DNA of 64,000 nt from Aerococcus urinae (lineage in GTDB: Bacteria > Bacillota > Bacilli > Lactobacillales > Aerococcaceae), in assembly GCF_001543175.1 (NCBI RefSeq), contig NZ_CP014161.1:1860001-1924000 (forward strand), written 5' to 3'. Below the pieces are notes generated by a model that was not told the DNA's origin, did not search any database, and saw nothing but the letters and a program-made list of their open reading frames with translations. Of this stretch, positions 1-64,000 are shown in pieces (position 1 is the stretch's first letter; each line of letters opens with the position of its first letter). The position numbers were made by a program, and so were the translations under genes.

Positions 1-1
1 A

Positions 2-913
2 GAAGGTAATGAAGAGACCCTCAAACTCTTAGAGACCCTGGGCTTTCGCCATACCGGTTTTAAAGATGGGATGAGCGAACAGTATATCCAACCCCGCCAA
101 ACCATGTACACCCCCATCGACCAATCCGACGAAGACTTACTAAATTCCTACGAAGCCAAGACCAGAAACCTGGTCCGTAAGGCCATGAAGTCAGGACTAG
201 AAGTCTTTGAAGGGAGTCGGGAGGGATTGGATGTCTTCCACCGTCTAATGGAAGAAACTGGAAAACGGGACGGTTTCGCCACCCGGGATATTTCCTACTT
301 TGAAGCCCTTTACGACAACCTCCATCCCCAAGGCCACTTATATTACTTCATGATTAAGTTAATGCCGGACAAAATGGAGGAAGAAGCCCGTCAGGAACTG
401 GCCCTGATCGAAAAAGACCGGGAAAAGGTGGAAGCCCGCCGCGATAGCAAGAAGAAAAACAACCAATTGAAAGAACTGGCTACCCGGCAAGAAAAACAAG
501 AAAAACTCATTGCCGATGCGGACGACTTACGTAAGGACCATCCTAAGGGCCTGCCCCTGTCAGCTGCCATTCTCTGCTTCTGTGGCAAGAAGGCTTATTA
601 TCTCTACGCGGCTTCTTCCAACCACTACCGCAAGCTCAGCCCTAACTACCAACTCCAATACGACCTCATGCGCTTTGCCCGTGATAAGGGAGCGACCACC
701 TATGACTTTGGTGGGGTCAGCGTTGATCCGGATGAAGATTCTCCCTACCGGGGACTTTGGGTCTTCAAACGCATGTGGGGGACCAAGGTCTCTGATAAAA
801 TCGGTGAATTTGACTATGTCCTCATCCCTGGCCTCTACCAATTGATGACCTACGCCATCCCGAGAGTCCGCCACTTCATGAAAGGCTTCCGTAACAAGGA
901 AGACAATGAATAG
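2..913 (+). CDS. FemABX-type aminoacyltransferase, 5' end cut by window
   Basis: The reading frame is open from the left edge to a stop at 911-913, so only the C-terminal 303 residues are visible; a methionine at base 71 is internal, because the preceding codons (GFRHTGFKDG) continue the same domain. The visible part has the usual FemA/FemX/MurM order: end of the first GNAT-like domain, a lysine/glutamate-rich coiled-coil stretch (about bases 390-530), then the second GNAT-like domain with AAILCFCGKKAYYLYAASS and YDFGGVSVDPDED. The family transfers amino acids from tRNA to the lysine side chain of peptidoglycan precursors to build the interpeptide bridge. A paralogue lies at 12988-14232. Which amino acid it adds cannot be told. 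Confidence 0.85.
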   Translation, partial: EGNEETLKLLETLGFRHTGFKDGMSEQYIQPRQTMYTPIDQSDEDLLNSYEAKTRNLVRKAMKSGLEVFEGSREGLDVFHRLMEETGKRDGFATRDISYFEALYDNLHPQGHLYYFMIKLMPDKMEEEARQELALIEKDREKVEARRDSKKKNNQLKELATRQEKQEKLIADADDLRKDHPKGLPLSAAILCFCGKKAYYLYAASSNHYRKLSPNYQLQYDLMRFARDKGATTYDFGGVSVDPDEDSPYRGLWVFKRMWGTKVSDKIGEFDYVLIPGLYQLMTYAIPRVRHFMKGFRNKEDNE

Positions 914-982
914 TCTTAAAACTTATCTTATTTCATTTTTATTATTGATAAAGGCCTATCAGGATTTTTAACAAATAGTTTT

Positions 983-1156
983 GAGCAGTAGTGGCGCTTT
1001 GAATTTGGTCATTAGCCATGAACGAGCAAGCGATGTGAAATACGGCTAGTAGGCATTACCGTACTAGTCGTTTGAAGCTCGCTAGGCGAGAGACCTCGGC
1101 TCGAGCCGGTGCCATGGTTTTTCAATGACCAATATTCAAAAGCAGAACGAATGCTC
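983..1156 (+). repeat. Element A, copy 1 (palindromic intergenic repeat)
   Basis: A 174-bp element whose ends are imperfect inverted repeats: GAGCAGTAGTGGCGCTTTGAA at the left and the complement of GAGCATTCGTTCTGCTTTTGAA at the right, with a second matched pair (GGTCATTAGCCATG and CATGGTTTTTCAATGACC) inside. Similarity of the arms extends outward into an AACAAATRGT stretch. Close relatives occur at 5968-6314, 27956-28131 and 37858-38033. This copy lies between the convergent FemABX gene and LysM gene. A 65-codon minus-strand frame inside it is not considered a gene because the same repeat yields similar frames elsewhere. Confidence 0.85.
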
Positions 1157-1197
1157 ACCAATACCATTTGTTTTAAAGAACTTATTTTACCCATAGT

Positions 1198-1232
1198 AAA
1201 AGCCCTCAAGCATGTGCTTGAAGGCTTTTTTT
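1198..1232. terminator. Bidirectional Rho-independent terminator
   Basis: Stem AAAAGCC-TCAAGC pairs with GCTTGA-GGCTTTTTTT around a four-base loop, with an A-run on one side and a T-run on the other. It lies between the converging FemABX gene (with element A in its 3' region) and the LysM gene and can serve both. Confidence 0.85.
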
Positions 1233-1237
1233 AAGGT

Positions 1238-2869
1238 CTATTTTTCTCTCAATTCCCAGTCTAAAATATAGCTATTTGGTCCGGCGTAATTGACATAGAA
1301 CATCTTGTACTTGCGCCAATTGAAGACACTGTTACCATAGTTAAGCGCTTCTTGGATGGAACTGAAACGACGGGGTTCACGGACGAAGCCGTGCTTGGTG
1401 TTAACCTTAACTGCTTGTGATTGTTTCTTAGGACTTGCTTGGGGAGTTCTTAATTTCCATTTCAGCACATAGCGGCCAGAACCATCACTATCTACCCGGT
1501 ATTGTTTGTACTTGGACCAGTCAGCATGTTGACTGCCGTAAGTCATGGCCTCGTCAACCGTCTTAAAGCTTTGGTCTTCTTCGACCCAACCGTCTTTGAC
1601 TACACTTGTTGGCGCTGGCTTAGTGGTTTCTGCTTTGCTTGGCTTTTCGCTTGGGGTGTCAGCTTTGGCAGGGGCTTTGACCACTAGTTTATCACCGGGA
1701 TGAAGCATGTAGTTAGCGCCTAGCTTGTTCCAAGTCATCAGGTCTTGGATACTTACGAAGTACTTCTTACTGATTCTCCAGAGGGAATCGCCCGATTGAA
1801 CGGTATAGGAGCTGCTTGAACCTGTGCTTTCAGCAGGTTTGGTCGTTTCGGTTGGTTTCTCAGCATTTGGCTTTTCTGCTGGTGTTTCTGCTTTGGCAGG
1901 CGCTTTGACCACTAACTTGTCGCCAGGATGTAACATATAGTTAGTACCCAACTTGTTCCAAGTCATTAAGTCTTGGATACTTACGCCGTACTTGTTGCTA
2001 ATTCTCCAGAGTGAATCGCCGGATTGGACCGTGTAGGAGCTGCTTGGACTTTCAGCTGGCTTGGTCGTTTGGGTTGGTTTTTCGTCTTCAGCGGGTTTCT
2101 CACTTGGCCTTTCCGCTTTAGCGGGGGCTTGAACCACTAACTTATCGCCTGGATGAAGCATATAGTCAGAGCCTAGCTTATTCCAGGTCATGAGGTCTTG
2201 GATGCTTACCCCATACTTATGGCTAATTCTCCAGAGCGAGTCTCCGGATTGCACGGTGTAAGACGCCTTAGAAGTTGTACTTTCAACTGGTTTTTCAGAC
2301 TCAGTTGGTTTTTCACTTGGCCTTTCTGCTTTGGCAGGCGCTTGAACCACTAATTTGTCGCCTGGGTGAAGCATGTAGTTAGCACCTAACTTATTCCAAG
2401 TCATTAAGTCTTGGATACTTACCCCATGCTTCTTACTGATTCTCCAGAGCGAGTCGCCCGCTTGAACCGTGTAAGAACCATTCACTGCTGTATTCTCAGC
2501 AGGTTTTGTAGTCTCTACTGGTTTTTCACTACTTTGACCAGCTTGGCTAGCCGGTTCACTTACCTTGCCCGGTGTTGGAGCGTCTTTCAATTCCCATTTG
2601 AGGACGAAGCGGTTAGGGCCGGCGTAATTGACCCGGTATTGTTTATACTTCGACCAATCCGCATGTTGACTGCCATAGTTCATGGCTTCGTCTAGGGTTT
2701 TGAAGCTTTGCCCTTCTTGAACCCAACCATTAGATGCACTAGCTGGGTTAGCTTCTGCTAAGACTGTTGGTGCATCTGCCACTTGTAAAGCTGCCGCCGA
2801 CAATAAGGACAGTGATGCCAGGCTGAGCCATTGATTATATTGATTCATTTTTTGATTTCTTGCTTTCAT
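1238..2869 (-). CDS. Secreted four-LysM protein with a triplicated unknown domain
   Basis: 543 residues from the ATG at 2869, chosen because AGGGAGG sits 8 bases upstream; an upstream start at 2905 lacks this. An N-terminal signal peptide (hydrophobic core LSLASLSLLSAAALQVA, likely cleavage near residue 40) is followed by a roughly 50-residue domain (about 47-96, GWVQEGQSFKTLDEAM), four LysM domains joined by Pro/Glu/Lys/Thr-rich linkers (about residues 130-410, each with YTVQxGDSLWRIS and MLHPGDKLVV), and two further copies of the first domain at the C-terminus. LysM binds N-acetylglucosamine in peptidoglycan. No catalytic NlpC/P60, CHAP or amidase domain is visible, so a structural or accessory wall role is more likely than hydrolysis. 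A WalR-like box lies upstream. Confidence 0.85.
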   Translation of the reverse strand: MKARNQKMNQYNQWLSLASLSLLSAAALQVADAPTVLAEANPASASNGWVQEGQSFKTLDEAMNYGSQHADWSKYKQYRVNYAGPNRFVLKWELKDAPTPGKVSEPASQAGQSSEKPVETTKPAENTAVNGSYTVQAGDSLWRISKKHGVSIQDLMTWNKLGANYMLHPGDKLVVQAPAKAERPSEKPTESEKPVESTTSKASYTVQSGDSLWRISHKYGVSIQDLMTWNKLGSDYMLHPGDKLVVQAPAKAERPSEKPAEDEKPTQTTKPAESPSSSYTVQSGDSLWRISNKYGVSIQDLMTWNKLGTNYMLHPGDKLVVKAPAKAETPAEKPNAEKPTETTKPAESTGSSSSYTVQSGDSLWRISKKYFVSIQDLMTWNKLGANYMLHPGDKLVVKAPAKADTPSEKPSKAETTKPAPTSVVKDGWVEEDQSFKTVDEAMTYGSQHADWSKYKQYRVDSDGSGRYVLKWKLRTPQASPKKQSQAVKVNTKHGFVREPRRFSSIQEALNYGNSVFNWRKYKMFYVNYAGPNSYILDWELREK

Positions 2870-2922
2870 TTTAATAACCTCCCTTAGGGAAAGACGGCAT
2901 ACCATGCTCTCTTTTCACTTAT

Positions 2923-2975
2923 ATTATAACAAGCCCCCAAGGGAAGTTAAAGTCATATTGTAACATTTCTGTAAT
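2923..2975 (-). promoter_or_regulatory. Promoter of LysM gene with WalR-like box
   Basis: On the minus strand TATAAT lies at 2928-2923 with a weak -35 (TTAACT, 2950-2945, 16-base spacer). Just upstream, the plus strand reads TGTAAC-ATTTC-TGTAAT at 2959-2975, a full match to the published WalR (YycF) consensus of two TGTWAH hexamers separated by five bases. WalR controls cell wall genes in Bacillota, which fits a LysM protein; actual binding is inferred. Confidence 0.65.
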
Positions 2976-3091
2976 ATTAACCATTCCTTAAACTTTTTCC
3001 TGATATTCTTATTAAAAGGGGTATAATCATTGATAAATAAGGATTTTGATTAACTTTCAAGCTAAATAAATATTGTTTTATGAAAAATGTT

Positions 3092-3108
3092 TGTAATATT
3101 TAAGTAAC
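3092..3108 (+). promoter_or_regulatory. Second, weaker WalR-like box
   Basis: TGTAAT-ATTTA-AGTAAC has the WalR spacing with one mismatch in the second hexamer. It lies between the LysM gene and ppc and could act on either. Confidence 0.35.
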
Positions 3109-3141
3109 ATTATTTCACTTATAAGAGAAGTAATCATTACG

Positions 3142-3155
3142 AGAAAGCGTTTCCT
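3142..3155 (+). promoter_or_regulatory. cre-like site upstream of ppc
   Basis: AGAAAGCGTTTCCT keeps the AAAGCG core of the CcpA cre consensus (11 of 14 against TGAAAGCGTTTTCA). Carbon control of an anaplerotic enzyme is plausible, but the site is imperfect. Confidence 0.35.
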
Positions 3156-3244
3156 AAGACTCGATTCCCCATGTTTCATTAAGGTGAAAAGTGGTATCAT
3201 AGGAACAAATAAGGAACGTGCCGTTCCATAAAGGAGTGAACAGT

Positions 3245-5956
3245 GTGCCAGTCAAAAAGTTGGAAGCCAATATCACCCAATCTATGGTCAAGGAAGAAGT
3301 CAATGTCTTAAAAGAAATTCTTGACGAAACCACCCATAAGATAGTGGGTGACCAAGTCTTTGAGAAGATCCAAGGCCTGGTTGACCTCTCCATGAAAGAA
3401 GACTACAAGCAACTGGAAAAGGTTGTCGCCCAGCTCAGCAACGAAGAAATGGTGGTGGTTTCCCGTTATTTTTCGATTTTGCCGCTACTGATTAATATTT
3501 CCGAAGATGTCGATTTCGCTTATGAAATCAACTATCAAAATAATACCAATCAAGATTATCTGGGCAAACTCTCGCTGACTATTGATCGGGTGAGCCAAAG
3601 TGACCAGGCCAAGGAGATCTTAGAACAGGTCAATGTGGTGCCTGTCCTCACCGCCCACCCTACCCAGGTCCAACGCAAGACGATTCTGGAATTGACCAAC
3701 CAACTCCACCAACTCCTGCGCAAGTACCATGACGTGAAGGCTGGCGTGGTTAACCGCGACAAATGGTATACCGACCTGCGCCGCTATATTGAAATTATTA
3801 TGCAGACGGATATTATCCGGGAAAAGAAGCTCACCGTCCGTAATGAAATCACCAATGTGACCGCCTACTATAACAATTCCCTGATCCGAGCCATTACCAA
3901 GTTAAGCCGGCAATACCGCCACTTAGCAGCTCAAAAGGGAATCCTACTTGACCAAGCCAAACCCATTACCATGGGCATGTGGATTGGGGGCGACCGGGAT
4001 GGTAACCCTTATGTGACTGCCGAAACCCTGATGCTTTCCGCTACCACCCAAAGTGAAGTCATCCTCAACTACTATATTGACAAGGTCTATAAACTCTACC
4101 GCAACTTCTCCCTGTCCACCACTCTGGTAGACATTAGTCCCGCCATGAAAGCCCTGGCCGCTAAGTCCAATGACCAGTCGATTTACCGGGAGAACGAACC
4201 CTACCGACGGGCCTTCCATTATATCCAAGCCAAGCTCACTCAGAATTTAGCAGAAGTGAAAAACGGCCTGAAAAGAGACGACCAAGCCGCCACTCCAAGC
4301 TACCAAAACGCGGAAGCATTTAAGGCCGACCTCTTAATTATCAAGGACTCCTTACTGGCTAATGGGGAAGACGCCCTCTTAACCGGAGATTTCAATGAAT
4401 TACTGGAAGCCATCGACATTTTTGGTTTCTTCCTGGCTACCATCGACATGCGCCAAGATTCTAGCGTCAATGAAGCCTGTGTAGCGGAATTGTTGAAGTC
4501 AGCTAAGATTGTCGACGACTATTCATCCCTCTCGGAAGAAGAAAAAGTCAAAGTCCTCCTCAAGGAATTGCTGGAAGACCCTAGACCCTTGTCTTCTGCC
4601 CATAGTGAGAAATCCGAACTCTTAGAAAAAGAATTAAAAATCTTTAGAACCGCCCGTTTCTTAAAAGACCAACTGGGCGACCAAGTGATCAAGCAACATA
4701 TCATCTCCCATACTGAGAGTGTCTCAGATATGTTCGAACTCGCCATCATGCTCAAAGAAGTCGGCCTAGTGGCTCCTAAACAAGCCCGGGTCCAAATCGT
4801 GCCCCTCTTTGAGACCATCGAAGACTTGGAAAACGCCCAAGGGATCATGGAAGAATTCCTCAGTTATGACCTGGTCAAAAATTGGATCAAAGGTAACCAT
4901 GGCTACCAAGAAGTCATGCTGGGTTACTCCGACTCCAACAAGGACGGCGGCTACCTATCTTCCGTTTGGACCCTTTACAAGGTCCAACAAGAACTGACCC
5001 AACTCGGCGAAGACCACGGGATTAAGATTACCTTTATCCATGGTCGGGGCGGGACTGTCGGCCGTGGGGGCGGTCCTTCCTATGAAGCGGTCACTTCCCA
5101 ACCCTTTGGCTCTATCAAGGACCGGATCCGTCTGACCGAACAAGGAGAAATTATTGAGAATAAGTACGGCAACCAAGATGTAGCCTACTATAACCTGGAA
5201 ATGTTAGTCTCGGCCGCCATTAGTCGAATTGTGCCAAGTCCAGTCGCTAATAAGACTGAGGTGGAAGATTTCTACCAAGATATGGATGACATTGTCCACT
5301 ATTCCAATGGGGTTTACCGCCACTTAGTCTTTGATACGCCGGAATTCTATGATTATTTCTTTGAAGCCACACCGATTAAGGAAGTGTCAAGTTTGAACAT
5401 CGGGTCGCGTCCCGCTGCCCGTAAAACCATCACGGAAATCACCGGACTCCGGGCTATTCCTTGGGTCTTCTCCTGGTCCCAAACCCGGATCATGTTCCCG
5501 GGCTGGTACGGGGTCGGTTCCGCCTTCAAGCACTTTATCGACCAAGAGGAAGGCAACCTGGAAAAACTCCAAGCCATGTATCAAAGCTGGCCTTTCTTCC
5601 ATTCCTTACTCTCTAATGTCGACATGGTCTTATCCAAGTCCAACATGAATATCGCTGAGCAATACGCTCAATTGGCAGAGAATGAAGCGGTCCGTGCCGT
5701 CTTCACCACCATCCGCGATGAATGGCAACTCACCAAAGAAGTTCTCCTAGCCATTGAAAAGCATGACGACTTCCTGGCTACCAACCCTTCCTTAAGGGCC
5801 AGCCTGGACTATCGTTTACCTTACTTCAATGTTTTGAACTACATTCAAATTGAATTGATCAAACGCCTCCGTCATAATGAATTGGATGAAGACTACGAAA
5901 AACTCATCCATACCACCATTAACGGGATTGCCACCGGTTTACGTAACTCCGGTTGA
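3245..5956 (+). CDS. ppc: Phosphoenolpyruvate carboxylase
   Basis: About 903 residues, the normal size. Start taken at the GTG at 3245, eight bases after AAGGAG; an upstream in-frame GTG at 3218 has its purines too close. Family signatures are all present: [12 protein letters not shown] with the catalytic histidine, [21 protein letters not shown], the mobile loop [13 protein letters not shown], and a C-terminus of RNSG (RNTG is usual). The enzyme carboxylates PEP to oxaloacetate with bicarbonate, feeding aspartate and lysine synthesis in organisms with an incomplete TCA cycle. It stands alone and is followed by element A and a strong terminator. Confidence 0.97.
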
Positions 5957-5967
5957 TCTTTAGCTAT

Positions 5968-6314
5968 GAGCATGCGTTCTGCTTTTGAAATTTGGTCGTT
6001 ACACAGCCATGGCACCGGTTCGGGCCCAGAGGTCCCTCACCTAGCCAGCTTCAAAGCCAGAGTGTGACAAAAGTATAAAAGCCCTGAACTACTGGAATAA
6101 ACGAAGGTAGAGCCTTTCCAAAGGCTCTACCTTCGTTTATGAAGTGGACGTCAGGGCTACTTTTGGAACAGGTTTGGGGTCGTACGGCTAAAGCCTATGA
6201 TCCCAGCTACGCATACTGAATCCGTAACTTGCTTTGCTTCGAACGGCTTCAGCATAATTCACATCGCTTGCTTGTTCATGGCTAACGACCGCATTTCAAG
6301 CGCCACTACTGCTC
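5968..6314 (-). repeat. Element A, copy 2, interrupted by element B and module C
   Basis: The outer parts (5968-6058 and about 6255-6314) match the two ends of element A in reverse orientation. The middle of the palindrome is split by a complete B hairpin unit (6059-6175) and a degenerate copy of module C (about 6203-6253). Without the insert the copy would be close to the 175 bp of the others. It lies in the 3' region of ppc, before the terminator at 6377-6426, and between convergent genes. Confidence 0.75.
6059..6175 (+). repeat. Element B hairpin unit nested in element A
   Basis: Begins AGAGTGTGAC and ends GGAACAGGTTT, the fixed edges of this family. The outer helix pairs AAAAGTA-GCCCTGA with TTCAGGGC-TTTTAT-ACTTTT, keeping the conserved one-base A opposite six unpaired bases. 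The inner part is a perfect 20-bp hairpin (arm begins TAAACGAAGG). The joint motif GAAGTGGACG is conserved. Same orientation as ppc. Confidence 0.85.
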
Positions 6315-6376
6315 ATAGTTATTAGTTAAAAGAAACTTTATTTAATATTGCCAGTAACAAGAATAAATCAAAAAAT

Positions 6377-6426
6377 AAAAAGTGTTTCTATGAAAGCTGT
6401 CTTTTGCTTTCACGGAAACACTTTTT
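6377..6426. terminator. Bidirectional terminator between ppc and DUF1129 gene
   Basis: Long hairpin: AAAAGTGTTTC pairs with GAAACACTTTT and inside it TGAAAGC pairs with GCTTTCA, followed by a T-run on each strand. It closes both the ppc transcript after the repeats and the ychF-DUF1129 transcript. Confidence 0.85.
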
Positions 6427-6443
6427 CTTTAGCTTTTTATATT

Positions 6444-7157
6444 TTAATTTTTCCCCATAAATTGTCCTTGGAACCACCAGCGGGCAAGGAAGGCTAGGGC
6501 ACCGATGACCAGATAGGCGAAAGGTGGCAAGGCTCCGTTCCAGGATGGCGGTAGGACAGCTAGAGCGCCGACCAGGATAAGCATCCACAAGCCGACCACC
6601 AAAACGGAGAGTAAGATGTAGCGACCAATGCCGCGTTTGCCCTTTTCTTGGTTCATGTCAGGACTGTATTGGTTTAAAACCGCCATAGCCAGTCCCCCCA
6701 TAACAAAGTTAACCACCAAGGCAGCCGGTCCAAAGGCGGTCGCTGAGCTGGATTGGTTATTGGATAAGAGGGCCGACAAGCCGGCAATAATAGAGAAGAG
6801 TCCACCCACAAAGAGGGCCCCTTCCACCCAATGCATCCAGAAAGGCGCAGGGGCTAATTCCTTAGCAGTTGGACGTTTTTCCAATTCTTCAGCGTATTGG
6901 TAGGGTTGCCCATAGAGCTGTTGGGCGGTTTGGCCACTCGCTTGAGTCTCCACCAAGGTGGTTAAGATCTCATGGAGGACTTCGGTCTTGTTGCGGCCGC
7001 GTAAGTCCTTATCCTTAATAGCTTTTTCAAATTGGAAGACAAATTCCTTATTACGCTTGGTTAATTGGGGATAGAGAGTCTTATTTTCAGCCTCATATTG
7101 GTCAAGTTGAGCCTGGCGTTCAGCTGCTTGGTCCGTTTTTTTATCTTGATTAAACAC
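6444..7157 (-). CDS. DUF1129 family membrane protein
   Basis: About 237 residues. Start assigned to the GTG at 7157, eight bases after AGGAGG; the upstream GTG at 7166 overlaps that ribosome binding site. An N-terminal soluble, charged region of about 90 residues with an LTKRNKEFVFQFEKAI motif is followed by about four hydrophobic segments. This arrangement matches DUF1129, a family of Lactobacillales membrane proteins of unknown function often found next to ychF. It starts 12 bases after the ychF stop and is co-transcribed with it. Confidence 0.75.
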   Translation of the reverse strand: MFNQDKKTDQAAERQAQLDQYEAENKTLYPQLTKRNKEFVFQFEKAIKDKDLRGRNKTEVLHEILTTLVETQASGQTAQQLYGQPYQYAEELEKRPTAKELAPAPFWMHWVEGALFVGGLFSIIAGLSALLSNNQSSSATAFGPAALVVNFVMGGLAMAVLNQYSPDMNQEKGKRGIGRYILLSVLVVGLWMLILVGALAVLPPSWNGALPPFAYLVIGALAFLARWWFQGQFMGKN

Positions 7158-7169
7158 GAGGTCCACCTC

Positions 7170-8267
7170 CTAAACATTGAAGCGGAAGAGCATGACATCA
7201 CCGTCTTGGACCTCATAGTCCTTGCCTTCCGAACGGTAGCGGCCAGCTTCCTTGCAGGCTTGGATGCTGCCGTATTCGACCAGGTCGTCATAGTGGACCG
7301 TTTCCGCACGAATGAAGCCACGTTCAAAGTCGGAGTGAATGATCCCGGCGGCTTGGGGCGCATGCATGCCCTTCTTAAAGGTCCAGGCCCGAACTTCTTG
7401 TTCCCCGGCCGTAAAGTAGGTGGCTAGGCCCAGTAACTTGTAGGCTTGTTGGATCAAGACATCCAAGCCGGATTGGTCCATGCCCAAGTCTTCCAGGAAC
7501 ATGTCGCGGTCTTCCTCATCCATGGTAGCTAGGTCTTCTTCCAACTTGGCTGAGACCACCACCACTTCGGAGCCTTCTGCTTGGGCTAATTGGCGGACTT
7601 GGTTGACATAGTCATTATCCCCATCACTGGCATCGTCTTCGCTCACGTTAGCCACGTAGAGGACCGGTTTCATGGTTAAGAGGAATAATTGCTTAGCTAC
7701 CGCTTCTTCTTCTTCGTTGAAGTCGACGGTCCGGGCCGGTTTGCCCGCTTCTAGGGCTTCCTTTAATTTCTTCAAGGTATTGGCTTCAGTCACGGCATCA
7801 TGGTCTTTGGACTTAGCCATTTTGACCGCTTTTTCATAGCGTTTGTTGACACTTTCCAAGTCAGCCAGGACTAATTCTAGGTTAATGGTTTCGATGTCAT
7901 CTTGGGGGTTAATGCCACCAGACACGTGGGTAATATTGCCGTCATCAAAGCAACGAACCACATGACAAATGGCGTCCACTTCCCGGATATTGGCTAAGAA
8001 CTTGTTGCCTAAACCTTCCCCCTTGGAGGCACCCTTAACGATCCCAGCAATATCGGTAAATTCAAAGGTGGTTGGGATGGTCTTTTTGGGTTGGTAGATT
8101 TCACTAAGCTTCCACAAACGTTGGTCGGGCACTTCCACAACCCCCACATTAGGGTCAATCGTCGCAAAAGGATAGTTAGCGGCTTCCACTTGAGACTTGG
8201 TTATGGCGTTAAATAAAGTAGATTTCCCTACATTAGGTAAACCTACGATTCCTGCTGTTAAAGGCAT
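7170..8267 (-). CDS. ychF: Ribosome-associated GTPase/ATPase YchF
   Basis: 365 residues, full length. G1 motif GLPNVGKST, switch region [10 protein letters not shown]3 [10 protein letters not shown], and in place of NKxD the sequence NVSE that gives YchF/OLA1 proteins ATP preference. Residues about 280-365 form the TGS domain with [13 protein letters not shown]. The family binds ribosomes and is linked to stress responses. In the parAB-DUF951-ychF string common in Bacillota; 108 bases separate it from the DUF951 gene upstream. Confidence 0.97.
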
Positions 8268-8375
8268 GGTTTTTCGGTCACTCTTTCTCTTTAAAATTCT
8301 TGGTCTTCACTGAGCCACTTCAAGCTTCAAGGCCAGCTTATCATCTAGGCAGCTGACACTTTAAGAAATCGGCAG

Positions 8376-8579
8376 CTACTTGCCTTGGTCATCATGGCCA
8401 ATGACTTTTTTCATTTTCTTTTCAAATTCGCGCCGTGGCATCATGACAGACTGCCCACAGCCTTGACACTTCATGCGGATATCGGCCCCCATGCGGATCA
8501 ACTTCCAGGCATTGGTCTTACACGGATGGGGCTTCTTCATTTCCACGATATCATTTAAATCATAATTTTTTTCAGCCAT
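8376..8579 (-). CDS. DUF951 small zinc-ribbon-like protein
   Basis: 67 residues starting MAEKNYDLND at 8579, preceded by GAGGTG; the listed upstream methionine at 8600 lies inside the parB end and lacks a site. Contains HPCKTNAWKL and a CQGCG pair suggesting a small metal-binding fold, ending with a basic FEKKMKKVI segment. DUF951 proteins almost always sit between parB and ychF in Bacillota and are of unknown function. Ten bases downstream of parB. Confidence 0.85.
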   Translation of the reverse strand: MAEKNYDLNDIVEMKKPHPCKTNAWKLIRMGADIRMKCQGCGQSVMMPRREFEKKMKKVIGHDDQGK

Positions 8580-8589
8580 CTTCTTCACC

Positions 8590-9555
8590 TCAATCATCAA
8601 AACGAATGTCTAAGATATCCAAGATCCGGGTGAGGTCTTCTTGGGATAGGTATTCAATTTCAATCTTGCCGGCTTGGCCCTTGGGTTTAATCTGCACATT
8701 GGTGCCGAACTTATCCATGAGGTGTTCTTCGCCCTCAAGTAAATAAGTAGGTTTTTCCGACTTATTATTGGCCACTTTAGGAGCTGGTTGGACCGGTTCA
8801 TTGAGGTTTTGGACCAGCTTTTCCAAGTGACGAACGGTAATGCCTTCGTCGACGACTTTCTTGGCCAGTCGGCTTTGTTCTTTCTTATTTTTTAACCCTA
8901 ATAAGGTCCGGGCTTGGCCCATGGACAGTTCTTTGTTTTGCAGGAGCTCCTTGACATCTTCATTTAAGTCGAGGAGTCTCAAGGTATTGGCCAGGTGGGA
9001 CCGGCTCTTGCCTAGGCGTTTGGCCGCTTCAGCCTGGGTCAGGTCGAGTTCATCCATTAAATTCCGGTAGGCTTGGGCCTCTTCTAGGGGGGTCAGGTCC
9101 TCCCGTTGCAGGTTTTCAATGATGGCGGTCTCGATCATTTGGGCATCGGTCATTTCCCGAACTAAGGCCGGAATGCTATCGTAGCCCGCCAGTTTCATGG
9201 CCCGGAAGCGCCGTTCCCCAGCGATAATTTCATAGCCCTTGATGGCCGATTTTCTCAGGGTAATGGGTTGTAAAAGCCCTTGTTCTTCAATAGAATCAGC
9301 TAATTCTTGGAGGGCAGTGGGGTCAAATTCCGTCCGCGGTTGGTAGGGATTGGGACGGATCTCATCAAGAGGAATCTCTTGGACTTGGTCTTGGCGGCTT
9401 TGGTCTTGTCCGCTCTCATTCGCCTCTGCTTCCTCAGCTTCTTGGTCGATGGCTTGGGCCTGTTGGGTCAGGTCGGTGGCTTCATTATCGAAGGAGTCCC
9501 CGGGAAAGAGGGCCCCGATCCCCTTACCCAGACCCCGGTTTTTCTTACTGGTCAT
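8590..9555 (-). CDS. parB: Chromosome partition protein ParB (Spo0J)
   Basis: 321 residues. An acidic Gln/Glu-rich N-terminal segment (about 20-60) precedes the ParB/Srx fold with IRPNPYQPR and GERRFRAMKLAG (the CTP-binding arginine patch), a helix-turn-helix TQAEAAKRLGKSRSHLAN, and a C-terminal dimerisation domain. The family binds parS and loads SMC at the origin. The start overlaps the parA end by 11 bases. No convincing parS (consensus TGTTTCACGTGAAACA) was seen in the window by eye. Confidence 0.97.
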   Translation of the reverse strand: MTSKKNRGLGKGIGALFPGDSFDNEATDLTQQAQAIDQEAEEAEANESGQDQSRQDQVQEIPLDEIRPNPYQPRTEFDPTALQELADSIEEQGLLQPITLRKSAIKGYEIIAGERRFRAMKLAGYDSIPALVREMTDAQMIETAIIENLQREDLTPLEEAQAYRNLMDELDLTQAEAAKRLGKSRSHLANTLRLLDLNEDVKELLQNKELSMGQARTLLGLKNKKEQSRLAKKVVDEGITVRHLEKLVQNLNEPVQPAPKVANNKSEKPTYLLEGEEHLMDKFGTNVQIKPKGQAGKIEIEYLSQEDLTRILDILDIRFDD

Positions 9556-10309
9556 TTGCGAGCACTTCCTTTGCCAGTTGTAGGTAGACTTGCGCCCCTT
9601 TGGAACTCATATCGTAATCAATGATCGATTGGCCGTAGGAGGGCGCTTCCGACAAACGCACATTACGCGGGATCAAGGTATTATAGACCTTGTCGCCAAA
9701 GTACTTACGAACTTCTTCGACCACTTCATTGGCCAAGTTGGTCCGCGAGTCGAACATGGTCATCAAGACCCCTTCAATCTTCAAATGAGGGTTAAAGTGT
9801 TTTTGGACCAGTTGAATGGTATTAAGTAACTGACTCAAGCCTTCCAGGGCATAGTATTCACTCTGTACCGGGATCAAGATCGCATCCGCCGCGGTAAAGG
9901 CATTAATGGTCAAGTGGCCTAGGGAGGGTGGACAGTCGATAATGACATAGTCGTAATTTTCCTTGACCCCATCAATGGCCTGCTTCATCCGGGCTTCCCG
10001 GTGAGGGAGGTTGGTCAGTTCCACTTCTGCCCCGGCTAATTGGATGGTGGCTGGAACCAAGACCAGGTTTTCCCGCGATGATTGCTGGATGGTGGTAGCC
10101 ATATCCACATCATTAACTAAAACATCATAAATATCCCGCTCGACTTCCGCTTTAGAGATGCCTAAACCACTGGTCGCATTTCCCTGGGCATCACTATCGA
10201 CTAAGAGCACTTGTTTGTCTGAATAAGCCAGTGCAGCAGCTAAGTTGACCGCTGTTGTCGTTTTACCGACGCCACCTTTTTGATTGGCTATGGCAATGAC
10301 CTTCCCCAT
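9545..10309 (-). CDS. parA: Chromosome partition ATPase ParA (Soj)
   Basis: 254 residues from the ATG at 10309 (AGGAGG six bases upstream), giving the normal start MGKVIAIANQ; the frame extends upstream without a ribosome site. Deviant Walker A KGGVGKTTT, Walker A' DSDAQGNAT and Walker B VIIDCPPSL mark a ParA/MinD ATPase. It works with ParB in origin segregation and replication control. Operon parA-parB-DUF951-(ychF-DUF1129). Confidence 0.97.
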   Translation of the reverse strand: MGKVIAIANQKGGVGKTTTAVNLAAALAYSDKQVLLVDSDAQGNATSGLGISKAEVERDIYDVLVNDVDMATTIQQSSRENLVLVPATIQLAGAEVELTNLPHREARMKQAIDGVKENYDYVIIDCPPSLGHLTINAFTAADAILIPVQSEYYALEGLSQLLNTIQLVQKHFNPHLKIEGVLMTMFDSRTNLANEVVEEVRKYFGDKVYNTLIPRNVRLSEAPSYGQSIIDYDMSSKGAQVYLQLAKEVLANDQ

Positions 10310-10335
10310 GTTAATCCTCCTAAAACTAAGCAATG

Positions 10336-10359
10336 AAAAAAGGAACGAATGCGTTCCTT
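10336..10359 (-). terminator. Terminator between candidate RNA and parA
   Basis: On the minus strand AAGGAACG-CATT-CGTTCCTT is followed by TTTTT, 26 bases ahead of the parA start. It would end a transcript starting near 10562 or attenuate parA expression. Confidence 0.7.
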
Positions 10360-10562
10360 AATCCCCGCATTTCTTCCAAGTTAATCATTAACTCTTCGCT
10401 ATCTTTTCTACTGTATCCGTTAAGCGCTCTTCCCTCAATCAGGAAAAGCGGTCCTTAGCGTGTCAAATCAGTTTACCTGACTGATTGCTGGGCTTTGACA
10501 TTGGCCTAGAATTTACCGCTCCAGGCCCCAGACCAGGGCTTAAAAACTGATTTGCATCGGTC
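10336..10562 (-). ncRNA. Candidate structured RNA upstream of parA
   Basis: A gene-free stretch of about 227 bases with a promoter at one end and a terminator at the other. Read on the minus strand it holds a hairpin GGCCTGGA/TCTAGGCC (10527-10503), an 11-bp long-range pair CAAATCAGTTT (10554-10544) with AAACTGATTTG (10474-10464), and a local hairpin AATCAGT/ACTGATT (10486-10466) that excludes that long pair. Loop bases AGCGGT could pair with ACCGCT near 10446, as a pseudoknot. It shows no signatures of 6S RNA, tmRNA, RNase P or SRP RNA that I recognise. It may be a free small RNA or a parA leader. Confidence 0.5.
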
Positions 10563-10568
10563 TCTTTT

Positions 10569-10599
10569 ATTGTATCAAAAAAAGCTTGACTTTGCTCAA
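10569..10599 (-). promoter_or_regulatory. Promoter of candidate RNA / parA
   Basis: Minus-strand TACAAT at 10574-10569 preceded by TGA, giving an extended -10 (TGATACAAT). The best -35 is TTGAGC at 10599-10594, with a long 19-base spacer. Transcription would begin near 10562. Confidence 0.5.
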
Positions 10600-10630
10600 T
10601 AAATATTAGCTGATTGCCTCTAACTTGCCT

Positions 10631-10951
10631 TTAGAGGTAAAGGTCCCGTCTGGAAAAATAAATGACCGACCCATAATCGATCAAGAGACTGACTACAACC
10701 ATGGCTAGGGAAGAGACGAGAAAGTAATGGGTATCCTGACAAATCTTATCGGGATCGTAAACAGTAAACAAGGTACAATAATCCAGCCAATCCAGCTGAT
10801 CAGATAGTTTCCGAAAGACGTCAGCAAGATAAAAGAACATCACCAAGCTAGTGGAAGCCGCTAAAGCCTGGCTCTTTACGCCATATTCAGCCGACGGTCC
10901 TATTAATTGGATAAAATTATACTCTAAAATATATAAATTAAAAGCTTTTTT
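10631..10951 (-). pseudogene. C-terminal relic of an ABC-2 type permease
   Basis: The frame is open from about 10951 to the stop at 10631. Its product ends YFSRRDLYL, the usual C-terminus of ABC-2 permeases, preceded by a hydrophobic segment (VSSLAMVVVSLLIDYG) and a WLDYCTLFTVYDP stretch also typical of such permeases. Only the last two membrane segments remain and there is no good start (TTG or GTG codons, no ribosome site), so this is probably a 5'-truncated gene. No partner ATPase is adjacent. Confidence 0.55.
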
Positions 10952-11019
10952 TCAATTCCAAGTAAAAAAGAGTCACCCCTTAAGGAGTAACTCTATGAAA
11001 ATCTCTTATTACTTAATTT

Positions 11020-12735
11020 TTACCCGATATGGAAGAAATTGCGCAAGCGTTCTGCCTGTCTTTGACCAATGATAACATCCAGCTGCCGGCTTTTACTAAT
11101 CGACAAGACATAGACAAAAGCACCCACACTAGCTAAGACCAGTAATTCCACTAGGGCACCCAAGCGATTAGGCGCTCCGATCACGACCTTGAAAAAGATC
11201 AGTAAGAGCCCATCAATCACTAACATGAGCCCACTAGCCTTCAAGGCGCCCGATAAGCGACCTAAAACTGCCTTGCCACTGAGCTGAACCCGGGCATGAA
11301 TGATCACCAGGTAGTAAACACACATATAAACAAAGGCCAGGATGGAGGCGTACATGGCGCCTTCACTACCAAAGACAGCCAAGAGCGGGTATTGGACGAT
11401 CAATTTCATGACCACCCCGAGGGCAATCCCAACCATGGCCCGTTTTTGGTCATCCATGGCTTGTAAGACCATCACTAAAACGGAAAAGAGTCCCATGGGA
11501 ATGGCCATCACTGAAGAGATCTGTAAGTACCATTCACCTAGAGGATCATAAATCCCGTAAAGGAGTTGGTAAACCGGACCCGCCACCAGGGCCATTCCCA
11601 AGGAAGCCGGTAGCATGACCAGACTGAAAAGATTCAAGGTATGTAAGATCACTTCCCGGGTCTTGGTGAAGCTGGCCTTGACCTTGTGAGTCAGCTTAGC
11701 CCGGCGGTAGTGGGTCAATTCCCGGATATAGGTATCGGTCACCACCGGAACCGAAGTCGAAGCAATGGCGGTGGCAAAGGAGAGGATGATTTGAATCACC
11801 CGCCGCGCATTGGCATTAAAGACCCCATATTGGTAGACTAATTGGTCATGGGCTAAATCGCTCACCCGCTGCATCACCGGCATGTAGGTATTCATATCAA
11901 TCAAGTTGATGACTTCAACAATTGACCCGGTGATGACAAAGGGAATGGCCACCCGGACAATCTCGAACAAGAGACTCCTGGTAGAAACCGTATTAGTATC
12001 CACATAGCCTTCAGGCAGCTGGTACTGGTCTTTATCGCGGATATAGTAGAAAACCAAGGTGATAATGGCCACCACCGCCCCGATAAAGGCCGCAAAAGTG
12101 GAGTGCCCCACCGCCGCTGCCACCGAACCGTCTAAGAGCTGGCGGATCACATAAACCGCCACCAGCATATAGGCTACCCGGGCGATCTGTTCGGTAACCT
12201 GGGAGATAGCACTCTGCTTCATCTCCAGATAGGCTTGAAAGCCCCCTCTAAGAATGGATAAGAGGGGAATGACTGCCAAAGCCGGAACTAGGGAACGGAT
12301 AACTAGAACCACATCTTCTTCCCGAGCCGCTGGTAAGTTTTGCGACAGGGCTGGCGCTGCCAGGTAGAGTAGGATAGCACAGACCACCCCAGTAAGGGTC
12401 ATTAGAATGGCCCCACTCTTAAAGAGGCGACGACTGGTCCCGTATTCTCCCCGGGCCATGTAATTGGTCATTTGCTTAGAGATGGCTGCCGGCACTCCAG
12501 CAATGGCCACCGACAAGAAAATTAAATAATAATTGTAACCAATACTATACAAGGCATTGGCCTGGGTTCCCGTATGGGGGTCTCCGATCCAACGCATCCA
12601 AGGAATAATATAAAGGACCCCGATGATCCGTGAGACCATACTGGATATGGACATCCAGGCCGATCCTTCATTCAATTTAGCTTTTGCGCGTGCTTCCTGG
12701 TCGATAACTTCCAGGTCTTTTTCATTTTTTGGCAT
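11020..12735 (-). CDS. MurJ/SpoVB/YtgP-family lipid flippase
   Basis: 571 residues from MPKNEKDLEV at 12735, which has GGGAG seven bases upstream (a methionine nine codons earlier has none). About 14 hydrophobic segments; after a charged N-terminus comes GSAWMSISSMVSRIIGVLYI, the first helix of the MOP/MVF superfamily, and the region ISKQMTNYMARGEY typical of YtgP/SpoVB proteins. These export lipid-linked peptidoglycan or polysaccharide precursors. In Bacillota YtgP can act as a lipid II flippase, but the substrate is not settled by sequence. Single gene. Confidence 0.85.
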   Translation of the reverse strand: MPKNEKDLEVIDQEARAKAKLNEGSAWMSISSMVSRIIGVLYIIPWMRWIGDPHTGTQANALYSIGYNYYLIFLSVAIAGVPAAISKQMTNYMARGEYGTSRRLFKSGAILMTLTGVVCAILLYLAAPALSQNLPAAREEDVVLVIRSLVPALAVIPLLSILRGGFQAYLEMKQSAISQVTEQIARVAYMLVAVYVIRQLLDGSVAAAVGHSTFAAFIGAVVAIITLVFYYIRDKDQYQLPEGYVDTNTVSTRSLLFEIVRVAIPFVITGSIVEVINLIDMNTYMPVMQRVSDLAHDQLVYQYGVFNANARRVIQIILSFATAIASTSVPVVTDTYIRELTHYRRAKLTHKVKASFTKTREVILHTLNLFSLVMLPASLGMALVAGPVYQLLYGIYDPLGEWYLQISSVMAIPMGLFSVLVMVLQAMDDQKRAMVGIALGVVMKLIVQYPLLAVFGSEGAMYASILAFVYMCVYYLVIIHARVQLSGKAVLGRLSGALKASGLMLVIDGLLLIFFKVVIGAPNRLGALVELLVLASVGAFVYVLSISKSRQLDVIIGQRQAERLRNFFHIG

Positions 12736-12987
12736 TCTTACTCTCCCAGAATTGTTTGACATGTTTTTTATACATCATAATCTTACTTATTGTACTCAAA
12801 TTTAGCCATCAATTCAATACAACTTCCCTTTGCTCTTTCAGTCAGCCCCCTACCGTCCATACCGCTAGGGCAAAAATCGCCTGAGTTTTAGACGGTTTTT
12901 TTGCTATAATGGGAGCTGTTAGACAAGATTTTGCTTATTTTTAGTAAAATAAACAGATAATATATTAAACATTAGCAAAGGACTATT

Positions 12988-14232
12988 ATGATTTTTAAAG
13001 AAATTTCAGCCAAGGAACTTGAACACTTTCAACAAGAGCAACCTGACCGTCACTTTTTCACCCAGGGCGCTGACTACCAACGCCTGGCCGAAAGCAACCA
13101 GACCACTTCTAAAATCCTGGCCGTCGTTGAAGGTGAGTCCCTACTGGCTTATGCCATCTTCATCTACTACCCCTACAAAAAGTTTTTCTACAAGGTGACC
13201 ACCCAATTTGGACCGATTATGGATTATGCTAACCCAGACCTGGTCGATTTCTACTTCCACCACTTAAAAAATTACTTTAAGAAGAATTGGCGGGTCCTCT
13301 GTGTCCGGGTCAACCCCTTCCTCAATGAACGCTACTTCTCCGATGTCGACTTTATCGAGGACAATCCCCAAGCCGGCAGCGTGGATAAGATCCTTCAAGC
13401 GGAAGGCTATATTAAAACCGACCACGACCTCTTCGATGATCCCACCCTGGCCACTCGTTGCGTTTTTTCCAAAGATTTGACCGGGCTCACCAAGGATAAT
13501 CTCCTGAAGCATGTCTCACAAATCGCCCGCTACACCATCAACCGTACCATCAAGGAAGGCGTGCAAGTGCGGCCGCTGGATATTTACGATGAAGCCGATG
13601 GTAAAATTCTCGATGCCATCAACCAAGAGACCTCAGAACGGATTGGTTTTGAACTGAGAGATGCTAAGTACTTCAAAAATCTCAAAAACATCCTAAAAGA
13701 CGACCTCATCCTGGCCCTGGCCTATATCGATTGTGACTACTTCCTGAGCCAAACCAAAGAAACCATCGCCAAGCTCAAAGCAGAACGGCAAGAATTGGAA
13801 GAAAAACTCGCCTTGGGCAAGGTTAACCCTAAAAAGACCAATAATAAAATCCGTGAGCTCAATGAAAATATCGGCATTTGGGAAAAGAAAATTGAAAAGA
13901 TCCAAAAGTTGAAGGCAGAAGAAGGCAATATCGTCAACTTAGCCTCAGCCAGCTTTATCCAATCGGCTGAGGACTTTATTTACTTCTCTAGTGGTGCCTT
14001 CAGCAAGTTTACCCGTTTTGAGGGACCTTACGCTATCCTCTATCGCATGCTCCAAGAGGCCATCGAGAAAGACTTTAACTACTTTAATTTTTACGGGACC
14101 AGTAGCGATTTCTCTGAAGACGGCCCCGACTACGGCGTCCTCCAATTCAAGCGTAACTTCAAGGGGAATATCGAATGGTTTATGGCCAACTACGAACTAC
14201 GAAATGCCCTAGGGAAAATTGTTTCCTGGTAG
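12988..14232 (+). CDS. FemABX/MurM-type peptidoglycan bridge enzyme
   Basis: 414 residues, full length for the family, start supported by AAAGGA five bases before ATG. Two GNAT-like domains (about 1-180 and 180-400) are separated by a charged coiled coil (about 255-315, LKAERQELEEKLALG and IGIWEKKIEKIQKL). C-terminal motifs FEGPYAILYRMLQEA and NFYGTSSDFSEDGPDYGV match FemX/FemA. The enzyme likely adds an amino acid to the lipid II stem peptide from aminoacyl-tRNA. It is a paralogue of the truncated gene at 2-913. Followed by a strong terminator. Confidence 0.93.
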   Translation: MIFKEISAKELEHFQQEQPDRHFFTQGADYQRLAESNQTTSKILAVVEGESLLAYAIFIYYPYKKFFYKVTTQFGPIMDYANPDLVDFYFHHLKNYFKKNWRVLCVRVNPFLNERYFSDVDFIEDNPQAGSVDKILQAEGYIKTDHDLFDDPTLATRCVFSKDLTGLTKDNLLKHVSQIARYTINRTIKEGVQVRPLDIYDEADGKILDAINQETSERIGFELRDAKYFKNLKNILKDDLILALAYIDCDYFLSQTKETIAKLKAERQELEEKLALGKVNPKKTNNKIRELNENIGIWEKKIEKIQKLKAEEGNIVNLASASFIQSAEDFIYFSSGAFSKFTRFEGPYAILYRMLQEAIEKDFNYFNFYGTSSDFSEDGPDYGVLQFKRNFKGNIEWFMANYELRNALGKIVSW

Positions 14233-14260
14233 GACTGACCGCTAGCTATAGTAAAAATAA

Positions 14261-14301
14261 GGCGCTGGTGAAGCTACACATGCTCCACCAGCGCCTTTTT
14301 T
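14261..14301 (+). terminator. Terminator of FemABX gene
   Basis: GGCGCTGGTG pairs with CACCAGCGCC around a loop, followed by TTTTTT. Confidence 0.9.
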
Positions 14302-14401
14302 GGGAATCTCTTTATTAGTCAACGTAACCTTTTCTAGGACAGTCCCATCCTATCCGATGGAGCAAGCCTATAGCTAATCCAAGCTGTCGACTTAGGAAGG
14401 C

Positions 14402-15136
14402 TTACTTGCTTTTGGCTAATTCCTGACAAGATAATTGGTAGAATAGGCCCGTGACCCCCACATTGACCAAAAGGAATAAAACCAGTTCAGCCAAGCTAAA
14501 GTCTTCAAGCGCCCGACTGCGTAAGGCCACCATGACTTGAGAGTAAGGGTAGAATGGCACCAGGTTTTCATTGATGAAGAGCAAGACAAAGCCGCCCATG
14601 ACAGCTAAGCCTGAAAAACCTACTGACTGGCTAAAATTTCTGCTTTTAGAAAAGAGATAACTTTGAATAGAAAGAATGCTTGCCGAGGCCACAAGCGACA
14701 AGGCAATCCATTTTAAATTGACCAGGACATCCAGCGATAACTGAAGGTCTGCAGCCAACACTGCCCCAAGATACACTAAGAAAAGTAAGCCTTGGATAAA
14801 AGTGACGATTCCTAGAACCGCTATCAGCTTGCTAAAAAGCAGCTTCCTAATCGAAACAGCATTGGCCCGTAACATTTCGATATTCTTTCTTTCAAATTCT
14901 TGATTGAGGCTTATGGCTATAAATATGGCCAGCATGGGAGCAGACAAGACTTGGCTATAATAAAAAGTCAATTGTCCCCACATGACTTGGTATTGGGTCC
15001 CTTCAGTAAAAACGGACTGGTTGGCAAAGTAAATACCTAAACCAATAAAGCTGGCTAAGGCCAGAAAGACCAGGCCGATACAGAATAATTGGACTTTTCT
15101 CAATTTATGCCATTCTAGGGCTAGATAGTCTCTCAT
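14402..15136 (-). CDS. ABC transporter permease (LanE/LanG or Bcr type)
   Basis: 244 residues with six hydrophobic segments and an NQEFERKNIEMLRANAVS loop typical of the ABC-2 lantibiotic-immunity and bacitracin-type permeases. Its start overlaps the preceding permease by four bases. Together with the genes at 15133-15882 and 15887-16795 it forms an ATPase-permease-permease operon. Such systems protect against wall-active peptides or export them; no biosynthetic gene lies nearby, so self-protection or sensing is more likely than production. Confidence 0.75.
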   Translation of the reverse strand: MRDYLALEWHKLRKVQLFCIGLVFLALASFIGLGIYFANQSVFTEGTQYQVMWGQLTFYYSQVLSAPMLAIFIAISLNQEFERKNIEMLRANAVSIRKLLFSKLIAVLGIVTFIQGLLFLVYLGAVLAADLQLSLDVLVNLKWIALSLVASASILSIQSYLFSKSRNFSQSVGFSGLAVMGGFVLLFINENLVPFYPYSQVMVALRSRALEDFSLAELVLFLLVNVGVTGLFYQLSCQELAKSK

Positions 15137-15882
15137 GCTAAGGTCCCCTTTCTAGCAATCATGGCCCGGACGACAATCGCTATCAGGGCGAGGTAAAGCA
15201 GATAAAGCAGTAAACGTACTCCCAGCCAAGTGTCCAAAACATAGGTATAAGACATACTATCCAGCAGATTAAATTTATAGGGGGCTAAGTAGCCTGCCCC
15301 TAAAAAAGGCAGGATAAAACTCCAAAGCGCTGAGGTTTTTGATGCCAAAACCAGGCCGAAAAAGCCACCCATAAAGCCTAAGGATAACAAAAGCCCTTGT
15401 TTTTCGATCACCAGCGCCAGGAATAAATAAAGAGTGATCAAGCTGAGACTGGCCAGAAATTGTCCAATCACTTGCAGGAGACTTATTGATAGAGGGACAT
15501 GGACGCCATGGACAGAGGCATATAGGGTCACAAGCCCGGTTTGGGCGATTGCAATTAGCAGGAAAAATAAGGCCGTGAGGAGCAATTTACTATCAAAAAT
15601 CTTCAGTGTGGTCCTGCCATTGGCATTTTGCAGTTTAAAAGTTTGCCCCATTCTTTCATTGTTAACGATCCGACTGGTAAAAATACTAATCGCTATAGGG
15701 AGTAAGAGGCTATTAACGGTCTGATTATTAAACAAGACTCCTACCGCATCCAGTTGGCGGCTGGTGAACTCATCGCCTAAACTGACCAGATTCCACAATA
15801 AGGCTGCTAGCATCAGGATGACTGCAAGCGAAAACGACCGGGTTCTGCGACTCTTTAAAAGTTCGATTCTTAAAGCCTTCAA
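15133..15882 (-). CDS. ABC transporter permease (LanE/LanG or Bcr type)
   Basis: 249 residues, six predicted membrane segments, N-terminus MKALRIELLKSRRTRSFSLA as in LanE/MutE-like permeases, and the NNERMGQTFKLQNANGRTT loop seen in this family. Four-base overlap with the next permease and a four-base gap after the ATPase gene indicate a translationally coupled operon. Confidence 0.75.
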   Translation of the reverse strand: MKALRIELLKSRRTRSFSLAVILMLAALLWNLVSLGDEFTSRQLDAVGVLFNNQTVNSLLLPIAISIFTSRIVNNERMGQTFKLQNANGRTTLKIFDSKLLLTALFFLLIAIAQTGLVTLYASVHGVHVPLSISLLQVIGQFLASLSLITLYLFLALVIEKQGLLLSLGFMGGFFGLVLASKTSALWSFILPFLGAGYLAPYKFNLLDSMSYTYVLDTWLGVRLLLYLLYLALIAIVVRAMIARKGTLA

Positions 15883-15886
15883 AGTC

Positions 15887-16795
15887 CTACACCTCCTTGG
15901 TTAACTGTAAGAAAATATCTTCCAGACTTTCCTGTTTGGACGCGATTCTAAAAAGCGGAAAACCCATCCCAACCAAGGCTTTAGCGATCAAGGCGACCTG
16001 GTCATCAGTCGTCCGATTGATTTTCAGAATATGGTCCGCCACTTCAAAGTCATTGGGCCCATAGTATTGACTTAACAAACGCTCTACTGCCTGGCTTTCA
16101 AATTCTCCGCGAAATTCGATCCAATGATTGGCATTGATTTGGTCAATTTCACCTTCATAGACCAGTCTTCCCTGATTAATGATCCCTACCCGATCAGCCA
16201 TCTGCTCAATTTCAGATAAAATATGACTGGAAATCAAGACGGTCAAGCCCTGACTCTTCGCCAGATTAATAATCAATTCTCTGACTTCATGGATACCGCT
16301 GGGATCTAAGCCGTTGGTTGGCTCATCAAGCAGTAAGATTTGGGGTTGCTTGACTAAGGCAAAGGCAAGAGCTAAGCGCTGCTTCATCCCTAAGGAATAG
16401 TCTCTAGCCAGTTTTTTCTTATTTTTCTCTTCGGCTAAACCGACTAATTCAAGAGTTTTCCAAATATTTTGCTTATCAAAACCCAGCATTTTTTGAAAGA
16501 CTAAGAGGTTTTCATATCCGGTTAAATTGGGATAGTAGGAGGGTTCTTCAATCATTGAGCCGATGTCATTTAAATAATCCCTATTTTCTAGAATAGATTG
16601 CCCTCCAACTTCAATCTGACCCGATGAGGGTGGGATTAAGGAGAGGATCATCTTCATGGTGGTGGTTTTTCCGGCCCCGTTAGGCCCTAAGAAGCCATAG
16701 ATTTCCCCCTTTCTCACGGTAAGATGATCCAAATCCACCGAATGATGCCCATTAAAAGCCTTCTTCAAATTTTTAACTTCAATCATATTGGTCAT
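15887..16795 (-). CDS. ABC transporter ATP-binding protein (BcrA/LanF type)
   Basis: 302 residues. Walker A GPNGAGKTTT, signature YSLGMKQRLALA, Walker B ILLLDEPTNGLDPSG, H-loop ISSHILSEIEQ. The 80-residue C-terminal extension after the core is usual for BcrA/LanF exporter ATPases. First gene of the operon with the two permeases. A perfect 11-bp inverted repeat upstream at 16888-16930 may be its operator. Confidence 0.85.
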   Translation of the reverse strand: MTNMIEVKNLKKAFNGHHSVDLDHLTVRKGEIYGFLGPNGAGKTTTMKMILSLIPPSSGQIEVGGQSILENRDYLNDIGSMIEEPSYYPNLTGYENLLVFQKMLGFDKQNIWKTLELVGLAEEKNKKKLARDYSLGMKQRLALAFALVKQPQILLLDEPTNGLDPSGIHEVRELIINLAKSQGLTVLISSHILSEIEQMADRVGIINQGRLVYEGEIDQINANHWIEFRGEFESQAVERLLSQYYGPNDFEVADHILKINRTTDDQVALIAKALVGMGFPLFRIASKQESLEDIFLQLTKEV

Positions 16796-16887
16796 GTCAT
16801 GCCTCTTCCTCTCAGTAAAATCTTTTGCAATATACTTTTTAAATCATATCTAATTATAGGTTGAAGCAAGTGGACCAGCCTTTACCT

Positions 16888-16930
16888 AACCTTACAAATC
16901 AAAGAGGGAAGCTTACAGTTTTGTAAGGTT
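16888..16930. promoter_or_regulatory. Perfect 11-bp inverted repeat upstream of ABC operon
   Basis: AACCTTACAAA at 16888-16898 and TTTGTAAGGTT at 16920-16930, separated by 21 bases. It lies about 95-135 bases upstream of the ATPase start in an otherwise gene-free 299-bp region (16796-17094). It has no T-run, so an operator or binding site is more likely than a terminator. Confidence 0.45.
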
Positions 16931-17094
16931 AATTGATGTTTATTAACTCAAAGCCTGACTGCGCTTAGCTGTGCTTATATCTACCCCCATGGCCCCAGAG
17001 AAGATCCTTTCTTTAACTTCAAGGCAAAGAAAAATGCCATACCATCACTGATATGACATTGTTTATCGACATGATTTTGATCTCAGTCACTGTC

Positions 17095-18315
17095 TTAGCC
17101 CTTAATAATGGCAACAATGACCTCTTGTAGGGCTTGGAGGCCTTCCGCACTGACAAATTCGTATTGGCCGTGGAGGTTTTCCCCGCCGGTAAAGATGTTA
17201 GCGGTCGGAAGCCCCTTGAAGTTGAAGACACAGCCATCCATGCCGCCACGGAAGGGTTGGACATCAGGTTCAATGCCACAGTCCCGGTAAGCCTTCAGCG
17301 CGCGTTCCATAACGTATGGATGGTGGTCGAGAACTTCTTTAATATTCTTGTACTGGTCCGAAATTTCATAGCGGATCCGCGGCCGTTTGTACTGGCTATT
17401 GATCTTATCCACCACTTGGGCAAAGATTTCCTTACGTTCTTGGAATTTGTCCGCGTCGTGGTCACGGATAATAAAGACTTGGTGAACTTGACCTAAGTCC
17501 CCACTTTGTTCGGTTAACATGAAGTAACCCTCATAGCCGTCCGTCTTCTCAGGCACTTGGTCCTTGGGCAGGTCGTTGACGATCTGAGCCCCTAGGTGCA
17601 AGGGATTAATGGCATTGCCCTTGGAAGAACCGGGATGGACACTCTTGCCCTCGATCCAGACTTCTACCTGGGCCGCGTTAAAGGTCTCTCCTTCAATCTT
17701 ACCCACCCGGCCTGAATCTGGTGTATAGGCAAAATCGGCGCCAAAAGCTTCCACATCAAAGCGGTAGGCCCCCAAGAGACCAATTTCTTCATCGACCACA
17801 AAGGCAATTCTCACCTTGCCGTGTTCAATTTCGGGGTGGTCCAGGAGATATTCCATGGCCCCAATAATCCCCACCATACCGGCCTTGTCATCAGCACCAA
17901 GCAGGGTGGTCCCGTCACTGGTAATCAGGGTAAGACCCACATAGTCCTTGAGGAAGGGAAATTCGGCCACTTCCATGACAATCCCTTCATCCTTGTTTAA
18001 AACAATGTCCTCGCCGTCATAATTTTCATGAACCTGGGGTTGAATATTTTCCGCATTGAAATCAGCCGTATCCACATGGGCGATAAAAGCAATCACGGGA
18101 TAGTCTTTCTCGGTATTGGCTTCCAAGGTCGCCGTCACACAGGCCCGCTCGCGGTCAAAATCGACCTCACTTAGTCCCAGTTCTTCCAGCTCTCCAGCAA
18201 TGCTTTCTAAAAAATCCAACTGACTCTTAGTACTGGGAAAGCTGTCACTGTACATATCTGAGCGGGTATTAACCTTAGCATAGCGAATAAAACGCTCGCT
18301 TAAACTTTTAGACAT
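17095..18315 (-). CDS. pepT: Peptidase T (tripeptide aminopeptidase)
   Basis: 406 residues, normal length, with AAAGGAG seven bases before ATG. M20B metallopeptidase features: IAFIAHVDTADFN (first zinc histidine and catalytic aspartate), LLGADDKAGMVGI (bridging aspartate), VVDEEIGLLGA (catalytic Glu pair), and HPGSSKGNAINP. Cytosolic, removes N-terminal residues from tripeptides. Single gene; the minus-strand terminator at 18474-18521 separates it from the adhesin upstream. Confidence 0.97.
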   Translation of the reverse strand: MSKSLSERFIRYAKVNTRSDMYSDSFPSTKSQLDFLESIAGELEELGLSEVDFDRERACVTATLEANTEKDYPVIAFIAHVDTADFNAENIQPQVHENYDGEDIVLNKDEGIVMEVAEFPFLKDYVGLTLITSDGTTLLGADDKAGMVGIIGAMEYLLDHPEIEHGKVRIAFVVDEEIGLLGAYRFDVEAFGADFAYTPDSGRVGKIEGETFNAAQVEVWIEGKSVHPGSSKGNAINPLHLGAQIVNDLPKDQVPEKTDGYEGYFMLTEQSGDLGQVHQVFIIRDHDADKFQERKEIFAQVVDKINSQYKRPRIRYEISDQYKNIKEVLDHHPYVMERALKAYRDCGIEPDVQPFRGGMDGCVFNFKGLPTANIFTGGENLHGQYEFVSAEGLQALQEVIVAIIKG

Positions 18316-18473
18316 GGTCTAGCTCCTTTCTCATAATCTTTTACAGCTATCTTTCACTGTTTATAATAAATTGTCAAACCTTTTGTGCAACAAAAATCCG
18401 CACTCAGACAATAGATATATTTGATTGTAGAAAAATGAGGCCTCATGATATCGATCTGCTTTGACCTCAAAAG

Positions 18474-18521
18474 AAAAAAAGTGCCTTGACCCCTGTTGAT
18501 GACACAGGTCTAAGCACTTTT
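18474..18521 (-). terminator. Terminator of adhesin gene
   Basis: Minus-strand hairpin AAAAGTGC ... GCACTTTTTTT with an inner pair (AGACCTGT with ACAGGGGTC), downstream of the LPXTG gene stop at 18609. Confidence 0.8.
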
Positions 18522-18608
18522 GGAGTGATTCTTCGACATATCCTTTGTTATTACAATGATTCTTTTCTTACAATATGTCCTTTGTTTATCTTATACCAGG
18601 ATAAAATC

Positions 18609-21600
18609 TCAGCGCTTGGATTTGTTATTCTTACCTAGCCAAGCAAAGAGACAACCCACAAAGACTGCTCCCAATCCTAAAGCTAGCCAATCCTGAGTCT
18701 CACTATCCAATCCAGTCTTAGGTAAGTCCGCTTTTTTATGGACTTGTTTTTGAGCTGGAAGTGATTTTTCAGCGGGGTGGGAGGGATTGTCGGCAGGATG
18801 GCTCACTTTTTCTGTGGCTTTTATTGGAATGTCTGCTTTCTTCGCTTTATCAGCTGGTGGCGTGGGCAGTGTTTCCGGTTCCTTTGGCTTGTCCGGGGGT
18901 GTCACAGGCGGCGTTTCCGGCTTCTTCGGTTTGTCTGGCGGTGTCACGGGTGGCGTTTCCGGCTTCTTTGGCTTGTCCGGTGGCGTCACAGGTGGTGTTT
19001 CCGGCTTATTCGGTTTGTCTGGCGGTGTCACAGGTGGTGTTTCCGGCTTATTCGGTTTATCCGGTGGCGTTTGTGGTTCTTCTGGAAGATAGGCTTGGTT
19101 AACTACTTTGAAGCCGTCCTTCATCCTTCCTAAGTAAGTCACTTTAAAACACTGTCCAGCGATTTGTATCGATCCCTTGGATTCACCTACTTCTTTAATA
19201 CTGTAGTCGTAGGCTTTGGACTTTTCTATCGATTCGTAAACTGGGAGGTTTTTGAAAGTACCTGTCCAGTGATTTTCCGCCGACAAAGTCACTTTTTTAC
19301 CAGTCGCTTGGCCGTCGCGGTAGAGTTCTACTTCGAGTTTATCAACTGGAGCGCTTAGTGACTCGCCTTGGAAATTTAACCAATTCTTCGTCACTTTAAG
19401 CTCTCTGGTTGGAGGCGTCATTGGTGTCCAGGATGGTATCTCTTGGTTGAGAATGGCGAAGCCATCCTTCATCGTCCCTTGGTAAATCGCTTTGAACCAC
19501 TTGCCAGCGACTTGTATCGAACCCTTATCTTCACCTACTTCTTTAATACTGTATTCGTAAGCTTTGGTGTTTTCTATCGATTCGTAAACTGGTAGTCCCT
19601 TAAAGGCGCCTACCCAGTGATTTTCTGCCGACAAGAGCAGTTTTTTACCAGTCGCTTGGCCGTCGCGGTAGAGTTCTACTTCGAGTTTATCAACTGGAGC
19701 GCTTAGTGATTCGCCCTGGAAATTTAACCAATTCTTCGTCACTTTAAGCTCTCGAGTCGGTGGGGTCATAGGAGTCCAGGTTGGTGTCTCTTGGTTGAGA
19801 ATGGCGAAGCCATCCTTCATCGTCCCTTGGTAAATCGCTTTGAACCACTTGCCAGCGACTTGTATCGATCCTTTATCTTCACCTACTTCTTTAATACTGT
19901 AGTCGTAGGCTTTGGTGTTTTCTATCGATTCGTAAACTGGTAGTCCCTTAAAGGCGCCTACCCAGTGATTTTCTGCCGACAAGAGCAGTTTTTTACCAGT
20001 GGCTTGACCGTCACGATAAAGTTCCACTTCAATTTTATCGATTGGAGCTTGAAATGCCTCAGCTCGGGCATTTACCCAATTCTTCGTCACTTTAAGCTCT
20101 CTGGTTGGAGGCGTCATTGGTGTCCAGGATGGCGTCTCTTGGTTGAGAATGGTGAAGCCATCCTTCATCGTTCCTTGGTGGGTCACCTTGAACCACTTGC
20201 CAGCGACTTGGATCGATCCTTTATCTTCACCCACTTCTTTTACGCTGTATTCATAGGCTTTCGAATTTTCAATCGATTCATAAACTGGCAGGTCTTTGAA
20301 GGCTCCTGACCAGTGATTTTCCGCCGACAAGATCAGTTTCTTACCAGTGGCTTGACCGTCGCGATAAAGTTCCACTTCTATCTTATCAACTGGCGCGCTT
20401 AGTGACTCGCCTTGGGAGTTTAACCAAGCTTTCGTCACTTTGATTTCTCGTCTTGGTATCCTGAATGGAATTTCGGTGTTGGTAATTATGAAACCTCGAC
20501 TGACATCACCAGCTACTTTTTGTCTGATATCCGTCCGATATCCTGCCACAGGGGCTTCTTCAACGGTATACTCAATGGGACTGCCGTCTGACTTGAATTT
20601 AGCTAGATTTTTAAAAGTATGCATCCAAAAGGTATCAACTGAAATTTTGCCTTCTTGAATCTTTTCACCGTCTGCTTTTAAGAAAACGGTGACCTCATTT
20701 AACATCTTTCCTATCCACAGCTTAGTGACTTTAATTGATAGTTTTTCTTCTACCTTTTTATTAGTAATGGATTTTATGGCTAATTTTTGTGGATTGTCGA
20801 AGTCTTCTGCCCCAATGGCTACGGGACGAGGATCCAATTGATAGCCGATTGGTGCTTGACTTTCCTTCAAGGTGTAGGCATCTCTTAGCAGATTTTTAAT
20901 CACTATTTCTCCCGCTTGGTTGGTCTCATACTCACCAATAAGGGCGCCAGTACGGTTGCGAATCAGCTTAAATTTAGCGCCTGCTAAGGTTTTATTGGGA
21001 TCCGCTTGATCCGACTTGATCAGTTTAATTTGATAAACATAGCCTTGGGCCTTACCCCCAGCGGAAATATAGCGATAACGACTGATGCCTTCCTCATTGT
21101 TAATCCCATCGCCAGTAAGTCGCACGTAATTTTTAATGACTTCTCCGTCAAGGGCTCGGTAGTCAATTTGGGCCCGATAGGTAATCATCAGGCCTTCGTG
21201 AGGTCTTAAGCGACCAAAGTGAATCTTGAAGTCTTTATCATTCGCTCCCCAAATAATCTTCACTTGGGAGGTCACATTCCTCCCATAGTTAAAATCAAAA
21301 TCACTTTTATTATCGTTCCACTGCCACTTACCCTTATACACGCGCAAACTATTCTTGAGGTATTCCACTTTTTCGCTGACTAAGGCATCTGAAATGACCC
21401 CGTTATAAATGTCTTGTCCCTTGCGATTAATAGAAATCCGATACTGGATGATATGATCCCCTAGTCGGCTTTTCCAGGCATCCTTTTGCAAAGGATAAGC
21501 TTTGGCTCGTTTGACCCCTTGCCAACGTATATTCCCAGCAAAGATCAGCTGGTTACCGATTTTAAAATTCAGAGGAATATTTTTGGCTTTCTTCTCCTTA

Positions 21601-22442
21601 GTATGGTCAACCCGGGTGGAGAAAAATAGGGTTCCCTTGATCCCGGAATGTTTTTCGACATAGTCGGTGTAGGAGAGGGTAAGGGTCTTGGATTGTGGAT
21701 TAACATAACCTCTAGCAACCACTGCTCCGGTCGAATCCTTGACTCCAAAGCGATCAGGGGTATCTTTAAAGACCAGCTCCTTAGGCAACTGAATCGTGGT
21801 GATATCTCCCGCTTTAATGGTATTATCCGGGAGTTGAAAGTTCATATTGACCTTAATCGTCATCCATTGGTAGGCACTATTGACTTTCTGACCATTTGCC
21901 TTGGTCACGCTTACTCCTGTAATCACATCGTCATGGTGGGTGGGGGCACTTCTTAGCCCCACATCAACAGCCTGGTCGGGCAGCTTGTCTACTCTAGCCT
22001 TTTCTGTTGCAAGTATGACTTCCGCAGGCTCTTCGATATTTTTAGGAATTTCCTCTTCTTTGACCCGCTTAGTCTGGATCGTTTTAGTGGAAGGTCTTTC
22101 TTCCTCAGTCGCTCTAGGATTGATGGCATGTGCACCATCACTAGCTACTGCAGTTGCTTGGACTGGTTGGGTATTTTCCTTTAATGTCGCTGGTTCTTGG
22201 TCGCCTCCTTCTTTCACATGGCCAGCAACTTGACTCGTCGTGTCCTTCTTCTCGATTGAATTTACTTCTTTGTGAGATTCAGAACTTGGAGTGACCTGGT
22301 CCTGATCATTTACCTCATTTATTGCCATAACTTCCTGATTAGCAATGGGCGGTCCCAGCTCCTTAGCCTCTACTAGGGTCGGCATGAAACTGAAAATTAA
22401 CATTGCTATTGCCAATAATAAAGCAGTAAATCCCTTCTTCAT
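18609..22442 (-). CDS. LPKTG-anchored adhesin with Cna B-type repeats
   Basis: 1277 residues with GAGGAGGG seven bases before ATG. Signal peptide (hydrophobic core ALLLAIAMLIF, cleavage after VEA), a low-complexity region (about 30-160), a collagen-binding/fibrinogen-type adhesive region (about 165-470), two diverged B-type domains (about 470-650), four near-identical 116-residue Cna-B repeats (each with ELKVTKNWLN and YRDGQATGKK), a Pro-Asp-Lys stalk, then LPKTG at about 1240, a hydrophobic segment and KKNNKSKR-like charged tail. Sortase A would anchor it to the wall; B repeats usually carry isopeptide bonds. Ligand unknown. No pilin sortase is adjacent, so a monomeric adhesin is likelier than a pilus subunit. 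Confidence 0.93.
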   Translation of the reverse strand: MKKGFTALLLAIAMLIFSFMPTLVEAKELGPPIANQEVMAINEVNDQDQVTPSSESHKEVNSIEKKDTTSQVAGHVKEGGDQEPATLKENTQPVQATAVASDGAHAINPRATEEERPSTKTIQTKRVKEEEIPKNIEEPAEVILATEKARVDKLPDQAVDVGLRSAPTHHDDVITGVSVTKANGQKVNSAYQWMTIKVNMNFQLPDNTIKAGDITTIQLPKELVFKDTPDRFGVKDSTGAVVARGYVNPQSKTLTLSYTDYVEKHSGIKGTLFFSTRVDHTKEKKAKNIPLNFKIGNQLIFAGNIRWQGVKRAKAYPLQKDAWKSRLGDHIIQYRISINRKGQDIYNGVISDALVSEKVEYLKNSLRVYKGKWQWNDNKSDFDFNYGRNVTSQVKIIWGANDKDFKIHFGRLRPHEGLMITYRAQIDYRALDGEVIKNYVRLTGDGINNEEGISRYRYISAGGKAQGYVYQIKLIKSDQADPNKTLAGAKFKLIRNRTGALIGEYETNQAGEIVIKNLLRDAYTLKESQAPIGYQLDPRPVAIGAEDFDNPQKLAIKSITNKKVEEKLSIKVTKLWIGKMLNEVTVFLKADGEKIQEGKISVDTFWMHTFKNLAKFKSDGSPIEYTVEEAPVAGYRTDIRQKVAGDVSRGFIITNTEIPFRIPRREIKVTKAWLNSQGESLSAPVDKIEVELYRDGQATGKKLILSAENHWSGAFKDLPVYESIENSKAYEYSVKEVGEDKGSIQVAGKWFKVTHQGTMKDGFTILNQETPSWTPMTPPTRELKVTKNWVNARAEAFQAPIDKIEVELYRDGQATGKKLLLSAENHWVGAFKGLPVYESIENTKAYDYSIKEVGEDKGSIQVAGKWFKAIYQGTMKDGFAILNQETPTWTPMTPPTRELKVTKNWLNFQGESLSAPVDKLEVELYRDGQATGKKLLLSAENHWVGAFKGLPVYESIENTKAYEYSIKEVGEDKGSIQVAGKWFKAIYQGTMKDGFAILNQEIPSWTPMTPPTRELKVTKNWLNFQGESLSAPVDKLEVELYRDGQATGKKVTLSAENHWTGTFKNLPVYESIEKSKAYDYSIKEVGESKGSIQIAGQCFKVTYLGRMKDGFKVVNQAYLPEEPQTPPDKPNKPETPPVTPPDKPNKPETPPVTPPDKPKKPETPPVTPPDKPKKPETPPVTPPDKPKEPETLPTPPADKAKKADIPIKATEKVSHPADNPSHPAEKSLPAQKQVHKKADLPKTGLDSETQDWLALGLGAVFVGCLFAWLGKNNKSKR
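18885..19080 (-). repeat. 42-bp tandem repeats encoding proline-rich stalk
   Basis: About five units of 42 bp encode PDKPxKPETPPVTP, the wall-spanning stalk of the adhesin. Units are nearly identical in DNA, so copy number can vary by slippage. Long open frames on the opposite strand here are a side effect of the repeat. Confidence 0.9.
19081..20452 (-). repeat. Four 348-bp tandem repeats encoding Cna-B domains
   Basis: The marker ATTCTTCGTC recurs at 19383, 19731 and 20079, exactly 348 bp apart, with a diverged fourth copy near 20427. Blocks of near identity alternate with differing blocks (FQGESLSAPVDK versus ARAEAFQAPIDK), which suggests gene conversion. Confidence 0.9.
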
Positions 22443-22694
22443 TTTTCAACCCTCCTCAATCAATTTTTAAAGCAATCAAAAGATCTTAAGCAAAAAGATA
22501 AGGGTTAATAAAACCAGGATATTACTAACCATTCTTGCCCAAGCTTTCCCGCTTTTGACTTAGGAAAAGGCATCATGATTCCAATCATTTCTGTTTTTTC
22601 ACATTTATTTTAGCACGTTAATTAAATAAAAACTATTTAAAATTGAAAACGTTTTAAATTAGTTTGTTTATTATTAATTACTGTTTATTAATAC

Positions 22695-22742
22695 AAAAAA
22701 ACTGCTAAGACTTAATCAATCAGCTTAGTCTTAGCAGTTTTT
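22695..22742. terminator. Bidirectional terminator after rsmG
   Basis: AAAAACTGCTAAGACT pairs with AGTCTTAGCAGTTTTT around a 16-base loop. On the minus strand it ends the rsmG transcript after the element B unit. Confidence 0.85.
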
Positions 22743-22757
22743 CTAAATAAATATTCT

Positions 22758-22900
22758 TTGGTGTGACTGTCGCACTCTCTTCTAAACCTGCTCCAAGCGC
22801 AGAGCAAGCGTCCTCTTCAGAAAATTCCAACGCACAGATTTCCTGTGCTTATGGTATTTTCTTCCAGAGGTCTTGCTCTTTTTTGCGCTTGTCGCACTCT
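22758..22900 (-). repeat. Element B unit in the rsmG 3' region
   Basis: A full unit (about 22779-22900) plus a short tail of a second one. Outer helix AAGCGC-A-GAGCAAG pairs with CTTGCTC-TTTTTT-GCGCTT, keeping the 1 versus 6 internal loop; inner helix pairs GAAAAT and CACAG with CTGTG and ATTTTC around AACG/CTTAT. The edge AGAGTGCGAC begins three bases after the rsmG stop codon. Confidence 0.85.
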
Positions 22901-22903
22901 CCT

Positions 22904-23623
22904 TTACGAAATGGGTTTCTTATTGGGTAAACCGGCCTTGCGGGGGTATTTATTAGGGGTTTCTTTGCGTTTTTCAATGACTAGGAGATGGCGTTCGCCG
23001 GCTTGGCCTGGGAGTTCTAAGGCCAAGTCTTGGCTAAACTTGCCGCCTAAGGTCGCAATAGCCTTCTTAGCATCAGCGATTTCTTCATCCGCCTTGGCTG
23101 CTTTCATGGCCACAAAGAGGCCGCCTTTTTTCACTAGGGGTAGGCAGTATTCACTTAAAACGCTCAAGCGTGCGACTGCCCGGGCGGTGGCTAGGTCAAA
23201 TTGCCCGCGGAAGGCCTTATTTTGACCAAAATCTTCGGCCCGGTTATGGTAGGCCAAAACGCCTGTTAGTCCCAGTTCTTCCGTCACGGTTTCAATAAAT
23301 TTAATCCGCTTGTTCAAGCTGTCAACAATGCTGACCTGTAATTGGGGAAAAGCAATCTTGAGCGGGATGCTCGGAAAACCCGCTCCCGATCCCACGTCAA
23401 CCAACTTTTTGCCCGTCAAATCGGTTTCCAAGCTAAAGGCCAGGGTCAGGGAATCATAAAAGTGTTTCAAATACACTTCATCACGGTCGGTAATGGCCGT
23501 GAGGTTAATCTTTTCATTCCAGGATACCAGCAGTTGGTAGTAGTTCTCAAATTGTTGCATTTGTAAATCCGTCAGATCAATCCCTTGCAGAGCCAGGGCT
23601 GCCTTAAATTCTTCAGGGTTCAT
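22904..23623 (-). CDS. rsmG: 16S rRNA m7G527 methyltransferase RsmG
   Basis: 239 residues, AAAGGAGG upstream. SAM-binding motif [16 protein letters not shown], the N-terminal [18 protein letters not shown] and LKHFYDSL segments, and [14 protein letters not shown]. Methylates G527 of 16S rRNA; loss gives low-level streptomycin resistance in other species. Usually follows mnmG directly; here about 14 kb of other genes intervene. Confidence 0.97.
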
Positions 23624-23972
23624 GTCAAATCCTCCTTTGACTTTATCCCATTCATTATAGCATAGGCAGGCTCAGTCTATAAATCATCGCCGAATAGCCA
23701 CTTTCTGCTCTCCTACTTCAGGTAACTTTCCCTCCGAGAAGAAAAAACTTGCGCTCCTTTCCCCTTCATCTGATAAGCTATATAAGTAAAGAGTGTGAGC
23801 TGACAATAAAAAAGTGAAACGCTGGAGGAAATATGCGAAAATCCTCACAGAGGATTGACAAATATTACCGAAGCGGAGTTCACTTTTGTCAGCGAACAGG
23901 TTTGGAACAGATTTTTGTAGTTATAAAAGAGGCTAAGATCTTTACCTGCCTCGGTGGAAAGGAGCCCATAAG
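23624..23972. other. Divergent rsmG-lytS intergenic region
   Basis: 349 bp without a gene, containing the rsmG promoter side, one element B unit at 23790-23904 and the AAAGGAG site of lytS just before 23973. Confidence 0.6.
23790..23904 (+). repeat. Element B unit upstream of lytS
   Basis: AGAGTGTGAG edge, outer helix GCTGACA-AAAGTGAAC versus GTTTCACTTTTTTATTGTCAGC (read on the minus strand), inner helix AATAT-TTGTC-AATCCTC with GAGGATT-TTCGC-ATATT, and GAACAGGTTT edge. This is the only complete unit found 5' of a gene in its own orientation instead of 3'. Confidence 0.8.
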
Positions 23973-25754
23973 ATGGGACTGACGTATCTCGGTGAACTTT
24001 TTATTCTCATGATGGAAAGGGTCGGTTTGATTGTTCTCTTAGCCGTCCTCTTAGTTCATTTCACCTATTTTAAGAAATTACTGGTACAAAGAAATTCGCC
24101 TAAGCGAATGTTATCTTTAATTATTTTGTTTGGCTTTTTTGCCATTCTCTCGAACTTAGTCGGAATTCAAATTACTTCAGACGGTCTCAAGTATTCTGGC
24201 TTGCTGACTCAGATTTCTCCTAATTCATCCATTGCGAACACCCGGTCCCTAGCCATTGGGGTGTCCGGTTTTGTCGGTGGACCCTGGGTGGGGAGCGCGG
24301 TCGGTTTAATCGCTGGTGTTCACCGCTTCTTCCAAGGTAATGGATCCAACGCTTTTTATATGGTTTCTTCACCCCTGATCGGTTTTCTAGCCGGTTACGC
24401 GGGCAAAAAATCTTCCTCCAGCAATGCCTACGCCCCCTTCATCAAGCCCATCAAAGGATCACTAGTCGCAGTGGGCTTAGAGTGTATTCAACTGCTCTTT
24501 ATCGGAATCTTCTCTCGGGAAGGCTGGCCTCTGGTCCAATTAATCGCCCTGCCGATGATTCTCTTAAACAGTGTCGGAACCTTTATCTTCCTCTCAACGA
24601 TTGTCAATACCCTGATCCAGGAAGAACAAGCTCGGGCCGTCCAAACCCACGATGTCCTCGCCCTAACCATGCAAACCCTGCCCTACTTGCGGTCAGGTCT
24701 GGAAGGGCTCAAAGGGGAGAAAGCTCAAGAACTAGCTACCATGATCAAGGCCTCCACCAAGGTTTCGGCGGTCTCTTTGACCAACCAAAGCAAAATCCTG
24801 GCCCATGTGGGAGCGGGGATCGACCACCACTTTCCCAGCCACGATGTGATTACTGAGCTGTCCCGGGAGGTCATTGAATCGGGACAGATGCGGATTGCCC
24901 ACAGTAAGAGCGAAATTGGCTGTACCCACCCTGACTGTCCCCTAGAGGCTGCCATTGTGGTACCCTTGAAATCCAACCAACAAGTCCTCGGCTCCATGAA
25001 GCTCTACTTTACTAATCCCAGCCAGCTCTCCTATGTGGAAGAGCAACTAGCCCGTGGTTTAGGGGCGATCTTCTCCATGCAGCTGGAACTTGGGGAAGCC
25101 CAACTACAAAGCAAATTGCTTCAAGACGCCGAAATCAAGTCCTTACAAGCTCAAGTTAACCCCCACTTTTTCTTTAATACCATTAATACTATCCTAGCGG
25201 TGATGCGCTTTGACCATGATCGGGCTCGGCAGTTACTGCTCCAACTGACCACCTACTTCCGCCATAATCTCCAAGCCAGCCGGCAAACCAAGATCCCGGT
25301 GGAAAAGGAATTGGAACACCTCTATGCCTACCTGTCCTTAAATGACGCCCGTTTTCCTGACCGCTACCATATTGAACTGGACATGCCCGAAGCCCTCAAT
25401 CAATACCTCCTTCCCCCGCTCTGTATCCAGGTCCTGGTGGAAAATGCGATCCGCCACGCCTTTCCCGACAAGAAGGACAATAATACTGTGGTCATTGAAA
25501 TTAAGAAGCTGGACGACAAACTAGAAATTGTGGTCGCAGACAATGGTGTCGGCATTGAGGAAGACCAACTTCAACGCCTGGGTAAGGAAAGTGTCGAATC
25601 CAAGGAAGGAACTGGAACGGCCTTAGAGAACCTGGCAAGACGGATTGAGAACCTTTACGGCGACAAAGGCAGCTTCCAAGCCGCTAACCGCTCAACCGGT
25701 GGTGCTCGATTTACCCTGACTTTTCCCTTAGAATTAGCTAACAAGGAGGACTAA
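23973..25754 (+). CDS. lytS: Sensor histidine kinase LytS
   Basis: 593 residues with AAAGGAG eight bases before ATG. Membrane 5TM-5TMR_LYT sensor (about 1-190), GAF domain (about 215-365, HPDCPLEAAIVVPL), His_kinase domain with QVNPHFFFNTIN (phospho-acceptor His near 397) and HATPase with NAIRHAF and DNGVGI. With LytR it senses membrane or wall disturbance and drives lrgAB. Ends two bases before lytR. Confidence 0.95.
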   Translation: MGLTYLGELFILMMERVGLIVLLAVLLVHFTYFKKLLVQRNSPKRMLSLIILFGFFAILSNLVGIQITSDGLKYSGLLTQISPNSSIANTRSLAIGVSGFVGGPWVGSAVGLIAGVHRFFQGNGSNAFYMVSSPLIGFLAGYAGKKSSSSNAYAPFIKPIKGSLVAVGLECIQLLFIGIFSREGWPLVQLIALPMILLNSVGTFIFLSTIVNTLIQEEQARAVQTHDVLALTMQTLPYLRSGLEGLKGEKAQELATMIKASTKVSAVSLTNQSKILAHVGAGIDHHFPSHDVITELSREVIESGQMRIAHSKSEIGCTHPDCPLEAAIVVPLKSNQQVLGSMKLYFTNPSQLSYVEEQLARGLGAIFSMQLELGEAQLQSKLLQDAEIKSLQAQVNPHFFFNTINTILAVMRFDHDRARQLLLQLTTYFRHNLQASRQTKIPVEKELEHLYAYLSLNDARFPDRYHIELDMPEALNQYLLPPLCIQVLVENAIRHAFPDKKDNNTVVIEIKKLDDKLEIVVADNGVGIEEDQLQRLGKESVESKEGTGTALENLARRIENLYGDKGSFQAANRSTGGARFTLTFPLELANKED

Positions 25755-25756
25755 CG

Positions 25757-26488
25757 ATGAAAGTTTTGATTGTTGATGACGAACAAATGGCGCGCCAAGA
25801 GCTGGCCTACTTGGTCCAAGAACATGACCAGGTTAGCCAGGTAAAAACCGCCGACAGCATTGACCAAGCCGTCACCATGATGTTGGATGAAAAGCCCGAT
25901 ATCCTGTTTTTAGACATCCACCTCGAGGGCGAAACCGGCTTTGACCTGGCAGAAAAATTAAAGGCTGTCCATAACCCACCCTATCTCATCTTTGCCACAG
26001 CCTATGACCAATATGCCCTAGAGGCCTTTGAAGCCAATGCCAATGACTATATCTTGAAACCCTTTGAAGAGTCCAAGATCCATGCCGCCATCGATAAATA
26101 CTACCAAAGCTTGGAACGGGCTAATGGCCAAGTCGACCCAGACCAGGAAAGTAAACGCCATGAGGCTATCCCCATCCAAAGTAATGACCGAGTCTACCTC
26201 CTCCGTCCCGAAGAAATCTACCTGGTTTCGGTCCAAGGCCATACCCTCAGTATCGAAACTTATGACAAGACCTATGACATGGCGGGCTCCTTAAGTGCCA
26301 TCGAGAAGAAATTACCCAAGGACCTCTTTTTAAGAACCCACCGCTCCTACTTAATTAATATCGACCAGATCCAAGAAATCCAACCTTGGTTCAACCAAAC
26401 CTACCAAGTGACCTTGAGAAACGGCAGTAAGGTGCCCGTTTCACGGTCTTATCTCAAAGATTTTAAGGACCGCCTGCCTATCGAATAA
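25757..26488 (+). CDS. lytR: LytTR-family response regulator LytR
   Basis: 243 residues: receiver domain with the phosphorylation site Asp53 in LFLDIHLEG, switch residues ATAYDQYA and ILKPFEESK, then a LytTR DNA-binding domain (about 140-243, FLRTHRSYLINIDQIQEIQ and LRNGSKVPVSRSYL). Overlapping operon with lytS and directly upstream of lrgAB, its usual target. Confidence 0.96.
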   Translation: MKVLIVDDEQMARQELAYLVQEHDQVSQVKTADSIDQAVTMMLDEKPDILFLDIHLEGETGFDLAEKLKAVHNPPYLIFATAYDQYALEAFEANANDYILKPFEESKIHAAIDKYYQSLERANGQVDPDQESKRHEAIPIQSNDRVYLLRPEEIYLVSVQGHTLSIETYDKTYDMAGSLSAIEKKLPKDLFLRTHRSYLINIDQIQEIQPWFNQTYQVTLRNGSKVPVSRSYLKDFKDRLPIE

Positions 26489-26592
26489 AAATTAAGCCTG
26501 TATTTAATGTCCAGGCTCATGTAAGTTATGTTCCAATCCTCGCATCTTATGAATAAAACCGCTTCCATCCTTGTTATTAGGCTAAACTATGA

Positions 26593-26621
26593 TTGTCAAA
26601 TAAATGTAGAGTTAATAATAA
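26593..26621 (+). promoter_or_regulatory. Predicted lrgA promoter
   Basis: TTGTCA (26593-26598), 17-base spacer, TAATAA (26616-26621), then AAAGGGAG and the lrgA start. The 155-bp lytR-lrgA gap is where a LytR site would be expected; I could not settle one by eye. Confidence 0.5.
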
Positions 26622-26643
26622 CAAACAAAGGGAGCGATTCATA

Positions 26644-27093
26644 ATGGATAAGAAACAAAACAAAAAACAAGAGGTTAAGCAAGCCAACTTTCTAACCCAA
26701 GCGGGGATCTTTGCAGTGATTATGTTAATTTCATCCTATCTCTCCAAACTATCCCCTATTCCTATGCCCGCCTCAGTGATTGGTTTAATCTTACTTTTCG
26801 CCAGTCTCTGCCTAGGCATTGTCAAACTGGAACAAGTGGAAAGCTTATCACAAAAACTGATTTCGATCCTTTCCTTCCTCTTCGTCCCCTCCGGAATTTC
26901 CTTAATTAATTCCCTGGGGATTATGGCCACATCCGGCGTGCAAATTGTTTTCCTAGTCATCTTCTGGACCATCATGGCCATGGTATTCATCGGTTACATC
27001 GGTGAAGGAGTTGAATGGGTACGCAAGAAAGTGGCTAACTCACAAGAAAGCAGCGAAGGTTCTTACTCTTACGGTAATAACGCTAGCCACTAG
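26644..27093 (+). CDS. lrgA: Antiholin-like protein LrgA
   Basis: 149 residues from the ATG at 26644, preceded by AAAGGGAG; the frame opens earlier but without a site. Four membrane segments, with the CidA/LrgA motif LIMLISSYLSKLSPIPMPAS-type (here VIMLISSYLSKLSPIPMP) followed by VIGLILLFASLCLG. Membrane protein that with LrgB modulates murein hydrolase activity or, as shown in other species, pyruvate transport. Confidence 0.93.
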   Translation: MDKKQNKKQEVKQANFLTQAGIFAVIMLISSYLSKLSPIPMPASVIGLILLFASLCLGIVKLEQVESLSQKLISILSFLFVPSGISLINSLGIMATSGVQIVFLVIFWTIMAMVFIGYIGEGVEWVRKKVANSQESSEGSYSYGNNASH

Positions 27094-27146
27094 TGCTCAG
27101 ACCTTAGATCAGTAAGCAGTTATCAGAAGAAGGAGCGTTAATCAAA

Positions 27147-27830
27147 ATGTCACCCTATTTAGGAATTGTTATTTCATTTGTTGCCTTTGGAATTGGGACT
27201 TGGTTATACAATCGGTTTAACCATTTCTTCCTCTTTACCCCACTCTTTGTCGCTATGATTTTAGGGATCGGTTTCTTAGTCGTCACCGGCATCCCTTATG
27301 AAGCTTATCAATCCGGTGGAAAGGTGATCATGTTCTTCCTAGAACCAGCCACCATCGCTTTTGCCATTCCACTCTATAAACAAAGAAAATTACTGGTTAA
27401 ATACTGGAAACAAATCGCTATTATGTTAGTTGGTGGGATGGCCCTTTCCTTGGTATCGCTAGGAATCATGGCCAAGTTAATCCATATGGATAACTCAATC
27501 ATTGCCGCCCTCTTACCTCAACCAGCGACTACCGCTATTGCCCTACCGATCGCAGAATCCTTAGGCGGTATCTCCTCCATCACTGCAGCAGCCGTGATCT
27601 TTAACGCCGTGATCGTTTCCGCTGTCGGTAAAGGCCTGCTCGAATGGCTCCATATCGAAGATCCCGTTGCCCGTGGTCTTGCCTTAGGGACAGCCGGACA
27701 CACCATCGGAGCAGCCGTTGGTTTAGAAATGGGTGAAACCGAAGGCGCTATGGCATCCGTTGCCATGGTCGTAGTCAGCGTCTTGACCGTCTTCGTTGTC
27801 CCCATGATCGCACCGCTCTTTGGTATCTAA
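27147..27830 (+). CDS. lrgB: Antiholin-like protein LrgB
   Basis: 227 residues, about eight membrane segments. LrgB/CidB motifs ALLPQPATTAIALPIAE and LGTAGHTIGAAVGLEMG are clear. Follows lrgA by 53 bases with its own AAGGAG. Ended by a strong terminator. Confidence 0.95.
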   Translation: MSPYLGIVISFVAFGIGTWLYNRFNHFFLFTPLFVAMILGIGFLVVTGIPYEAYQSGGKVIMFFLEPATIAFAIPLYKQRKLLVKYWKQIAIMLVGGMALSLVSLGIMAKLIHMDNSIIAALLPQPATTAIALPIAESLGGISSITAAAVIFNAVIVSAVGKGLLEWLHIEDPVARGLALGTAGHTIGAAVGLEMGETEGAMASVAMVVVSVLTVFVVPMIAPLFGI

Positions 27831-27854
27831 TCCTTATTTTAAATACGCACCCTT

Positions 27855-27894
27855 CAAAAAAATCACTCTAGAATGTGCTCTAGAGTGATTTTTT
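27855..27894. terminator. Terminator of lrgAB
   Basis: AAAAAATCACTCTAGA pairs with TCTAGAGTGATTTTTT, loop ATGTGC. Confidence 0.92.
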
Positions 27895-27955
27895 ATTTCT
27901 CTTATTTTTATTATTGAGCTGTTATGAAACACGGCTACTTTGAATAAATGGCTTC

Positions 27956-28131
27956 GAGCAGTAGTGGAGCTTTGAAATTGGTCGTTAGCCATGAACAAGC
28001 AAGCGATGTGAAATACGGGTAGTTGGCGGATAGCCATACTAACCGTTTGAAGCTCGCTAGGTGAGGGACCTCGGCCCGAACCGATGCCATGGCTTTTCAA
28101 CGACCAAATTTCAAAAGCAGAACGAATGCTC
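27956..28131 (+). repeat. Element A, copy 3
   Basis: 176 bp, same ends as copy 1, with the arms extended outward by AATAAATGG on both sides. Located between convergent lrgB and the MFS gene, beyond the lrgB terminator. A 102-codon minus-strand frame here (27834-28142) is a product of the repeat. Confidence 0.85.
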
Positions 28132-28183
28132 TTTTTTACCATTTATTAAAAAACTTCTTTCGTGATCGCTATGGCATAGCGGT

Positions 28184-29338
28184 CTATTTATAATATTGTC
28201 TAAAGACGGTAACCACAAGGGCAGCTACCAGGAAGAGTAGCATAGCTATTAAGAGGTTAGCTGCTAAGCCTAGGCCTTGGTAGAGGGAAGCGCCCATGAC
28301 ACTGGCCCCCATAATGGAGAGGTCAAAGACCGTGGTTTGAATGGACATGGCCACGTCATGGCCCTTGTCCACTTGACGAATCACCGAATTCTGTAAGAGA
28401 GAAGAAATGGGACCAAAACTCATCCCCCAAAGTACCATGGCTCCTAGTCCAAGGACCGGGTGGCCAGAGAGGGCTAGGAAGACAAACATGGCGATAGCTC
28501 CCGCTAAAAGAGCCCCTTGCATTAAGTGCTTCAAGTGGGAGTCAATCAAACGAGCCACAATCCAAACCGCTAATAGGGCTCCGACGCCAAAGAAGATTTG
28601 AGAGCTTTGCAGGGCCAGACCCAGGCGATCACTAATCAATTGGATATAAACATAGACACTGTATTCAGCCATCACCATCAAAAAGACCACTAAAATAGCC
28701 ACACGAAAACCTGGTTTCTTCAAGACATCCGTCGGTTTGATCCGGCTGTCGCTAGCCTGTCCTGGAATGGAAGGGAGAATTCGCCAAGCCAAGATTCCTA
28801 AAACAGCAAAAGCTAAAGCAGTCGCTAAAAAGGCGATCCGCCAGCCCGCTACTTGACCGAGACGGGTCCAAAGCGGCAAACCGAGAGAAATCCCAATCGG
28901 AGACCCCGCCAAAGCAATTGTCCCGGCCTTGCCCCGGTTTTCGCTGGAAACCATATCCATGGCATAGGGGCCCAACATGGACCAAAATGTTCCAGCACTG
29001 GCCCCACCAATCAAGCGTCCCATAAAGGCCAGGGGAAAGTTAGGAGCCAAGAAGACGAGAAAGTTCGACAAGGCAAAGCCACAAGTTAACACTAATAAGA
29101 GCGGCCGGCGGTCAAACTTGGTCACCACCTGGGTCATAGGGATCGCTAAGAGACCTGCCGGTAAGGCATAGCCTCCCACCAGGTAGGACACCGTCCCATA
29201 ATCTACCCCCAGGTCATCCCCCATTTGCACTAAGAGGCCGGAAGGTAATAATTCCGAAATAATAGCTAATAAGACTAACCCCAGCATCACCATCAAGGGT
29301 AGCCAGGGCAAACCCTGCTGTTCTGTCTCTGTTTTCAT
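28184..29338 (-). CDS. MFS transporter (AraJ/sugar-efflux type)
   Basis: 384 residues from the ATG at 29338 (MKTETEQQGLPW), preceded by AAAGGT; the frame runs 40 codons upstream through non-conserved sequence. Twelve hydrophobic segments; motif A-like region VVTKFDRRPLLLVL and AFMGRLIGGASAG after helix 4 are typical of DHA1/AraJ drug and sugar exporters. Substrate unknown. Single gene. Confidence 0.85.
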   Translation of the reverse strand: MKTETEQQGLPWLPLMVMLGLVLLAIISELLPSGLLVQMGDDLGVDYGTVSYLVGGYALPAGLLAIPMTQVVTKFDRRPLLLVLTCGFALSNFLVFLAPNFPLAFMGRLIGGASAGTFWSMLGPYAMDMVSSENRGKAGTIALAGSPIGISLGLPLWTRLGQVAGWRIAFLATALAFAVLGILAWRILPSIPGQASDSRIKPTDVLKKPGFRVAILVVFLMVMAEYSVYVYIQLISDRLGLALQSSQIFFGVGALLAVWIVARLIDSHLKHLMQGALLAGAIAMFVFLALSGHPVLGLGAMVLWGMSFGPISSLLQNSVIRQVDKGHDVAMSIQTTVFDLSIMGASVMGASLYQGLGLAANLLIAMLLFLVAALVVTVFRQYYK

Positions 29339-29520
29339 TAATTCACAACCTTTCTTGATCTTGTCATATAAATAGGCTGGGACAAAAGTTCCAGCCTCGT
29401 TTCTAAATAAGAACTCTTTAAGTAAAATCTTCTCCAAAACTAGCCCTGCCGCCCGCATGCAGGATTTTTGCGATTTACTAGGGCAGAGCAGGCAAGAAAA
29501 GCGCGCTCTCCTAATAGCAA

Positions 29521-30531
29521 CTAACGTATCTTATCGTCAGCAAAGTGGGTATCAGACAAGTCCACTAGGAAGTAATCATACCGCTTGAAGTCAGCTTGGG
29601 GATTATTGAGGTCCACGGGATCATCCCAAGTTGTATCTACCCCCAGCCACTGACCATTGACTTGGACCAAGTTCCAGGCGTGGTCGATGGGCTGGTTCTT
29701 ATCAGCATGTTGATAGGCAATTCCCGTCCGGGCCAGTGACTTGACCCCACTTTCATCACACATCATTTGAAAGAGTCCGGCATAGGCCTGGCAGACCCCA
29801 GTACCTTTGGAGAGAATGCAGGCCGGCGAATAAATCGACACGCCCTGGACATCATTCCCCTCACCCAGGTGGTAGTGGGCTTTGTCAATAATGGCATCAT
29901 GGATGAGGCGGACCTTTTCATGGTCGCTCTTGCCCTGGATCTGACTAGCAAAGTTACGGGCATAGTCACGGATGGCCTGGTCAGCAGCAGCGTCATGGTG
30001 GAGACGGAAGGTCAGTAAGACCTTGAGCTTATTAGGACTGGCCTGATAGGAATAAGCATTAGCATAGTCCAGGACAATCCCGTAATAAGTGCCATATAAG
30101 TCTTGGCGCATACGTTCAAAGAGAGCTGAACCACTGGCTTGAGGCGCGGTCACATCAACCACAAATTGATAGGTGCCCTGCTCTAATTGCCTTTGAACAA
30201 TCGGCAAGAGGTCGGCATAGTTCGCTTCCTTTACCTCGCCAGCTAGGGGAGCCTCTTTAAATTGCTGGATGACTTCCTGCTTAGACGGCGCTTGAGGCCG
30301 GCCTTTCTGCTGAGAATTCTTCTCTTGCTGAGCTTTTCCAGAAGTTGGCTGGCTCCCCTCTCCAGAAGCAGATTCGACCGGCTTGGTTTCACTCTCTTCT
30401 ATGACTTGGCTAGTCACTTCTTCTCGATCAACCAGTTGGTCTTCTACCCAGTTGAGAGCTTGCTTATGGTCACAGCCCCACAAAAAAAGCAGCATGCTGA
30501 AAAATAGGGCCAAAACTTGTCTCTTTTTCAT
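29521..30531 (-). CDS. Transglutaminase-like lipoprotein
   Basis: 336 residues from MKKRQVLALF at 30531. Lipobox LFLWGC with Cys near 20, a Ser/Glu/Gln-rich linker (about 35-90), a small domain, then a transglutaminase-like core with the Cys-His-Asp triad in GTGVCQAYAGLF, IDHAWNLVQV and VDTTWDDP. Such exported proteins are usually cysteine proteases or wall-processing enzymes; substrate unknown. It lies 38 bases downstream of the PspC gene, so the two may be co-transcribed. Confidence 0.85.
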   Translation of the reverse strand: MKKRQVLALFFSMLLFLWGCDHKQALNWVEDQLVDREEVTSQVIEESETKPVESASGEGSQPTSGKAQQEKNSQQKGRPQAPSKQEVIQQFKEAPLAGEVKEANYADLLPIVQRQLEQGTYQFVVDVTAPQASGSALFERMRQDLYGTYYGIVLDYANAYSYQASPNKLKVLLTFRLHHDAAADQAIRDYARNFASQIQGKSDHEKVRLIHDAIIDKAHYHLGEGNDVQGVSIYSPACILSKGTGVCQAYAGLFQMMCDESGVKSLARTGIAYQHADKNQPIDHAWNLVQVNGQWLGVDTTWDDPVDLNNPQADFKRYDYFLVDLSDTHFADDKIR

Positions 30532-30569
30532 ACATACCACCCCATTATGATTTCATCAAACTGCTCGTG

Positions 30570-30776
30570 TTATTCTTGTGGATCGGGTTCTTCAGGAATA
30601 ATTAAAGCCATCAATAAGTACATCCAGAATCCAACTGACCCACCTAAGAAAAGGGCAACGAAGATGATTCTAAAGATGACTGGGTCAACATTGAAATATT
30701 CCCCCAGACCACCACATACCCCTAGGAAGGTGCGGTCATACTTTTTACGATACAAACGTTTGCCTTGAAAATCCAT
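30570..30776 (-). CDS. PspC domain membrane protein
   Basis: 68 residues from the ATG at 30776 with AAAGGAG eight bases upstream. PspC domain: KRLYRKKYDRTFLGVCGGLGEYF followed by a single hydrophobic region and IIPEEP, split here as RTFLGVCGGLGEYFNVDP. Small envelope-stress protein family in Bacillota, often under LiaFSR control. Confidence 0.9.
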   Translation of the reverse strand: MDFQGKRLYRKKYDRTFLGVCGGLGEYFNVDPVIFRIIFVALFLGGSVGFWMYLLMALIIPEEPDPQE

Positions 30777-30952
30777 CGTTATAGCTCCTTTCACAGACTA
30801 TCACTGCCTTTTAGATACCTTTATTATACCCTAAACGTCAGCAATTCTCATGTCTAAGCGCCAGCTGAGGCTAGCTTTTAATCTTTTATAAGTAAGTGAT
30901 GGAGCATTCCCTTATTTTACCGTAAAGGGCAGTCAGATTCACGGTGTTTTTT

Positions 30953-31811
30953 CTTCCAATTGCTATAGCTGTTCGAAGCGTTAGCGAGTTACAGATATAG
31001 TATGCGTAGCGGTTTCGTCCTTTAGTGTGACTGTCGCACTCTAGTGAAAACGTGCTCCAGTCACAGGACGAACGTCCACTTCAAAAACTGCCAACGCTCA
31101 GCTTTGCTGAGCTTATGACAGTTTTTTCCAGTGGTTTCGTCCTTTAGTGTGACTGTCACACTCTAGTTGAGCTCGGATGCCAGCCTTGAAGTTGCTTCAG
31201 AAAATTCCAACGCACAGTTCCCTGTGCTTATGGTATTTTCCTCCAGCAATTCAAGTCTCTAGCGGCGTCCTCACATCCTTACAGTTGAGTTCGGAAGGGT
31301 GAGGGGATGTCCTTTCAGAAAAGTTGAACGACCATCAAGCTGGTCTTATCATCTTTTCTTCCAAGTAATCACCCTCACTGATCCTTCCTCACATCCTTTT
31401 CAAACCTGCTCGCTGACAAAAGTGAACTCCACTTCAGAAATATTTGTCAATCCTTTTCAAGGATTTCCGCATATTTCTTCCAGTGTTTCACTTTTTTGTC
31501 GTCAGCTCGCACTCTAGCCAAACCTGCTCCGGGTGCAGATCGATCTCCACTTCACTAAAGTGCAAGAAATTCTTTTAAAGAATTTTTGCTCTTTAGCTCC
31601 AGTTGCTATAGCTGTTCGAAGCGTCAGCGAGTTACAGATATAGTATGCGTAGCTCTATCGATCTTTGACGCACCCGTCGCACTCTAGTGAAAACGTGTTC
31701 CAAAAGGCAGCCCTGACGTCCGCTTCACTAAAGGTCGACGAATTCTCTATGAGAATTCTTTCGCCCTTTAGCTCCAGCGGTTCAGGGCTCTTATGCCTTT
31801 TGTCACACTCT
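30953..31811 (-). repeat. Element B array, six units plus a partial, corA 3' region
   Basis: About 860 bp of tandem hairpin units: partial 30953-31042, then 31043-31164, 31165-31280, 31281-31398, 31399-31515, 31516-31685 and 31686-31811. Each has a left arm after CCTGCTCC or TTGAGTTCGG, the joint CGTCCRCTTCA or TCCACTTCA, an inner hairpin, TCCAG, and a right arm before GTCGCACTCT or CCTCACATCCTT. Helix sequences differ between units but pair within a unit. Units 31516-31685 and the partial one carry an extra hairpin (module C). The array ends inside the corA stop codon (TAG of TAGAGTG). No gene is present in 30777-31809. Confidence 0.9.
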
Positions 31812-32727
31812 AATGCTTATCAAAGAAGCGTTTTAGGATTCTGGCTAGGATCCACCAGCCTAAGGCGGAGATGATTAGGGCGAAGACCCAGGAAAAGCGG
31901 CTTTGGACAAAGGGGAGGTCCATATTCATCCCGTAGAAACCGGTCACGATAGTCGGTACGGTGAGGAGGATGGAGAGGACGGTAAGGATCCGCATGGTCT
32001 CATTCAAGTTGTTGTTCAGGACATTATTATAGGTGTCGGAGAGGCGGTCGAGAATTTGCCAGGATAGCTCGGTCATTTCCACTAACTGCTTAGCTTCAAT
32101 GACCGCGTCGTCCAACTCCTCAATATCAATTCCGTCCAAGCGTTTAAAAAGCGAAGGTGAGCGGAATTGTTCCAAGAGAATTTCATTTTGCCGGGCCCCA
32201 GTACGGAAATAAGCAATCCCGGTTTCTAAGTCTGACAGGTTGAAGAGGTTCTTACGAGTAGTCCGGGACCGTAATTCCTTAGTTAAGAGATTGCGCTCCC
32301 GGTCCATCTCCTCCACCAAGGGGAAGTATTCCTTAACAATCAAAAAGAGACTAGAGAAGAGGAACTTATACAGCCCCTCATCCGAGTGGCGGTGGATATA
32401 ATGCTTCATCAGCTGGATGACATAATCATTATCCTCATGGGCAAAGGTCAAGAGGACATTGTTGCGAATGATAAAGGTCATCGGCAAGGTTTCATAATGG
32501 TAGTTCACCTTCTTCTTATTGGCAATATTAAAAATAATCAGCAAGGTATCAGTATCATCATCGTACTCCAAGCGGGCCCGTTCATTCTTGTCGCTAGCAT
32601 AGGCCAACATTTCTTCACTGATCCCGTAAGTATTCCCAATATCCAAGAGGTCATCTAAATCATCGACCGGTAAATTAATCCAGGTAAACCGTTCATCCAT
32701 TGGTCCATATTCTTTCACTTTAGCCAT
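31810..32727 (-). CDS. corA: CorA-family magnesium/divalent cation transporter
   Basis: 305 residues. Large soluble N-terminal domain, long helix, and two C-terminal membrane segments with the pore motif YGMNMDLP between them. This subgroup (like Thermotoga CorA / YfjQ) imports Mg2+ or, in some species, exports other divalent ions. The stop codon shares bases with the edge of the downstream element B array, which on the minus strand would be its 3' untranslated region. Confidence 0.93.
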   Translation of the reverse strand: MAKVKEYGPMDERFTWINLPVDDLDDLLDIGNTYGISEEMLAYASDKNERARLEYDDDTDTLLIIFNIANKKKVNYHYETLPMTFIIRNNVLLTFAHEDNDYVIQLMKHYIHRHSDEGLYKFLFSSLFLIVKEYFPLVEEMDRERNLLTKELRSRTTRKNLFNLSDLETGIAYFRTGARQNEILLEQFRSPSLFKRLDGIDIEELDDAVIEAKQLVEMTELSWQILDRLSDTYNNVLNNNLNETMRILTVLSILLTVPTIVTGFYGMNMDLPFVQSRFSWVFALIISALGWWILARILKRFFDKH

Positions 32728-32834
32728 GCTCTCACTTCTTTCCTCACTTCTTTATCAATCATTGCCCCACTATTGTAGCACTGACCGTCTCCTAAAGCTT
32801 CTATTAGCACTAAAATGGGCTTTTTATTTTTGCT

Positions 32835-32885
32835 TAAAGCGCTTCCAAATTTAACTTGTTTTATCTGTCTACATATTGTAAAATC
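32835..32885 (+). promoter_or_regulatory. Promoter and cre-like site of peptide/nickel ABC operon
   Basis: TTGTTT at 32857-32862 and TAAAAT at 32880-32885 with a 17-base spacer. Eight bases upstream lies TTAAAGCGCTTCCA (32835-32848), 12 of 14 to a cre site, suggesting CcpA control. Confidence 0.6.
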
Positions 32886-32911
32886 GGTAAGGGAGTTCCC
32901 TATATATAGTT

Positions 32912-32924
32912 TGCTTACGTCTTA
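32912..32924 (+). repeat. 13-bp sequence repeated inverted at 34511-34523
   Basis: TTGCTTACGTCTT in the untranslated leader of the ABC operon; its exact reverse complement AAGACGTAAGCAA lies between the binding-protein gene and the first permease. The pair may be two operator sites or may pair in the mRNA. The same leader also has TTCCCTA/TAGGGAA arms (32897-32934). Confidence 0.6.
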
Positions 32925-32979
32925 ATCTAGGGAATCAAAAAAGCAACCCTTAATAAAATTTTTATAGAAAGGTATAGCT

Positions 32980-34491
32980 ATGAATAAAAAATTATTAAAA
33001 TTCATCGTCCTTTGCTCCTCTAGCTTGACCCTCTTTCTAGCTGGCTGCCAAGCTGGCGGCGACAGTAAGAATCAGGGCCAAGCCAGTCAAGACAGCTACC
33101 AAGTCGGCCAAAGCCTGGTCGCTAGTGACCTGGACCCCTTAAGTTCCAGTTGGTCCTTGGCCAGTCACGGGGTCGCTGAATATGTTTACCAACAAGATCC
33201 AGACGGGAATCTCTACTCCCGCTATATCGCTGAACTTAACCATGTCGATGACAATACCTGGCAAGCAACCACAAAAAACGAAGCTAAGTTTGCGGATGGT
33301 AGCGTCGTTGATGCCCCAGCTTTAGCGGAATGCTTAAACGAGATCCAAGAAAAGAACCCACTGGCTAATGCCACAGCTGGTAAGATGACCTTTACCGCCG
33401 ATGATGATAGTCATCTCACCATTACCACCGAGCGTCCTACCCAAGTGATGGACTCCGTTCTCGGTGAATGGACCAATGTGGTCTATAAACGCGACGGCGA
33501 CCAAGTCATCTACTCTGGCCCTTACCAAGCCAAGAACCTACAATCCGAAGAAAAGTTAGACTTGGAACCTAACCCCAACTACCCCGATGCTGACCAAAGA
33601 AAAAATGTCACCATTACCGCCTTTAACGACGAAGCAGCCATGAAGTCTGCTTTCCAATCCGGGGAATTAGACCTGATCGCTCCGATTTCACCCAACCTAA
33701 AGGAACAATTAGACAAGGCCGGGCAAAAGACCCAATCCTATGATGCGGGTTACCAATACTTTGCCCTAGTTAACATCCAAAGGCCCCTATTCAAAGAAGC
33801 TAAGATGCGCCAGGCGCTTGATTTAGCCTTGAACCGGGAAGACTACCTCAAAGCCCTCAAAGGCGGACGGCTTCCTAGCGGTCTCTTTGCAGACATTTAC
33901 TCCTTTAACGCCGATGTCCCCCTAGAACATGACAGCGAAAAAGCTGAAGCCCTCTTAGATGAACTCGGCTGGAAGAAAAATGACCAAGGCCAACGGGAAA
34001 AGGACGGCCAAGCCCTAGAGCTTAATGTAGCTACCCTGTCCTTCCGTCAAGACCTAGTGACCATTGGCCAAATCCTTTCTTCCCAACTCAATCCTTTGGG
34101 CATTAAGGTCAACGTCCAAGCCTTAGACAACGCTGAAGATGTGAAGACCGGGTCTCCTTATGACCTCTTACTTTACAGCCAACACACCGCTCCATCGGGT
34201 GAGCCAAGTTACTTCCTCAACCAATTCTTTAGAAGTGACGGATCCAACAACCGCTTTGACTACAGCAATCCGGAAGTGGACCAAGAACTTGACCAATTAG
34301 GCCATGAAGCTACTCCCGAAAAAAGAGATGAAATCGCTAAGTCCATCCAAGAAAAAATCATTAATGACCGCCCTATCATCCGTCTGGTCGACCCAGAATG
34401 GCATGCGGGGGTTGGCGCTGACTTAGGCGACTACCAACTCTATTGTGGTGACTATTACATCGTTAACCCTTCCTTAGGGGTTAATAAATAG
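32980..34491 (+). CDS. Solute-binding lipoprotein, SBP family 5 (peptide/nickel)
   Basis: 503 residues. Lipobox LFLAGC (Cys at 23) after a signal peptide, then an SBP_bac_5 fold, with FKEAKMRQALDLALNREDY and a C-terminal DRPIIRLVDPEWHAG. First gene of an ABC operon (this gene, two permeases, a fused ATPase). The family captures oligopeptides, nickel chelates or opines; residues here do not decide. Outer face of the membrane. Confidence 0.9.
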   Translation: MNKKLLKFIVLCSSSLTLFLAGCQAGGDSKNQGQASQDSYQVGQSLVASDLDPLSSSWSLASHGVAEYVYQQDPDGNLYSRYIAELNHVDDNTWQATTKNEAKFADGSVVDAPALAECLNEIQEKNPLANATAGKMTFTADDDSHLTITTERPTQVMDSVLGEWTNVVYKRDGDQVIYSGPYQAKNLQSEEKLDLEPNPNYPDADQRKNVTITAFNDEAAMKSAFQSGELDLIAPISPNLKEQLDKAGQKTQSYDAGYQYFALVNIQRPLFKEAKMRQALDLALNREDYLKALKGGRLPSGLFADIYSFNADVPLEHDSEKAEALLDELGWKKNDQGQREKDGQALELNVATLSFRQDLVTIGQILSSQLNPLGIKVNVQALDNAEDVKTGSPYDLLLYSQHTAPSGEPSYFLNQFFRSDGSNNRFDYSNPEVDQELDQLGHEATPEKRDEIAKSIQEKIINDRPIIRLVDPEWHAGVGADLGDYQLYCGDYYIVNPSLGVNK

Positions 34492-34510
34492 GGAAAACTA
34501 AAACACAGAA

Positions 34511-34523
34511 AAGACGTAAGCAA
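34511..34523 (+). repeat. Inverted partner of 32912-32924
   Basis: AAGACGTAAGCAA, exact reverse complement of the leader copy, in the 50-bp gap before the permease start. Its position could affect internal processing or termination that sets the usual excess of binding protein over permease. Confidence 0.55.
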
Positions 34524-34541
34524 GATTTGAAGGAGGTAAGT

Positions 34542-35465
34542 ATGAAGTTAAAAACGCTAGCCAAAGCTCTGGGCTTCCTCTTTTTATTGAGTCTCTTTGC
34601 CTTTTTCATCACGCGCTTAATTCCGGGCGATCCGGCGACCTTCTACTTAGAAGCTAAGCAGCTGGCCCCTAGCCCTGAAAATATCCGCCTGGTGAATGAA
34701 GAGTTTGGTTTAGATCGTTCTTTACCGGTCCAATATTTCCATTGGATCAGCCATTTCATTACTGGCGATTGGGGCACTTCCTTCTATTCCAGTCAACCCA
34801 TTCGTCAAGAAATACTCAACCGCCTACCGGCTTCTTTAACAGTCGGCTTGGGTGGGCTCTTGTTAGCGATGCTGGGAAGCTTTTATCTAGGCTTCCTAGC
34901 ATCGCTTCGTTCTAATGGCTTCTGGGACAAGCTGAGCCGAGGCCTATCCCTAGTCTCCCAGGCCATTCCTAGTTTTATTTTAATCATTATCTTTATCCAA
35001 ATTACCAGTGTCCGCCTCCAATGGTTCAAGTTCTACACTGAAGAAAGTCCCTGGGCCATTGTCTTTGCCTTAGTCGTGGTGGCCCTCTACCAAGTCGGAC
35101 CCCTCTCTAGGATTGTATGCCGCCACTTTGAAACCACCCAGAAGGAAACCTATATCAAGGCCCTGGTCTTACGAGGCTATCCTCTAAGGACTGCCCTGGG
35201 TAAATACGGCTGGCAAGAGTCCTTGTACGGCTTACTGGCTGCCTCCCTGGCTCAAATGAGCTGGGTCATGGGGGGGACGGCCGTAGTGGAATATTCCTTT
35301 GGCGTGGCCGGGATTTCTAATTACCTGGTCCACAGCATGCAACGGCGCGACTACCTAGTCATCCAGTCCTATATTATGATTGTGGGCTTATGGATGCTGG
35401 TGGTCCAAGTGATCTTCCACTACTTGATGAAGTCCCTCAGAAAGGAGACCAGTTATGTCAGCTAA
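34542..35465 (+). CDS. ABC transporter permease, DppB/OppB/NikB family
   Basis: 307 residues from the ATG at 34542 (AAGGAGG five bases upstream). Six membrane segments; N-terminal RLIPGDPATFYLEA (GDP motif of DppB-type permeases) and the EAA-like loop YIKALVLRGYPLRTALGKYG. Overlaps the next permease by 11 bases. Confidence 0.92.
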   Translation: MKLKTLAKALGFLFLLSLFAFFITRLIPGDPATFYLEAKQLAPSPENIRLVNEEFGLDRSLPVQYFHWISHFITGDWGTSFYSSQPIRQEILNRLPASLTVGLGGLLLAMLGSFYLGFLASLRSNGFWDKLSRGLSLVSQAIPSFILIIIFIQITSVRLQWFKFYTEESPWAIVFALVVVALYQVGPLSRIVCRHFETTQKETYIKALVLRGYPLRTALGKYGWQESLYGLLAASLAQMSWVMGGTAVVEYSFGVAGISNYLVHSMQRRDYLVIQSYIMIVGLWMLVVQVIFHYLMKSLRKETSYVS

Positions 35466-36234
35466 GCAAAAAATCTTAACTGGGGGTCTCCTGCTCTTAC
35501 TTGTGGTATTTTTACTGATTCCTTCGCCGGACTACTTTCAAACCGATATGGCTAATATCTTAGCCCCGGTCTCTTCGGCTCATTGGCTAGGAACCGACCA
35601 CTTGGGCCGGGATGTCCTGGCCTTAATGCAAGCGGGCGCCCTGCGTACCCTGACTGTGGTAGCGGTCGGCGGAAGTCTTTCCTTAATTTTGGGGACAATT
35701 TTGGGCATTGTTGCCGGCTATTACGGGGGCTATTGGAAGAGAACCATCCTGCTCTTTGCCCAAGCGCTCTTGATTTTACCTAGCTTCATTATGGCCTTAA
35801 TTATTACCGCCTTAATTGGGCTGACCCCAATAAGTGCCGGCATTGTCTTAGGGATCGGGGCCATGGGCAATTATATCTTCCAAGTTTCTGCCCTCACCGA
35901 AGAACTCAAGGAAGAGGAATTTATTATTACACTAAGAAAACTAGGCCTATCTAACTGTGCCCTGATCAAGGACCACTTGGCTAAAAATTTACAGCCCTAT
36001 ATCTTAACCAATTTGGCCAACCGCCTGAGTGGGATGGTTTTATCCTATGCCAGCCTGGCCTTTATCGGATTGGGAACGGACATTGTCCAACCCGACTGGG
36101 GGACCTTACTCTATGACTACCGGCTCTATGTCTTTGAGCGTCCCTTACTGGTTCTCGCCCCTACCCTGGCGATTTTTATCCTGGCCCTACTCTTCCAAGC
36201 CCTGTTTGACCGCCAGGCCGTCTTAGAAAGGTGA
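35455..36234 (+). CDS. ABC transporter permease, DppC/OppC/NikC family
   Basis: 259 residues with six membrane segments. HWLGTDHLGRDVLALMQAG is the DppC-type signature, and the EAA loop FIITLRKLGLSNCALIKDHL is present. Translationally coupled to the first permease and six bases upstream of the ATPase gene. Confidence 0.92.
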   Translation: MSAKQKILTGGLLLLLVVFLLIPSPDYFQTDMANILAPVSSAHWLGTDHLGRDVLALMQAGALRTLTVVAVGGSLSLILGTILGIVAGYYGGYWKRTILLFAQALLILPSFIMALIITALIGLTPISAGIVLGIGAMGNYIFQVSALTEELKEEEFIITLRKLGLSNCALIKDHLAKNLQPYILTNLANRLSGMVLSYASLAFIGLGTDIVQPDWGTLLYDYRLYVFERPLLVLAPTLAIFILALLFQALFDRQAVLER

Positions 36235-36240
36235 TGACTC

Positions 36241-37743
36241 ATGGATTCAAAACCCCTATTAAGCATTAAAAACCTTCAAGTGGCCGTCCAAGGGCAAACT
36301 TACGTCAAGAACCTGTCCCTTGAGGTCTATCCCGGTGAACGATTAGGACTAGTAGGCCCTTCTGGCGCCGGTAAGAGTCTGACAGTCAAGGCCATCATGA
36401 ACTTCCAAGACCAAGTCCAGGTCAAGGGCCAGGTCTACTACCAAGGCTTGGGTGACATTGTTGACCTGTCGCCTAAAGGCCGCCAACAAGCCTTGCCCCA
36501 GGAAATTGCTGTTATTCAACAAGAGGCACTCGACAGTCTCAACCCCCACTATGATATTGGCTTTCAGTTGGAACTAGTGATGAAACAATTCCAACCCCAA
36601 GTCGACAAAACCGACTATCCGGCTGTCTTTGACCGGGTCTTAAAGCAAGTCAACCTCAACCATTCTGACCAGGTCCTAGCCAGTAAACCGGCCCAACTGT
36701 CAGGGGGAATGAAACAGCGAATTGTCATTGCCATGGCCCTCTTACAAAAGCCCCGGCTGATCCTAGCCGATGAACCCACCACCGCCTTAGACCGGGTCAA
36801 CCAAGAAACTTTTATTGACTTGATCAAGTCAGTCAGCCAAGCTGAAAACATTGCTCTCCTCTTTATTAGTCATAACTTAGAATTGGTTAGCCAACTCTGC
36901 AGCCGCTTGGTCATTATTGACCAGGGCCACGATATTGAGACCAATAGCGCTCAAGCCATCTTTAATCATCCCCAAGCATCCACTACCCAGCGCTTGGTAG
37001 AAAGCGTGGCCTACCGCAAGGCCGCTAGCCAGGACTTTGTCAGTCAACGGCCCCAAGGCCAAGAGCCGGTCTTGAAGACTCAGGATCTTAGTCTCCACTA
37101 TCCCGGCGCAGACAAGCCGGTCCTCCAAGAAGTCAACCTGGACCTCTATCCCGGGGAATTTGTCGGCTTGGTAGGCGAATCCGGCTCAGGCAAGTCCAGC
37201 CTGGCCAAGTTACTGACTGGTCTCTATCCCAAGAGTCAAGGTGAGATTATTTTTAAGGGGCAGACTTTAAATAGTCAGTCCTTGGAAGATTTTCAAGGCA
37301 TTCAGATGATCTTTCAAAACCCCTACCAGGCCTTTGATCCCCACTACCGGATGGAGGAAAACTTAAAGGAAGTCTATCAGATTCCTTATATTAAGGCTAA
37401 GTACCCTTCACCGGAGACTTTTGAGGCCAAGTTAAAGGAACTCGCCCAGCGGCTCAAACTCAACCAAGACTTAATGGCCAAGTCGCCCAAACAGCTGTCA
37501 GGTGGTCAGGGACAGCGCTTTGCTATTCTAAGGATTCTCCTGGCCCAACCCGACGTCATTATCGCTGACGAAATTCTGTCTGCCTTGGACTGGGATATTG
37601 CTCTAGAGCTGATTGACTTACTCAAGGACCTGCAAAAGGACCAAGACTTCGCCATGATCTTTATTTCCCATGATTTAGCCATGGTGAAAATCCTCTGCAC
37701 CCGCATCTACCAGATCGAAGCCGGGCGGATCAGTCAACTATAA
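36241..37743 (+). CDS. Fused double ATP-binding protein (DppD-DppF type)
   Basis: 500 residues carrying two complete ABC modules. Module 1 (about 1-250): Walker A GPSGAGKS, signature LSGGMKQRIVIA, Walker B LILADEPTTALD. Module 2 (about 275-500): Walker A GESGSGKS, signature LSGGQGQRFAIL, Walker B VIIADEILSALD. Most peptide/nickel importers encode these as two proteins; here they are one chain. Walker B of the second module has ILS in place of the usual PVS/PTS. Powers the importer encoded just upstream. Confidence 0.92.
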   Translation: MDSKPLLSIKNLQVAVQGQTYVKNLSLEVYPGERLGLVGPSGAGKSLTVKAIMNFQDQVQVKGQVYYQGLGDIVDLSPKGRQQALPQEIAVIQQEALDSLNPHYDIGFQLELVMKQFQPQVDKTDYPAVFDRVLKQVNLNHSDQVLASKPAQLSGGMKQRIVIAMALLQKPRLILADEPTTALDRVNQETFIDLIKSVSQAENIALLFISHNLELVSQLCSRLVIIDQGHDIETNSAQAIFNHPQASTTQRLVESVAYRKAASQDFVSQRPQGQEPVLKTQDLSLHYPGADKPVLQEVNLDLYPGEFVGLVGESGSGKSSLAKLLTGLYPKSQGEIIFKGQTLNSQSLEDFQGIQMIFQNPYQAFDPHYRMEENLKEVYQIPYIKAKYPSPETFEAKLKELAQRLKLNQDLMAKSPKQLSGGQGQRFAILRILLAQPDVIIADEILSALDWDIALELIDLLKDLQKDQDFAMIFISHDLAMVKILCTRIYQIEAGRISQL

Positions 37744-37754
37744 AATGAAATCAA

Positions 37755-37809
37755 CAAAAAACATCCCACTTCACCAAGCTGATCAGCTTTGATGAAGAGG
37801 GATGTTTTT
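37755..37809. terminator. Terminator of ABC operon
   Basis: AAAAACATCCC and CTTCA pair with TGAAG and GGGATGTTTTT around a GCTGATCAGC inner hairpin. Confidence 0.88.
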
Positions 37810-37857
37810 ACATTTATGAGTGAATTATTGATAAAAATTTGTTTGGCAAGTAGCTTT

Positions 37858-38033
37858 GAGCAGGAGTGGCGCTTTGAATTTAGTCATTAGCCATGAATAA
37901 GCAAGCGATGTGAAATACGGATAGTAGGCATTAGCCGTACTAGCCGTTTGAAGCTCGCTAGGCGAGAGACCTTGTGCTCGAGCCGGTGCCATGGCTTTTT
38001 AACGACTAAAATTCAAAAGCAAAACGCATGCTC
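37858..38033 (+). repeat. Element A, copy 4
   Basis: 176 bp, same organisation as the other copies, ending 11 bases before the mnmG stop codon. Lies between the convergent ABC operon and mnmG. Nothing else is present in the 37744-38044 gap. Confidence 0.85.
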
Positions 38034-38044
38034 ATCAACTGTAA

Positions 38045-39934
38045 TTAGTTAGGATGACTTTCCAAGTAAACCGCTAGGATAGACACATCAGCAGGGTTGA
38101 CCCCTGACACCCGGCTGGCTTGGGCCAGAGTCCGGGGTTCAATGGTGGACAGACGATCTTTGGCCTCAGTGGCTAGCCCTTCGATTTGACTGTAGTCAAT
38201 ATCTTCTGGGATCAATTTGCCTTCCATTTTCCGCAGGCGTTTGACTTGTTTTTGGGCCTTTTCAATATAGCCAGCGTATTTAATGGCAATGGCCACTTCT
38301 TCATAAACCTTATGGCCCACTTCCTTGTCGCTTGGGGCAAATTTCAAGATATCCTCAATTGAAAGTTCCGGCCGGCGTAAGAGTTCAGAAGCCAAGATCC
38401 CGTCTTTCAAGCGAGCGGACCTCTTAGATTCCAGGTAGTCTTGGAGCTCATCAGTCGGTTTCAAACGGGTATGTTCCAAGCGGTCCAATTCCTCATTGAC
38501 CGCGGCTTGGTGGGCTTTAAAGGTTTGGTAGCGGTCTTCAGTCACTAAGCCGATTTCATAGCCCTTCTCGGTTAAGCGCCAGTCGGCATTGTCGTGGCGG
38601 AGAAGGAGGCGGTATTCCGCCCGGGAGGTCAGCAGACGATAAGGTTCGGTCGTTCCCTTGGTCACCAAGTCATCCACTAAGACGCCAATATAGGCCTCGT
38701 CCCGGCCCAGGATCAAGGGAGCCTTGCCTTGGATCTTAAGCACAGCGTTAATCCCGGCATAGAGGCCTTGACCAGCGGCTTCTTCATAGCCTGAAGTCCC
38801 ATTGGTTTGGCCTGCGGTGTAGAGGTTTTCAATTTTCTTGGTTTCAAAGGTCGCCTTTAACTGACTAGGACGGACCACGTCATACTCAATGGCATAACCA
38901 TCACGGATGATTTGGGCCTTTTCCATCCCGGTAATGGAATGGACCATGTCAATTTGAACATCCTCTGGTAGGGAAGTGGACAAGCCTTGCAGGTAGATTT
39001 CCTCATTGTCGCGGCCTTCTGGTTCCAAGAAGAGTTGGTGCTTGGGCTTATCAGCAAAACGCACAATCTTGTCTTCAATGGAAGGACAGTAACGGGCTCC
39101 CACCCCTTCAACAATCCCGGTAAACATCGGTGCTCGGTCCAAGTTTTCCCGGATCAATTCATGGGTCTTACTGTTAGTGAAGGTTAAATGGCAGGGCACT
39201 TGTTCAGAAACCGGTAAATAATCTTCATCCGGGGTCATAAAGCTGAAGTGGTTAGGCTCTGCACTCCCTGGTTGGACTTCCATCTTGGAGAAGTCAACGG
39301 TCTTCTTATCTACCCGAGGCGGGGTCCCGGTCTTAAAGCGGGTAATGTCGAAGCCATATTTTTCCGCTAAATTCTTGGTCAAATGGAGAGCTGGTTGAGA
39401 GTTGTTGGGACCGGCAGAATATTTTAATTCACCGATAATAATTTCGCCTCGTGCACTAGTTCCCATAGTCAGAATGGTTGCTTTGGACCGGTAAATCGCA
39501 CCAGTTTGGGTAATGACTCCTCGGCAGACCCCGTCTTCCACCACCAGGTCATCGACAATGCCTTGGCGGAGGGTTAAGCCGGCTTGGCCTTCCACGGTCC
39601 GGCGCATTTCTCGGGCATAGGCTTCCTTGTCCGCTTGGGCCCGCAAGGCGCGAACAGCTGGTCCCTTACCGGTATTGAGCATCCGCATTTGAATGTAGGT
39701 CTTATCAATATTCTTACCCATTTCGCCACCCAAGGCATCGATCTCTCTGACCACAACCCCCTTGGCTGGTCCACCAATTGAAGGATTACATGGCATAAAG
39801 GCCACCATATTAATATCGATAGTCATCAGTAAGGTTTCCATCCCCATCCGAGCGCTGGCTAGGGCCGCTTCACACCCCGCATGGCCTGCACCCACCACAA
39901 TGACATCAAAACTTCCCGCTTCAAAAGTTTGCAT
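38045..39934 (-). CDS. mnmG: tRNA U34 modification FAD protein MnmG (GidA)
   Basis: 629 residues. FAD-binding [21 protein letters not shown] start (shown in parts: [12 protein letters not shown]), [30 protein letters not shown], and a C-terminal helical domain ([12 protein letters not shown]). With MnmE it installs the carboxymethylaminomethyl group on U34 of certain tRNAs. Normally next to mnmE; here an XRE gene intervenes. Confidence 0.98.
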
Positions 39935-40028
39935 TCATCCTCTTCCTTCCTAAATCAAGTCGTTCTTTCTTATCTTGCTAGTGGTTTCAATTTCCTTAAC
40001 TAGGCAGTTAGCATTATTCATAAGCACT

Positions 40029-40075
40029 AAAAAAGTGTCCACTCCGCCCCTTGATTCAGAACGGAAAGACACTTT
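40029..40075 (-). terminator. Terminator of XRE-family gene
   Basis: Minus strand AAAGTGTC ... GGACACTTTTTT, downstream of the gene ending at 40162 and upstream of mnmG. Its AAAGTGTC core recurs in several other terminators here. Confidence 0.8.
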
Positions 40076-40161
40076 GACTGTCTAGCTATTTAATTTCCTG
40101 ACAGATTATAGCAGGAAATGAAGAATTTGTAAAATAGGGAAACTGGGAAATTATGGCTAAT

Positions 40162-41151
40162 TTAATCTTTCAAGACCACTTTCAGCAAATTTTCTAGGAC
40201 TGCACTGAGAAGTCCCGCCACTGGGAAGATAATCCAGGACCGGCCCCAATCCTCAGTCCAGAAGCTATAGCCCAGGTAGATGGCCATGACCAGGGGCCAA
40301 TAAATTTCCATATAGCGGTCAACCTTAAGGTCCAATTGGCGATCCTCTCTTTCTCCTAGCAATTCTTCATCCTGTAAAAGATAGCGGAAGCTGTTCCTGC
40401 GACTGACCACCTTGACTAGCTGATAAACGCCCAAGGCAACGCTGACCAGGGTCAAAGTAAAGCCCAGAGCCAGAGAGCTATTCTCTTCATTAATCGCTCC
40501 CCAGAGGAGTGGGATCCCCGCCAAGATACAGAGGGAAATCCCTATCACTAAGCCCCGTTGATAGGCGGCTTGGTAGCGTTTAAGCCCTTCACTGGCCAAG
40601 CCACTGACCCCATAAGCAGGGGTAAAGAGACCCTCACAAATGAATTGGTAGGGCTTTAAATCCTGGCTGTTCTTTACAAACAGGGCCACAGCAAGGGCAA
40701 CAATGACTAAGGTCAAAGAGATCCCGAGAATGGAAATTTGTCCTTGAACATAAAACCAGCCCTGGCCTTCACTTAAAATCCCCATCACAGTGACAGGAAT
40801 CCCAGCTAAGATACAGAGAAAGACTCCCAAAGCTAATCGATGGGCCCCTCTATAGCGGGCAGAGATGAAAGCATTGGCCTCCTCAATAGATAGTTTGGGA
40901 AGGGTAACCGCATCTACTGGGGAATCGTCACCCTCACTATAGTCCACTTGGTCTATCTCGTCTTTAATCAAGTAATCGGTGGTCACCCCAAATATCCGGG
41001 CCAGGTCTAGGATTTTCTCTAAATCGGGAATGGCTTCGGCCCGCTCCCATTTAGAAATCGATTGCCGGGAAACATTTAATTGTTGGGCCAATTCTTCCTG
41101 GGACCAGCCCGCCTGTTTTCTTAAATATAAAATTTTGTCAGCTAAAATCAT
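40162..41151 (-). CDS. XRE-family regulator with C-terminal membrane domain
   Basis: 329 residues from [10 protein letters not shown] at 41151 (AAGGAAG upstream). An N-terminal Cro/C1-type helix-turn-helix (about 5-60, [20 protein letters not shown]) is joined to about six hydrophobic segments (about 105-325). This fusion is common in Bacillota, where the membrane part is thought to control or respond to envelope state, but the target is unknown. It separates mnmG from mnmE. Confidence 0.8.
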
Positions 41152-41457
41152 GCCAACCACTTCCTTTCCATGAAAGTTCATGAGTTATTTTGAAAGCGGT
41201 CGACGCCTACCCCTTTCTTGTCTTAATTATAGGTGATTTAGCCAAGAGCAGCTAGCACCAGTCCAGATCATTGGCGCAACTAGGAGTTGCAAGCCCGTCA
41301 AATCAAGCTTTCGGACCAGTTAAGAACTCCTTTTTTAAAATAAATTCGTCAAGCTATAGCCATAAAAAAAGCCCCTAGCTTTACTTCTGCTAGTAATAGT
41401 AGAGGCTCGACTTGACCATCGATTAAAGATCAATTTTTATTAAGGTACTGCCCTAAC
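41152..41457. other. Intergenic region between XRE gene and mnmE
   Basis: 306 bp without a gene. It holds the mnmE terminator at 41364-41407 and presumably the XRE gene promoter near 41200-41250; no clear -10/-35 pair was picked out. Confidence 0.5.
41364..41407 (-). terminator. Terminator of mnmE
   Basis: Minus strand AGCCTCTA ... TAGGGGCTTTTTTT. Confidence 0.8.
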
Positions 41458-42846
41458 TTATTTCCCTAGACAAAACTGACTAAAGAGTTTGGTAATCAAT
41501 TCATCTGGCGCATTTTCCCCGGTGATTTCGCCGAGGAATTCAAAGGCCCGGTTAAAGTCGATTTGGATTAAATCAACTGGGGTGCCCAGACCAATGGCCT
41601 CCTTGGCTTCCCCAATGGCTTGGCTGGCCTTTTGAAGGAGGTCAATATGGCGGGTGTTGGACACATAAGTAGCATCCCGGTCGCCTGTTCGTCCCGAAAA
41701 GAAGAGCTGAGAAATTCTTTCTTCCAAGTCATCCACTCCTTGGTCTTGAGTAATCGAGGTTTTGATGATCTCTTCCTTATCAGCATAGTCAGCCAGGTCG
41801 TCAAAGCTCAAGGCTGGATCTAGGTCGGTCTTATTGAGGAGGATAATTCGATTCGAATCCTTAGTCATGTCTAAGAGTTCCCGGTCCATATCCGTTAAGG
41901 CTTCGCTTTGGTTGAGAATTAAAAGCACCAAGTCGGCTTCTTCCATGGCCTTGCGACTGCGTTCTACCCCAATCTTTTCGACCACATCCTCCGTGTCACG
42001 AATCCCCGCCGTATCCACCAATTTCAATGGCACGCCCCGTAAGTTGACATATTCTTCAATGGTGTCCCGGGTGGTCCCTTCAATATCGGTCACAATAGCC
42101 TTATCTTCACGTAAGAGGTGGTTGAGGAGGCTGGATTTGCCGACATTAGGCCGGCCAATAATGGCAGTTTCGATCCCATCACGGAGGATCTTTCCTTGCT
42201 TGGCGGTTTGCAGTAGCTTTTGCAATTCAGCTTGGATAGCATCAGCAGTTTGGTCTAAGAGTTCCAGAGTCATTTCCTCTTCTTCGTATTCCGGATAGTC
42301 AATATTGACCTCCACTTGGACCATAGCATCCGAAATCTTGTCCCGTAAGGTTGAAATCTTGGTGGACAATTTCCCGTCTAATTGCTTCATGGCTTGGTCC
42401 ATGGACCGGTCTGTCTTAGAGCGGATCATGTCTTGGACCGCTTCTGCTTGGGTCAAGTCAATCCGACCGTTGAGAAAGGCCCGCTTGGTAAATTCGCCCG
42501 GCTCCGCCAACCGCGCCCCTTCCCTAAGAACCAATTGCAAGATCCGGTCAGTAGCCACCATACCACCGTGGCAGTTAATTTCGACAATGTCTTCACGGGT
42601 ATAGGTCTTAGGCGCGCGCAAAACAGTGACCATGACCTCATCCATTTCTTGGTCGCTTTGAGGGTCAACAATATGGCCATAATGAATCGTATGGGAATCC
42701 TGATTGGCCAATTGTTTGGTGCCCATTTGGTAGACGGTATCGGCAATTTCTAGGGCTTGGTCCCCGGACAAGCGCACAATCCCAATCGCGCCTTCTCCCG
42801 GTGCCGTTGAAATCGCAGCAATGGTATCAAAACCTTCAGTAAACAT
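41458..42846 (-). CDS. mnmE: tRNA modification GTPase MnmE (TrmE)
   Basis: 462 residues from [14 protein letters not shown] at 42846, with GAGGAG seven bases upstream; the frame extends 27 codons further without support. N-terminal folate-binding domain ([16 protein letters not shown]), helical domain, inserted G domain ([33 protein letters not shown]), and the C-terminal FCLGK with the catalytic cysteine. Partner of MnmG in U34 modification. Confidence 0.98.
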
Positions 42847-42882
42847 GGCATTACTCCTCTTCAAAACATATGTAAACTCAAT

Positions 42883-42930
42883 AAAAAAGTGCCTTTTCTG
42901 CCTGGTACTTGCTTGCAGAAACGACACTTT
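42883..42930 (-). terminator. Terminator of cbi operon
   Basis: Minus strand AAAGTGTCGTTTCTGC pairs with GCAGAAAAGGCACTTT, followed by TTT. It separates cbiO from mnmE. Confidence 0.85.
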
Positions 42931-43035
42931 GACTGTCTTAATGATTTATTTTCTTAGTCACTACACCAGCATTATAAGGGCTAAGGGTCTAAAAGTAAAC
43001 TATTAGGGTCCATTTTCTGAGTCCAATAGCCTGCT

Positions 43036-43776
43036 TTACTCGTCTAGGAGTCGGACTTGCCAGGGAAGTTCTAGGCCAATACTTTCCATAAAGGCCTCGG
43101 ACTTAAAGACAGCCTCACTATCCCCCTGGGCCACAATACCCTTATCAGCGATGGCCAAATATTGGTCACAGAGCTGGTAGAGAAAGGCCATATCATGGCT
43201 TGAGATCAAGAAACGGTGGCCTTGCTTGACCAAGTCTTGGATAATTTTAGTCAGGTCCTTGACTCCAGCTGGGTCTAGCCCCACAGTGGGTTCATCCAAG
43301 AGAATCATGGCCGGTTGAATCACTAAAATCCCCGCCAGAGCCACCCGCTTCTTTTGCCCATAGGACAGGGTTTGAATCGGGCGGCTGGCTAAGTGATCGA
43401 TCGCCAGGGCCTTGAGAGCACTAGCCACCCGGTCTTTAATTTCAGCCGGATCACGCTTCAAATTATGGAGGGCAAAAGCCACATCATCTTGAACCGTGGG
43501 GTAAAAGAGCTGTTGATTGGGGTCTTGAAAGACCATATTGACCGCTTGGCGAAGTTGGTAGAGGTCCTTCTTCTTATAGGACAAAGTCTTCCCTTGAAAG
43601 ACCACCATCCCCTTCTCCACCGGAATAAGACCAGTTAAAATTCGCATCAGGGTGGTCTTGCCGGTCCCGTTTGCCCCCATGAGCCCAATCACCTGACCCT
43701 TGGAAAAATCATAGGAAATATCTTCAAATACGGTATGCCCTTGGTAGGCAAAAGATAGGTGTTTGACACTTAACAT
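43036..43776 (-). CDS. cbiO: Cobalt/nickel ECF transporter ATPase CbiO
   Basis: 246 residues. Walker A GANGTGKTT, Q-loop NMVFQDPNQQLF typical of ECF ATPases, signature LSYGQKKRVALA, Walker B MILLDEPTVGLDP. Last gene of the cbiM-cbiN-cbiQ-cbiO operon. Energises Co2+ or Ni2+ uptake. Confidence 0.93.
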   Translation of the reverse strand: MLSVKHLSFAYQGHTVFEDISYDFSKGQVIGLMGANGTGKTTLMRILTGLIPVEKGMVVFQGKTLSYKKKDLYQLRQAVNMVFQDPNQQLFYPTVQDDVAFALHNLKRDPAEIKDRVASALKALAIDHLASRPIQTLSYGQKKRVALAGILVIQPAMILLDEPTVGLDPAGVKDLTKIIQDLVKQGHRFLISSHDMAFLYQLCDQYLAIADKGIVAQGDSEAVFKSEAFMESIGLELPWQVRLLDE

Positions 43777-43859
43777 AATTTCTTCCTCACTTATTATTTT
43801 GTAAGCCTACAAATCCTTGTTCCCTAGCCGTTTTCAGTCTCTTTATTAAGGGATCAAAA

Positions 43860-44537
43860 CTAATCCAGGTAAAATTCATCCTGGTAGAGTTTCAAATCTA
43901 AGGTGTCAGTCATTTCCGTAAAGCGATACAAAGATCGCTCCAAAACCACCTTAGCCAGTAAGGCCAGAGAATGGATAGACACTTTAGGGTGGGCATAACC
44001 ATAGCGCAAATTTTGGGCCTGGTAGACCACCACTACATCATCTAAGAGGACAAAGATAAAGCGGTACATCAAGAGGACCAGTTCAATCACTACATAAGGG
44101 ATATGGGCTTGCTTCATCAACTGTAAGATCTGTTTTAAGGGCGTGGTCAAGGTGAAGAAAAAGGTCACCGTGATCGCCGTCAAAGCTCTAATGATTAGAG
44201 TCAGAGTATAGGAAAGCTGACCACTTAAAAGCCCCAGGTAATAATCTCCCAGTGACAGCGACCAGGAAAAAAGGGCCGACTCTTGGCTAACCGACACCAA
44301 CAAGGCCAGGCTAGAAAAGGCCAGAAACAAAACCGGACCAATATAGAGGTTCAAATAAGTCCGAAGCCTAATCGGCACCAGGTAGAGGGTGAGGGCCATG
44401 ATCAAGAGGGTATACACCACTTCTAAGCTATTCCAGCCCGAAAAGGCCACTAGAATTCCCAAGAGCCAAAAGGCAAATTTAAACTTCCCCGACTTCTTGA
44501 CCCACTTGGATTGATAGGTATAACGATCAATCCCCAT
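43860..44537 (-). CDS. cbiQ: Cobalt/nickel ECF transporter transmembrane protein CbiQ
   Basis: 225 residues from MGIDRYTYQS at 44537 (AAAAGGTG upstream). T-component of ECF transporters: several membrane helices, then the coupling regions; begins with the IDRYxYQSKW motif seen in CbiQ/NikQ. Separated from cbiN by an internal terminator-like hairpin and from cbiO by 83 bases. Confidence 0.9.
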   Translation of the reverse strand: MGIDRYTYQSKWVKKSGKFKFAFWLLGILVAFSGWNSLEVVYTLLIMALTLYLVPIRLRTYLNLYIGPVLFLAFSSLALLVSVSQESALFSWSLSLGDYYLGLLSGQLSYTLTLIIRALTAITVTFFFTLTTPLKQILQLMKQAHIPYVVIELVLLMYRFIFVLLDDVVVVYQAQNLRYGYAHPKVSIHSLALLAKVVLERSLYRFTEMTDTLDLKLYQDEFYLD

Positions 44538-44571
44538 AACATCACACCTTTTCACTAAGCATTTGCTTTTT

Positions 44572-44605
44572 AAAAGAAGCTGGGCACAGAACCTCAGCTT
44601 CTTTA
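44572..44605 (-). terminator. Terminator-like hairpin inside the cbi operon
   Basis: Minus strand AAGAAGCTG ... CAGCTTCTTTT in the 89-bp gap between cbiN and cbiQ. Probably a partial terminator or processing site that lowers cbiQO relative to cbiMN. Confidence 0.65.
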
Positions 44606-44626
44606 TTGAGAATACACTTCACTGGT

Positions 44627-44914
44627 TTATTTTTTAGCTTGGTCTAAGCCCTTGTTCTTACCTAAGTAGTAACCGACGATTCCACAAATAATCCCGGTAC
44701 CGATGCTTCCTTGGAGGGTGAAGAGTAAGCTTTCGATTTCACCGGAAGCTGGTTCAAATATGGGTTCGAACCAAGGGGTATAAGATTCGTCTAATTCCCC
44801 AATCAATTCTTCAGCCCCACCATCGGAACCTTCATATTCACCATCAATGGTAAATAGGGGAATAAACATAATTAATAGGGCTAATAAGATGAGTAATAAA
44901 TTTTTCTTTTTCAT
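44627..44914 (-). CDS. cbiN: Cobalt/nickel transporter small subunit CbiN
   Basis: 95 residues with two membrane segments, near the ends, around an acidic outer loop (FTIDGEYEGSDGGAEELI and YTPWFEPIFEPASGEIESLL). This matches CbiN, which assists metal loading by CbiM. Starts directly after the cbiM stop codon. Confidence 0.9.
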   Translation of the reverse strand: MKKKNLLLILLALLIMFIPLFTIDGEYEGSDGGAEELIGELDESYTPWFEPIFEPASGEIESLLFTLQGSIGTGIICGIVGYYLGKNKGLDQAKK

Positions 44915-45646
44915 CTATTTCTTCACCTCTTTCAAGACGGTGTCGTTAATCATATTCACCATTACCACGGAAAGGAGCCCTTCAACAATAGCTAGAGGAA
45001 TTTGGGTAATCATAAAGACCCCCATAAATTTCATAGCTGCCGCAAAGATCCCTAAGGCAGGGTCAGGATGGGCTAAAGCCAATTGGAAAGAAGTGGTCAT
45101 GTAGGTGGCTAAGTCAGCTAAGGCTGCACAGAGGAAGATATTCACAGAACTTGGTAGGTTGATTTTTTCGCCTAAACGGTAAACGGCATAACCAACAAAA
45201 GGTCCTACAACCGCCATCGAGAAAGCATTGGCACCCAGTGTGGTTAAACCACCATGAGCTAGGAAGAGGGCTTGGAATAAGAGGCAGATAGTCCCTAAAA
45301 CACTAATCACCCCAGGACCAAATAAATAGGTCCCCACACCGACACCCGTAGGATGGGAGGTTGACCCAGTCACGGATGGAATTTTTAAGGAAGATAGGAT
45401 AAAGATAAAGGCACCACTGAGGGCTAATAAGACTTTATTTTTACTATCTTTTTTGACGCTTTCCTTAATTTGGTAAACCCCGTAGCAGAAGAAAGGAATG
45501 AAAATCGCAAACCAAATGATCACCCATTTCAGTGGCAAGTACCCTTCCATGATGTGCATGGCGTGGGCGGGTTCAGAGAAAGCCACTAATAAAAACAAGA
45601 AAGCCACTAGAAATAACTTTAGGGCTTGACTTTTAGATAAATGCAT
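44915..45646 (-). CDS. cbiM: Cobalt/nickel transporter substrate-binding subunit CbiM
   Basis: 243 residues. A signal-like N-terminus ends in AHA, after which the mature chain would start MHIMEGYLP, the N-terminal Co/Ni ligand motif of CbiM/NikM. Later FIFILSSLKIPSVTGSTSHP and GVGTYLFGPG also match. Specificity between Co2+ and Ni2+ is not settled by sequence. Preceded by a 230-base structured leader. Confidence 0.94.
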   Translation of the reverse strand: MHLSKSQALKLFLVAFLFLLVAFSEPAHAMHIMEGYLPLKWVIIWFAIFIPFFCYGVYQIKESVKKDSKNKVLLALSGAFIFILSSLKIPSVTGSTSHPTGVGVGTYLFGPGVISVLGTICLLFQALFLAHGGLTTLGANAFSMAVVGPFVGYAVYRLGEKINLPSSVNIFLCAALADLATYMTTSFQLALAHPDPALGIFAAAMKFMGVFMITQIPLAIVEGLLSVVMVNMINDTVLKEVKK

Positions 45647-45875
45647 TAAAAATTTCTCCTTTTTGATACACTAAAATGCCTAACAATAACAACCCCCATG
45701 GGAAAAAAGGTCAGAAATAAGCGGACTAGTCGCAAAAAACTTGACCCCCAAGTCCTTATGAAAGCTGCTGGTCATCATCCCAGCAATGGTCACTCATGAA
45801 ACTAGTCCTGAACTTATTTTCTCTACGCAATGTGGCTCGGCGAAGTCACTGCCTTACCCAAGATCTTGTAGCTAC
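45647..45875 (-). promoter_or_regulatory. Structured leader of the cbi operon (candidate metal-responsive switch)
   Basis: About 230 transcribed bases before cbiM, within a 434-bp gene-free region. On the minus strand, AATAAG and GGACTAGT pair with ACTAGTCC and CTTATT over about 75 bases, enclosing a GCTGG/CCAGC hairpin and a terminator-like ACTTG-GGGGT-CAAGTTTTTT. The large stem and the terminator overlap little, but folding could be linked. Position and form suggest a riboswitch or attenuator for Co/Ni. I do not see the cobalamin B12 box and cannot confirm the NiCo motif. Confidence 0.5.
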
Positions 45876-45881
45876 GCGAAA

Positions 45882-45910
45882 ATTATACCCCATATCTAGT
45901 CCGCTTGCAA
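45882..45910 (-). promoter_or_regulatory. cbi operon promoter
   Basis: Minus-strand TTGCAA (45910-45905), 17-base spacer, TATAAT (45887-45882). A near consensus sigma-A promoter. Confidence 0.8.
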
Positions 45911-46080
45911 TATTTTTCACAAGATTAGAAGGATTCTAAAGACAAATAAACTTTATGTTTATTTAAAATAAAGCGAACCCCTATCCGGTTCATTTTTTAG
46001 AATTCTTCTAGTCTATCGATGGGACAAGGGCAGGCTTTGTGCTATGATAGAAGTAATAAAATTTAGGAGGAATTTCATCT

Positions 46081-47403
46081 ATGGATGACAGTTTTCTTGT
46101 CAGCATTATCATCTTTTTCGTTTGTGTACTCTTATCGGCCTACTTCTCATCATCAGAAACAGCCTTCACCTCAGCTTCTTCGATTCGTTTACAGAATGAA
46201 GCGGAATTAGGTGACGAGCGCGCCAAACAGGCCTTGGACTTACAAAACCAATTTGATTCCCTATTATCAACTATTTTAATTGGCAACAACTTCGTAAACA
46301 TTGCCGCTTCTTCCATTGCGACCGTGGTCTTTATAGAGTTAATTCCTGAATACGGAGCCACTATTGCCACGGTCTTTACCACGGTAACCCTTTTACTCTT
46401 TTCGGAAATTACCCCGAAATTAATCGCCAAGATTGTTCCTGAACCCTTTGCCAAGTTTTCAACCCCCTATCTGCGGGCCATCATGTGGCTGTTCACACCC
46501 CTGGTATGGTTAGTTAACCAATGGCAAAAAATGGTCCAACACTTCTTTCCCTTGGAAGCTCAAGAAGGCATTAGTGAAGAAGAATTGTTGTCCATGGTTG
46601 ATGAAGCCCGGGTCGGCGGTAGTATTGAACATGATGAGCAACGTTTAGTCAAGGCCGCCATCCGCTTCGATGACCGAGAAGTCTCCGCCATCATTACCCC
46701 ACGGATTGACGTTGAAGCCATCGATGTGTCGGACAGTGACCAAGAAATTGAAGCGATCTTTGAAAACCAACCCTATTCCCGGCTCTTAGTCTATGAAGAA
46801 GACATCGACAATGTCCTCGGTGTCCTCCACGAACGCGACTTCAACCGCTATTTACGGGAAAAATTCAAACATCCTGAGAAAAAGATTCTCTTAAACAGTC
46901 TGCTACTGGATACCTTTTCCATCCCGCAAAATATGAAACTAGCCACCCTCTTGCGGCAAATGCAAGCCAAACAAATTCATATGGCCGTGGTCCGCGATGA
47001 ACACGGCGGCATGATAGGGATCGTCACCATGGAAGACGTCTTAGAAGAATTAGTGGGTGAGATTTGGGACGAGGACGATGTGGTCACCCAAGATATTGAA
47101 ACGATCGAAGAAGGTCAACACTATGTCTTCAGCGGCGGTTGTGCTATTGAAAAAAGCCAACCCCTCCTCCAACTCCCCCTCAAGGAAGCTAACCTCTACC
47201 ACACTATTAACGGTTTTGCCACCCACTACCTGGGTAAATTACCGGAACTCGGCGACCACTTTGCGGTCGGGGCCTGGGTCTTTGAAGTGGTTGAAGAGGA
47301 CAAACAAAGAGTCGGTAAATTGGACGCCAAACGCCTCCCTGAAGATGAGATCGTGGGCCAAGCCGCTCAATATGAAGAAAGTGACCACGACAAAGAAGAA
47401 TAA
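46081..47403 (+). CDS. CNNM/CorC (hemolysin-like) transporter
   Basis: 440 residues. N-terminal DUF21/CNNM membrane domain (about 1-190, YFSSSETAFTSAS), two CBS domains (about 205-335, ITPRIDVEAIDVSD and HIHMAVVRDEHGG region), and a C-terminal CorC_HlyC domain (about 350-430). Members are involved in Mg2+/Co2+ efflux or homeostasis. AGGAGG ten bases before ATG. Single gene. Confidence 0.93.
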   Translation: MDDSFLVSIIIFFVCVLLSAYFSSSETAFTSASSIRLQNEAELGDERAKQALDLQNQFDSLLSTILIGNNFVNIAASSIATVVFIELIPEYGATIATVFTTVTLLLFSEITPKLIAKIVPEPFAKFSTPYLRAIMWLFTPLVWLVNQWQKMVQHFFPLEAQEGISEEELLSMVDEARVGGSIEHDEQRLVKAAIRFDDREVSAIITPRIDVEAIDVSDSDQEIEAIFENQPYSRLLVYEEDIDNVLGVLHERDFNRYLREKFKHPEKKILLNSLLLDTFSIPQNMKLATLLRQMQAKQIHMAVVRDEHGGMIGIVTMEDVLEELVGEIWDEDDVVTQDIETIEEGQHYVFSGGCAIEKSQPLLQLPLKEANLYHTINGFATHYLGKLPELGDHFAVGAWVFEVVEEDKQRVGKLDAKRLPEDEIVGQAAQYEESDHDKEE

Positions 47404-47530
47404 TTAAGAGATTTGTTAGTTTCTTCCCAGTTTGTTCACAAGTTCTTCACAATTATGGCTTACTATAAAAGCGTAGTAAATAGATACATTATTTCTATCT
47501 TTCTCCTCCCATTATAGAAAGACTAGAACA

Positions 47531-47557
47531 AAAGACGCCTGAGCGCGTCTTTTTTTA
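47531..47557 (+). terminator. Terminator of CNNM gene
   Basis: AAAGACGC-CTGAG-CGCGTCT followed by TTTTTTT. Confidence 0.85.
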
Positions 47558-47568
47558 TGGCTTACAAC

Positions 47569-47653
47569 AAAAAAAGAGCTAGTTGGCTATTTTAACCCCC
47601 AGGACTTGGAGATTTTTTCCAAGTTTGGGCGCTATTAGCTACTAGCTCTTTTT
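47569..47653. terminator. Long bidirectional terminator closing the element B array
   Basis: 85-base hairpin: AAAAAGAGCTAGT pairs with ACTAGCTCTTTTT, with inner ACTTGG/CCAAGT and CCCA/TGGG helices. On the minus strand it follows the P-type ATPase gene and its repeat array. Confidence 0.88.
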
Positions 47654-47654
47654 A

Positions 47655-48121
47655 CTGTTTTTTCAGCGATTTCGTCCTTTAGTGTGACTGTCATACTCTT
47701 TCAAACCTGCTCCAGTCACAGGACGAACGTCCGCTTCAAAAACTGGTAACGCTCAGTCTAGCTGAGCTTATGGTATTTTCCTCCAGCAATTCAAGTCTTT
47801 TGACGGCGTACTCACATCCTTATAACTGAGCTTATCCCAGTTTTCTCCAGCGATTTCGTCCTTTAGTGTGACTGTCGCACTCTTTACAGTTGAGTTCGGT
47901 GACAAAAGTGAACTCCACTTCAGAAATATTTGTCAATCCTCTTTGAGGATTTCCGCATATTTCTTCCAGTGTTTCACTTTTTCATGTCACCTCACATCCT
48001 TAAAACCTGCTCCAAGCGCAAGGCAAGCGTCCACTTCAGAAAAGGGCGACAGATTCTCTATGAGAATCTTTACTCCCTTTTCTTCCAGTGGTCTTGCCTT
48101 CTGGTGCGCTTGTCGCACTCT
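47655..48121 (-). repeat. Element B array of three units plus a partial, ATPase 3' region
   Basis: Partial 47655-47699, a mosaic unit 47700-47883, a type 2 unit 47884-48001 and a type 1 unit 48002-48121. The last pairs AAGCGC-A-AGGCAAG with CTTGCCTT-CTGGT-GCGCTT. The edge AGAGTGCGAC starts immediately after the ATPase stop codon (48122-48124). No gene lies in 47404-48121. Confidence 0.88.
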
Positions 48122-49918
48122 CTACTTCACTTGCATTCTGGCTCTTAGGGCGTAGAAGATGGCCATGAGGTCCATGACTTCTTGGAGTATGGCTCCGAGT
48201 AAGGCCGGGATAACACCAGTCGAAGCAATCAACATCAAGATAATTGAGGTCACAATTCCAAAGATCACGGCTTGTTTGGCCACTCTCAGGGTGTGTTTGG
48301 CAATTTTAACCGCTTGGGCCACCTTAGACAGGTCGTCCTTTAAGATCACCGCATCGGCGGATTCACTGGCTGCGGTTGACCCGTGGGCCCCCATGGCAAT
48401 CCCGATATCGGCGACAGTTAGGGCTGGGGCATCATTGACCCCGTCCCCCACCATCATGACCGGACGAGACTCTTCTCTTAAGTCTTTGAGCAAGTTAATC
48501 TTATCTTCAGGCAGGAGATTAGCATGAACTTCTTCAATCCCCGCGCTGTCGGCGATCCTTTGGGCTATGTTTTCATCATCACCGGTTAGCATAATAAGCC
48601 GGTCGAGGTCCAAGCTTTCTAATTCATGGATGGTGGCTGGGGCTTCAGGACGGATTTGATCGTTAAAGGTAATCCGACCAGCATAAGCACCATCGATAGC
48701 CACATAGACATTGGTCTTGCCGTCAGTAATCTTTTCAGCTCCGACAAAGTCTGCCTTACCCACCTTGACTTCCTTGCCATCCACTTGGCCTTGGACCCCA
48801 GCAGCGGTCACTTCTTCTAAGTGGTTAACGGGACTGAGGTCTAAGCCCTTGTCATGAGCTGCATCCACTAAGGACCGGGCCAAAACGTGGGTCGAGGATT
48901 GTTCGGCACTGGCTGCATAGTGGAGAATATGATCAGCCTCAAAGCCCGCTTGGACTTCGATATCATCAACAGCTAGAGAACCCTGGGTAATGGTCCCAGT
49001 CTTATCAAAGGCCGCTGTTTTGACTTGGTCGAGTTTTTCCAAGCTGGTGCCTGATTTCATCACAATCCCATTGCGGCTAGAATTACTCATCCCACCCACA
49101 ATGGCCACCGGAGCAGCAATAATCAAAGGACAAGGTGACGCCACCACCAGGACTTCAGCAAAACGAACCGGGTCTTTAGAGACAAACCAGGCGATAAAGG
49201 CAATGGCATAGGCAATAATGGTAAAGGGCACCGCATAACGGTCAGCCAGGCGGACAAAGGGAGCGGGCTCTTCCTTAGAATTCTCCACCAGGGCCACTAA
49301 ACGTTGGTACTGGCTATCCTTAGCTGCCTTTTTCACTTCAAAGGTTAAGCTGGCGTCCCCATTAATAGACCCTGACATGAGTTCATCGCCCACGCCTTTT
49401 TCCACGGGTTTGGATTCTCCGGTCAAGGACGATTCGTCGACAAAGGTCTCGCCTTGGACAATGACTCCGTCCACGGGCACCAACTCATTGGGACGGACCC
49501 TAACTTGGTCGCCAACTTCAATCTCTTCCACCGGGATGGAATCTACCGAACCATCCGCATTAATCCGGTGGGCAAATTGGGGAGAGTGTTCCAGTAAGGC
49601 TTCCAGTTCCCGACTGGCTTGTTGGGTGGCATAGGCTTCCAGGGATTCTCCCCCAGTCATCATCACGAGGATCATTAAACTGGCCCAATGTTCCCCCACG
49701 GCTAGAGTCGCTAGGATAGCGGTAATCGCCAGAATATCCACCCCATAGTAACCATCCTTTAGGGTTTCAATCATATCCTTAGCCAAAAGAAGGGACATGA
49801 TAATTCCCCAAATGGCAATCAGACAAAAGGCCATGGTCTCCTGCCCCATGAGAAATTGTAGGCAGAGGGCAACTGCACCAGTGACCAAGGTCACGATGAA
49901 CTGTTGAAAATCAGTCAT
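48122..49918 (-). CDS. P1B-type heavy metal ATPase with SPC motif
   Basis: 598 residues, six to eight membrane segments, no N-terminal metal-binding domain. The phosphorylation site DKTGTITQG, TGES actuator motif (SSLTGESKPV), and MVGDGVNDAPAL hinge are intact. The metal-site helix reads VASPCPLIIAAPVA, i.e. SPC instead of CPC or TPC, as in P1B-4 pumps linked to Co2+, Fe2+ or Zn2+ export. The ion is not decided. AAGGAGG upstream of ATG. Confidence 0.9.
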   Translation of the reverse strand: MTDFQQFIVTLVTGAVALCLQFLMGQETMAFCLIAIWGIIMSLLLAKDMIETLKDGYYGVDILAITAILATLAVGEHWASLMILVMMTGGESLEAYATQQASRELEALLEHSPQFAHRINADGSVDSIPVEEIEVGDQVRVRPNELVPVDGVIVQGETFVDESSLTGESKPVEKGVGDELMSGSINGDASLTFEVKKAAKDSQYQRLVALVENSKEEPAPFVRLADRYAVPFTIIAYAIAFIAWFVSKDPVRFAEVLVVASPCPLIIAAPVAIVGGMSNSSRNGIVMKSGTSLEKLDQVKTAAFDKTGTITQGSLAVDDIEVQAGFEADHILHYAASAEQSSTHVLARSLVDAAHDKGLDLSPVNHLEEVTAAGVQGQVDGKEVKVGKADFVGAEKITDGKTNVYVAIDGAYAGRITFNDQIRPEAPATIHELESLDLDRLIMLTGDDENIAQRIADSAGIEEVHANLLPEDKINLLKDLREESRPVMMVGDGVNDAPALTVADIGIAMGAHGSTAASESADAVILKDDLSKVAQAVKIAKHTLRVAKQAVIFGIVTSIILMLIASTGVIPALLGAILQEVMDLMAIFYALRARMQVK

Positions 49919-50137
49919 TTTTCTTCCTCCTTATTACTCATCTTACTTGCGTATGCTTAGTATACACTACTTTAGAATATTTCTAAAGTAGTAAGCTTAT
50001 TTTTTTCAAAATATTTCCAAAAGGCCAAAAAGGCCGCTGACTTTGCTTTTTTCTTAAGACTTCTAACCAATAATTTGTTAAAGTAAACTTATGCCAAAAA
50101 AATATTCAATCATTAACCAATAAAGGAGGTTAACTTT

Positions 50138-51352
50138 GTGCATTTTAACCGTAAACAATGGTTATCACTGGGACTAGGCATCATCGCCCTCTGCCTGATT
50201 GTCCTCAATTGGTCAACCATCATCTCCTGGCTGGGCCAAGTCTGGTCGATTGCCTATCCGATCACTTTAGGGGCCATGATGGCCTATGTGGTCAATATTT
50301 TAATGTCGCTTTATGAGAAGTATTTATGGCCGCATACTGATAAGGACTGGCTGAGAAAAATCCGCCGCCCCATCGCCATTGTCTTGGCGCTCTTAACGAT
50401 TCTGGCCATTATCGCCCTCACCTTGGGCTTGATTATTCCCCAATTGGTGGCTGTAGTGACCAACTTCATGGAAATCCTCCCCCGCCTCTTCCAAAGTCTC
50501 GATCGACTCCTAGAGCGCTACGAGGACCTCTATCCGGAAATTGTCTCCTATATGGGGAACTTGGACCTCAACTGGCAAAGCATGGTTCGGCGCACCGTTA
50601 GCTTTGCCCAAGGACTCACCTCGAGTTTAATTGGGTCAACTATTGGCGCTGTCACTTCAGTCGCCAGCTGGATCGTCACCATCTTTATTGCCATCATTAT
50701 TACTTTTTATATTTTGATGTCTAAGGAAACATTGGGCCACCAATTCCACCGGCTCACTAAGGCATATTTAAAGGACAAGCGTTATAACCAAGTCCACTAT
50801 GTCCTCGCCATGGTCAATGACGCCTTCTATAACTTTATCGCTGGCGAAGTGGTGGAGGCCGCTATCCTGGGCTGTATGGTTGGCTTTGGCATGTGGATTT
50901 TTGGCTTTCCTTACGCCAGCATGATCGGGGTCCTCACTGGGGTCACGGCCATTATCCCGCTCCTAGGGGCCTATATCTCTGGGGGATTAGGTTTTCTTTT
51001 GATCCTCATGCATTCACCGGTCCAAGCCCTGCTCTTTGTGGTCTTTATTGTGGTGGTCCAACAAATTGAGGGTAACTTGATCTATCCAAAAGTGGTGGGT
51101 AATTCCCTGGGACTTCCGGGCATGTGGGTCTTAATTGCAGTAACGGTTGGCGGTGGCTTAATGGGCGTTGCCGGTATGCTTATCGGCGTACCCATTGCTT
51201 CAGCCGGCTACCGCTTGCTTAAATTTGACGTCAACTACCGCGAGACCAAAGCCCAAGCTACTGACACTCAAGAGGTCAAAGCTCCTAGCCAACTGGCCCG
51301 CCAACACGACTTCAGTATCCAAGCCTTGGCTAGTGAAGAGGGCTTGAATTAA
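50138..51352 (+). CDS. AI-2E/PerM family transporter
   Basis: 404 residues starting at GTG with AAAGGAGG eight bases upstream. About eight membrane helices; FGFPYASMIGVLTGVTAIIP and QIEGNLIYPKVVGNSLGLPG are the conserved AI-2E_transport features. Members export small molecules or act as Na+/H+ antiporters; function here unknown. Terminated at 51381-51419. Confidence 0.92.
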   Translation: MHFNRKQWLSLGLGIIALCLIVLNWSTIISWLGQVWSIAYPITLGAMMAYVVNILMSLYEKYLWPHTDKDWLRKIRRPIAIVLALLTILAIIALTLGLIIPQLVAVVTNFMEILPRLFQSLDRLLERYEDLYPEIVSYMGNLDLNWQSMVRRTVSFAQGLTSSLIGSTIGAVTSVASWIVTIFIAIIITFYILMSKETLGHQFHRLTKAYLKDKRYNQVHYVLAMVNDAFYNFIAGEVVEAAILGCMVGFGMWIFGFPYASMIGVLTGVTAIIPLLGAYISGGLGFLLILMHSPVQALLFVVFIVVVQQIEGNLIYPKVVGNSLGLPGMWVLIAVTVGGGLMGVAGMLIGVPIASAGYRLLKFDVNYRETKAQATDTQEVKAPSQLARQHDFSIQALASEEGLN

Positions 51353-51380
51353 GCAAGGTCTGTGTCTTAATTTTTACCCA

Positions 51381-51419
51381 GAACCGTTCCCTCATCTTAA
51401 AAAAGGGGACGGTTTTTTT
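51381..51419 (+). terminator. Terminator of AI-2E gene
   Basis: AACCGTTCCC pairs with GGGGACGGTT, followed by TTTTT. Confidence 0.88.
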
Positions 51420-51504
51420 AGGCTAGCCCTGTTAGCTAAGGAGGCTAAGTGGTAAAATAAAAGTAGAAATTAAGCGCTTTTATTTAAAGATAAGGAGGCT
51501 TATC

Positions 51505-51828
51505 ATGATTACTACAACTACCCCAAACATCCAAGGCAAGACCATTACCGCCTACCAAGGCATTGTCTTTGGCGAAGTGGTGACAGGGGTCAACCTGCTC
51601 AAAGACATGGGAGCAGGTTTTCGGAATGTCTTTGGTGGTCGGTCCAAGGGTTACGAAGGTGAACTGACCCAAGCCCGCGAAGAAGCCCTCCAAGAAATGG
51701 CTGACCGGGCCAAAGAACTGGGCGCCGATGCGGTGGTGGGCGTCAAGATGGACTATGAAACCCTAGGCGCTAACAACGGCATTCTCATGGTCACCTGCAG
51801 CGGTACCGCAGTCAGCTTAAGTGATTAA
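51505..51828 (+). CDS. YbjQ/UPF0145 family protein
   Basis: 107 residues, with [18 protein letters not shown]-type start ([15 protein letters not shown]) and [14 protein letters not shown] near the end, typical of the pentameric YbjQ family. Function unknown. TAAGGAGG upstream of ATG. Confidence 0.92.
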
Positions 51829-51870
51829 GTCAGGTGCCTGTCCAGCAAATTATATAAACCATTCCCTGCT

Positions 51871-51906
51871 AAACAGAGAGAAACTCTAAGTTTTTCTCTG
51901 TTTTTT
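51871..51906 (+). terminator. Terminator of ybjQ-like gene
   Basis: AAACAGAGAGAAACT pairs with AGTTTTTCTCTGTTT. Confidence 0.85.
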
Positions 51907-51933
51907 ATTAAGGAGACGTTAAGAATCCTAAAA

Positions 51934-51947
51934 ATAAAGCGTTTCCA
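51934..51947 (+). promoter_or_regulatory. cre-like site upstream of PepSY lipoprotein
   Basis: ATAAAGCGTTTCCA, 12 of 14 to TGAAAGCGTTTCCA, about 75 bases before the start codon. Confidence 0.4.
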
Positions 51948-52022
51948 TTTATGGTTTTTCAGTATTTCTCCTAAGCTTAAAGTATGTCAATCATATAAAA
52001 GCATTTTGAGGAGGACGATTCG

Positions 52023-52685
52023 ATGAATAAGAAATTGAAAATCTCACTAGTCAGTCTAGCCAGCATCTTTACCCTAGCTGCCTGTGGCCAAGCGAATGAT
52101 GGGGGAAATAGCTCCAAGACTGACCAAAATGAAAGCAGCCAGGAAGTTTCCAAAGAAACCAAGGGAGAAACGGCTTCCAAAGAGGAAAACCAAGACCAAC
52201 AAGAATCTAAAGAGGGCAATAAGGACCAAGCGGAATCCAGCCAAGACCAAGACGGTATTGAAAATAAAGAATACGCCATTTCTATCGAGGATGCCGTTAA
52301 TAAGTTTAACGAAGAAACCGGCGCTCAAGACGTTAAAATTGAAGAAATCGAATTTGACTATGAAGAAGAATTCAGCAAATATACCTATGAAATCCAAGGC
52401 TACAACGCTGAAAATGAATGGGACATGCACATTGATCCCGATAGTGGTGAAGTCTTGAAAGTAGAAGCTGAAAAAGAAGCCAATGATGAAAGCAAACAAA
52501 TCGAAGTCACCAGCCTAATCACACCAAAAGAAGCTATGGAAAAAGCGCTTGCCGAACACCCAGGCGAAAAAGTCAAGAACTGGGAACTCTCTGTTGATGA
52601 CAACGGCGTCATCCACTATGAAGTCGATCTCACCAACGTCGATGATGTGGATGTCAACGCAAGCAGCGGAGAAATTATTCCTTAG
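52023..52685 (+). CDS. PepSY-domain lipoprotein
   Basis: 220 residues. Lipobox LAACG (Cys at 21), a long Glu/Lys/Gln/Ser linker (about 25-85), then two PepSY-type modules (about 85-145 ISIEDAVNKFNEETG, and 160-218 ITPKEAMEKALAEHPG). PepSY proteins are extracytoplasmic and may inhibit proteases or interact with the wall; role unknown. The gene ends six bases before an element B unit. Confidence 0.9.
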   Translation: MNKKLKISLVSLASIFTLAACGQANDGGNSSKTDQNESSQEVSKETKGETASKEENQDQQESKEGNKDQAESSQDQDGIENKEYAISIEDAVNKFNEETGAQDVKIEEIEFDYEEEFSKYTYEIQGYNAENEWDMHIDPDSGEVLKVEAEKEANDESKQIEVTSLITPKEAMEKALAEHPGEKVKNWELSVDDNGVIHYEVDLTNVDDVDVNASSGEIIP

Positions 52686-52691
52686 AGGGAA

Positions 52692-52915
52692 AGAGTGTGA
52701 CGGATGCACCAAAGATCGATAGAGCTACGCATACTATATCTGTAACTCGCTGACGCTTCGAACAGCTATAGCAACTGGAGCTAAAGAGCAAAAATTTTTG
52801 AAAAGACTTTCTTGCACTTTAGTGAAGTAGAAGTCGATCTGCAGCCGGAGCAGGTTTGAAAAGAGTATGATAGTCACGTCAGTGGACATTCGTCCTGTGA
52901 CTGGAACACGCTTGA
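52692..52915 (+). repeat. Element B: one full three-hairpin unit and one degenerate unit
   Basis: Full unit 52692-52858, with module C at 52731-52781, and outer helix (minus strand) GGCTGC-A-GATCGA opposite TCGATC-TTTGGT-GCATCC. A degenerate unit 52862-52915 keeps its outer arms (GTGACTAT/GTCACAGGACGAA-like) but lacks the inner hairpin. It lies between the lipoprotein stop and the terminator at 52925-52965, same orientation as the gene. Confidence 0.8.
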
Positions 52916-52924
52916 CAAATAATT

Positions 52925-52965
52925 AAAAAGGGATCTAGTAGAATGAAATCTGCTAGATCCTTTTT
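52925..52965. terminator. Terminator between convergent lipoprotein and levR
   Basis: AAAAAG-GGATCTAG pairs with CTAGATCC-TTTTT; works in both directions. Confidence 0.88.
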
Positions 52966-53000
52966 CTTTGGCCTTTACTTTTAAATGCTGTTAACAATAG

Positions 53001-55568
53001 TTAACTAGAATAGTCTTTCTCTTTTTGACTTTCCTGGTAACTGGTTAACATGGCATAGATGCTATAAATTTCCCAATCATTGACCTCAATGCGATAGAAC
53101 TGCTTCAAGGGGTAGAGAATGGTATTGAGATAGTTATAAAAAGGTTTATTATTTAGACGCAATTGGTGAATATCAACCGCCAGCTCATAATCCACTGGGT
53201 CTAAAATAATCCGTTCAATCATCAAGGCCAAATGCATGGTTAAGGTAAAGTTAATCTTGGGTGGGAGCTCGATTTGAAAACGGTCCTCAAGCTTTTCAAT
53301 CACGCCGGTTACTTGGGTAATAATAACTTCAGGATTTAAGAATTCCAAGCGCGAGGACAAGCCTTCTACGGAAAAGAACTTGAGAAAATCCTTAAATAAA
53401 ACTTGGAGATCAGTTAAAGCCACAATATCTTTAAAATAAGTACTTAGATTGTCAGAATCATTTTCTAAGAGTTCTAGTAAATTAACATTTTTCACCCGGC
53501 CCTGGCAATCCAAGGGGGTGGTGGTGAGGACAAAATAAGTGGCATCAAAATAATTTTCATTGATATCCTGCTGGTGAATTAAATGGAGGAGCTCATTATA
53601 ATTCATTACAATAGTTTTAATATTAGGCTTCAGATATTTTTTCAGAATATCAGCCATGCCCTCAGCTAATTCTTCTCCAGAAATACTGGAAATAATAATA
53701 TTTTTTTGAATATCAAAACCTTCAAAGAACTGAACCTTAGGTGAAAATTTTCCCTCGGTTTCTTCAATAAAATCGGTCATCGAGCGTTTTTGAATCAGAT
53801 AATTACCAATTTCTAACGCCAGGGCAGTACTTAACTGGTTAATGACAAAGAGTTCCCCACGAATTTCCGGTTTCAAGCCCTTATAAAGGGTTGTCAGGGA
53901 CCCCATATCCACCAACATAATAATTCCCGACAAAGTTTGATGGTCATCCATCCACTCCTTGACCCGGGCAATAACATCATGAACTGAAGCGGAAAAAGGC
54001 ATATTAATGGCATCAAAGATATAATGATCATTTAATTGGTTGGCCACCTTTTGGATACTGGAAGCCGTCGAATCCCCGTGGGCCACCAGTAAAGCATGGT
54101 AGGTCAGGTTCTCATTGACGGCATCCAATAGCAAGAGACTTAAATACCAGACCAAGTTCTTATAAGCCTTGGGATCAAGACCTTTACAAACTTCCCTAGC
54201 CAAGGAATAGGTCCTAGAATAATCAGCAAGAATTTTCTTTTTAAGATGGCTAGGAAAAGTAATTTCTTGCAGGTAGGATTGGTAGGCACTATAAAAGCGG
54301 ATAAAAGTTTGGACATGGTCATTAAAAATGTTTTTGCCTAGGATGGCCTGGCAGGACTTCACTAAGCTTTGATAGAGAATGACTGGTTCCAAATTCGATT
54401 GTTCAATATTATTTAAATGATCTTGGGTAAAACCAATAAAATCTGAGCGGACGCTATAAATCGAGGCTTGGTCAAAGACCTTCTGTAGGGGTTTGATAAT
54501 TAATTGCTCAATGTCTTCTTGACGCTTTGAAGGCCCTTCCTTAGCATCGATCGTCAGGGCCTGATCAATATGGTTCTGATTAGAAATCAAGAGAAAATCC
54601 GCGTTATCCTGGTATTCAAAGGCCTGGGCACATAATAATTGGATATTATTGTAGAGCGAACCAATATTGCCGGGATATTTTTGGTTAACGAGAAATTCAA
54701 AATCACCAATGTCAATTTTAATGGGTAATTCTAGACGCTTAGACTCCTTACGAAAGAGGGTTTCCACTAATTTAATCCGCTCATCATATGGCCTTTGATG
54801 GAAGTCCGGCAGCTTAATAGTTAAGGGAATCCGCCGGTAAAAGGTGGGCAAGAGGACTTTTTCGGGATCCTCAGAAGTCGCAAGGACCAAACGCACCTTA
54901 GAATAAACTTCCTCATTTTCTTCACCCAAGGGCCGGAAATAGCCCTTATCCAAGAATTGGAAGAGCTTCTCCTGGTTTTCATAAGAGAGCCGATGGACTT
55001 CGTCTAAAAATAGAAGACCCTGGTCAGCAGTTTTTAAGAGTCCATCACGTTTATTATCTGCCCCGGTAAAGGCCCCTTTGACATGACCAAAGAGAAGTGA
55101 GGACATTAATTCCGGGTTATTGGCATAGTCAGCACAGTTAAAGACGGTAAAACGCTCGGAGCAAGACTTATTCAAAGCATGGAGCTGCTTATAAATCAGT
55201 TGGGCCAAATAAGACTTGCCTACCCCAGAATTTCCATTTAATAAAATTGGCAAACCAATTGGTGGGTAATTGACAGCAGCCTTAATTTGTTTAATTTCTT
55301 CCTTAACCGACCCTTGACTACCAATAAATTGGGCAAAATAATCAATCGGATCTTCGCTTGTTTGCGACTGCTTAACTTGGCTAGCTAAAGACCAATAAAC
55401 AGGGCGTGAATCGGACTTCTCTACCTTGCCGAGTTTGGCTAAATTATTGAGATAATTGCTGGTTAAGGATCGACTACGACCGATCGCCTCACTCAAATCT
55501 TTAGTACTTAGTGGCTGGGACTGCCGTAAAAGGATATTCATTAATTCTTTTTGGATGTCTTTCTTCAC
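53001..55568 (-). CDS. LevR-family sigma-54 transcription activator
   Basis: 855 residues. N-terminal helix-turn-helix (about 18-60), AAA+ sigma-54 interaction domain with Walker A GNSGVGKS and the sigma-54 contact loop GAFTGA, Walker B LLFLDEVHRL, then PRD and PTS EIIA-like domains (HG in LLVAHGDSTASS) and a C-terminal PRD. PTS components phosphorylate PRDs to set activity. Sits 93 bases downstream of the PTS genes it presumably activates, with rpoN divergent at the other end of the cluster. Confidence 0.94.
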   Translation of the reverse strand: MKKDIQKELMNILLRQSQPLSTKDLSEAIGRSRSLTSNYLNNLAKLGKVEKSDSRPVYWSLASQVKQSQTSEDPIDYFAQFIGSQGSVKEEIKQIKAAVNYPPIGLPILLNGNSGVGKSYLAQLIYKQLHALNKSCSERFTVFNCADYANNPELMSSLLFGHVKGAFTGADNKRDGLLKTADQGLLFLDEVHRLSYENQEKLFQFLDKGYFRPLGEENEEVYSKVRLVLATSEDPEKVLLPTFYRRIPLTIKLPDFHQRPYDERIKLVETLFRKESKRLELPIKIDIGDFEFLVNQKYPGNIGSLYNNIQLLCAQAFEYQDNADFLLISNQNHIDQALTIDAKEGPSKRQEDIEQLIIKPLQKVFDQASIYSVRSDFIGFTQDHLNNIEQSNLEPVILYQSLVKSCQAILGKNIFNDHVQTFIRFYSAYQSYLQEITFPSHLKKKILADYSRTYSLAREVCKGLDPKAYKNLVWYLSLLLLDAVNENLTYHALLVAHGDSTASSIQKVANQLNDHYIFDAINMPFSASVHDVIARVKEWMDDHQTLSGIIMLVDMGSLTTLYKGLKPEIRGELFVINQLSTALALEIGNYLIQKRSMTDFIEETEGKFSPKVQFFEGFDIQKNIIISSISGEELAEGMADILKKYLKPNIKTIVMNYNELLHLIHQQDINENYFDATYFVLTTTPLDCQGRVKNVNLLELLENDSDNLSTYFKDIVALTDLQVLFKDFLKFFSVEGLSSRLEFLNPEVIITQVTGVIEKLEDRFQIELPPKINFTLTMHLALMIERIILDPVDYELAVDIHQLRLNNKPFYNYLNTILYPLKQFYRIEVNDWEIYSIYAMLTSYQESQKEKDYSS

Positions 55569-55584
55569 AATAACTCCCCCCGTT

Positions 55585-55611
55585 TAAAAAGGCTACGTTT
55601 AATCGCAGCCT
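55585..55611 (-). terminator. Terminator between PTS operon and levR
   Basis: Minus strand AGGCTGCG-ATTAAA-CGTAGCCT followed by TTTTT. It would separate sigma-54-driven PTS transcription from levR. Confidence 0.7.
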
Positions 55612-55618
55612 CTTATCT

Positions 55619-55634
55619 TGTGATTTTTATCACA
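55619..55634. promoter_or_regulatory. CRP/FNR-type palindrome upstream of levR
   Basis: TGTGA-TTTTTA-TCACA, an exact match to the five-base half sites with six-base spacing of CRP/FNR-family regulators. It lies about 50 bases before the levR start. Gram-positive members such as Flp/ArcR could bind; inferred only. Confidence 0.45.
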
Positions 55635-55661
55635 CTATCTATTAAAGGATAAATTACAAGA

Positions 55662-56510
55662 TTATACAACCCCTAAAAGTCCCAGAACGACTGAAAGGAG
55701 GATAATTCCTAACATAATCCAGTTAACATTCACGCGTTTATTCCGGATTAAATAAAAAGCTAACAAGGTCACGGCCATGGGCACTAAACCTTTAAAGAGT
55801 TGGTCTAAGTATTCTTGAATTAAAATCGGGTCGCCACCGCCGTTAACGGCAACTGACAAGGTAGTCTTAAATTTAACGTGGGAGGCTGTCATCGAGCCCA
55901 CCATCATCAAACCAAGCATAGAGGAAGCCTTGGTAATGACTTTCATGGCTCCAGATTCATAGACCTTGCGGATAAAGTTGGTCCCTAAGGAATAACCAAT
56001 ATCCAGCATATAGTAATGAATTAAGAAAGCTGGAATGTTATAGAGTAGCAGGAAAATGATAGCTCCTAAAGGTGACCCAGTCGACGCAATGGATATCCCA
56101 ATTCCTGCGGCAATCACCCGTAAAATCCCCCAGAAGAAGGAATCCCCAATCCCTGAGATTGGTCCCATCAAGGAAGTTTTTACCGCTGTGATGGAGTTAG
56201 GGTCAAAGTCATCAGACTCGGCATTGGATCTTTCCATGGCCGCAACAATACCAGTAATCAGATTATTCAAGTGCATGGTGGCATTGTACCACGTGGTATG
56301 ACGCACCAAGGCATCGGCTTTTTCTTCATCAGTTTTATAGAAACGGTTAATGGCAGGCAAGAGGGTATACAGTAAACCAATGGCATGGTATTGGTAAGCC
56401 CCGGTCCGACTCATATTAATGGTCCAAGACCGCCAGAACATTGACCGCAACATCTTTTTATCTTCAATGGCTTCAGGACTTTGTGCCTTTTTTTGACTTA
56501 ATAATTTCAT
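55662..56510 (-). CDS. Mannose-family PTS component IID
   Basis: 282 residues. Starts with a soluble region including MFWRSWTINMSRTGAYQYHAIG, then GISIASTGSPLGAIIFLLLYN and C-terminal membrane helices, as in EIID of the mannose/fructose/sorbose family. Its ATG overlaps the IIC stop (ATGA). Confidence 0.93.
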   Translation of the reverse strand: MKLLSQKKAQSPEAIEDKKMLRSMFWRSWTINMSRTGAYQYHAIGLLYTLLPAINRFYKTDEEKADALVRHTTWYNATMHLNNLITGIVAAMERSNAESDDFDPNSITAVKTSLMGPISGIGDSFFWGILRVIAAGIGISIASTGSPLGAIIFLLLYNIPAFLIHYYMLDIGYSLGTNFIRKVYESGAMKVITKASSMLGLMMVGSMTASHVKFKTTLSVAVNGGGDPILIQEYLDQLFKGLVPMAVTLLAFYLIRNKRVNVNWIMLGIILLSVVLGLLGVV

Positions 56511-57328
56511 GAGAAAAAGTCATCCTCCTCTGCTTGATCGGTGTTTGCAACATGATTGCTTGATGCTGCCGCTTGTCTTAGGCTTCTTAATTCATTCAGC
56601 TCTAAGTCACGTTGAGCACTGACTAGACAGATCACAAAACCAAGAGCCGCAACGGCAACAGCGGGTAATTTCAAGTAGGCAGTTAGAATAAAACCCAATA
56701 GGTAGAAGACAGCTAATTTATTATTCCATAAGAGCTTCATCAAGAGGGCAAAACCAACAGCAGGTAAGAGCCCACCAGCAGCCTTCAAACCATTCATTAA
56801 GGCCTCAGGGATATTATTGACTAACTGTTCAATCGGACCACTTCCGGCGAGGACACCGATGAAGGTGATAGAAGCTAAGATGAAGAAGTAGACCAGGAAA
56901 CTAAAGTAATGTAGGAAAACGATACCTTTTTGGTTATTTTCCCGTGCAAATTTATCAAGTGCTGGAGCAAAGATGTTCATAAAAACGTTCTTCAAAAACA
57001 TCACCACGAAGGCGGCTAACATACCAATAGGGATCGCTAAGGTAATAGCGGCTTGTTGTTCAACATTAGAAATAATAGCAAAGGTCACTGCCAGGGCAGT
57101 CGCGGTTACCGGTTCAGCGGAAATCACCCCACCGATATTCACATTACCCATAAAGACGGCCTCTAAGGCAGCTCCGATTAAGATACCTGTGGTCATGTCT
57201 CCCATACATAAACCTGTCACTAGTCCAACCACTAAGGGACGTTCGATCATGGATTGACCCGTCAAATAGGTGACTGAGGAACAGAAGAAGACAACGAAAA
57301 AGGCAATTATTGCATAAGTAAGCATCAT
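56507..57328 (-). CDS. Mannose-family PTS component IIC
   Basis: 273 residues with several membrane helices; RPLVVGLVTGLCMGDMTTGI and GAALEAVFMGNVNIGG are hallmark EIIC motifs of the sorbose/mannose family. Co-transported with IID; forms the sugar channel. Confidence 0.94.
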   Translation of the reverse strand: MMLTYAIIAFFVVFFCSSVTYLTGQSMIERPLVVGLVTGLCMGDMTTGILIGAALEAVFMGNVNIGGVISAEPVTATALAVTFAIISNVEQQAAITLAIPIGMLAAFVVMFLKNVFMNIFAPALDKFARENNQKGIVFLHYFSFLVYFFILASITFIGVLAGSGPIEQLVNNIPEALMNGLKAAGGLLPAVGFALLMKLLWNNKLAVFYLLGFILTAYLKLPAVAVAALGFVICLVSAQRDLELNELRSLRQAAASSNHVANTDQAEEDDFFS

Positions 57329-57347
57329 TCAATTCCTTTCTAAATTT

Positions 57348-57842
57348 TTATAGACTCGCTAAGGATTCAGCAAGATCTTTCTTAGTATTACTTGGTAAAA
57401 CTTGGTGGAAACTATCCACTGAAAGTTGAGAAAGCTCTTTAGCCGCTTGTAATTCGGTTGGATTCAACTGCACACTAGAAAATGGCGCCACCTTTTCAGC
57501 GGGATCCGTTTGGTCAAAACGACCAACATTAGCCACGTTCACAGCTTCAGTATTCTCAACGGCCTTAGCAATTTGATAAGCATCGGAGACCTTATTGACA
57601 ATCACGAATAATTTCCGATCAGCGGCTCTAGGGTCTTGGCAAACTTTAATGGCGTCAGCGACTGAACGAATCAACAATTTAGACCCTTCTGGCACAGCCA
57701 TTTTCAAGGTCATTTGGGTAATTTCATCACTAGCAGCAGCATCATTAGCCACGATAATTAAGGGGGTATTCAATTCCTTGGTCCACACTACAGCCACTTG
57801 GCCATGGATTAAGCGGTCATCGACACGAATTTGGGTAATCAT
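57348..57842 (-). CDS. Mannose-family PTS component IIB
   Basis: 164 residues from MITQIRVDDRLIHGQVAVVW at 57842 (GGAG nine bases upstream). RVDDRLIHGQV carries the phosphorylated histidine. Cytosolic. Confidence 0.94.
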   Translation of the reverse strand: MITQIRVDDRLIHGQVAVVWTKELNTPLIIVANDAAASDEITQMTLKMAVPEGSKLLIRSVADAIKVCQDPRAADRKLFVIVNKVSDAYQIAKAVENTEAVNVANVGRFDQTDPAEKVAPFSSVQLNPTELQAAKELSQLSVDSFHQVLPSNTKKDLAESLASL

Positions 57843-57866
57843 TGTAAAAATCTCCATTCTATTGAC

Positions 57867-58286
57867 TTAAGCAAAGAAGTCTTCATCGGACTCCTCAACC
57901 TCTAACTGAACTAATTTAACGGCACTTTCTTCGATCTCGGCTTGTAAGCTGGCTTCGCTCAGCTCATCAGGTGAGAGTAAGACACTCAGGATCACTCCCA
58001 GGTTAGCATTACTGATCACAAAAACTTGCTTAGCCTTATCACTGTGTAAACACCTGGAAACGATCCGTTGGTTAACCGAACCGCCAAAGATATCGGTAAA
58101 GATAATGCCTTGGTCTTCAGCCTCAATATCGGCTAAGAATTGGTCAATTTGACTGGTATAATCTTCATCCGTGACATAGGCATCAATCACTTGGACTTGG
58201 TCTTCTAGACCAGTAAGGATCTTGATTGACGATTTAAAGCCAGATGCCAAGTGTCCGTGAGAAGCAATTAATATTTTCTTAGTCAT
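57867..58286 (-). CDS. Mannose-family PTS component IIA
   Basis: 139 residues from the ATG at 58286 with AGGAGG seven bases upstream (a TTG one codon earlier is less likely). ILIASHGHLASGF carries the phosphorylated His, and FTDIFGGSVNQ is typical of EIIA-Man. First gene of the IIA-IIB-IIC-IID operon behind the sigma-54 promoter. Confidence 0.94.
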   Translation of the reverse strand: MTKKILIASHGHLASGFKSSIKILTGLEDQVQVIDAYVTDEDYTSQIDQFLADIEAEDQGIIFTDIFGGSVNQRIVSRCLHSDKAKQVFVISNANLGVILSVLLSPDELSEASLQAEIEESAVKLVQLEVEESDEDFFA

Positions 58287-58323
58287 CAACTGACCTCCTT
58301 TCTCAATCTCTTACTCTATATAT

Positions 58324-58339
58324 AGCAATTTATATGCCA
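58324..58339 (-). promoter_or_regulatory. Sigma-54 (-24/-12) promoter of PTS operon
   Basis: Minus strand TGGCAT-ATAAA-TTGCT, an excellent match to TGGCAC-N5-TTGC. The -12 GC lies about 38 bases before the IIA start. With rpoN and a LevR activator next to it, control by sigma-54 is nearly certain. Confidence 0.9.
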
Positions 58340-58369
58340 AAACTTTCCTGATATAATAGTAAACAAAGA

Positions 58370-58402
58370 TTATTCTAGTGTTCATAATAACTTATTAGTG
58401 TT
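58370..58402. promoter_or_regulatory. Direct repeat upstream of sigma-54 promoter (candidate activator site)
   Basis: TTATTCTAGTGTT (58370-58382) and TTATTAGTGTT (58392-58402) in the shared region 45-75 bases upstream of the -12. It may be the LevR binding site. A plus-strand TATAAT (58352-58357) for rpoN lies next to it. Confidence 0.4.
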
Positions 58403-58416
58403 TAAGGAGTTCTTTT

Positions 58417-59748
58417 ATGGCTATCAATTACCGTACCCAGCAAAAGATTAAGGAAAAATTATCCCCCTATGTCAAAACTCAATTGGTCCATGCCAGCCGA
58501 CTCTTACAAAAGAACCAGGTCGACTTAGCCACTGAACTCAAGAACTACTATGAAAGCAATCCCTTTATCGAGATCAGTGAAAATCAACAAGTCCAAGCCT
58601 CCTTTACTCATGAGGCGAGTGACTATTCCTTAGCAGACACTTTGGCCGATCCCAATGCTTTATCCTTGGATGAGTACCTGATTCAGCAAGTCAAAGAGAA
58701 GTCTTTATCTGCTTATGAAAAAAGACAAGTTGCTTATTTAATCGGTCAACTGGATCAAGACGGTTACTACCGTAAGGAGGACCAGGTCACCCGCCAACTC
58801 TTTGCTTGGCGTCAAGAAGAATTAGAGACTTATTTAAGTATTCTGCAAAGCCTGGACCCCAAAGGCATCGGCGCTCGTAATTTACAAGAGTGTCTAGCTT
58901 TACAGGCCAGAGCGCTTCCTGACGGGCAATTCGTGGAAGCCTTAATCTATGATCACTTAGAAGACCTGGCCCAGGGAAACTTTGACAAAATCGCTCAGCA
59001 AGAAAGCATCCCTTTAGACCGGGTAAAGTCGGGCTTTATCCAGATTCAAAGCCTGGAACCCCGGCCAGCTCGTAATTTTTCTCTTGAAATACCTGCCTAC
59101 ACCCTGCCCGATATTATTGTCAAAACAGAAAATGGAGACCTAAGCCTTCAAGTATCTAAAGACTATCTCCCCAAAATAAGTTTTAATCAAAATTATTACC
59201 AAGCCCTGCAAAGTCAAAGCCCTGATGCAGAAACGCTTGCCTATCTCAAAGAGAAAAAACGAGAATTTGACTGGCTGGTCTTCTCCCTCAAGAAAAGAGA
59301 CCAACTGCTCTTGAAAATTAGCCAATACCTGGTCCACTACCAAGCCGCCTATTTAAATCAACAAGGAAACCAGCTCTGCCCCCTTTCCCAAAAAGACTTG
59401 GCCCAAGCCTTAGACTATGACGAGTCAACCATTTCCCGGGCTATCATGGACAAATACTTGCAATATAATCAGCGAATTTTAAGTTTTCATGACCTCCTAG
59501 CTAAAAAAGTTTCCGCCAATGGCGAATCTCTGACTCGCAAGCAAGCAGAAACATTCATTCGCCAAATCATTGATCAGGAATACTCCCACCATCCCCTCAG
59601 TGACCAAGCCATCAGTGACCACTTAGCCCTCCATAACTACTACCTAGCCCGCCGGACTGTAGCCAAGTACCGCCAAGCCATGGGAATCCCTGGTGCCCGA
59701 AGCAGGAAGCGACAAAAACTTGCCCAAAAAAATAAAAAACGTGGTTAA
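58417..59748 (+). CDS. rpoN: RNA polymerase sigma-54 factor RpoN
   Basis: 443 residues. N-terminal Gln-rich-like activator region (QQKIKEKLSPYVKTQL), core-binding domain, HTH (CPLSQKDLAQALDYDESTISRA) and C-terminal RpoN box ARRTVAKYRQAMGIPGA, all in order (box core ARRTVAKYR). Somewhat short for the family. Divergent from the PTS operon. Confidence 0.95.
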   Translation: MAINYRTQQKIKEKLSPYVKTQLVHASRLLQKNQVDLATELKNYYESNPFIEISENQQVQASFTHEASDYSLADTLADPNALSLDEYLIQQVKEKSLSAYEKRQVAYLIGQLDQDGYYRKEDQVTRQLFAWRQEELETYLSILQSLDPKGIGARNLQECLALQARALPDGQFVEALIYDHLEDLAQGNFDKIAQQESIPLDRVKSGFIQIQSLEPRPARNFSLEIPAYTLPDIIVKTENGDLSLQVSKDYLPKISFNQNYYQALQSQSPDAETLAYLKEKKREFDWLVFSLKKRDQLLLKISQYLVHYQAAYLNQQGNQLCPLSQKDLAQALDYDESTISRAIMDKYLQYNQRILSFHDLLAKKVSANGESLTRKQAETFIRQIIDQEYSHHPLSDQAISDHLALHNYYLARRTVAKYRQAMGIPGARSRKRQKLAQKNKKRG

Positions 59749-59780
59749 ATCAAGACAGTTAAGGTAATTTATAGCCAAAG

Positions 59781-59824
59781 AAAAAAGTGTCTCTCTCACT
59801 CATCAGTGAAAGAGACACTTTTTT
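59781..59824. terminator. Bidirectional terminator, rpoN and acyl-CoA dehydrogenase
   Basis: AAAAAAGTGTCTCT pairs with AGAGACACTTTTTT, with an inner CACT/AGTG pair. Confidence 0.9.
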
Positions 59825-59881
59825 CGTCTTGTTATATTATTCGGCTAAGTTTTAATCCAGCGCTTGATTATCGAAAACTTC

Positions 59882-61096
59882 TTAAATAAAGGCTTGTTGG
59901 CCAGTATAGTAACGACCAATAATGAGGGAGTTAACCTCGTGGGTCCCTTCATAGGTGTACATCCCTTCAATATCCGCCATAAAGCGTGGCACGTCATATT
60001 CCAAGAGAATGCCGTTACCCCCACAGACTTCCCGAGCCAGAGCCGCATTTTCACGAGCCCGGTAACCGTTATGCATCTTAGCCATAGAAGAATTCTCTTC
60101 TTTGTAGATACCACGTTCTTGTTGTTGGGCTAATCTGACTGCGATAGCTAGGGTTGCTTGGGCGTTCATTGCCATGCGGGACAATTTTTCTTGGATCAAT
60201 TGGAAGCTGGCCACAGTCTTACCGAAGGCTTCCCGTTCCCGGGTGTACTTCAAGGCTGCTTCAAAAGCCCCAGCTGTCGCACCTGCTAGTAACCAAGCCA
60301 CGTCAGACCGGGTGTTACGGAGGATGTTCGCCGCGTCTTTCCAAGAGTTCACATTTTGCGCCCGTTGAGATTCAGGCACTTTAACATCGGTATAAATAAT
60401 TTCTGCGTTAGGCATCATCCGGAAGAAGGCTTTTGGTTCGGTGTTGAAGGTTTCTACCCCTTCACTTTCCCGTTCCACAAAGAACATCTTCACTTGGCCA
60501 TCATCCACATCACGGGCAAAGAAAGCGTGCCACTTAGCCAGAGTCCCGCCGCCGATCCATTTCTTATGACCATTCAAGATCCAGGTGTCGCCTTCCCGTT
60601 TAGCGGTCGCTGCCATCCCACCAGCAATATCAGAGCCGTGTTCAGGTTCGGTCATAGCGAGAACACCCTTACCTTCCCAGCTTAAAACGCCAGGCATGAG
60701 TTTTTCTTGCTGTTCCTTGCTGCCCCCAATTTTGACACATTCGTGGAAGAGACCCCCATTAGAGGTATAGAAGGTCCCAATCACCGGGTCGGTTTTAGCT
60801 AGGGTATAGGCTCGGAAACCACGGAAGAGTTGACTAATAGTCCCATCTTCACGTCCTTCTAATAATTTAGGGTTTTGAATCAGGTCAATATCAATAATTT
60901 TTTGCATTTCTTCTAAGGGGAAAGTTGCCTTGTCCCAGTGTTCATCTAAGACTGGGTAGATATCCTCTTTCAGGACTTTTTCGACCTCTTGGAGGACTTC
61001 TTTTTCCCCATCGGTTAAGTCTTCGGCATAGTTATAAAGGTCGGAATAAAACATTTTTTCAACTGCATCAATGTCTGCTCTAGATTCTTTAACCAT
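59882..61096 (-). CDS. Acyl-CoA dehydrogenase (glutaryl-CoA dehydrogenase-like)
   Basis: 404 residues. FAD-binding MTEPEHGSDIAGG, and near the C-terminus TYEGTHEVNSLIIGR with the catalytic glutamate position used by glutaryl-CoA and isovaleryl-type enzymes. Oxidises an acyl-CoA at C2-C3, normally with an electron-transfer flavoprotein, which is not in the window. Follows the hydroxyacyl-CoA dehydrogenase gene by about 100 bases in the same direction. Confidence 0.9.
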   Translation of the reverse strand: MVKESRADIDAVEKMFYSDLYNYAEDLTDGEKEVLQEVEKVLKEDIYPVLDEHWDKATFPLEEMQKIIDIDLIQNPKLLEGREDGTISQLFRGFRAYTLAKTDPVIGTFYTSNGGLFHECVKIGGSKEQQEKLMPGVLSWEGKGVLAMTEPEHGSDIAGGMAATAKREGDTWILNGHKKWIGGGTLAKWHAFFARDVDDGQVKMFFVERESEGVETFNTEPKAFFRMMPNAEIIYTDVKVPESQRAQNVNSWKDAANILRNTRSDVAWLLAGATAGAFEAALKYTREREAFGKTVASFQLIQEKLSRMAMNAQATLAIAVRLAQQQERGIYKEENSSMAKMHNGYRARENAALAREVCGGNGILLEYDVPRFMADIEGMYTYEGTHEVNSLIIGRYYTGQQAFI

Positions 61097-61198
61097 AATC
61101 GTTCTCCTTGTCCTTTAATTCGCTCATATTGACCCAAGCGACTGGGAAAGTTCATTTCTCCCCCAGACTAGCGTTGTTTAGGTCTTTTGCTTATCTAA

Positions 61199-62116
61199 CT
61201 ATTTTCCCTGTAATTTTTCTTGGTTTTTGGCTTGTTCAGAAGGTAATTGATTCCCCTCTTCATCGTAGTCATAGAAGCCCTTGCCTGCCTTCTTACCAAA
61301 GCGGCCAGCCCGCATCATATTCTTCATGGTGACTGGTGGAGTCCAGCGTGGGTCACCATACTCTTGTTCGAAGTATTCCATGACATAGTAACCAATATCG
61401 ACACCGGCATAGTCTTGAAGTTCAAATGAGCCCATGGGGTGGTTCAAACCATAGCGCATGGCCTTGTCAATGTCTTCTGGGGTGGCAATACCTTCCTCGA
61501 GCACCTTAATGGCTTCGATCATTTGTGGAATCATGATCCGGTTAACGATGAAACCGGGGGAGTCTTTATGAACGGTCACGGTTTCTTTACCGATACTTTC
61601 AGCAACTTCTCTAACCACAGCCACTGTTTCATCACTGGTTTCATAGCCATAGATAATTTCTACTAACTTCATCACTTGTGGTGGGTTGAAAAAGTGCATC
61701 CCCGCGAAACGACTAGGATCTTCTAAGGCACTAGCAATTTCGGTAATCGATAAAGAAGAGGTATTGGTCGCCAGGACAATGTCATCACGGACAATGCCTT
61801 CCACTTCTTTAAAGACTTCTTGTTTTAAGTCCATCTTTTCTAAAACGGCTTCAACCACAAAGTCCACATCTTTGAAGTCCTTGAGGTCGGTGGTTCCGGT
61901 GATGCGGCCGAGCACTTCTTCCTTGCCGGCTTCATCTAATTTCCCCCGTTTCACACTGCCGTCGAGGAATTTACTAATCCGGTCTATCCCCCCTTGGACA
62001 AACTTGTCTTCAATATCTCTTAAGATCACCTGGTAACCGTTAGAGGCAAACACGTTAGCAATCCCTGCCCCCATGGAGCCGGCTCCAATCACGCCAATTG
62101 TATTGATCTCTGACAT
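61199..62116 (-). CDS. 3-hydroxyacyl-CoA (hydroxybutyryl-CoA) dehydrogenase
   Basis: 305 residues from MSEINTIGVIG at 62116 (AAGGAAG upstream). Rossmann GAGSMGAGIA motif, catalytic HFFNPPQVMKLVE, NSPGF-like DSPGFIVNRIMIP and C-terminal YAGVDIGYYVMEYF. NAD-dependent dehydrogenase of short-chain acyl-CoA. No thiolase or crotonase lies in the window. A strong cre-like site precedes it. Confidence 0.93.
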   Translation of the reverse strand: MSEINTIGVIGAGSMGAGIANVFASNGYQVILRDIEDKFVQGGIDRISKFLDGSVKRGKLDEAGKEEVLGRITGTTDLKDFKDVDFVVEAVLEKMDLKQEVFKEVEGIVRDDIVLATNTSSLSITEIASALEDPSRFAGMHFFNPPQVMKLVEIIYGYETSDETVAVVREVAESIGKETVTVHKDSPGFIVNRIMIPQMIEAIKVLEEGIATPEDIDKAMRYGLNHPMGSFELQDYAGVDIGYYVMEYFEQEYGDPRWTPPVTMKNMMRAGRFGKKAGKGFYDYDEEGNQLPSEQAKNQEKLQGK

Positions 62117-62172
62117 AGAAACAACACTTCCTTTCTTTGGATTTATTATCTTCACAAGTATTGTAGCAAAAA

Positions 62173-62186
62173 TGTAAGCGCTTTAT
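62173..62186 (+). promoter_or_regulatory. cre-like site upstream of 3-hydroxyacyl-CoA dehydrogenase
   Basis: TGTAAGCGCTTTAT, 12 of 14 to the CcpA consensus (TGTAAGCGCTTTCA), about 57 bases before the start codon. Points to carbon catabolite control of the acyl-CoA pair. Confidence 0.6.
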
Positions 62187-62417
62187 CATTTTTATGCTTG
62201 TGCACTTATTAGTTATCTAGTACTAAAATCACTAGCACTAAGCCAAGATAGCCTGAAAAATTCCTTTCACAAGCCCTCCCCTAGCCTTGATAAAATATAA
62301 ACATAAAGAAAAAAGCCAAAAAATAAATGACTTATTTCTTGGCTAATCTCTCTCCTGAAAGGCTGATTTATGCAATTTTTGTACTAAAGGAATGCTCACT
62401 AAAATCATTTATTAAAT

Positions 62418-62449
62418 AAAAAACCCCAGCGCCATCAGACACTGGAGTT
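62418..62449 (-). terminator. Terminator of jag
   Basis: Minus strand AACTCCAG ... CTGGGGTT followed by TTTT. Confidence 0.82.
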
Positions 62450-62464
62450 CTTCTTACAACATCA

Positions 62465-63457
62465 CTAGTCCTTATAGGACACGACCATATAACGGTGTGG
62501 GTCACGACCCTGAGACTGGGTTTTAATATGACTGTACTTGGATAGGCAGCGGTGGATAATCTTCCGTTCACGCGCTGGCAAGGGACTCAAGGTGACATCT
62601 TCACGTTCCACGGTCACTTGGTCAGCGGTTCTTTCCGCCAATTTTTCCAAGGTTTGCTCACGACGTTCCCGGTAGTCACCCACATTGACTTCAACGGCTA
62701 CCCGTTTGCGGACATGGGAATGGGTAAGAATCTGAGCCAGGGTTTCTAAGGAATTGATAATCTTACCATGCTTACCAATGACTAAGCCCGGTTTGTCGGT
62801 ATTAATATGGAAGATAATTAAGTCATCCATATCTTCAACGTCAATAGTCACGTCCACCAGGTAGGCTTCCATGACATCGATGAGATAGTGGGCCACATCT
62901 TCAACGCCCCAGTCGAAAGGATAGGAAGCTTCTTCATCATCCTCTTCATCTGCGTCTTGAGACTGGCTGGCACTCTCAGAGTAGTCAGCTGCTACTGATT
63001 GGCTGGCTGGCTCACTTTGACTTTCCACTGGCTCTAAGTCGGCGCTGGCGCTTTCATCAACTTGGCTAGTGCTTTGACTATCGAGTGTATCAGCGACTTG
63101 GCTGTCACTGCTTGATTCACTAGTCGCTTGGCTGGCAACACTTTGGCTATCATCAAGCGCTTCAACCACAGTCGCTTCTTCGACCACTTCAGTCGTGGCC
63201 GGCTCTGTATCAGCTGCTGGGTCAGTGACTGTTTCTGCTTCAACAGCTACTTCAGCCACAATCTCATCAACACTGGGTTCATCATCCGCTAGGCTGACTT
63301 GAATAATGGCTGGTTGGCTACCAAAACCAAAGAAACCTTTTTTAGGCTCTTGGAGGACTTTGACATCTTCCATCGGGATGTCACTGACTTGGAGCCCTTC
63401 TTTAGCTGCTGCAATCGCCTCTTCAACGCTGGCGCCTTGATAAGTTTCTAATTTCAT
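62465..63457 (-). CDS. jag: RNA-binding protein Jag/KhpB
   Basis: 330 residues: Jag_N domain (about 1-55, EEAIAAAKEGLQV and EPKKGFFGFG), an unusually long acidic Ser/Asp/Glu/Gln linker (about 60-175), a KH domain (about 185-265, VIGKHGKIINSLETL) and C-terminal R3H (about 270-330, LPARERKIIHRCLS). Binds RNA with KhpA and affects cell division in streptococci. AAGGAG eight bases before ATG; 15 bases downstream of yidC. Confidence 0.95.
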   Translation of the reverse strand: MKLETYQGASVEEAIAAAKEGLQVSDIPMEDVKVLQEPKKGFFGFGSQPAIIQVSLADDEPSVDEIVAEVAVEAETVTDPAADTEPATTEVVEEATVVEALDDSQSVASQATSESSSDSQVADTLDSQSTSQVDESASADLEPVESQSEPASQSVAADYSESASQSQDADEEDDEEASYPFDWGVEDVAHYLIDVMEAYLVDVTIDVEDMDDLIIFHINTDKPGLVIGKHGKIINSLETLAQILTHSHVRKRVAVEVNVGDYRERREQTLEKLAERTADQVTVEREDVTLSPLPARERKIIHRCLSKYSHIKTQSQGRDPHRYMVVSYKD

Positions 63458-63472
63458 ATTTGATGCTCCTTA

Positions 63473-64000
63473 TTACTTACGCTTTTTACCTCGTGGATTA
63501 CGACGGGCTTTCTCTAAGCGCCGTTCCAAATCTCTTTCCTTGGCCTCTTCTTCATGGCGAACCCTTTGTTTTTGATAAGGGTTGTTGATCAATAGGGTTT
63601 GGCCAATGGTAAAGACATTGGCTGTTGCCATGTATAAGGCCAAAGCACTTGGTAAGTTCATCATAACAAAGAAAATAAAGACAGGCATAACGTATTGCAT
63701 AGCTGTCATCGATCCCGACTTAATCCCTGAAGCGATCTGACTGAGGTGGGTCGAATACCAAATCGATACCGCAGCAATAATCGGTAAAATAAAGTAAGGA
63801 TCTGGCTTTCCTAATTCCATCCATAAGAAATGCCCATTAGTTAAGGCTTCTGTCCGACTGATGGCTTGGTAAAGGGCCGTCAGAATCGGGAGTTGGATGA
63901 GTAAGGGGAGACAGCCAGCAAATTGGTTGGTATCATACTTCTCTTGCAGTTTGGCGGTCTCTTCTTGGAGTTTTTGTTGGGTTTCCGCATCACGGGAAGC
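63473..64000 (-). CDS. yidC: Membrane protein insertase YidC, C-terminal part
   Basis: The frame is open through the right window edge, so the N-terminus is missing; an apparent start at 63820 is internal. Visible: a Gln/Glu-rich loop (QQKLQEETAKLQEKYDTN), FAGCLPLLIQLPILTALYQ (core helix with hydrophilic groove), further helices and a basic C-terminus ending RNPRGKKRK. Inserts membrane proteins with or without Sec. Part of the rnpA-yidC-jag block next to oriC. Confidence 0.96.
   Translation of the reverse strand, partial: ASRDAETQQKLQEETAKLQEKYDTNQFAGCLPLLIQLPILTALYQAISRTEALTNGHFLWMELGKPDPYFILPIIAAVSIWYSTHLSQIASGIKSGSMTAMQYVMPVFIFFVMMNLPSALALYMATANVFTIGQTLLINNPYQKQRVRHEEEAKERDLERRLEKARRNPRGKKRK

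Follow-up and report, generated by a model that had tools for sequence, protein, structure and literature searches.

Could a hairpin keep its shape while nearly the whole of its stem sequence is exchanged, and if so, is it RNA or DNA that folds? This question is raised by the repeats at 30953-31814 of a 64,000-nt stretch of the Aerococcus urinae genome (the window, meaning the whole stretch analysed, in whose positions all coordinates are given). A preliminary description had named ten places in the window where repeat units pair internally despite near-total differences between their helix sequences. Units are present at 10 of the 10 places, and their stems indeed differ yet pair. Eleven units were located in the window with a structural descriptor, unrelated chance hits being discarded by eye, and a twelfth (31168-31282) was supplied by a covariance model.

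Read in element sense, which is the minus strand for the array 31046-31814, a unit begins with an edge AGAGTGYGAC, proceeds through helix P1, a bulge, helix P2, a joint with helix P2b and the inner hairpin P3/P4, and runs back over the return strands to an edge GARCANGTTT. P1 has about 7 bp and P2 about 8 bp, the latter opening with a mostly constant A-T pair; between the two helices about 5 nt (GTTTA-like) bulge out on one side only, and the sequence of P3/P4 is very variable. The preliminary description had placed a lone A opposite five or six bases here; the one-sided bulge stands, but the A pairs with T in 78 of 88 cells. The joint and the edges, which it had listed as conserved, turn out to be largely paired as well: CCRC of the joint mostly pairs with GYGG, which gives a further covarying helix of 4 bp (P2b), and three bases of each edge are paired in most units, TGC or TGT of one with GCA or ACA of the other. 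The RNA folds predicted for the element-sense strand of four window units have the same shape (z -7.96 to -12.06), as have two units folded as DNA on both strands. In the Aerococcus genome only some sites carry a second, terminator-like hairpin 3' of the unit (by eye), and the full-length copy in relatives measures about 170 bp: 172 bp in genome G297, 171 bp in G165 and 167-168 bp in G025. A further hairpin of 48-49 bp, the X module, has stem exchanges of its own (CTATATCTGT/ACAGCTATAG versus CTGAATCCGT/ACGGCTTCAG) and lies directly 5' of the C/TTGGA of a unit in 20 of 22 copies, taken from stretches of this genome and from A. tenax. The features of the window are as follows.

31689..31814, minus strand: unit whose 5' edge in element sense (minus strand) contains a TAG stop (31810-31812)
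31810-32727, minus strand: CorA-family ORF, named from the A. tenax annotation, with its stop codon in the edge of unit 31689..31814
31518..31688, minus strand: unit whose P2/P2b joint contains an X module
31605..31653, minus strand: X module of 49 bp, followed by AACTGGA
31400..31518, minus strand: unit of stem class GCTGAC/AAAGTGAA (plus-strand letters), found by descriptor and covariance model
31168..31282, minus strand: weaker array unit, found by the covariance model (56.4 bits)
31046..31167, minus strand: unit of stem class AGTCAC/GGACGAA (plus-strand letters), found by descriptor and covariance model
30953..31045, minus strand: remnant of a further unit on the 3' side of the array (by eye)
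30962-31010, minus strand: X module inside the remnant 30953..31045
47701..47886, minus strand: unit containing a partial second unit (by eye)
47886..48003, minus strand: unit
48001..48124, minus strand: unit whose edge provides the stop codon of the minus-strand ORF 48122-49918
22782..22903, minus strand: unit directly 3' of the stop codon of rsmG (22904-23623, minus strand)
23787..23905, plus strand: unit found by descriptor and covariance model
23929..23952, plus strand: second stem-loop of the element at 23787, GAGGC..GCCTC, terminator-like (by eye)
52689..52859, plus strand: unit 3' of the stop codon of the plus-strand ORF 52023-52685 (PepSY protein)
52724-52772, plus strand: X module in unit 52689..52859
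6056..6177, plus strand: unit with no X module, found by the descriptor
6206-6253: X module copy that does not lie directly 5' of the C/TTGGA of a unit

Then, is the fold kept through real compensatory change? In an alignment of 92 own-genome units fitted with a covariance model, standard pairs fill 92.1% of 2442 cells. The covariation score is 0.672 against 0.204 in shuffles, a value reached by none of 500, and it is at most 0.115 when the structure is slid along the alignment. In both alignments studied, own units and relatives, neither this score nor the fraction of paired cells is matched by any shuffle or slid version. Double changes occur in 26 of the 28 pairs of these units, which was equalled by 20 of 500 shuffles; for alignment A3, with 68 units mostly of relatives (48 sources including A. 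tenax), the count of such pairs was equalled by 0 of 500. It should be noted that alignments fitted in this way lean to the structure. Since both the fitting and the relatedness of the copies can mislead, a tree-based null was built (FastTree tree, Fitch changes, random replacement on branches, APC-corrected G test, 60 null alignments). In this test, which is R-scape-like but is not R-scape itself, 21 of 28 helix pairs reach E<0.05 in the 92 own units, and 24 of 28 do so in the 68 units mostly of relatives. Significant pairs outside the structure number 0 of 7353 and 0 of 7232, respectively, each set being corrected for its own number of tests, which sets a higher bar for the non-structure pairs. 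The helix covariation claimed in the preliminary description is thus confirmed in both alignments. The compensatory changes exist, but not all changes are compensatory. With G-T counted as a mismatch, P1 and P2 together contain no mismatch in 46 of the 92 own units, one in 22 and two or more in 24. Between nearest-neighbour stems, single-sided differences stand against double ones as 42 to 8 in the own genome and as 15 to 13 in the set mostly of relatives; with incomplete stems set aside, these comparisons covered 74 of the 92 units and 61 of the 68. Two perfect stems set apart by nothing but a single exchanged base pair were found six times in the own genome and eight times in the second set, and by hand count 5 of these 14 listed exchanges cannot pass through a GU pair. 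Capture of whole stems from the target is not favoured as the source of the stem diversity, because conserved bulges split the variable helices and single base-pair exchanges exist.

The kind of mismatch that is tolerated bears on the molecule that folds, as an RNA helix tolerates G-U and does not tolerate A-C. In P1 and P2, G-T and A-C occur in 27 and 32 of 1319 cells in the own genome and in 10 and 10 of 1000 cells in the set mostly of relatives, that is, 37 versus 42 when pooled (binomial p=0.65). The corresponding counts for tRNAs of the same genome are 52 versus 0 (37 tRNAs, 808 pairs; Fisher p=1e-12 against the units), this control consisting of the tRNAs found in 30 loci of 60 matches, where some mismatches may be concealed by the ARAGORN brackets. 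An A-C read from one strand becomes a G-U when the opposite strand is read, and RNA-type tolerance is therefore seen on neither strand. The wobble counts argue for pairing at the DNA level and against copy-by-copy selection as RNA, although a role of both strands as RNA would be compatible with the same counts. Consequently, of the two forms proposed earlier, RNA or extruded single-stranded DNA, DNA-level or both-strand pairing is favoured. Pairing at the DNA level does not by itself show that anything binds the folded DNA; that the folded form is what is recognised, as the preliminary description held, we infer, and insertion sites that resemble hairpin remnants (see below) fit.

Complementary arms could also persist with no selection on the fold at all, if intrastrand template switching (quasipalindrome correction) kept them complementary and the loops were merely slow to change. 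Pairing that is wobble-free and strand-symmetric would be expected of such a process, and the 5 of 14 exchanges that are impossible via a GU pair point the same way. However, from one family to another the unpaired motifs and the edges can still be recognised, which is not so for the stems (by eye), and one-sided differences are common between close copies of the own genome, so that correction by template switching must be incomplete. We therefore regard this explanation as quite improbable.

How widely do such units occur? A covariance model built from eight window units (R1) gave 109 matches at E<=10 over the 1.97 Mb Aerococcus genome, 98 of them at E<0.005. With the own genome counted in both cases, at least 21 of the 60 relatives' genomes searched contain matches at E<=0.1, and at E<=1e-4 at least 45 of 395 Lactobacillales genomes do, in 17 of 80 genera. 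These are minimum values, since scoring covered a fraction of the first-look candidates (150 of 471 in the own genome, 59 per genome in the 60-genome search and 9 per genome in the 395-genome search). A second model built from A3 (R2) was run on 29 genomes of one further family; 12 of these have matches, two of the 12 containing 122 and 83. A search of Rfam, which had been proposed as a check, gave no match at gathering score for the window and 20 loci, and two matches far below that score (E<=5) fall in 30900-31850; identity with an Rfam RNA family was dropped on this result. The G165 element found no match among 50,697 phage records by blastn, and plasmid searches with this element and the window array matched only a record of A. 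tenax. Spread on phages or plasmids was rejected on these searches, in which copies with other stems would escape blastn. The A. tenax record in question (CP127381.1, 591,691 bp), filed as a plasmid, carries rpmH, rnpA, yidC, jag, rsmG and rpoN; it is probably part of the A. tenax chromosome.

The arrays also have a preferred place. When 98 of the 109 model hits (the 11 weakest being dropped) are grouped into 72 same-strand arrays, 34 of the 72, that is, about half, start between -5 and +14 nt from the stop codon of an ORF on the element-sense strand, the ORFs being defined mechanically (at least 80 codons, start within the stretch). On the other strand 0 of 72 are so placed, the nearest stops lying at -35 and +31. 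The sequence pattern is a stop codon, a few nucleotides and then GTG, and a terminator-like hairpin lies 3' of the array in a number of cases (by eye). The one-sided bias is a property of the own genome only. Elsewhere stops often lie near both sides, as expected of terminators between convergent genes: an opposite-strand stop occurs within 30 nt of 5 of 14 full-length copies in G297, 6 of 7 in G165 and 1 of 8 in G025. This one-strand placement, the terminator-like hairpins and the strongly predicted folds would all suit a structured RNA, in which 3'-UTR hairpins are selected copy by copy for mRNA stability, for termination or for ribosomes at the stop codon; the clue to function would then be the place next to the stop codon.

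Comparison with A. tenax, whose record is 84-97% identical to the window over the main alignments, bears on this explanation. The elements at 23787 (together with its second stem-loop, 23929..23952) and at 52689 are absent from the A. tenax sites. At the site of unit 22782..22903 A. tenax has two different units, and its orthologue of unit 6056..6177 contains an X module. Element-free sites and changing array content are thus found within a close relative, and in G165 the 7 copies examined are nearly identical over 171 bp, the terminator-like second hairpin included. Elements that are missing or altered in a close relative, near-identical copies at different places in relatives, the lack of any wobble excess on either strand and the absence of Rfam matches at gathering score all count against structured RNA, which we judge unlikely, if less so than template switching. 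At 52675-52690, the PepSY gene ends in ..EIIP with a TAG adjoining the element, and at the element-free A. tenax site it ends in ..EIINK (both by eye).

A second, longer modular repeat family, ..GCTCGCTAGGCGAGAGACCTT..GGTGCCATGGCTTTTTAACGAC..GCAAAACGCATGCTCAT.., is found at 37857-38030 and also at about 28040-28110 and 5980-6340; A. tenax has no copy at the site corresponding to 37857 (by eye). The large Cna-B type surface-protein ORF at 18609-22442 has internal repeats, and its A. tenax counterpart is longer, with repeats that align in several ways.

Around 29 full-length copies, one flank is an inverted repeat of the other, with a mean score of 4.97 against 3.78 for mismatched flanks (p=5e-5). 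These copies come from three other genomes, none from the own (14 of the 60 matches in G297, 7 copies in G165 and 8 in G025), and the values per genome are p=0.013 for G297, p=0.00015 for G025 and p=0.10 for G165. Therefore, the elements probably lie inside former hairpins.

The preliminary description knew of no described family that fits, but one does. Among 395 genomes G297 is the likely Enterococcus faecalis, judged solely by its size of 2.9 Mb and by a 16S oligonucleotide that has four exact matches in it. Here the same plan recurs as a size-variable repeat of 172 bp that fits EFAR, or Efa-1. It has 60 matches there, some of them pieces of about 42 and 74 bp, a modular size variation, and it folds with the same 5-nt GTTTA bulge and helix-bulge-helix plan. 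R2 finds 13 matches in this genome at E<=10, ten of which are 119-121 nt long with E from 1.5e-4 to 0.16 and are singly weak. EFAR is reportedly about 170 bp long and modular with size variants, and is said to insert into stem-loops, with the target stem partly kept. Length, two adjacent stem-loops and modular size variants are thus shared between EFAR/Efa-1 and the present family, and the reported insertion into stem-loops matches the inverted-repeat flanks of the 29 copies. Unlike EFAR, the own-genome units often stand in tandem arrays, many with no second hairpin of their own, and show many stem classes, the extra X module and a one-strand place 3' of stop codons. Consequently, the window units are apparently related, as far as sequence and plan indicate, to the EFAR repeats of enterococci; the family is apparently wider than EFAR, and it is not new in kind because it fits EFAR. 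BOX and RUP of Streptococcus pneumoniae, a related bacterium, are likewise small interspersed intergenic repeats. In PMC2267715, Efa-1 of E. faecalis is a pair of adjacent stem-loops and is entered as "163, 65 (18)", which we read as length and members, and the EFAR paper (De Gregorio et al., 2009, FEMS Microbiol Lett 292:7-12) is mentioned and cited in PMC3733652. Among the literature matches listed there is no paper on Aerococcus repeats, and no description of DNA-type covariation or stop-codon placement among those listed for Aerococcus repeats, EFAR and IS1182/IS1272.

Which enzyme could move such elements? The A. tenax orthologue of unit 48001-48124 has an IS1182-family element of 1751 bp at its hairpin tip; its stem is still there, but the tip itself is gone. 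A member of this IS family, IS1272, replaces stem-loops, whereby the target loop is lost; target duplication is not reported in the two papers (PMC4923244, PMC5678879). Hairpin targets and similar terminal inverted repeats are thus common to IS1182/IS1272 and the present family, but IS1182-type elements encode a DDE transposase, for which the palindromic elements are too small. Among the IS loci examined in other genomes, 13 of 18 have matching ends on both sides, either GAGGCTGGGACAAAA or, in G056, GAGGCTGACCCAAAA, and the other five do not. When 15 element ends from eight genomes are set against the IS end GAGGCTGGGACAAAA at the best offset, 11-15 of the 15 positions agree (p 0.0002-0.016 by mononucleotide shuffle, for hand-picked ends), and in G025 and G150 both element ends carry the same variant. 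As hairpin remnants, the flanks of 14 IS copies give a weak signal (p=0.037). No link between EFAR and IS1182 was found in print among the matches listed in the open-access literature.

The distribution of the transposase speaks against the IS1182 link. A protein search of 32 genomes detected the IS1182-type transposase in 14, of which G025 has a fragment only; no copy was detected in the own genome or in G001, G002, G010, G013, G026, G165, G297, G185 or G133. Searched for by its DUF772 family, the transposase occurs in 4 of 18 genomes and is absent from 11 of the 12 element-rich ones among them, the own genome and G165 included; G009 is the sole element-rich genome of the 12 that has it. G056 has 11 transposase matches, several of them fragments, and no element at E<=0.001. 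An autonomous IS of the IS1182 type is present in A. tenax and was not found in the own genome; transposase copies may have been lost or be strain-specific.

A different partner, a Y1 (HUH) transposase recognising the hairpin as single-stranded DNA, is suggested by REP/RAYT systems, as the units resemble REPs in being extragenic palindromes with conserved unpaired bases and many copies; REP palindromes measure 20-40 bp according to PMC3733652. Among 36 genomes, 13 contain Y1_Tnp, and the element-rich G009 is one of these. However, it was not found in the own genome or in the element-rich G001, G002, G010 and G013, and G011, with 18 Y1_Tnp matches, has only 5 element matches. On this distribution over 36 genomes mobilisation by RAYT/Y1 was rejected; we hold it to be very improbable.

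We consider it fairly probable that each unit forms the main hairpin of a palindromic mobile element of the EFAR type, small and non-autonomous, which replaces terminators and uses folded DNA in transposition. On insertion such an element would take the place of a hairpin, in many cases an intrinsic terminator, and the replacement would be tolerated because the element brings its own terminator. Arrays and nested modules would arise because the element is itself a hairpin target. The stems would have to pair because the transposition machinery uses folded or cruciform DNA, and only the unpaired motifs and the ends would be read as sequence. If only shape, unpaired motifs and ends are read, stems would drift by base-pair exchange, which would produce RNA-like covariation with no RNA function. 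At the same time, the elements would reshape the ends of genes, exchanging the terminators that directly follow stop codons. The step of which we are least sure is the enzyme, which may be one of the stem-loop-replacing IS1182 kind acting in trans. The broader proposal that EFAR and the Aerococcus arrays are order-wide hairpin-replacing DNA elements, with folded DNA as both substrate and target of an IS1182-kind transposase, is offered tentatively and with more doubt than belief.

If this account is true, covariation, the usual mark of a functional RNA, would also arise from selection on folded mobile DNA, and the ratio of GT to AC would be a cheap way to tell RNA from DNA folding. EFAR repeats would be joined to the transposition mechanism described for IS1272, and tandem and nested hairpin arrays would be explained. 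Small elements of this kind would then have rewritten the 3' ends of many genes of lactic acid bacteria.
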